28,194 bases of DNA from Anaerolineales bacterium UBA5069. Lineage in GTDB: Bacteria; Chloroflexota; Anaerolineae; Caldilineales; Caldilineaceae. The stretch is taken from contig DIAV01000102.1 in assembly GCA_002415895.1 (NCBI GenBank), forward strand, positions 1-28,194, in the 5' to 3' direction. The first letter of the stretch is position 1. The number at the start of each line of letters is the position of its first letter. The notes under the pieces were generated by a model. It was not told the origin of the DNA and did no database searches. It saw only the letters and a list, made by a program, of their open reading frames with translations. Below are positions 1 to 28,194 of the stretch, in pieces. A program made the position numbers and the translations under genes.

Positions 1-1329
1 TGTGCCGCCGACGGCTGTGGCCGCGACCGTTGGTGTGACAAGTTCGGTGATGAGTGAAACACCGGCGTCCTGTAAAAGCGACGTGTTATCATTCGCGTAG
101 TCATAATCAGACAACACGACACGATCCAACAGATCCCCATCATGCAAAACAACAGGCGGGCGCAGTGGTGAGCTCCCCGTGGATTTGTCGCTGATGGCGT
201 CGTCTTCAGCACGCTGTGGCGCTCCCGCCAGAGTGAGCGTGCGACCGGTCTCCTCGAAGCGGCGCTGCAGGCGTGCACCAAGCAGCAGCGTGTCGGCATT
301 GAGCGCACCTGTCGTCCCGATCAACAACGTGGCATGTTTGCCCAGTGAGGCGGGGAAGTCGGCCACGCCGGCAGTGCGCTGTGCGGCCGCGAGGAAGTCG
401 GCGGTGAAGTCCACGAGCCGCTGATTGTCAAAGCGAACGACGTTGGGTTCGGTGAGCACGTCAAAATCCGAGAGTGCCAGCACGCGCCCGGTGGTGCCGC
501 GCCCCGAATCGCCGCCGATGGCGACTGTGGTAAAGCCGCTGACGCCTGTGCGCCGCGAGCTGAGCGTGGTGGGCGCGCTCCGTGCTTCGGTGGTTACATC
601 ACCGCTGATGCTGCGGCCCCCATACATGGCAATGGTGCTGTTTGCCAGCGATGCGGCGAGGTCGGCAAAGCCGTCCAGGAAAAAGTGCGTGTAGTTCTGA
701 TCATTGCGCGTCGTATCGTAGAGATAGTCATCGTTGTAGACGATGCCAAAGCGCTCCGCCAGCAAATTCATGTAGACGGCGGAATCCCCCTCAATATCAG
801 GATCGCTGATCATCAGAAGGCGGCCGCCGTCGGCTACAAAACGCTCCAGCAGGTCAATTTCGCCACGCTGCCACCAGAGGTAGGGGCTGATCACAATCAT
901 TGCGCTGGCATCTGCGAGTTGTGCGCGCAGGGCCTCCGACTGGTCAGGCATCGTACCGGACCCTTCAAGTGCAAAGGGGTCCACGTTGCTAAGCCATATG
1001 CGCGTGGCGACACCACGCCGGGCCAGCGCTGCGGCCAGGGGCTGCAAGCCGGCTGCGTTGACCTGGTTGAAGTGGGCAAAATCCACCACAACCGGCCCGG
1101 TGCGCAGGTCCGGCTCAAAGAGGCTCTCCTGCGTACCCAATGCAAAGGGAGTGGCGGTGGGTAGCGGTTGGTTGGCGATGATTGGCGCTGAGACAGCATC
1201 GCTGTACGCACGCTCATTCACGCGCATGACCCAAATGCGGTAGATCGCCGGGCCCAGGAGCAGGGCAATTCCGGCAATCGCCACGCCAACAATCCAGGCA
1301 CCGCGTGCTGAATTCGGTTGCGTGCTCAT
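1..1329 (-). CDS. Membrane-anchored DUF4350/GldG-like protein, C-terminus cut by the window edge
   Basis: This frame is open from the ATG at 1329 to the left edge (443 codons, no stop), so the gene is partial. Residues about 9-36 form one hydrophobic segment followed by Arg, typical of a signal anchor. Next comes a Rossmann-like domain: VVVDFAHFNQ, then a stretch reading 'place on top, not wanted at the bottom' (LAAALARRGVATRIWLSN), then an AMIVISPY strand, a helix, and FVADGGRLLMISDPD. This alternation of a 'DxxH' strand with a GGRLL loop resembles DUF4350 and the extracytoplasmic GldG/IFT-type domains of ABC-linked membrane proteins. No catalytic residues are obvious. Its ATG overlaps the TGA of the S49 protease gene by 4 bp (ATGA), so the two are translationally coupled and may act together at the membrane. 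Exact family membership is inferred from pattern only. Confidence 0.72.
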   Translation of the reverse strand, partial: MSTQPNSARGAWIVGVAIAGIALLLGPAIYRIWVMRVNERAYSDAVSAPIIANQPLPTATPFALGTQESLFEPDLRTGPVVVDFAHFNQVNAAGLQPLAAALARRGVATRIWLSNVDPFALEGSGTMPDQSEALRAQLADASAMIVISPYLWWQRGEIDLLERFVADGGRLLMISDPDIEGDSAVYMNLLAERFGIVYNDDYLYDTTRNDQNYTHFFLDGFADLAASLANSTIAMYGGRSISGDVTTEARSAPTTLSSRRTGVSGFTTVAIGGDSGRGTTGRVLALSDFDVLTEPNVVRFDNQRLVDFTADFLAAAQRTAGVADFPASLGKHATLLIGTTGALNADTLLLGARLQRRFEETGRTLTLAGAPQRAEDDAISDKSTGSSPLRPPVVLHDGDLLDRVVLSDYDYANDNTSLLQDAGVSLITELVTPTVAATAVGGT

Positions 1330-2318
1330 GGCGCAACCCCTTGCGTTTGCGGCAGCGGCCATGGACGCACGCCGGTAATGGCGCCGGCGGACACGCCATC
1401 CAGCGCGCCCGGTATCGCCGTGCGCAGGCGACGTAGTTGGTCCATGAGCGCGCTTTGCGCCGCCGCTGGCAGGGGCACTCGATCATCCATCATATAAATA
1501 GTGTCGGGAGAAGCGTTGCGCACAAGCGCCTGCACCTGGTTGTCGAGCGGTTCAACAGCGAAAGATTGCGGTGCGACGATATCGTAATAAGTCGGCAGAT
1601 CCACTGTACGGTAGGTACGCAGGCCGGCCAATTCTGCGGCCCCGTTAATACCATCGGCCAGGGCGCCCTGTGCGTCTATGTAGCCAATCGCCTGCGCCTC
1701 GCTGCCAAGATAGATACGCGCTTCGGCCACAGTGGCGGCGTCCACCTTCAATGGGTTGAGCGCGGCGCCGGCACGCAAGGCGACAACGTTGCTGATGAAG
1801 CTTTGTGCCACGAGCTCAAGCTGGCGAATCTGATCGAAGTGACTGCCACCCGTTAGCTTGTAGGGGCCGCTGCTCAGTTCCTCCGGGTAGATGAGGGGAT
1901 CCACAGGCCGGCCGCCGCGCGTGCCCACATTGCCCACATAGCTGCTGGCCGGCGCGTAGATGCGATTTGCTGCCACTGCCATGTAGTAGCCGCCGCTGGC
2001 AGCCAGGCCATCAACCACCGCCACCACGGGCTTGTTGCGGCGCACATCAATGAGGTTGTAGAAGAGGTTTTCGCTGCTTGATGCATAGCCACCCGGGCTG
2101 TTGATTTCTATGACAACAGCCGCGACGTTGGGATCCGTTTTGGCCCTATCAAGCACCTCTGTCAACGCCTGCGCCGCGACAAAGTCGATTACGTTTTCAA
2201 AGCGCACAATGCCCACAATCGGGGTGGGCGCAATGCCAACTGCAAGCAGCAGGCCAAGCCCCAGGCAAATAAGGAGCACTGCTGCAGTTCCGACGCCCCA
2301 CAAGATAGTGCGTGTCAT
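1326..2318 (-). CDS. S49-family (SppA-like) membrane-anchored serine peptidase
   Basis: The product is a 330-residue protein with one N-terminal membrane segment (about residues 5-30) followed by a ClpP/crotonase-type fold. The S49 signature is clear. INSPGG at 73-78 shapes the oxyanion region, GLAASGGYYMA places the nucleophile at Ser108, and GPYK supplies the likely general base at Lys154. Bacillus SppA has the same Ser/Lys dyad about 50 residues apart. Members cleave signal-peptide remnants or membrane proteins on the outer face of the membrane. The length fits the short SppA form with one protease domain. A GGGGAG ribosome site lies 5 nt before the ATG. The gene follows the hydrolase gene by 21 nt and overlaps the next gene by 4 bp, so it is within the operon. 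The substrate is unknown. Confidence 0.88.
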   Translation of the reverse strand: MTRTILWGVGTAAVLLICLGLGLLLAVGIAPTPIVGIVRFENVIDFVAAQALTEVLDRAKTDPNVAAVVIEINSPGGYASSSENLFYNLIDVRRNKPVVAVVDGLAASGGYYMAVAANRIYAPASSYVGNVGTRGGRPVDPLIYPEELSSGPYKLTGGSHFDQIRQLELVAQSFISNVVALRAGAALNPLKVDAATVAEARIYLGSEAQAIGYIDAQGALADGINGAAELAGLRTYRTVDLPTYYDIVAPQSFAVEPLDNQVQALVRNASPDTIYMMDDRVPLPAAAQSALMDQLRRLRTAIPGALDGVSAGAITGVRPWPLPQTQGVAP

Positions 2319-2339
2319 TACGTCTCCCCGGCAGATCCA

Positions 2340-3197
2340 TTAGTCGCTCGAAGCCGTTTTGCGAATTGACGAGTAGCCGCCAAAGTCTTCGGTCACAAAG
2401 TCCACAATGTGTTCGGCCAGCGTCAGTGGAGCATCAAGCATGGGGCTGTGACCAACGCCCCGCAGCACAACCAGATTGTTCGCTCCGGGGATAGCCAGCA
2501 GGTTGCGTGTCATTGCTGCGCGCAGAACAATGGGGTCTTCATCACCCCAAATCAGAAGGGTTGGCAACGTCAGGGCACGGGCGTCGGCAAAGCGATTCCA
2601 TGCACCCAGCGCAACGGCAATTTCGGTAAAGGCGGCAGGGGCCATCGCAGCCGCGTCGTCCACAATGTGGGCAAAACCGGCGGCGTCCTCGGCTGCGAAT
2701 CGAGGCATGAGCATCGCCAGTGCGTCTGCCAACAATGGAGGATTTGTGCGCATTTGATCCAGGAGCGTCAGCGCTTCAAGTGGTGTGTAGACACCCTCAA
2801 GCGGAACGGAATCGACCAGCACGAGGGCGCGCGCCACTTCGGGGTGAGCAAGCACATACTCAACGGCCACTGCGCCGGCAGAGGCGTGCGCGACCAGGTC
2901 AAAGCTCAAGAGCCCCATGGCATCCACAAATGCCGCCAAATCTGCTGCAAGGCTTTCAACGCTGTAGCCATCATCGGCGCGGTCGGTGTTGCCGCAACCA
3001 CGCATGTCGGGCGCAAGCGCATGAAACTCGTTGGGTAGGAGGAGGAGCAGGGGCTCCCACCACCGGCTGGTGCCAAAAGAACCGTGCACAAAGAGAATGG
3101 GCATGGCTCCGCCCGCGCCGTGGCTGCGATAGTGCATGCGCAGGCGCGCCGTGCTGACGTCACCATGTTCAATGGCCGCGCTCACGTGTCCATCCAT
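2340..3197 (-). CDS. Alpha/beta hydrolase-fold protein with altered nucleophile elbow
   Basis: This 285-residue protein has a complete alpha/beta hydrolase pattern: oxyanion HGSFG (38-42), DMRGCGNTD (64-72), the elbow region, the acid candidate in LLIWGDEDP (Asp221) and the base in GVGHSP (His250). The elbow reads LVAHASAGA (101-109). Aligned with the usual LVGHSMGG, the nucleophile position is Ala105 and a Ser sits one residue later (Ser106). The codons are GCC then TCT on the minus strand, so this is not a misread. The protein may be non-hydrolytic, may use a shifted Ser, or may contain a sequence error. Its ATG directly follows the TGA of the upstream gene with no gap and no ribosome site of its own, which points to translational coupling. 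The substrate cannot be told. Confidence 0.85.
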   Translation of the reverse strand: MDGHVSAAIEHGDVSTARLRMHYRSHGAGGAMPILFVHGSFGTSRWWEPLLLLLPNEFHALAPDMRGCGNTDRADDGYSVESLAADLAAFVDAMGLLSFDLVAHASAGAVAVEYVLAHPEVARALVLVDSVPLEGVYTPLEALTLLDQMRTNPPLLADALAMLMPRFAAEDAAGFAHIVDDAAAMAPAAFTEIAVALGAWNRFADARALTLPTLLIWGDEDPIVLRAAMTRNLLAIPGANNLVVLRGVGHSPMLDAPLTLAEHIVDFVTEDFGGYSSIRKTASSD

Positions 3198-3620
3198 TCA
3201 GCGCGCCGCCCGTCGATTGGCTTCGGCCTCATCGGGCAGGAAGAGCAGCAACAGGGCAGCGGCGGCGGCGAGCGCCAGCGGTCCCTGCACCCGGCCTACT
3301 TCTTCTTCACCCATAATGAGCCCGCCTTGCATGACTACGCCATCCGGGTCCATCCATCCCACATCGCCGCCTTCAAGCACGCCGGTGCTGCGGACCGCGC
3401 CGGTGGGCAACGCCTGGCCAAGCTCGCGCTCGCCATATTGCATAGCGCGGAAAACACGCATATCGCTATCCACGCGTCCCATTGGCAGACCCTTGCCCCA
3501 CTGGAAACGATGGATGACGCCGCCCGCGTCAATATAGCCCACGGCCTCTTCTTCACTCTGCCCTGCATCAAGTTGGCGCGTGCGGTAGATAGTGGTGCGA
3601 TCGTCCGTATCTATGGACAT
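3198..3620 (-). CDS. Small repeat protein with C-terminal membrane segment
   Basis: I do not recognise this 140-residue protein as a named family. It carries repeated short beta units: VGYIDAGGVIHR, MGRVDSDMRVFR, VGWMDPDGVV and VGRVQGP. Each has a G-aromatic/R-hydrophobic-D-turn pattern spaced by about 20-45 residues, which suggests a small beta-barrel or 'beta-flower' like fold (inference). A hydrophobic, Ala/Leu-rich segment at about 114-128 would anchor it, followed by a short charged tail. The ATG overlaps the phosphatase stop by 1 bp (TGATG) and its stop abuts the hydrolase start, so it is translated as part of the operon. It is therefore very likely a real gene despite having no known function. 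Confidence 0.7.
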   Translation of the reverse strand: MSIDTDDRTTIYRTRQLDAGQSEEEAVGYIDAGGVIHRFQWGKGLPMGRVDSDMRVFRAMQYGERELGQALPTGAVRSTGVLEGGDVGWMDPDGVVMQGGLIMGEEEVGRVQGPLALAAAAALLLLFLPDEAEANRRAAR

Positions 3621-4447
3621 CAGGCCTGAGCTTCCTCCACAGTGACCGAGCGCATGGCAGCGCGCACCTCGGCCAACGCGCGCGCATCAGCCGCATAGAG
3701 CACCGCATAGGGCAGGTATTTATAATCCGCCGTGCGCGACGCGAGGGGGAAGACAGCCTGGCCGCCAACAGTCCGCATGACACCGCCGGCCTCGTCCAGA
3801 ATCAGGGCTGCCGCGGCAAGATCCCACACTTTGGGCGTGGCTTCGGAGCCGGCAATTGCGCTGCCGTCGGCAACCTTGCAAATATGATATGCCGCGCTGC
3901 CTAACATGCGGCTCTTGATAGACAGCGCAAAGGTTGATTGCCGGCGCGTGCGCGAGCATTCCATAAAGATGTGCGCGTCGTCCAGCGCCGCTCCGGCCGC
4001 TGTGTGGATGGGTGCACCATTGCGAAATGCACCGCCGCCCAGCGTGGCGCTGAAGAATTCGTCGAGCATGGGGAAGGCGAGTACAGCCACAACGGGCCGC
4101 AGATTCTCCACAATGGCAATACTGATACCCCAGGTGGGCAAGCCGCGCGCAAAGTTGGTTGTGCCGTCAATCGGGTCAATGATCCACGTGCGCTGCACGG
4201 CAGGGTCAAAATGCGTGGCCTGCTCTTCGCTCAGCACTGTGTCACTGGGGTAGCGATCGCCCACGCGCTGCGAAATGAGCCGGTCAATCTGCTCGTCGGT
4301 GCGCGTAACGAGGGAACCGTCCTCCTTGCGGCGCGCCACGCTGGCGCCGTACTGCGCACGCGCGATGGTTGCGGCTTCACCGGCCAGGTCAACCGCAAAG
4401 TCCATGTATTCAGCAAAATGGTTGGAGGCGCCACCGGCAGTAGGCAT
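3620..4447 (-). CDS. Inositol monophosphatase family phosphatase
   Basis: A 275-residue member of the metal-dependent inositol monophosphatase/CysQ/histidinol-phosphatase superfamily. The metal site is intact: acidic SEE at 73-75, DPIDGTTNF at 91-99 and the distal KVWDLAAAALILDEAGG with Asp209. The family hydrolyses small phosphate monoesters using two or three Mg2+ ions. Substrates vary (inositol phosphate, histidinol phosphate, PAP, sugar phosphates), and the sequence does not settle which applies. An AAAGGA ribosome site lies 6 nt before the ATG. It sits second in the operon, 30 nt after the N-formylglutamate amidohydrolase-like gene. That context could fit a histidine-related role (histidinol phosphate), but this is only a suggestion. 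Confidence 0.9.
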   Translation of the reverse strand: MPTAGGASNHFAEYMDFAVDLAGEAATIARAQYGASVARRKEDGSLVTRTDEQIDRLISQRVGDRYPSDTVLSEEQATHFDPAVQRTWIIDPIDGTTNFARGLPTWGISIAIVENLRPVVAVLAFPMLDEFFSATLGGGAFRNGAPIHTAAGAALDDAHIFMECSRTRRQSTFALSIKSRMLGSAAYHICKVADGSAIAGSEATPKVWDLAAAALILDEAGGVMRTVGGQAVFPLASRTADYKYLPYAVLYAADARALAEVRAAMRSVTVEEAQA

Positions 4448-4477
4448 TTGATTTCCTTTAAGATAAGCGATCTGGGA

Positions 4478-5416
4478 TTAGCCGGCGTCTGCCGCAGCAA
4501 GGGAGAATAGCTCTGCAACCTGCACTGCCCAGCTGTAGAGCCGCGCGCGTACGGCAGCGATACGCGCCGGATTGGGTGCTGCAACCGGCGCTGTGGCTGA
4601 TTGGTTCCCCACGAAGAGGCCACGATTGACCTCGATCATGATGGCCCCCGGCGCTGTGGCAATGGGGCTGGCGTGCGGTTGCCCGCGCGTATAACGACGA
4701 ATGATATAGCCACCGGGGAAAGGTTGATTGAGGCCCACAACCGGCACAGGGCCATCCGGCTCCAACAATGTCATGTCGGCAAAGAGCGCTTCGGCAATTT
4801 CCCCCGCCGCGCGCAGCAAGTGGGGCGCACAGGTGACGGCCGTGCCGCCGCGCTTGCGCTCCCCGCTCGAGTCCCCGAGGTTGGCCAGACAGATGAGCGG
4901 GCGCGCCTTGCCGGCATGGGCATATGCGTCGGGGCTGCGCTGGGCCATATTGTGGCAATCCAGCAGTAGCAGCGTGCGGCCGGCATAGGTCGCCAGCGCC
5001 GCCTCCATACGACGATGGTAGGGCTGGTAGTAACGCGCCCGCAGTGTCAGGATTTCCGGCCGTGAGAGTTCACCTGTGTAGGTGGGCACCCCGTAACTGG
5101 AAAGCGACTTGACCATCCCATCAGGGTTTTTCAGGTCGTCCGGCTTGCGATTGACGTCGACCAGCGCACGGGCAATGTCGGTTGTCACGACGGCCAGCGC
5201 GCCACGTGCGGGGCCATCCGCCCCAGCCAGTTCAGGGTGTGCGAAGTCGTAGTGCTGATCCGCCCACAAATCACAATCGTTGTAAATGTCACGCTCGCTC
5301 AGGGCCAGCGACTTCACAACTTCAATCGGGACACCGAAACCGGCGTGGGGAATGCTCTGAACGATAGGGAGCGGCGCTGGCGCACTGTGTGACGCATCGG
5401 GCGCTTGATTGGACAT
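4478..5416 (-). CDS. N-formylglutamate amidohydrolase family protein
   Basis: The 312-residue product has the marks of the FGase family: SIPHAG (21-26), DCDLWAD (47-53), the ALVDVNR stretch, YYQPYHRRM, LLLDCHNM with the metal-binding Asp/His pair, NQPFPGGYIIRRY, and a closing IEVNRGLF. Family members are zinc hydrolases. HutG-type members release glutamate from N-formylglutamate in histidine breakdown, while others act on related N-acyl amino acids. No other hut gene is present, so the substrate is open. It is the first gene of the minus-strand operon. I see no good ribosome site before the ATG at 5416 and no convincing -35/-10 pair in the 104 nt between it and the potassium transporter gene. 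Confidence 0.85.
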   Translation of the reverse strand: MSNQAPDASHSAPAPLPIVQSIPHAGFGVPIEVVKSLALSERDIYNDCDLWADQHYDFAHPELAGADGPARGALAVVTTDIARALVDVNRKPDDLKNPDGMVKSLSSYGVPTYTGELSRPEILTLRARYYQPYHRRMEAALATYAGRTLLLLDCHNMAQRSPDAYAHAGKARPLICLANLGDSSGERKRGGTAVTCAPHLLRAAGEIAEALFADMTLLEPDGPVPVVGLNQPFPGGYIIRRYTRGQPHASPIATAPGAIMIEVNRGLFVGNQSATAPVAAPNPARIAAVRARLYSWAVQVAELFSLAAADAG

Positions 5417-5520
5417 AAGCTGTTTCTATTGCGCTGGTGAGGGGAAAAGTGGAAGCGGATATGTAAATACGCCTGCCGCGCCGCTACGGACAGCACGTGC
5501 GCTTTTACGTGACATAGCAC

Positions 5521-6993
5521 CTAGCCCAGGATCACTGCCTCTTCAGGATAGTGAATCAGGGCAGGACTCTCGCGCTGCGCCAGCGCCACTACAATGGTCA
5601 GCGGTCCCAGTCTTCCCCAAAACATTGTAAAGGCTAAGACAAAGCGGCCAAAATTATCCAGACCAGGGGTTAGGCCAAGGCTGTAGCCGGTGTTCGACCA
5701 GGCGCTTACCACCTCAAAGCCCAATTCAATCAGGCCGGTCTGATAGTAGAGCGTGAGCAGAAGGGTCGTGGCCATGACGACCAGCAGGCTAACAGTCGCA
5801 ATTGCCACGGCCTTGGCAACCGTCTCCACGGGGAGCGTGCGCCCGAAGACAGCCGCCTCGCGCCCGCGTGCTGTGCCGCCCACCGCTGTGAGCAGCACAG
5901 CAATCGTGCTTGTCGAAACACCGCCGGCCATGCTGGCGGGTGCTGCACCCATGAACATGAGCATGACGAGCACCATGTGTGTCGCATCGCCAAGCTGCTC
6001 AAGCGGCATGATGGTAACGCCGGCTGTGCGCGCCGCTACGCTTGTAAACAGCCCCATCCAGAAGCGCTCCATATAGGTGCGATCTGCCAGCACATTGTCA
6101 TGCAGAAAGGGGTCCAGCAGGATGAAAACCAGGCCGGCCACAATCAAGCCGGCAGCCATGGTAAGAGAGAAGCGGGTATTCAGCGACAACATGCGTGTGC
6201 GGCGCGCCGTTATCAGATCGTAGTAGATGGCGATGCCAAAGCCACCGGCAATCACCAGTAATGAAAGGACGATCAGGCTGAACCAGTCGCCTGAGAAGCC
6301 GTACAGCGCCCCCTTGTCGGTGGCTCCAAAGAGATCAAAACCGGCATTGCAGTAGGTGCTGATTGCCTGGAAGGTGGCGTACCAGAGCGCCTCGCCCGGC
6401 GGGTAGACGCTGCTCCAGCGCGCCCAAAGCAGCAGCGCGCCCGCAACCTCAAAAGCCACGGTGACCAATAACACGTAGATGGCCAGACGACCGACGCCGC
6501 TCAGTTGACCGCTGCCCACATCCTGCTGCACCAGAAAGCGTGTTCCCAACGTAACACGCCGGCCAATCAGGCGAAAGAAGATGACGCTTGATGTGATGAA
6601 GCCAACGCCACCAATCTGCAAGAGGGCCAGAATGGCAATCTGGCCGGCAAAGGAGAAATCCTGTGCCGTGTTGCGTACAGTAAGGCCAGTCACAGTAATC
6701 GCGCTGGCGGCGGTGAAGAAGGCATCGCTCCATGAAATGGTGTGGTTGGCAGCAGCCATCCAGGGCAGTTTCAGGACAACGGTGCCTGCAAGAATGAGCA
6801 GTGCAAAGCCCACAATAAGAATCCACGGCCCCTGCGTGCGCCGGCGCAGGAAGAGACGGTCCCGCGCAGTCGGTATGTTGTCGGCCGAAAAGCTTTCCAT
6901 GCGCCCAGCGGCGTTGCGTATTGCACGGCCACGCAGCGCAGCACGCGAGCCAGGTTGAGTGGGCCGCGGCGGCGGCGCGTTCGCAGATGACAT
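5521..6993 (-). CDS. TrkH/KtrB-type potassium uptake membrane subunit
   Basis: This 490-residue integral membrane protein of the SKT superfamily contains four pore-loop repeats with selectivity-filter sequences TVTGLTV, STYCNAGF, ARTAGVT and SNTGYS, each giving the key Gly that lines the K+ pathway. The ending MFWGRLGPLTIV is typical of KtrB/TrkH. The N-terminus up to about residue 60 is polar and probably cytoplasmic. I take the ATG at 6993 as the start; an in-frame TTG at 7035 would add 14 residues without a ribosome site. No TrkA/KtrA regulatory subunit gene lies beside it, although these channels normally need one, so it is expected elsewhere. The gene begins 75 nt after the recombinase gene and might be read from the same promoter. 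Confidence 0.93.
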   Translation of the reverse strand: MSSANAPPPRPTQPGSRAALRGRAIRNAAGRMESFSADNIPTARDRLFLRRRTQGPWILIVGFALLILAGTVVLKLPWMAAANHTISWSDAFFTAASAITVTGLTVRNTAQDFSFAGQIAILALLQIGGVGFITSSVIFFRLIGRRVTLGTRFLVQQDVGSGQLSGVGRLAIYVLLVTVAFEVAGALLLWARWSSVYPPGEALWYATFQAISTYCNAGFDLFGATDKGALYGFSGDWFSLIVLSLLVIAGGFGIAIYYDLITARRTRMLSLNTRFSLTMAAGLIVAGLVFILLDPFLHDNVLADRTYMERFWMGLFTSVAARTAGVTIMPLEQLGDATHMVLVMLMFMGAAPASMAGGVSTSTIAVLLTAVGGTARGREAAVFGRTLPVETVAKAVAIATVSLLVVMATTLLLTLYYQTGLIELGFEVVSAWSNTGYSLGLTPGLDNFGRFVLAFTMFWGRLGPLTIVVALAQRESPALIHYPEEAVILG

Positions 6994-7068
6994 AGCCTGG
7001 ATTATGCCTGCGAGCGCATTCCAGGGCAAGCGCAAAAGCGCAACAGACAGCCACCGCGCGCCATCGTA

Positions 7069-7998
7069 TCAGTAGAGATCGTCGGTCAGCCCAGGTTCCA
7101 GCTCGTCGAGAACATAGTGACGCGCAGTCGTCTCGAGGCGTTTATGACCAAGCGCCTTCTGTGCCTGACGAATGTCTTTGCGCGCGAGTTGTGTGCCGAC
7201 AAAGCGACGAAAGTCGTGTGGCTTGACATGATCGAGGCCAAGGCTGCCGGCATACTTGCGTACAATTTGCCAAATTGCCGTTGTTGAGAGAGGGCGGGCG
7301 GTGATGCGCTCGCCGCGGCCGTCAAACGCGGTGAAAACATGCTCGCAGGTGACACCCTCGTCTGTGCGTACGGCAAGCCATGCGTTAATTCTGGCGACAG
7401 CTTCACGGCTCAGGGGTGCTTCGCGCGCTTCAATATCATTCTTGCCCAGCACCATGACAACGTAGCTACTCCCTTTACGGCGGATATCACACGTCTTCAT
7501 GCCCACAAGCTCACTCACGCGCAGGGCGCCGCTGGCCAATGCAGCCAGCAGAGCAGCGTCCCGCATGCCAATCGGTCGCTCCTCATTCGGCAATTCGCAT
7601 AGTGTTCGCATGTCGACGGGTTCGATGCGCACACGTGCGTTGGTCTTCACGCGGTCCTTTAGGGCGGCTTGCTTAACGCCTGCGACAAGGCGAAAGGAGG
7701 CTGCGGTCTCCGTGCTCACGTAGCCTTGCGCGGCTGCCTCTGTCATAATGCGCTTGACGGCACTGAGCATGCGGTTGATGGTGTTGGGGCTCAGCGCCGT
7801 CTCCTGTGCGCACCATGTGCGAAAGCGCGCCAGTGTCTCGGCCTTCAGCGCCGCCTCTGTCGTGCCGGCAAACTGCAAGTAGGCGCGCATGTCGCGTTCA
7901 TACATGCGTATGCTGGAGGGAGCCAATTGGCCGGCGAGCATATCCACCCGGAAGGGCAGGGCAGGGGGGGCAATGTGCGTGGGTCGGATCGCGTGCAT
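7069..7998 (-). CDS. Tyrosine recombinase (site-specific integrase)
   Basis: A 309-residue lambda-integrase/XerCD family protein. The N-terminal SAM-like core-binding domain (about 18-95, with [20 protein letters not shown]) is followed by the catalytic domain. All six catalytic positions are visible: Arg160 (GALRVSEL), Lys186 (VLGKND), His261 and Arg264 (KPHDFRRF), His285 (LGHKR) and nucleophile Tyr295 (TARHYV). The protein should cut and rejoin DNA through a 3'-phosphotyrosine link. It is not obviously XerC or XerD, and it sits next to an HNH nuclease gene, so a mobile-element or cassette role is more likely than chromosome-dimer resolution (inference). A clear promoter lies at 8038-8066. 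The ribosome site is modest (AAGGCGAG). Confidence 0.9.
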
Positions 7999-8021
7999 GT
8001 GTCGTCTCGCCTTCGTATTTA

Positions 8022-8036
8022 CTTAAGCTATATAAG
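8022..8036. repeat. Short AT-rich inverted repeat near the recombinase transcription start
   Basis: CTTAAGCTATATAAG has CTTA/TAAG ends around an AT-rich centre. It lies a few bases downstream of the recombinase -10 box, where a repressor or the recombinase itself could bind to limit expression. The arms are short, so this could be chance. Confidence 0.25.
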
Positions 8037-8037
8037 C

Positions 8038-8066
8038 AAAATAGCACCTGCTGCACGGATTGTCAA
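8038..8066 (-). promoter_or_regulatory. Sigma70-type promoter for the tyrosine recombinase gene
   Basis: On the minus strand a perfect -35 box TTGACA (8066-8061) is followed after exactly 17 bp by TATTTT (8043-8038), with a TGC extended -10 just before it. Transcription would begin near 8031, about 33 nt before the ATG. The recombinase is therefore expressed independently of the upstream HNH gene, whose stop is at 8102. Confidence 0.7.
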
Positions 8067-8101
8067 TAAGGAATGTGCCGTGCGTGGCGCGGGGACGCAG
8101 G

Positions 8102-8800
8102 TTACTCGTCAGGCAGTGGCTCCGGCTGCGATTCGATGCTTGAATCACCGGCACCTTGAACAAGACTGAGCAACTCGCCTGGATCATACGCAGTGCGAGG
8201 AAGGTTGGACGGGAGTGATAGGATGCGTGCGTGTAGCAAGCGGTGACAGTTGCTGCAAAGAGGAATGCACGCTGCGGCCTCGGTCACGAGTTTGTGTGCA
8301 TTGCGTGGTGAGGGCGTTGCCGCGAGCTGCGCAACCAGGTTGGAAATCAGTTCGTCTTTCGCTCCCATGTGATGCATGTCCATTGCGGCCGGATGTCTGT
8401 CAAATCCGCAGATCACGCAGCGAGGGCCAATGTAGTGCCAAATCGCCAGGCGACGGACGCGCGTAAGTTCGCCGTGGTCGCTATAGCGCTCGGCGTTGCC
8501 AACCGCCGCGCACGCCTTGCACACCGCAGAAACGACATTCTGACGGATGAGTGAAGGTGACGTGAAAAACATGTCATTTCTAAGGACGCGATAACACTCA
8601 GCGCATTGCTTGTGCGTTTTGGTTTGGTTGCGATTCGGTCGATTTCTGCCGCCCAGCGTGTACGGGCCGCTGGACTCCAGTTCAACCGGCAAGTCCGCCA
8701 AAATTGCCGGATCGAACACACGCGGTTGTAGATAGATCAGTATTGAGAAGTCGAATGCGTGCTGAGGGTGCAGGGCGCAGAACTCCGGGATAGTCAGCAT
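8102..8800 (-). CDS. HNH endonuclease-like protein with two zinc-binding knuckles
   Basis: This 232-residue protein has an N-terminal CxxC...CxxC pair (Cys66/69 and Cys94/97) that forms a zinc-ribbon-like module. It is followed by an HNH core: CVIC (128-131), MDMHHMG with His143/His144, and LCSNCHRLLH (Cys182, Cys185, His186, His190). This arrangement matches zinc-stabilised HNH nucleases such as those of phage and mobile elements, which nick or cut DNA with a divalent metal. The start at 8800 has AAGGGG 6 nt upstream, and a sigma70-type promoter lies at 8843-8871. It is next to the tyrosine recombinase gene, which suggests a shared mobile origin. A restriction-like or homing-like role is possible but cannot be decided. 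Confidence 0.8.
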   Translation of the reverse strand: MLTIPEFCALHPQHAFDFSILIYLQPRVFDPAILADLPVELESSGPYTLGGRNRPNRNQTKTHKQCAECYRVLRNDMFFTSPSLIRQNVVSAVCKACAAVGNAERYSDHGELTRVRRLAIWHYIGPRCVICGFDRHPAAMDMHHMGAKDELISNLVAQLAATPSPRNAHKLVTEAAACIPLCSNCHRLLHARILSLPSNLPRTAYDPGELLSLVQGAGDSSIESQPEPLPDE

Positions 8801-8842
8801 GTGCGGCCCCTTCGTGGGAAATACGCCAGAATCTTCTGCAAC

Positions 8843-8871
8843 AGTATGTCAGCAAAAGTGGCTCACGTCAA
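8843..8871 (-). promoter_or_regulatory. Sigma70-type promoter for the HNH protein gene
   Basis: On the minus strand TTGACG (8871-8866) and CATACT (8848-8843) are separated by 17 bp. Transcription would start near 8836, about 36 nt before the ATG at 8800. Confidence 0.65.
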
Positions 8872-9193
8872 TAGCTAAATTACAGATAAAATATAATGGG
8901 ATATAAGAGTCATTTAATGAATCTATTTAAAGGTATATTCTGCGCATAGTCATTCGGCCAGGCAACATGGTTGCGCGCCTCTATGGATTGTCTGGTGGCG
9001 CGGCCCATACGCTAACGCGCCCGCTCTGCCGCGCATTTCACGCCTGTGCATGGCGCATACTTCAATGCCGGCTTCCACGCGGCACTGTCAACGCTGTGGC
9101 CGCCGTATGCACGCCACGCGCCTGGCGCGTTCCTGTTGCAGGCGTGCGCGCCACTGATTCCGTCGCGGTGGGCGTTTTGTGTGTAAGGAGTCT
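8872..9193. other. Gene-poor stretch: AT-rich block, then GC-rich DNA without a recognisable gene
   Basis: Bases 8872-8945 are strikingly AT-rich against GC-rich surroundings and hold promoter-like boxes pointing right: TATAAT at 8892-8897 without a partner, and ATTACA (8879-8884) 17 bp before TATAAG (8902-8907). The rest (8946-9193) is GC-rich. An open frame there (8967-9197, plus) has an Ala/Arg/Val-rich translation that matches nothing I know. The block separates the leftward accessory genes from the rightward metabolic operon, and could be a junction left by the mobile element. Confidence 0.5.
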
Positions 9194-9222
9194 ATGAATG
9201 ACTACGCGCATTGCACTTTGCG

Positions 9223-9246
9223 CAAACAGCCATACATGGCTGTTTG
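9223..9246. repeat. Perfect 11-bp inverted repeat upstream of thrH
   Basis: The arms CAAACAGCCAT (9223-9233) and ATGGCTGTTTG (9236-9246) are exact reverse complements around the two bases AC. It lies about 95 nt before the thrH ATG. A second, weaker pair (GGCACTT 9290-9296 with AAGTGCC 9309-9315) lies between it and the gene. The near-continuous dyad suits an operator for a dimeric repressor better than an RNA hairpin. Confidence 0.6.
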
Positions 9247-9339
9247 GCTCTGCTCACATTCTCGTTTATAACCAAGTGAGCATTTCCCAGGCACTTCTCT
9301 GTGCGAAAAAGTGCCCAACCTCTGAGCAAACACATTCCA

Positions 9340-9969
9340 ATGACTGCCAACCTGCCCAGCCTGCTCGCATCCGACCTCGAAGGTGTTCTCATTCCCGAAA
9401 TCTGGGTCTGTGTTGCCGAGAAGACCGGCATCGAGACCCTTAAACTGACGACACGCGAAATCGCTAACTATGACGAACTCATGCAAATTCGACTGCGCAC
9501 CATGCGCGAGCATGGCCTCACCATACACGATGTGCACGAGGTCATTGCCACCATCGATCCGCTGCCGGGCGCAGCTGAATTTGTGCAGTGGGTGCGCACG
9601 CAAACCCGCTTTGTAATTATCACCGACTCATTCTACGAATTCATTGCGCCCATTATGCCCAAACTGGGCTACCCGATGGTCTTTGCACACGCACTTGAGG
9701 TGGATGACAACGGCGTGATCGTGGGCTATCGTCTGCGTATGCCCAATAGCAAAGAGCGCGCCATCGAGGGGCTGCGCCACATCGGCTTCAGGATCATGGC
9801 TTTTGGCGATTCGTATAACGATGCGACCATGCTGGGCGCGGCCGACCTGGGCATCTTCTTTAACCCCCCTGCCAACGTGCGTGCTGACTTCCCGCAATTT
9901 GCGTCTGTTTATGACTACGCGCAGCTACAGGCGCGCGCTCGTGCATTCCTTCAGCAACATGCAGAATGA
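9340..9969 (+). CDS. thrH: ThrH-like HAD phosphatase (phosphoserine phosphatase / homoserine phosphotransferase)
   Basis: This 209-residue HAD-family protein closely follows the Pseudomonas ThrH pattern: SDLEGVLIPEIWVCVAEKTG (nucleophile Asp12, Glu14), TREIANYDELM, GLTIHDVHEVIATIDPLPGA, FVIITDSFYEF (motif II), and GDSYNDATML (motif III/IV) near the end. ThrH enzymes dephosphorylate phosphoserine and can transfer the phosphate to homoserine, linking serine and threonine synthesis in the cytosol. I use the ATG at 9340. An in-frame GTG at 9301 would add 13 residues but falls in a small hairpin, and neither start has a good ribosome site. It is the first gene of the plus-strand metabolic run. Confidence 0.88.
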   Translation: MTANLPSLLASDLEGVLIPEIWVCVAEKTGIETLKLTTREIANYDELMQIRLRTMREHGLTIHDVHEVIATIDPLPGAAEFVQWVRTQTRFVIITDSFYEFIAPIMPKLGYPMVFAHALEVDDNGVIVGYRLRMPNSKERAIEGLRHIGFRIMAFGDSYNDATMLGAADLGIFFNPPANVRADFPQFASVYDYAQLQARARAFLQQHAE

Positions 9970-10026
9970 CATCGTTTTGCGTGGCTTTCCGCGCGCGCAA
10001 CTTGCGCATTGGGGATAGTCACCCGC

Positions 10027-10581
10027 ATGAAGAACACCCAAGGCCCGCCGCTCGCCATCGGCCTCTTTTATGGCAGCAGCAACGGCGACACACACCACGC
10101 TGCTTTGCGCATTGCGTCGCTATGCGCATTTGCGCCGAATCCGTGGGCCAAAGTTACTTTGCATGACGTGGCCACGACGCCGCTGGCCGTGATGAGCACG
10201 TATGACTACATTCTCATCGGCGCATCCACATGGAATACCGGCCAGTTGCAGCGCGATTGGGAAAATGCCTTCGAGGCGTTCAACACCATTGACCTTGCGG
10301 GCAAACATGTCGCGCTTTTTGGTCTTGGTGATCAGATTGGTTACCCGGACACCTTTGTCGATGCGCTGGCCTTCTTTGCCGATATTGTCATCGAACGCGG
10401 CGCGCGATTGGCCGGGCGCTGGCGCGCCGCTGGCTATGCGTTTACGCAATCATGGGCGCTTGCAGATGACGGCCGCTTTGTTGGCCTTGTGCTCGATGAA
10501 GTGAACCAGCCCGTTTTGAGCGACGCGCGCATTGCGCAGTGGCTTGCCCAATTGCATCTGGAATGGATCGTTGACAAATGA
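10027..10581 (+). CDS. Long-chain flavodoxin
   Basis: The 184-residue product has an FMN-phosphate loop FYGSSNGDT (14-22), the usual flavodoxin IGxxYGSxTGNT loop with some changes. [12 protein letters not shown] (from about residue 67) has Trp69 placed to stack on the flavin, and [17 protein letters not shown] gives the second flavin-stacking Tyr106. The length indicates the long-chain class. It would carry one electron at a time in the cytosol, for example between an NADPH-linked reductase and a target enzyme. The start is the ATG at 10027, with GGGGA upstream; a TTG at 10009 is less likely. It overlaps the next gene by 4 bp (ATGA). Neighbouring NADPH-producing genes make a link to pentose phosphate metabolism plausible. 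Confidence 0.88.
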
Positions 10582-11042
10582 CGAATGCGAAGATTTCTCC
10601 CACGCAAGCAAACGCCGGCAGCAGCCTGATAAGCACCCTCGGCTATGTGCTGGCCGTTTCCTATCCCGTGCTGGCGCTTTCCACGGGAGCCCGCGCCCTC
10701 TATCAGCTCTTCTTCAAGGCGGGGGTAACGGATTATCTGCCTGTCTACCTCTCCCTGGCTGCTGCAACGCTCTACCTGATCGCCACAATCGGCTTTGCGT
10801 ATCGCCGTCCGTGGACATGGTGGCTTTCAATCACATCGCTCGGCGTTGAAACGCTGCTCACGCTCATTGTGGGCACGTTGAGCATCACCAATCCAGACTT
10901 GATTGGGCACACAGTATGGCGTCACTTTGGGCAGGACTACGGCTATTTTCCCCTCTTCCAGCCCATTCTGGGCCTGATTTGGCTGCTGTGGCCCGCAACC
11001 CGCGCCATGTACGGCCTCTCCCAGGCCAAAACCAAATTGTAG
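10578..11042 (+). CDS. Small four-helix membrane protein, unknown function
   Basis: I do not recognise this 154-residue protein. Hydrophobic segments at about 17-40, 55-75, 80-103 and 124-142 predict four membrane helices with short loops. Aromatic residues cluster at the membrane borders (RRPWTWW at 76-82; WLLWPATR near the end). The ATG overlaps the flavodoxin stop by 4 bp, so the two are translationally coupled and may be functionally linked. It ends 36 nt before rpiB. No catalytic or binding motif is visible. Confidence 0.7.
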
Positions 11043-11078
11043 AAAATTCCTGCGTGTAAGAAGTTCAAGGAGACGATG

Positions 11079-11534
11079 ATGCGTGTTGCGGTTGGAAGTG
11101 ACCACGCCGGCTTTGTGGGCAAGCCCGCCGTTGTGGAGGAATTGATCGCACTGGGGCACGAGGTGCTGGACCACGGCGTATTCGATACAAGTTCCGTTGA
11201 CTTTCCCGACATCGCCGCGCTGGTGGGTCACTCGTTACAGACAGGCGCGGCCGATCGGGGCATTCTGCTCTGTGGCAGCGGTGTAGGCGTCTGCATTGCC
11301 GCAAACAAGATGATGGGCGTGCGCGCCTGCGTTACACACGACACATACAGCGCGCATCAGGGTGTTGAGCATGACGGCATGAACGTGCTCTGTATCGGCG
11401 GGCGGATTGTGGGTGAGGCCGTCATCCACGAACTTGTACGCGCCTTCGTCGGAGCCGATTTCCAGCAGGAGGAGCGTTTCCTGCGCCGTGTCAACAAGAT
11501 TGATCAACTCGAAAAGGGCCACGCGGGGGACTAA
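11079..11534 (+). CDS. rpiB: Ribose-5-phosphate isomerase B / sugar-phosphate isomerase (RpiB/LacAB family)
   Basis: This 151-residue RpiB-type enzyme interconverts ribose 5-phosphate and ribulose 5-phosphate. The family signature is present: GSDHAGF (6-12), DFPDIA, GILLCGSGVGVCIAANK with catalytic Cys65, and a tail VEHDGMNVLCIGGR that carries the phosphate-binding residues. Related LacA/B enzymes act on 6-carbon sugars, so the substrate is not fully certain. Two ATGs occur in tandem at 11076 and 11079. The AAGGAG site (11067-11072) is 6 nt from the second, which also gives the family-standard MRVAVGSDH start, so I choose 11079. The next gene, zwf, starts 45 nt after its stop, placing two pentose phosphate enzymes together. 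Confidence 0.92.
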   Translation: MRVAVGSDHAGFVGKPAVVEELIALGHEVLDHGVFDTSSVDFPDIAALVGHSLQTGAADRGILLCGSGVGVCIAANKMMGVRACVTHDTYSAHQGVEHDGMNVLCIGGRIVGEAVIHELVRAFVGADFQQEERFLRRVNKIDQLEKGHAGD

Positions 11535-11579
11535 CTGCACCCCTGCCCGCCCACCCTTCACGTAAAGACAGAGGCCCAC

Positions 11580-13133
11580 GTGCCACGCAAATCCATTCCA
11601 TCCGTGCTCATCGTCATCTTTGGTGCATCAGGCGATCTGGCGCGGCGCAAGCTGCTGCCGGCGCTCTATCACTTGTGGAGAGAAGAGGCGCTGCCCAGGA
11701 GTTTGCGCATTCTCGGCTATGCGCGCACGGAGTATAGTGACGTTGTGTACCGTGAGGAAGCGCTCAAGAGCCTGATGGAACATGCAACTGAAGCGAGCGG
11801 TGAGAAACCCGACAAGGCCAACTTCCGCCGCTTCGTCGCGCAGATTGACTACCAGGCCGGTGCATACGATGATGAGGCGGCGTTTGCAGCGCTGGCAAAG
11901 CGCGTTGCCGACATTGACGCGGAACACAATACTGCGGGCAATCACCTCTTCTATCTCGCAACGCCACCCAACGTCTTCATGTCCATTACCGAGAAACTGG
12001 CGCAGGCCGGTCTGGCCGAATCTGCTGCGGGTGGCTGGACGCGCCTGATTATTGAAAAGCCCTTTGGCCACGACCTGGAGAGCGCACGCGCGCTGAACCA
12101 GCACCTGCACAATTTCTTTGCCGAGGATCAGGTCTTTCGCATTGACCACTACCTGGGCAAAGAGACAGTGCAAAACATCTTTGTGTTGCGCTTTGGCAAT
12201 GGCATCTTTGAACCAATCTGGAACCGCAACTACGTCGATCATGTGCAGATTACTGTGGCGGAGACATTGGGCATTGGCGAACGCGGCGGCTACTACGACC
12301 GCTCCGGTGCACTGCGCGACATGGTGCAGAATCACATGATGCAGGTCATGGCGCTCACCGCCATGGAGCCGCCCGTAGGCATGGATGCCAAGTCCATTCG
12401 CGACCAGAAGGTCAACCTGCTACGTTCGGTGCAACGCATTGCGCCGGAAGATGTGGATCGTCTGAGCGTGCGCGGCCAGTACACAGGCGGCACGATTGAC
12501 GGCAAAAAGATCAAAGGCTACCTAAAAACCCCCGAGGTAGAGGCTGATTCCACGACCGAGACCTTTGTAGCCTGGCGTGTTGGCATTGACAACTGGCGCT
12601 GGCAGGGCGTGCCCTTCTATTTGCGCACAGGCAAAGCGCTGGCAAACAAACTCACAGAGGTCAACATCGTCTTCCGCAAGCCGCCTTTGATGCTGGTGGA
12701 TGAAGGGGCGAACCCCCTGCAACTGCCCAACAACGTGCTGAAACTGCGCATCCAGCCCGATGAAGGCATCACTCTCACCTTTGACGCCAAGAAGCCCGGC
12801 CCTCTCGTGGAGGCCGAGCGCGTCTCCATGGATTTTTCCTATGTCAAAGCTTTTGGCGCGCAGCGTGCGGAGGCCTACGAGCGGCTGATTCTTGATGCCA
12901 TCCTGGGTGACAGCACGCTCTTCATCCGCCACGACGAAGTTGAGGTAGCGTGGGACCGCGTGACCGCCCTGCTGGACGGTTGGGAGGCGGCAGACCAACA
13001 AGCACGCAAAGAGGGCAACGCGGAACACCTGCCTCAGTACAAGCCCGGCAGTTGGGGACCTGCTGCAGCCGATGACCTGCTCAAACGGGACGGACGCTAT
13101 TGGCGCAACAACGACAACCTGGGCGGCGCATAA
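11580..13133 (+). CDS. zwf: Glucose-6-phosphate 1-dehydrogenase
   Basis: The 517-residue protein oxidises glucose 6-phosphate to 6-phosphogluconolactone, normally with NADP+, the entry step of the oxidative pentose phosphate pathway. The nucleotide loop [10 protein letters not shown] is at 15-24, EKPFG at 159-163, and the active-site signature RIDHYLGKE (187-195) holds the substrate-binding His190, Tyr191 and Lys194. The length is normal for bacterial Zwf. The start is GTG at 11580, giving [20 protein letters not shown], with a weak AGAGG upstream. Its TAA shares one base with the ATG of the lactonase gene (TAATG), so the first two pathway enzymes are translationally coupled. Confidence 0.97.
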
Positions 13134-13876
13134 TGGCGCGAGAAATCATCGTCGTGGGCGAAGACGATTGGACGCAGCGTGCGGTGGCTTTGATCACCGA
13201 CGCAGCGGACAATTCGATTCGCGTGCGCGGGCGCTTTCGCATTGCCCTTTCGGGTGGCGCAACGCCGCGCCCAGTCTATGCCGCACTCGCCACCACGCCG
13301 GGCATTGACTGGCCCCGCTGGGAGCTCTTCTGGAGCGATGAGCGCACCGTGCCCCCCACCAGCCCTGACAGCAACTATGGCATGGCACGCGCCATGCTGC
13401 TCGATCCTCTTGCAGCGCAGGGGGTTACACCCGGCCGCATTGAGCGCATGCGCGGCGAATTGGAGCCGGCTGAAGCAGCAGGCGCGTACGAAGAAATCGT
13501 GCGCTCGCTTGCTGGCGCGCCATTTCCCCGCTTTGACCTCATCCAACTCGGCATCGGCGGTGACGCCCACACGGCCAGCCTCTTTCCGCACACGGCCGCG
13601 CTGGATACAGCGGCGCTGGTGGTTGCCAACGCTGTACCCAGGTTAAAGACGGTGCGCCTCACCTTCACTTTTCCGCTGATCAACGCTGCCCGCTATGTGC
13701 TCATGCTCGTCAACGGCGCCAACAAGGCCGGCGCGCTGCGCGATGTGCTTGAGGGACCGCGCGATTTTGCGCAATGGCCCGCGCAAGCCATACAGCCAGG
13801 AGACGGGCGCATCACATGGCTACTCGATAGAAGCGCCGCGCAGTACCTTGACCCTGGGTCGTACACACCTCGTTGA
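13133..13876 (+). CDS. pgl: 6-phosphogluconolactonase (DevB/SOL type)
   Basis: This 247-residue enzyme hydrolyses 6-phosphogluconolactone to 6-phosphogluconate directly after Zwf. Family motifs are SGGATPRPVY (from residue 40), WSDERTVPPTSPDSNYG with DER at 69-71, and LGIGGDAHTASLFP, whose His146 is the expected catalytic base. That last motif usually reads GEDGHTASLFP, so Gly and Ala replace Glu and Gly here. The His, Thr and Ser are kept, so activity is likely. The ATG at 13133 overlaps the zwf stop; an in-frame TTG at 13100 would lie inside zwf and is unlikely. Confidence 0.94.
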   Translation: MAREIIVVGEDDWTQRAVALITDAADNSIRVRGRFRIALSGGATPRPVYAALATTPGIDWPRWELFWSDERTVPPTSPDSNYGMARAMLLDPLAAQGVTPGRIERMRGELEPAEAAGAYEEIVRSLAGAPFPRFDLIQLGIGGDAHTASLFPHTAALDTAALVVANAVPRLKTVRLTFTFPLINAARYVLMLVNGANKAGALRDVLEGPRDFAQWPAQAIQPGDGRITWLLDRSAAQYLDPGSYTPR

Positions 13877-14006
13877 TTTCCCACGCCCTGCCATATTTGC
13901 CGCAATGACGCCTTGCCTTCATCATTGGCGAGCAATTCATGACATGCGGACGACTGCCATAATCCATGATCGCATGGCGACCTTATCAAGGAGCAATTTC
14001 CCCTTT

Positions 14007-16574
14007 ATGAATATTATTCGTACTGTTACTGTCCTGCCTCGTATTCCAGCAGCCATTGCGCGCCTCAATGAACTGGCCTACAACCTCTGGTGGAGCTGGG
14101 AACCCCAGGCGCAGGAGTTGTACGCCACAATCGACCCCGTGCTGTGGGACGCTGTAGATCACAACCCCGTGAAGTTCCTGCATCACGTGCGCCAGGCAGC
14201 GCTCGATTTGGTGGCCGGCGATAGCGCCTACCTCGCCCAATACGCCGCCGTGATGCAGGCGTTTGACGCCTACATGCATCCCGACGCGCCCACCTGGTAC
14301 AAAGAGGCCTACCCCAACGGGGGTGGCAATACGATTGCCTACTTCAGCGCCGAATTTGGCCTGCATGAGGCGCTGCCGATTTACAGCGGCGGCCTGGGCG
14401 TTCTCAGCGGTGACCACTGCAAATCGGCCAGCGATCTGGGGCTGCCCTTCATTGGCATCGGCTTTCTCTATCCGCAGGGCTATTTCACCCAACGCATTGA
14501 CGAGAATGGCACACAGCAGGCCGAGTACGAGAAAATTGATTTTGTCGAGGTGCCGGCCACCCCTGCTCTTGACCCACAGGGCGATCCCGTGCTGATCAAC
14601 GTCAACCTGCCTGGCCGCACGGTCTATGCGAAGGTTTGGCGCATCCAGGTTGGCCGCATCCCTATCTACCTGATGGATACGGATGTCGATCGCAACGCCC
14701 CGCCCGATCGCGAGCTGAGCGCGCGCCTCTATGGCGGCGACCGCGAAATGCGTATTAGCCAGGAGTTCGTGCTCGGCATTGGTGGCGTGCGCGCCGTGCG
14801 TGCGCTCGGCTACAAGCCCTCCGTCTGGCATATGAACGAAGGGCACAGCGCGTTCCTGGGCCTCGAAAGGCTGCGCGAGTTCATGCAGAACGAGCACCTT
14901 TCGCTCATTGAGGCCATCGAGGCTGTGCGCGCCAACACGCTATTTACCACGCACACACCAGTGCCCGCCGGCAATGATGCCTTTGACTTTGCCCTTGTCG
15001 AAAAGTTCTTCTGGCAATTCTGGACGCAGCTTGGCGTGACGCGCGACGAATTCATGGCTTTCGCCCGCCAGCAGTTGCCCTGGGGCACACAATACAGCAT
15101 GACGGTGCTGGCCCTGCGGTTAAGCGGTTATGCCAACGGCGTCAGCAAGCTTCACGGCTCTGTCAGCCGCGCCATGTGGGCCTTCCTGTGGCCGGGCACA
15201 CCGCTGGCAGAGGTGCCGATTGGCCACATCACCAATGGCGTTCACACCAAGACCTGGTTGCAGCCCGAGTTGCGCAGCCTCTATGCGCAGTATTTCGCCC
15301 CCGATTGGGGCGCTATGGGCTTTGACCAGGGAGAGCGGTGGACTGTGGAGAAGTTGCCCGCGGCGGCACTCTGGGCGGCGCACCGGGCGCGCAAGGTGAA
15401 GATGGTGCACATGGCGCGCACGCGCGCCTCCATACAGGCCATTCGCCATGGCGAGGGGCCACGCTTCGTTGCCGACGTTGCCACTGCGCTCAACCCGGAT
15501 GCACTGACGCTTGGCTTTGCCCGCCGCTTTGCCACCTACAAGCGCGCTACGCTCATCTTCCGCGACATCGAACGCATTCGCCGTATCCTGAGCAACCCCG
15601 AGCGCCCTGTGCAGCTTGTCTTTTCGGGCAAGGCGCACCCCGCCGATGAGCCGGGCAAGACCTTTATTCAGCACATCTATGAGCTGAGCATGGAGCCCGA
15701 GTTCTTTGGCAAGGTATTGTTCGTGGAAGACTACGACATGAACGTGGCGCGCCAACTCGTCTCAGGCGTCGACGTTTGGCTCAATAACCCGCGTCGCCCC
15801 CTGGAGGCCAGCGGCACCAGCGGCCAGAAGGCGGGCGTCAACGGCGCTCCCAACTTCAGCGCGCTGGATGGCTGGTGGGAAGAAGGCTACGACGGCGAAA
15901 ATGGCTGGGCAATCGGCGAAGCGCGTGCCTACAAGGATGAGGCTACACAGGATGAGGCCGATGCACTGAGCCTCTACGCGACGCTTGAGGACGAGATCAT
16001 CCCTCTCTTCTTCGACCGTGACGCTGACGGCGTGCCGCAGGGCTGGGTTGAGCTCATGCGCAAGTCCATCGCGTCAATTGGCCCGCAGTTCAGCATGGAT
16101 CGCCAGGTGAAGGACTACGTGAATATCTACTACAGCGTGGCCGCCGCCAACGGCGCACGCGCGCGTGCCGACAACTACGCCGCCGCGCGCGACCTGGCAC
16201 AGTGGAAGCAGGTCGTTCTAGCGCGTTGGTCTGGCGTCTCCATTGAAGCGGGCACCGAAGGCCCGGCACAAGTCTCCGTCGGCGAGCCGGTGGCGGTGAG
16301 CGCACGCGTTCAACTCAACGGCATTCCCGCCAAGTATGTCTCCGTTGAAGCCGTCTACAGCAGTGCCAACGGCGCACACGGCGACCATACCGCTCCCGAA
16401 CAACTGCACGTGCAGCGCCTCGAACTGGTTGACAGCAGCGGCAATGTGCATAGCTATGCCGGCCAGATTGAGGCGGTGGATTCAGGCCGCTTCGCGTTGG
16501 GCGTACGTGTACGCCCCCAGCATGAGGTAATGCTGCACCCCTTTGAGACGGGGCTTTGCACCTGGGCTGATTGA
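14007..16574 (+). CDS. glgP: Alpha-glucan (glycogen/maltodextrin) phosphorylase, short GT35 type
   Basis: The 855-residue enzyme releases glucose 1-phosphate from alpha-1,4-glucans using phosphate and PLP. It begins with the DUF3417-type domain (LARLNELAYNLWWSWEP style start) typical of the short phosphorylases of many non-enteric bacteria. Then follow SAEFGLHEALPIYSGGLGVL, WHMNEGHSAFLGLERL, HTPVPAGNDAF, ITNGVHTKTW, FARRFATYKRA, VFSGKAHPAD and the PLP site EASGTSGQKAG with Lys608. I choose the ATG at 14007, which gives the family-typical N-terminus. AAGGAG at 13988-13993 is 13 nt away, longer than usual. An ATG at 13974 is possible, and a frame extending to 13695 overlaps pgl and is rejected. 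Its product can feed zwf after conversion to glucose 6-phosphate. Confidence 0.95.
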   Translation: MNIIRTVTVLPRIPAAIARLNELAYNLWWSWEPQAQELYATIDPVLWDAVDHNPVKFLHHVRQAALDLVAGDSAYLAQYAAVMQAFDAYMHPDAPTWYKEAYPNGGGNTIAYFSAEFGLHEALPIYSGGLGVLSGDHCKSASDLGLPFIGIGFLYPQGYFTQRIDENGTQQAEYEKIDFVEVPATPALDPQGDPVLINVNLPGRTVYAKVWRIQVGRIPIYLMDTDVDRNAPPDRELSARLYGGDREMRISQEFVLGIGGVRAVRALGYKPSVWHMNEGHSAFLGLERLREFMQNEHLSLIEAIEAVRANTLFTTHTPVPAGNDAFDFALVEKFFWQFWTQLGVTRDEFMAFARQQLPWGTQYSMTVLALRLSGYANGVSKLHGSVSRAMWAFLWPGTPLAEVPIGHITNGVHTKTWLQPELRSLYAQYFAPDWGAMGFDQGERWTVEKLPAAALWAAHRARKVKMVHMARTRASIQAIRHGEGPRFVADVATALNPDALTLGFARRFATYKRATLIFRDIERIRRILSNPERPVQLVFSGKAHPADEPGKTFIQHIYELSMEPEFFGKVLFVEDYDMNVARQLVSGVDVWLNNPRRPLEASGTSGQKAGVNGAPNFSALDGWWEEGYDGENGWAIGEARAYKDEATQDEADALSLYATLEDEIIPLFFDRDADGVPQGWVELMRKSIASIGPQFSMDRQVKDYVNIYYSVAAANGARARADNYAAARDLAQWKQVVLARWSGVSIEAGTEGPAQVSVGEPVAVSARVQLNGIPAKYVSVEAVYSSANGAHGDHTAPEQLHVQRLELVDSSGNVHSYAGQIEAVDSGRFALGVRVRPQHEVMLHPFETGLCTWAD

Positions 16575-16580
16575 TTCTTC

Positions 16581-16620
16581 ACAAGCAGAGGGGCGGCTGA
16601 AGAGCCGCCCCTCTGCTTGT
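16581..16620. terminator. Perfect hairpin terminator between convergent genes
   Basis: The 18-base arm ACAAGCAGAGGGGCGGCT (16581-16598) is exactly complementary to 16603-16620 around the loop GAAG. It begins 7 nt after the phosphorylase stop and lies 32 nt from the lipoprotein stop on the other strand. There is no long T-run on either side, so termination efficiency is uncertain, but the position and symmetry fit a bidirectional terminator. Confidence 0.8.
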
Positions 16621-16652
16621 ACTGTGCCACCTCCAGAATTATCCGCAATAGC

Positions 16653-19592
16653 CTAATTCTGCCACTCGCGGCCGGTGGGGCTCAGCCAAAGCGCCGCCTC
16701 TACAGCGTCGGCACGCAAATACACACCGCGCTCAAAGTCCTGTATCAGTGCGTTGAGGCCCGACTCTTTGCCCACGGCCCAGCCCAGTCGCGCCTGCACG
16801 CCGGCGTCATTGCGCCACACCTTGCCGAAACCCCGCACAGGCTGCATAAGGCCGCCGGGGGCCTTGAGCGTCGCATCACTCTCCGCTTCGCCCTCCTTGA
16901 ACGTGTCGTCAAATAGATCCCAGCCGCCGTCGTCATAGATGGCGTAGATCTGCTGCGTGTCGCCGCGCCAAACCATCGTGCCATGCTCGAAATACTGGTA
17001 GGCGGCGGGCACAGCGTTCGGCTGCGCGCTGCGTGCAAAGCCCAGCGCCTGCTGTAGCGCACCGTCGGCCTCCCATGCCGGGCCAAAGAAACCCGTGGGG
17101 CGGAAAAAGCCCGCGGGTGGCTCGACAGGCAAGGGCGCAACCGTTGCCTGTGGTGCGGCCGGCGCTGTAGATGGCGTGGCAGGTTGCTCTTCACGATCCG
17201 GCGCGGCTTGCGCAGTTGTCGCGTCGGCCAGGGGTATTGCTGTAGCGGCGCTATTCACGTCGCTTGCGCCTGCCGGTGCGGCTGGACGCATCTCCTCCCA
17301 CACAACGGTGTTCGGGTCCAACTGCATGAACTCCCCTTCAGCCGTAGCCAGCAACAGACGATAGGAGCCATCGCTCAGCAATGGCGTGATGGCAGCCGCC
17401 ATCAGCACCGCCCCCCCTGTTTCACTCTCTGCCAGGCGCGTCCACGTCTTGCCATCGTCGCGTGTGCGATAGACGCCGGCATCGGTTGCGACGATGATTG
17501 CAGGCGTTTCTGCATCCAGCGGCGCGCGCAGAATGGCGCGCAGGATTTCGTCGGCGCCGAGGTCGCCCAGTGCAGTGGTGGCAGTCGTCCAGTTACTGTT
17601 GTCTATGCGAAATTGAATCGGCTCTAGCCACGAGCGTTTGCGCACAGGCAGTTCCTTGCCCGGCGGCGGCGGCAGGTAGACCGACGCCGCGGGCAAGGTC
17701 TCCTGCACCGCAGACGTCATGACAATTGTCCAAGTGAGGCCGCTGTCGGTTGAACGTTGCATGGAGTAGCCCGTCTCCATGGGTGTGATCTGCGCATAGG
17801 GGGCCCACGCCAGCAGCGTTTGGTCATCGCCATAGCGGGGTGAAATTGCAATGCGATCCACACGCAGATGCTCGAGGCCATTCCACACCGGCGCCCAGGT
17901 GTCGCCCCCGTCGGTGGATTTCCAAACGCCTTCGCCCATGGACTCGCGCCGTAACCCGCCGGCAAAAAGCGTTCGATCCTGTGCGAAATTGGGTGAGACT
18001 GCCAACGTCAACGCCAGGTCCTCCCCGCTGGGCAACCCGCCCAGGCGCGTAAATGTTTGCCCACCGTCGGTGGAGCGCAGGATCACCTGTCCCCCGTTTT
18101 CATCAAGTGCCCATGCCACAAGGAAAAGCGTGCCATCTTTGGCAAAGTTGGGCGAAGGCGCAATGGCAGTCACCTGCTTGCCCGCAACCGTGTCATGCTG
18201 CGCTGCGGGCAGTTTCGACTCGCCGCCTGTCGGCTCCAGCACCACCAGGTCGTGGCGCTGTGCGTCGGTCGCATAGAGCAGGCCACCCGCCCCATCCTGT
18301 GCGAAAAAGCAGAGGGAGTCGATCATGCCGACGGGCGCGAGTGTGTTGATGTCCAGCACATAGCCGCTGGTGGATCCCGGCTGCAGATACGCGACGCCTG
18401 CCGAAGGGTTCACAAAGGAAGCCCAGAGGCCATCGCGCATGGGCGACTTGTCACCCTCTTCGTCTTGAAGGTAGAGATTGTTGTAGGTCACATAGCGCGA
18501 GAAACGCTCTGTGCGCAGTGTACGGCCGTTGACTGGCGCAATGAGTTGGGGCTGGCTGCTGCATGTGGCGTACAGGGTGTAGCCACCGTCAAAGCGGGCC
18601 ATTGTATCGGCGTTGTATAGATCGGCGGGCGTCAGCGCGCCCGCCCCCTGGGGCGACAAGATAACCGTTTGAATGGCGACAGTCTCCATATCGGCAAAGT
18701 AAAACGCGTCGACAGCAGCCGGGCAGCCTGTGCAGCCGGGCAAGTCAATGCCCGTGATTTGGGGGTAGAGATCCGTGAATGGCTCCAGCGTCTCGGCGTC
18801 GGCGGTCCATGCGCTGCTGTGCTGAATGATCAGGCCGTCCGCGTCGGGGACATAGAGGGGATTCCCTGCCATTGGTCCGGTGCGTTGCAGATCAAGCGTT
18901 GCCGCGTCATAGAGCCGCACCCCCGTCGCCTCGCGGCCGGAGACGTTTACGACGTCACCCACATACAGACGGGCGAAGCCATCCACGCTGGCGCGGCTGC
19001 CGGGCAACGCGCCAACAATCGTGCGGCTGCTCGTGTCGAACACAGTGACTGTGGGCGAAATGCCCTCACGCGCCCAGGGCGCATCCGGCATAATGTAGAG
19101 GCGATTGCCGGAGGCGTCGAGCAGAAGCCTGTCGCCGCTGGTGGGCACAGAATCAACCACTTGCCCTGAAGTCAGGTCAACGACGTGCAGGTTGTACTCG
19201 CTGTCTGTGAGGTATGCAATCTGCGCGGCGCTGTCGAGCCGGAAGTCAGCAAGGCGCACACCGTCAGCAACCAGCGCAATGCGCGCGACTTCACGCGGGA
19301 TTGGGTTTATTGCGCTGCCGGGCGCTGGGGTCTCGACAGGCGCGCGCGGCGCGACGCCCGCGAATGCAGGAGTGGCTTGGGTCGCTAACGGCGCCGCTGT
19401 GGGCAGCGCGGGTGCGGGCGTCTTTGGCGTGGCCGCCGCCTGTGCTGTCTCCAATTCCGCATTGCGCACAGCTAGCGCGTCGACGGTGGCCTGCAGCGCC
19501 TGCTCACGCGTGCTGGGCGCACACGCGCCGGCAAGTGCAATCATCAACAGAAGTGCAGCGTTTCCAAGCGTACGTCGAATCGGCTGAAGCAT
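16653..19592 (-). CDS. Large lipoprotein with beta-propeller/Asp-box repeats
   Basis: The 979-residue product starts with a lipoprotein signal whose lipobox LAGAC places the modified Cys at 24, so it should be tethered to the outer face of the membrane. A short heptad-like helix (about 31-53) and a Pro/Ala/Thr-rich linker follow. Then comes a YncE-like propeller region (HVVDLTSGQVVDSV, TVFDTSSRTIVGAL). Four Asp-box repeats of the sialidase/sortilin/Ycf48 type follow: STDGGQTF (507-514), STDGGDTW (559-566), STDSGLTW (614-621) and TRDDGKTW (710-717). After a second Pro/Ala linker, two related units end the protein (ALGFARS...YFEHGTMVWRGD and RLGWAVG...DFERGVYLRAD). The start at 19592 has AAGGAG 6 nt upstream. 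An envelope sensing or binding role is possible; the ligand is unknown. Confidence 0.85.
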   Translation of the reverse strand: MLQPIRRTLGNAALLLMIALAGACAPSTREQALQATVDALAVRNAELETAQAAATPKTPAPALPTAAPLATQATPAFAGVAPRAPVETPAPGSAINPIPREVARIALVADGVRLADFRLDSAAQIAYLTDSEYNLHVVDLTSGQVVDSVPTSGDRLLLDASGNRLYIMPDAPWAREGISPTVTVFDTSSRTIVGALPGSRASVDGFARLYVGDVVNVSGREATGVRLYDAATLDLQRTGPMAGNPLYVPDADGLIIQHSSAWTADAETLEPFTDLYPQITGIDLPGCTGCPAAVDAFYFADMETVAIQTVILSPQGAGALTPADLYNADTMARFDGGYTLYATCSSQPQLIAPVNGRTLRTERFSRYVTYNNLYLQDEEGDKSPMRDGLWASFVNPSAGVAYLQPGSTSGYVLDINTLAPVGMIDSLCFFAQDGAGGLLYATDAQRHDLVVLEPTGGESKLPAAQHDTVAGKQVTAIAPSPNFAKDGTLFLVAWALDENGGQVILRSTDGGQTFTRLGGLPSGEDLALTLAVSPNFAQDRTLFAGGLRRESMGEGVWKSTDGGDTWAPVWNGLEHLRVDRIAISPRYGDDQTLLAWAPYAQITPMETGYSMQRSTDSGLTWTIVMTSAVQETLPAASVYLPPPPGKELPVRKRSWLEPIQFRIDNSNWTTATTALGDLGADEILRAILRAPLDAETPAIIVATDAGVYRTRDDGKTWTRLAESETGGAVLMAAAITPLLSDGSYRLLLATAEGEFMQLDPNTVVWEEMRPAAPAGASDVNSAATAIPLADATTAQAAPDREEQPATPSTAPAAPQATVAPLPVEPPAGFFRPTGFFGPAWEADGALQQALGFARSAQPNAVPAAYQYFEHGTMVWRGDTQQIYAIYDDGGWDLFDDTFKEGEAESDATLKAPGGLMQPVRGFGKVWRNDAGVQARLGWAVGKESGLNALIQDFERGVYLRADAVEAALWLSPTGREWQN

Positions 19593-19730
19593 GCGGGTCT
19601 CCTTCCCTTGCATCCCGTGCCACATGGCCCTACGGCATGTCATGCCAGCGGCCGCTTGCTGCGGCACTCTGGTTGGCGCAAGGCTGTGGTATCATTTTTG
19701 CATTACAGATGCAGAAGCTGTCAATGGGAC

Positions 19731-19776
19731 GGGGCATAGTGAAACTCTGTTCCCCCTTCAGCAGAGTATATGCCCC
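19731..19776. promoter_or_regulatory. Two-stem structured element upstream of the acyl-CoA dehydrogenase gene
   Basis: The outer arms GGGGCATA (19731-19738) and TATGCCCC (19769-19776) enclose inner arms ACTCTG (19744-19749) and CAGAGT (19762-19767). As RNA this folds into two stacked stems with an asymmetric internal loop (GTGAA against A) and a C-rich apical loop. It ends 108 nt before the ATG at 19885. It could be a cis-acting RNA, an operator or a terminator-like structure; it has no T-run. Confidence 0.45.
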
Positions 19777-19884
19777 ACAAGCCTCCAAAGTGAGACGATT
19801 ACGCGGCATCTGCGGCGCGCTTAGCCACCGCCAGTGCCACATCAAACCGTTCAATTCCGCAAGCGAGAACAAAGGAGTTCTGCA

Positions 19885-21039
19885 ATGGACTTTAGCCTCT
19901 CTCCCGAACAGCGCATGATCCAGGACTCTGTGCGCAAGTTTGCGCGCGAGCGCATTTTGCCGAATGCGCGTGAATGGGACCTTGCCCAGCAGTTCCCCCG
20001 TGAATTGCTGACCGACATGGGCCGACTTGGCTATCTCGGCGTCCCCATTCCTGAAGAATACGGCGGCGCAGGGCTTGACTATATTGCCGAGGCCATTGTC
20101 TTTGAGGAGATTGGCTACGCCGACTCCAGCGTGCGCACCACCCTCTCCGTGCAAATGTCACTGGTTGAACTGACAATTCTCAAGTGGGGCACTGAAGCGC
20201 AGAAGATGCACTATCTGCCGCGCCTGTGCAGTGGCGAATGGATTGGCAGCTTTGGGCTGACGGAACCCAATGCAGGCTCGGACGCGGCCAACGTGCAAAC
20301 CACGGCTCGGCGCGATGGTGACGATTGGGTGCTCAATGGCCAGAAGGTCTGGATTAGCAATGCGACGATTGCCGACATGGCAATAATTTTTGCGCAGACG
20401 GCGCCGGGGACCAAGAGCAAGGGCATGGTCGCCTTTCTGCTGGAGACGGACACGGCCGGCTATACCACGCGCAAGATGACGGGCAAACTGGGGCTGCGCG
20501 CCAGCGATACCGGCGAAATCTTCATGGAGAACCTGCGCTTGCCCGACAGCGCGCGCCTGGGCCAGGTGGGCGAGGGCTTCAAGATCGCCATGAGCGCGCT
20601 GGACAATGGCCGCTATGGCGTGGCCAGTGGCTGCGTGGGTGCGGCGCAGCATGCGCTTGACGCCAGCGTCAAATACGCGCGCGAGCGCATGGCCTTTGGC
20701 AAGCCGATTGCCGGCTTCCAGCTCATTCAGGACATGCTCGCCCAGATGAAGGTCGACGTGGAAGCGGCCCGCCTGCTCGTCTACCAGGCGGGGTGGACAA
20801 AGAACCAGGGACAAGTCAGCACCATTCCTGTCTCCATTGCCAAGTATTTTGCCGCCGAAGCAGGCAAGCGCGCCGCCGATGCCGCAATTCAGATTCATGG
20901 TGGCTATGGGTTCTCGGACGAATATGTGCCCGAGCGGCTGTGGCGCGACACGCGCGTGGCCAGCCTGTATGAAGGCACAAGCCAGATCCAGAAGCTGATC
21001 ATCGGCCGCGACCTCACGGGCATTCAGGCGTTCGAGTAA
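19885..21039 (+). CDS. Acyl-CoA dehydrogenase (FAD-dependent)
   Basis: This 384-residue flavoprotein introduces a 2,3-double bond into acyl-CoA and passes electrons to an electron-transfer flavoprotein. The N-terminal helical domain (LSPEQRMIQDSVRKFARE), the middle beta-domain signatures GSFGLTEPNAGSDAANVQTT and WISNATIADMAIIFAQT, and the C-terminal helical domain are all present. The catalytic base is Glu363 in YEGTSQIQ, the position used by short/medium-chain enzymes. Chain-length preference is not clear. The ATG at 19885 has AAAGGAG 7 nt upstream; an earlier in-frame ATG at 19834 lacks a ribosome site. It stands alone, without ETF, thiolase or hydratase genes beside it. Confidence 0.93.
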   Translation: MDFSLSPEQRMIQDSVRKFARERILPNAREWDLAQQFPRELLTDMGRLGYLGVPIPEEYGGAGLDYIAEAIVFEEIGYADSSVRTTLSVQMSLVELTILKWGTEAQKMHYLPRLCSGEWIGSFGLTEPNAGSDAANVQTTARRDGDDWVLNGQKVWISNATIADMAIIFAQTAPGTKSKGMVAFLLETDTAGYTTRKMTGKLGLRASDTGEIFMENLRLPDSARLGQVGEGFKIAMSALDNGRYGVASGCVGAAQHALDASVKYARERMAFGKPIAGFQLIQDMLAQMKVDVEAARLLVYQAGWTKNQGQVSTIPVSIAKYFAAEAGKRAADAAIQIHGGYGFSDEYVPERLWRDTRVASLYEGTSQIQKLIIGRDLTGIQAFE

Positions 21040-21065
21040 TACTGCACACACAACAGCCACACAAT

Positions 21066-21099
21066 AAGGGCCGCCGGTTGAATTCAACCGGCGGCCCTT
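21066..21099. terminator. Perfect palindromic terminator shared by convergent genes
   Basis: The 17-base arm AAGGGCCGCCGGTTGAA (21066-21082) meets its exact complement (21083-21099) with no loop bases beyond the stem. It lies 26 nt after the acyl-CoA dehydrogenase stop and 28 nt before the crtB stop on the other strand. AA at one end and TT at the other fit a weak bidirectional terminator. Confidence 0.75.
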
Positions 21100-21127
21100 G
21101 CTTTGATCCTCGGTGCGTGGGGCTGCT

Positions 21128-22069
21128 TCAACGACTGCGCAGCCAAATCGCAGGCAGCATGGCCACTTTGCGCGCCGTGCCCACATAGGCGCGTCGCGAG
21201 AGATTGTCGTAGTTGCGCCGCTCAATGTCCTTGAGAATGCCACGATAGAGTTCGGCCGCGGCAGCGGTGGCAAAGCGCCCATCCGCGTTGAGCAACGCCA
21301 CGCCCGCATGCGCTTCATCGTATAAGCGGCGGTTGCGGTCTATTTGGAAGCGCATGAACTCGCGCCAGCGCGCCGTCACCACACCCTCACCAATCTCTTC
21401 CTCAAAGATGCCAAAGGCCGTCAGTTCCTCCTGGGGGAGATAGACGCGCCCGCGCCGCCAATCGTCGGCCACATCGCGCAGGATGTTGGTTATCTGCAGC
21501 GCAACGCCCAACTTGATTGCATAGGGCATCGCCTCCAACCCCTGATAGCCAATGATGTGCATGCTCATTAACCCTACGGTTGAGGCCACGCCGTAGCTGT
21601 AGGCCGCCAGATCGTCAAACGTAACGTAGCGCTTCTGCACAGTATCGCGTGCGACGCCATCAATCAGTTGCTCGGCATAACGGCTGGGCACGTTGTAGCG
21701 ACTGCGTGCATCGGCCCAGGCCACCGCCACCAAGTCATCCGCAGGCGGATTCTGCAGCTGGATGCGCGCGCGCCATGCATTGAGAGCCGCCAGGCCGTCG
21801 GCCTCATTGGCAGCATTGTCCACGGTGTCATCAGTCACGCGGCAGAAGGCATAGAGCGCGCGCACCGCCGCGCGCTTTGGCTTCGGCAACAGGCCCGAGG
21901 CCATATGGAAAGAGCGGCTATTGGTGGCAGTCAGGTCGTCACAAAGGGCATAGGCATCGCGCAGTGTACGTGCGTCAATGCCAGGCTCGGCAGCGCGCGT
22001 GTGGTTGTGGTGCGCTTCCTGCGCCAGGGAAAGCAGAGTTGACTCCCAGGGAAAAACTTCTGCTGTCAT
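21128..22069 (-). CDS. crtB: Phytoene synthase / squalene-phytoene synthase family
   Basis: The 313-residue trans-isoprenyl synthase condenses two geranylgeranyl diphosphates into phytoene, the first committed step of C40 carotenoid synthesis. Both Mg-diphosphate motifs are present: DDTVD (80-84) and [14 protein letters not shown] with Asp199 and Asp203. [12 protein letters not shown] and YAYCRVTDD-like text ([11 protein letters not shown]) precede the first, and QITNILRD leads into the second. A CrtI-like desaturase gene nearby favours phytoene over squalene. The start is the ATG at 22069, with CGGAGC 7 nt upstream; longer starts at 22120 and 22180 are less supported, and the latter overlaps the promoter. 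It is divergent from the B12-binding MerR regulator gene, whose product is the obvious candidate controller. Confidence 0.92.
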
Positions 22070-22156
22070 GGCCGATGCTCCGTTGGTAGATGATTCGCAC
22101 TCTGCGTCGCCGACAAGCATATCCACTCGATTCGTTGCTTGTTCATTGCTGCGACA

Positions 22157-22185
22157 AACATAGCACAGACATTTGTGCATGTCAA
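22157..22185 (-). promoter_or_regulatory. Sigma70-type promoter of crtB
   Basis: On the minus strand a perfect TTGACA (22185-22180) and TATGTT (22162-22157) are 17 bp apart. Transcription would start near 22150 and leave a leader of about 80 nt before the ATG at 22069. The longer ORF start at 22180 would lie upstream of this start site, which supports the 22069 ATG. Confidence 0.75.
22163..22178. promoter_or_regulatory. Candidate operator: inverted repeat inside the crtB promoter spacer
   Basis: GCACA (22163-22167) and TGTGC (22174-22178) form a 5-bp dyad with a 6-bp centre, lying wholly between the -10 and -35 boxes of the crtB promoter. Regulators of the MerR family classically bind dyads in this position. 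Binding here by the neighbouring CarH-like regulator would block RNA polymerase in the dark (inference). Confidence 0.5.
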
Positions 22186-22200
22186 GGTATGAATTCTACC

Positions 22201-22246
22201 TTTGTCCATATATTGATCAATACCCGCTGACAAAAGTATGGACAAA
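22201..22246. repeat. 10-bp inverted repeat in the crtB/carH intergenic region
   Basis: TTTGTCCATA (22201-22210) and TATGGACAAA (22237-22246) are exact reverse complements 26 bp apart. A similar half-site, TTTGTGCAT, is at 22172-22180. The right arm lies in the spacer of the likely regulator promoter. This is consistent with a multi-site operator for a tetrameric regulator. Confidence 0.55.
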
Positions 22247-22255
22247 CACTTTATA
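22227..22255 (+). promoter_or_regulatory. Probable promoter of the CarH-like regulator gene
   Basis: CTGACA (22227-22232) and TTTATA (22250-22255) are separated by 17 bp; TATATT at 22252-22257 overlaps as an alternative -10. Transcription would start near 22262, giving a leader of about 140 nt before the ATG at 22403. I see no gene or clear RNA structure in that leader. Confidence 0.5.
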
Positions 22256-22402
22256 TTTCGCGGCAGTTGTGGTACACTTTGTTCAGGTATTGAACATTAT
22301 GCCACCCATGATAGAGCGCAATCAAGCATGGTCACTCCCAATGTGGCTTCGACCCGCGATCGCATCGCCAATATTGCCCATCACCGCCTGACTGGAGAAC
22401 CG

Positions 22403-23788
22403 ATGGCGAATCACCAGGATATGCCGCTCTTTAACCTTAAGGCTGTTGTAACGGAAACCGGACTCAAACCCGACACGTTGCGCGCCTGGGAGCGCCGCTA
22501 CGGCTTGCCCACACCCACCCGCACCCCCAGCGGCCATCGCCTCTACTCGCAGAACGACATTGATCTCCTGCACTGGCTGCTGGCGCGCCAATCCGAAGGA
22601 TTAAGCATAAGCCGCGCCGTGGAAATGCGCCAGCGGATGATGCGTGAAGGCAACGAAAATGGCCGGAACGCTGGCGCTGCAACGGGCCAGGCGCTGCCGT
22701 CTACGGCGGCGGCGGCCATGCCACATATGGGAAACGGATTTCCGCCGCAAGCCGTTTCACCCGAAAATGACGACATTTTGCAGGCCTTACGTGGCCGCTG
22801 GGTGGATGCCTGCCTGCGCTACGATGAACAGGATGCCGAACATACCCTCTCCGAAGCCTTTGCCCTCTTCACCCCCGAGATGGTCTGCCTGCAGATCATT
22901 CAGAGGGGGTTGGCCACAATTGGTGAGGGGTGGTACAGGGGGCGCGTCACGGTGCAGCAGGAGCATTTCGCCTCTTCCCTTGCACTGCGCAGGCTGGAGG
23001 CGATCCTCAATGCCACGCCGCCACCCACCCGGGCCGGCCGCATTCTGATCGCTTGCCCTCCCGGCGAAGAACATACATTTGTGCCGCTCCTGCTCGCGCT
23101 GCTGCTGCGCCGGCGCGGCTGGGATACTGTCTACCTGGGTGCAAATGTGCCTCTGCAATACATGGAAACCACAATTGGCGCCACGCGCCCGCAACTGGTC
23201 GTTCTCACGGCGCAGCAGTTGTCAACCGCAGCAACCATTGTTGACATGGGCAACGTCCTGCTGCGCGAGCGCATCCCACTCGCTTATGGTGGCGTTGTTT
23301 TCAGCCGCCTGCCCCAGTTGCATGCTCTCGTCCCCGGCCACTATCTGGGCGATCGGCTTGAGAATGCCACAGCGCTGATTGAAGGGCTGATGCCCACGCC
23401 ACGTGCTGTCGCCGCGCAACAAGTGCCAACGCAGGCATATCGCGACGCGCTGGCCCATTATGTGGAGCGACAACCGCGGGTGGAGGCGGCAGTCTGGGAC
23501 GCCATGCGCGCCAGTGCGATCCCAACGCGCATGGTGACCACCGCAAATCATCATTTTGGGCGCATGATAGAGGCCGCGCTCAGCCTTGGCAACATAGACC
23601 TCATTGCCGGCGACATGGAATGGCTGGATGGTTTGCTCGTGAACCACGCAGGCATGCCACGCGAGCGAACACTGGAGTACCTTGCAGCCTATTTGCAGGC
23701 GGCGCGCACACAACTGGGGGCGCCGGGGGCGCCGCTCATTGAGTGGCTGGCCACGCTGGCAGAAGACGATGGCAGCACGCAGCATTAA
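22403..23788 (+). CDS. CarH/LitR-like B12-dependent MerR-family photoreceptor regulator with C-terminal extension
   Basis: This 461-residue protein starts with a MerR helix-turn-helix (about 8-76: NLKAVVTETGLKPDTLRAWERRYG, SGHRLYSQNDI). After a loose linker comes the helical cobalamin cap (about 123-207) holding the CarH signature W-x9-EH (Trp177, Glu187, His188). A Rossmann B12 domain (about 212-330) follows with CPPGEEHTFV, where His224 is the likely cobalt ligand. The usual ExHxxG motif has Val227 instead of Gly. CarH proteins bind adenosylcobalamin, repress carotenoid genes in the dark and release DNA in light. Residues 331-461 form an extra, apparently helical module not present in classical CarH of about 300 residues. 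The ATG at 22403 has GGAG 5 nt upstream. Its divergent partner is crtB. Confidence 0.87.
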   Translation: MANHQDMPLFNLKAVVTETGLKPDTLRAWERRYGLPTPTRTPSGHRLYSQNDIDLLHWLLARQSEGLSISRAVEMRQRMMREGNENGRNAGAATGQALPSTAAAAMPHMGNGFPPQAVSPENDDILQALRGRWVDACLRYDEQDAEHTLSEAFALFTPEMVCLQIIQRGLATIGEGWYRGRVTVQQEHFASSLALRRLEAILNATPPPTRAGRILIACPPGEEHTFVPLLLALLLRRRGWDTVYLGANVPLQYMETTIGATRPQLVVLTAQQLSTAATIVDMGNVLLRERIPLAYGGVVFSRLPQLHALVPGHYLGDRLENATALIEGLMPTPRAVAAQQVPTQAYRDALAHYVERQPRVEAAVWDAMRASAIPTRMVTTANHHFGRMIEAALSLGNIDLIAGDMEWLDGLLVNHAGMPRERTLEYLAAYLQAARTQLGAPGAPLIEWLATLAEDDGSTQH

Positions 23789-23803
23789 CCGCACGCAATT
23801 ACC

Positions 23804-23833
23804 CGCGTGATATCACTATAACACCATCACGCG
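23804..23833. repeat. Inverted repeats between the regulator and the epimerase gene
   Basis: CGCGTGAT (23804-23811) pairs with ATCACGCG (23826-23833). Within it lies the perfect 10-bp palindrome GTGATATCAC (23807-23816). The pair starts 16 nt after the regulator stop and could be a weak terminator hairpin or an operator for the next transcription unit. Confidence 0.5.
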
Positions 23834-23858
23834 ATGACTACATGACACCATTACGACG

Positions 23859-23886
23859 TTGTGACGTTGCGACGCCACTATATTAA
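23859..23886 (+). promoter_or_regulatory. Possible promoter of the epimerase-SRPBCC-desaturase operon
   Basis: TTGTGA (23859-23864) and TATTAA (23881-23886) are 16 bp apart, ending 19 nt before the ATG at 23906. A short GACGTT/GACGTT-like direct repeat runs through the -35 area. The match is moderate, and read-through from the regulator gene is equally possible. Confidence 0.4.
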
Positions 23887-23905
23887 TTACGACTAGGAGC
23901 AATCC

Positions 23906-24835
23906 ATGCGCATCATCATTACAGGCGGTACAGGGCTCATCGGCGAGGCGCTGACCCGCTCGCTGCTGTCAGACGGTCACGCGGTGCAAGTGCTCACGCG
24001 CAATCCCTCGCGCACAAAAGCTTCGGCAGAGGGTCTCCAATATGTGCAGTGGGATGGCAGGACGGCGCAGGGCTGGGGCGACCTGGCGAGCGGCGCCGAT
24101 GCGATCGTAAACCTCGCCGGTGAAGGCATTGCCGACGGCCGCTGGAGCAAAGAGCGCCGCAACCGCATTTTACAGAGCCGCCTGGATGCGGGGGCGGCCG
24201 TAATGGCAGCAATCAGCGCCGCGCCTGTCAAGCCGCGTGCCCTCGTGCAGGCGTCCGCGGTCGGCTACTACGGCCCGCGCGCCAATGAGATGATTAACGA
24301 ATCCGCTTCGCCGGGCAGCGACTGGCTGTCACACGTGGTGTGGGAGTGGGAGAACGCCACAGCCAGCGCAGCGCGCCTGGGCGTGCGCCGCACCGTGGCG
24401 CGCACGGGTGTCGTCTTCAGCCTCAAAGGCGGCGCGTTTCCCAAAATGAAGCTTCCCTTTGACATGATCTTCGCCGGCGGTCCCCTGGGCAGCGGCGATC
24501 AGTACATCCCCTGGATTCACATTGAGGACGAGGTGCGCGCCCTGCGCTTCCTGATCGAAAACGCGGCCACCGAGGGTGTATACAATCTCTCCGCACCTAC
24601 GCCCGTTACCTATGATCAATTCGCCGCAACCATGGGCGAGGTGATGGGGCGCACGTCCTTCATGCCTGCGCCCGCGTTCGCGCTCAAGGCCGTGCTGGGC
24701 GACATGGCCTCCATTCTGCTCACCGGCCAGCGCGTCGTGCCTGCACGCCTGCTAGAAGCGGGCTTCAAATTCCAATATCCCGAACTTGCGCCGGCGCTGC
24801 GCAGTGTGCTCAACAAACAGGCCGCACCCGCATAG
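23906..24835 (+). CDS. TIGR01777-family NAD(P)-dependent epimerase/reductase-like protein
   Basis: A 309-residue extended SDR of the TIGR01777 (SDR39U1/YfcH) type. It opens with the cofactor loop ITGGTGLIG (5-13). VNLAGEGIADGRWSKERRNRI and SRLDAG, QASAVGYYG, WEWENATASA, TGVVFSLKGGAFPKMKLPF and WIHIEDEVRAL follow in the order normal for the family. The C-terminal region (from about 230) is the usual substrate domain. The biochemical reaction of the family is unclear. AGGAG lies just upstream of the ATG at 23906. Homologues are often found near B12-dependent light regulators, which fits its position here, but this is context rather than proof. Confidence 0.88.
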   Translation: MRIIITGGTGLIGEALTRSLLSDGHAVQVLTRNPSRTKASAEGLQYVQWDGRTAQGWGDLASGADAIVNLAGEGIADGRWSKERRNRILQSRLDAGAAVMAAISAAPVKPRALVQASAVGYYGPRANEMINESASPGSDWLSHVVWEWENATASAARLGVRRTVARTGVVFSLKGGAFPKMKLPFDMIFAGGPLGSGDQYIPWIHIEDEVRALRFLIENAATEGVYNLSAPTPVTYDQFAATMGEVMGRTSFMPAPAFALKAVLGDMASILLTGQRVVPARLLEAGFKFQYPELAPALRSVLNKQAAPA

Positions 24836-24886
24836 CATCAAATGCTAAAGACGTAAACTCAAATCCAAAGGCAGGGTACGGAATCC

Positions 24887-25360
24887 ATGCACTACTATCA
24901 CCGCTTTGTCGTCAACGCACCGCTTGAAGCCGTGCGCGAGTTTCACAGCCGTTCCGCGAGCATGGGCGCCATTACGCCGCCGCCCATCATTGTGCAGGTG
25001 CATGAGGCGCCTGCCGTGTTGAGCGAGGGCAGCGCCATGCGCTTCACCCTGTGGATGGGGCCGCTGCCTCTGCGCTGGCACGCGCGCATGAGCGATGTGG
25101 GACAAGGCGGCTTCGTCGACACCATGGAACGTGGCCCCTTCAAGATCTGGCGCCACGAGCATCGCTTTGTCGCCATCGATGCGCAGCGCACGGAAGTGCT
25201 TGATAGCCTGCACATTGAGCCGAGCGCTAACTGGTTCTGGTGGACAGTCGGCAAGAGCATGATTCTGGGCCTGCCGCTGCTCTTTGGCTGGCGCGCACTG
25301 CGCACGCGCCAAATTCTCGAGCGCGCGGCTGCCGGGCAACCTGCGCCGGTCACAAAGTAA
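24887..25360 (+). CDS. SRPBCC (START/Bet v 1-like) family protein
   Basis: The 157-residue protein has the SRPBCC pattern: an opening strand [19 protein letters not shown] with a first helix, a run of beta strands ([49 protein letters not shown]), LDSLHIE, and a closing amphipathic helix ([25 protein letters not shown], about 119-143). Such proteins enclose a hydrophobic ligand such as a lipid, quinone or polyketide. The partner or ligand is unknown. It is 51 nt after the epimerase gene and one base before the desaturase gene, so a role in handling a carotenoid or related lipid is plausible (inference). Confidence 0.82.
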
Positions 25361-25361
25361 C

Positions 25362-26879
25362 GTGGCGACCACATTTCAGACGCGCAACCGCGCTGCGCCG
25401 CGCATTGTGGTGATCGGCGCGGGCGTGGGCGGCCTCACGACGGCCGCCATGCTAGCGCGCGCCGGGTACAATGTGACGGTGCTCGAGGCGCATGTCTATC
25501 CCGGAGGCTGTGCGGGCACCTTCTTCCATCAGGGCTACCGCTTTGATGCCGGCGCTACGCTGGCCGGTGGCTTCTACCCGGGCGGCCCCATGGACATTGT
25601 CGCCGCACAAGCGGGCATTGCGCAATGGCCTGCGCACGCGGCCGACACGGCCATGGATGTGTTCTTGCCGGGCGGCGTGCACGTCACAAGGTATGGTGAC
25701 GAACGTCGTTTTGCTGAGCACGTACGCGCCTTCGGTCCGGCCGCCGACCCCTTCTTTGCCTGGCAGGAACGCACTGCGGACGCGCTCTGGGATCTGGCGC
25801 TGCGGCTGCCCCCCTGGCCGCCCCAGCGCGCACAGGAAATCGCGCGCGTGGGCGGGATTGGCCTGCAATGGCTGACGCAGAACCTCCGCCACCTCGATCC
25901 CCGCCTTGCCGCCGACGCGCTGCGCCCTGTGGCTGCGCATCTGTATGCTGCGCCCGCCGCACTGCGCCATTTTGTAGATGGGCAGTTGTTGATTGCGGCG
26001 CAGGCAACCAGCAGCAGCGCCAATGCGCTCTATGGCGCGTCGGCGCTGGACCTGCCACGACGCGGCATTGTGCATCTTGACGGCGGCATGGGCGCGATTG
26101 CGCAAACGCTGGCCGCCGCAGTGCGCGCCAACGGGGGTGAGGTATGCTATCGCCACGAGGTTGCGCGCATTTGCTTCGAGAATGGCCGGCCCGCGGGCAT
26201 TGAAACGCGGCGCGGGGAGTCCATTCCTGCCGACATTGTGATTGCCAACCTGCCGCCGTGGAGCATTAAACCGTTGCTGTCCGACACTGCGCCTGCGGCG
26301 CTCTCACATCTTCCCGCCGCACCACGCGACGGCTGGGGGGCATTCATGCTCTACGCGGGCGTGGACGGCGCGATCGTCCCCGCTGACGCACCGCTGCATC
26401 ACCAGGTGATCGTGCGCGAGCCACTGGGCGAGGGCAACTCGGTCTTCGTCTCCATCAGCCCGGCATGGGACTCCACACGCGCGCCGGCGAGCAAGCGTGC
26501 CATCACCATCAGCACGCATACAGACCCACGCGCTTGGTATCGATTGCGCGCGGAAGACGAGAGCATGTATAACAAGCGTAAACAACTTTACGCCGATCGC
26601 CTGCTGGCCGCCGCCGAGCTTGCTCTGCCCGGACTGCGCGCCGCTGCAGACATCTTGCTGCCCGGCACGCCGCTGGCGTTTCAGCGCTTCGCGCGCAGGG
26701 TGGGTGGTTGGGTTGGTGGTTTTCCACAAACAAGCCTTGTGCGTGGCTGGCCGCCCCACCTCGCTCCCAGCTTGTGGATGGTGGGTGACAGCATCTTTCC
26801 CGGCCAATCCACGGCGGCGGTGGCCCTGGGCGGCCTGCGCGTGGCGCGCGCCGTCGTCGAAGCGCACCCACACCATTAA
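25362..26879 (+). CDS. FAD-dependent carotenoid desaturase-like protein (CrtI/CrtD family)
   Basis: This 505-residue flavoprotein of the phytoene desaturase superfamily has [20 protein letters not shown] (FAD loop 19-24) and [15 protein letters not shown] with Glu42 binding the ribose. The following [16 protein letters not shown] resembles the cyanobacterial CrtD/C-3',4'-desaturase branch more than classical CrtI. The C-terminal flavin motif [21 protein letters not shown] (from about 475) is intact. It probably desaturates or isomerises a carotenoid or similar polyene, but the exact substrate is not settled. The start is GTG at 25362, one base after the TAA of the SRPBCC gene, which implies coupled translation; an in-frame upstream frame to 25284 overlaps that gene. 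With crtB nearby it suggests at least a partial carotenoid pathway. Confidence 0.85.
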
Positions 26880-26935
26880 GCCACTCTGGCGCTGCGCTTT
26901 CATGTACAGCGCTCATGCATACGAGGAGGTGTCGA

Positions 26936-27907
26936 ATGGAATTTGCAAACGTCCTGCACACACGCGGCAAAATCGGCATTGTCGGCGCAGGCTTCGTTGG
27001 TTCTGCCGCCGCCTATGCGATGGTGATGAGCGACGTAGGCCGCGAAATCGTGCTCGTTGACCTTAATGCCAAGCGCGCCGAAGCCGAGGCCAACGACATC
27101 CGCCACGCCGTGCCCTTTGCGCACCCCGTGGATGTGCACGCAGGCGACTACGCGGCACTTCAAGGCTGTCGCGCCGTCGTCATTACTGCAGGCGTCAACC
27201 AGAAGCCGGGCGAAACGCGCCTGCAACTGCTTGAGCGCAACGCCGCCGTCTTTCGCCAGGTGGTGCCCAACATTCTACGTCACGCACCCGATGCCATCCT
27301 CGTGGTGGCCACCAACCCCGTTGATGTGACTACGCACATGACGGCCCATTTTGCCCGCGAATTTGGCCTGCCCAGCACGCGCGTGGTGGGCTCCGGCACA
27401 ACGTTGGACACGGCGCGCTTCCGCACGCTGCTGGGGCAGCGGCTGGGCGTGGACGCGCGCCATATACACGCCTATGTGGTGGGGGAGCATGGCGATTCCG
27501 AGGTGCTTACCTGGTCGCTCGTTACCATTGGCGGCATGGCGCTGGATGACTTTGCCCAGCGGCGCGCTGTGGCACTGGGCGAAGCCGAACGCACCCAGAT
27601 TGATATCGCCGTGCGCCGCGCCGCCTACAGCATCATTGAAGGCAAAGGGGCAACCTTCTATGGCATTGGCGCAGCGCTCACGCGCATTGTGGATGTCATC
27701 CTCAGCGACCAGCGCGCCATCCTCACAGTCTGCACGCCAGCGGCCGAAGTGGCCGGCGTGCGTGATGTCACGGTTGCGCTGCCACGCCTGGTGGGCGGCG
27801 AGGGCGTGCTCGACGCCTTCCCCCTGCCCCTGAGCGAAGAAGAAAACGAGAAACTGCGCCGCAGCGCCCAAACCGTGCGCGACGCAATTGACGGGCTGGG
27901 ACTCTAG
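26936..27907 (+). CDS. ldh: L-lactate dehydrogenase
   Basis: The 323-residue enzyme interconverts pyruvate and L-lactate with NAD(H). The NAD loop is [12 protein letters not shown] (14-25), and the catalytic loop [10 protein letters not shown] has Gln89 at the specificity position; malate dehydrogenases usually have Arg there, so lactate is favoured. The catalytic Arg95, [11 protein letters not shown] with Arg161, and GEHGDSEV with His185 complete the site. The ATG at 26936 has a strong AGGAGGT 5 nt upstream; an earlier in-frame ATG at 26915 is less likely. It lies 56 nt after the desaturase gene and its TAG shares one base with the GTG of the photolyase gene, so a lactate enzyme is oddly placed between pigment and photorepair genes. 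Confidence 0.95.
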
Positions 27908-28194
27908 TGGCCCACTCCGACGCGCGTGCCGCCATCTGGTGGATACGCCGCGACCTGCGCCTGACCGACAACCAGGCGCTGAGTGCGGCCCTTGCCGCCG
28001 AGCAAGTGCTGCCTGTCTTTGTACTCGACCGACGGCTGCTGCAATCGCGCTACAATGGCGAGAAACGCACTGCCTTTCTCTATGCCGCGCTGCGCAGTTT
28101 GGATGAAGATCTGCGCGCACGCGGCAGCCGGCTGCTTGTGCGCAGCGGCGACCCGATTGAGGTGCTGACAGCGTTGTGCCTGTCTCTTATACAC
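27907..28194 (+). CDS. phr: Deoxyribodipyrimidine photolyase/cryptochrome family, N-terminal part
   Basis: The GTG at 27907 starts a protein beginning [22 protein letters not shown], then [12 protein letters not shown] and [20 protein letters not shown]. This is the typical N-terminal antenna-binding domain of photolyases, which repair UV pyrimidine dimers with blue light and FADH2. Only about 91 codons are genomic: from 28180 the sequence is adapter, so the apparent last residues (CLSLIH) are not real. The FAD-binding domain is missing because the contig ends. The start codon overlaps the lactate dehydrogenase stop by one base. CarH/LitR light regulators are often linked with photolyase genes, which fits this block. 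Confidence 0.9.
28180..28194. other. Untrimmed Nextera/Tn5 transposase adapter at the contig end
   Basis: CTGTCTCTTATACAC equals the first 15 bases of the Nextera mosaic-end adapter read-through. On the minus strand it creates an ORF starting MYKRQ, a well-known artefact signature. The last bases should be removed from any gene model. Confidence 0.93.

Follow-up and report, generated by a model that had tools for sequence, protein, structure and literature searches.

Among described systems, the closest to the regulator analyzed here are the CarH/LitR photoreceptors and the photocobilins. The former, represented by Thermus thermophilus CarH (TtCarH; 5C8D, 3WHP), join a MerR domain to a B12 light-sensor domain, and their operators are tandem 11-bp repeats of the form nnnnTnnACAn (PMC9304148). 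The photocobilins SasPcob (8J2W/8J2X) and AbPcob (8J2Y) have a five-helix globin placed after a B12 four-helix cap and a Rossmann domain; those characterised so far in the paper that describes them are stand-alone or enzyme-linked, and the same paper states that roles with transcription factors had been proposed (PMC10979010). On illumination, CarH becomes bis-His ligated and SasPcob water/hydroxide ligated (PMC10979010). In SasPcob, Asp270 holds biliverdin and Trp296 is in contact with the corrin as well as with ring D of the bilin, while AbPcob, with His at the Asp270 position, binds biliverdin weakly and retains a red-light response (PMC10979010). The published signature of light-responsive B12 domains consists of GxxW, EH, GxxH and GxxxP, and not HxxG (PMC11796333). 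Within the portions of the literature searched, with the photoglobin survey (Schneider 2022, PMC8717448) outside their scope, we found no description of a protein combining MerR, B12 and photoglobin domains.

Such a protein is predicted in the window, a stretch of 28,194 nucleotides from Anaerolineales bacterium UBA5069 (contig DIAV01000102.1), where the ORF at 22403..23788 (+) encodes 461 amino acids in an open frame without a stop. It harbors the CarH domain set, namely (i) a MerR-type DNA-binding domain (residues 11-77; 22433..22633, +; Pfam MerR_1 E = 4.3e-12), (ii) a B12-binding_2 four-helix cap (residues 132-200; 22796..23002, +; Pfam E = 5.9e-11) with GEGW at 174-177 and EH at 187-188, and (iii) a B12-binding Rossmann domain (residues 212-306; 23036..23320, +; Pfam E = 1.4e-9) with GEEH at 221-224 and GANVP at 246-250. 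Beyond residue 306, no Pfam model matched at E up to 0.001. Translation and Pfam confirmed the 461 amino acid frame and the motif geometry that a sequence-only reading of this DNA had claimed. The mechanically called ORF begins further upstream, at ATG 22238; we preferred the start at 22403 because the family consensus MxxSxxTPxYNLKAVV begins there and because 22238 sits among operator-like sites. Among the homologues listed (the best 120 of 5535 at E up to 0.001), 119 of 120 are at least 437 amino acids long, which argues that the frame did not arise by chance; P0002, one of these 119, is the regulator itself or nearly so, and the sole exception, P0082, has 344 amino acids and 73% coverage. 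Conservation among close relatives was counted in an alignment of the regulator with 93 of these 120 homologues (A1), 27 including P0002 and P0082 having been removed by hand, so that counts out of 94 omit the one listed homologue that possibly has no extension. Counts out of 81 refer to a diverse set formed by the window's protein and 80 more varied proteins, and a further alignment (A2) joined the window's extension to the extensions from 74 of 80 related loci.

The C-terminal extension (23432..23779, +) is predicted to be a five-helix photoglobin domain of the bilin-globin fold, on the basis of an AF2 model, fold matches and a profile match. The predicted helices span residues 344-368, 375-395, 400-415, 420-438 and 440-459, in keeping with the earlier description of this region as helix-rich; the mean pLDDT was 91 for the model and 88 for residues 334-461 folded alone, and the extension alone matches photoglobin both by profile and by fold. 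It is common to close relatives of the regulator. The sequence-only reading had also found it to be without counterpart in classical CarH, and this stood: the best-matching sequence stretch to Thermus CarH stops at query residue 270, the structural matches of the model to CarH stop by residue 334, and the match to a second CarH-like protein of the same genome, which also has no extension, spans query residues 3-335. A known counterpart is the five-helix photoglobin domain of the photocobilins. In the predicted model, the globin follows the B12 domain and packs on it in the photocobilin arrangement, and the Foldseek E-values are nearly tied (best photocobilin 2.1e-14, best full-length CarH 3.5e-14). 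A globin Trp at the corrin edge and a site free of a bilin-linking Cys are likewise shared with the photocobilins (PMC10979010), from which the regulator differs in bearing a MerR DNA-binding domain. The fold of the extension is also that of phycobiliproteins and bilin biosynthesis-associated globins (PMC10151467), but in the regulator the site shows neither a CXRD nor a CXQD motif, and its globin is fused to B12 and DNA-binding domains.

The B12 region itself is CarH-like. In the PDB, its sequence matches Thermus CarH/LitR best (3whp, 5c8d; E = 3e-29), with photocobilins ranking lower (8j2y, E = 5e-13), and the regulator scores 151.9 bits against the CarH equivalog model NCBIfam NF052513, below its 400-bit cut-off. 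As proposed from the sequence, Trp177, Glu187 and His188 form the W-x9-EH motif and His224 lies 36 residues past His188; W177, E187, H188, E222 and H224 are each present in 94/94 proteins of A1. Val227, which had been taken as an anomaly of the cobalamin motif, turned out to be ordinary: it occurs in 72/94 close relatives, and in the diverse set the position is variable (n = 81; S 37, A 19, G 13, P 6, V 3, T 2, N 1). Since Val is this frequent in relatives, the photocobilins differ at the matching position (Pro in SasPcob, Ser in AbPcob) and the published signature contains GxxH, Val227 is no defect; all four signature elements are intact in the regulator (GEGW, EH, GEEH and GANVP). The regulator further differs from CarH/LitR, apart from its extra globin, in having Tyr178 where TtCarH has a His directly after the cap Trp (Tyr in 87/94 close relatives and 65/81 of the diverse set). 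This His is His132, a residue named in PDB titles, which we take to be the second cobalt ligand of the CarH light state. Its replacement by Tyr178 makes a SasPcob-like light state more likely in the regulator.

Like CarH/LitR genes, the regulator gene is placed beside carotenoid genes. Divergent to it is a crtB-like phytoene synthase gene, the presumed target (21128..22180, -; SQS_PSY E = 3.4e-74), whose top NCBIfam match is a CrtB model (250.6 bits, below the 550-bit cut-off). Downstream and co-directional are a TIGR01777 (yfcH) oxidoreductase gene (23906..24835, +; 326.7 bits, above the cut-off of 207.35), a small conserved ORF with no Pfam match that was called SRPBCC by eye only (24887..25360, +), and a gene for a CrtD-like carotenoid desaturase (25284..26879, +; TIGR02733 CrtD E = 8.6e-75; 252.3 bits, below the cut-off of 549.7 bits). 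The true start of the latter is probably further downstream, because its ORF overlaps the small conserved ORF before it. Of 80 related loci, at least 21 have a divergent crtB, at least 36 have yfcH downstream and at least 19 contain a CrtD-like gene, these counts being lower bounds owing to contig ends, and the block crtB, regulator, yfcH, small ORF and crtD is retained in L003, L005 and L009. Elsewhere in the window, positions 16653-19667 (-) encode a 1004 amino acid protein with a sub-threshold Sortilin/VPS10 match, and in L022 the same cluster has a relative of it upstream; a phage integrase family recombinase gene (7069-7998, -) adjoins a TrkH-type transporter gene.

An upstream-region pattern located two operator-like sites, TGGACAAA on the crtB side (22201..22208, -) and on the regulator side (22239..22246, +), which form an inverted pair 38 bp apart, a spacing shared with L004, L056 and L060. 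A TTGACA (TnnACA) site at 22180..22185 (-), also a -35-like hexamer towards crtB, is 23 bp from TGGACA at 22203, with equal site spacing in L003 and L005. The set of 74 upstream regions comprised the window and 73 of the 80 loci, six being too short upstream and L051 being omitted inadvertently; its top 7-mers were GACAAAA (47 sequences vs 6.5 expected) and TGGACAA (34 vs 3.8). The derived pattern gave 73 sites in 49/74 regions vs 8.06 expected, which is no independent test because the pattern came from the same regions; the largest of 100 shuffles gave 16 and 73 in-gene stretches gave 3 sites, and because the loci share ancestry neither these sites nor the spacings that follow are independent events. 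Around 100 anchor sites, a second same-strand TnnRCA lay exactly 11 bp off in 27/99 (+11) and 21/99 (-11), with anchor-site pairs counted from both ends, and the next best offset had 5. Part of the enrichment may reflect promoters, as TTGACA is also a -35 hexamer, but a promoter origin does not account for the 11-bp peak. Upstream of relatives, the spacing is that of the 11-bp TnnACA repeats of CarH/LitR; in the window's own upstream region, no two TnnACA sites lie exactly 11 bp apart on the same strand. Candidate extra operator half-sites were seen in the regulator leader, TTTGTTCA (22278-22285) and TGAACA (22291-22296).

The regulator is probably a B12-based light sensor that switches carotenoid genes. 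Its domain make-up, predicted fold, motif retention and neighbourhood, the operator motif in relatives and the negative searches with heme oxygenase and PHY models are computed results; AdoCbl binding, a light response, repression and a lid function are what we infer for it. With somewhat better than even confidence, we favor a light-responsive carotenoid repressor composed of a MerR domain, a CarH-type AdoCbl domain and a photoglobin acting as a B12 lid. In the dark, such a protein would repress the carotenoid genes in an AdoCbl-dependent manner; light would break the Co-C bond, upon which the oligomer would loosen, allowing expression of crtB and of the crtD-like cluster downstream. The globin would pack on the B12 domain in the photocobilin manner. 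Its main role in this lineage would be that of a corrin lid tuning the binding or photolysis of AdoCbl or the assembly of the protein, rather than that of a biliverdin antenna. The regulator should be CarH-like at the DNA and photocobilin-like in its B12 core.

The globin could instead bind biliverdin or another bilin, obtained by scavenging or from an unrecognised enzyme, and add a red-light response, which would make the regulator a dual-chromophore photocobilin repressor; we regard this as unlikely. Fold and arrangement are the same as in photocobilins, and Trp407, the counterpart of SasPcob Trp296, is conserved (94/94 close relatives, 78/81 of the diverse set). Conservation is what suggests the lid role, and Trp407 could equally have been kept for a bilin. 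The regulator nevertheless differs from SasPcob in having neither the biliverdin-holding Asp270 nor the nearby Arg. Phmmer, MAFFT and HHalign align the Asp270 position to His384, all with a 3-residue gap within the helix, and an ungapped reading of the helix aligns it to Ala381; the register here is unsettled, and the regulator has no acidic residue at that position under either alignment. If His384 is the counterpart, the regulator may still bind a bilin, by analogy with AbPcob and its retained red-light response. Some relatives may keep the acid, since position 384 is Asp/Glu in 17/81 of the diverse set (position 381 in 0/81). The photocobilin Arg, eight residues past the Trp, corresponds to His415 (His in 93/94; in the diverse set, n = 81, Y 24, H 23, R 6). 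Among MerR-less relatives, a simple pattern found the site in 89/120, with Asp in 87/89, and at least three others have Gln at the Asp270 position.

Cofactor supply also argues against a bilin. Heme oxygenase, searched with one Pfam model (PF01126) that was positive in 3/14 named control genomes, was found in 0/199 genomes of the class, a point of difference from the photocobilins, and gave no match in the regulator's own genome (84.5% complete); PHY domains were likewise found in 0/199. DUF2470, which occurs in some heme-degrading proteins, was detected in 2/199 genomes, which would fit a dual-chromophore protein, but in neither case in a carrier. In the same draw, 67/199 genomes have a match to the regulator at E up to 1e-40, and in 42/199, the carriers as counted from listed places, a match reaches residue 442 or beyond, the aligned part starting after the DNA-binding domain in three and crossing one stop in two. 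No recognised biliverdin source was found for the carriers in the genomes searched. They can probably make AdoCbl, as cobalamin adenosyltransferase (PF01923) was present in 19/20 carriers searched. In the phylum Chloroflexota, 14/400 genomes drawn have heme oxygenase, 12 of them with a regulator match that includes the MerR part, and none of these MerR-bearing matches reaches the globin within an open frame: they end by residue 335, apart from two that reach 360 and 401 only by crossing stop codons. In 2/14, a B12 protein is also matched from a point past the MerR part into the globin. Two B12-globin proteins from heme-oxygenase-positive genomes, apparently MerR-less (L128, L129), have Gly aligned at the bilin position in place of Asp.

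We consider it improbable that the regulator is a CarH-type repressor whose globin serves oligomerisation or partner binding and has no role related to a chromophore. The extension is indeed helix-rich without a Pfam model, the SasPcob globin contacts both B12 subdomains (PMC10979010), and Tyr178 in place of the TtCarH His may preclude the classical bis-His light state together with its rearrangement, but the fold and placement of the extension match a tetrapyrrole-binding globin. That the regulator is a B12-independent protein like the CarH paralogue CarA (PMC9304148), with the fold kept and the light sense lost, is very improbable given the invariant B12-site residues and the adenosyltransferase of the carriers.

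Under the favored reading of a B12-sensing carotenoid repressor with a globin lid, the regulator joins a photocobilin core to a DNA-binding domain, and its gene adjoins plausible targets. Since no recognised biliverdin source was found in the lineage, the B12 role of the globin would be separable from a bilin role. We give about even chances that, class-wide, a photocobilin-type globin past biliverdin use has become a B12 lid or an other-ligand pocket in a DNA-binding photoreceptor. The regulator could also serve as a naturally occurring optogenetic module that binds DNA, and its light state may differ from the bis-His one of CarH.

Further B12 proteins were seen. The second CarH-like protein of the same genome (G000:C172:18588-19559; L002, L135) has 36% identity over the matched residues and, like TtCarH, a His after the cap Trp; no carotenoid gene was among the neighbours scanned, which include parA-, parB- and rho-like genes. 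In five heme-oxygenase-positive Chloroflexota genomes (L102 in G220:C247, plus G209, G253, G425 and G471), the gene for a B12 protein of about 700 amino acids shares a contig with the heme oxygenase gene and lies about 4-7 kb away from it, and the one that was scanned has DICT, GAF and B12 domains.
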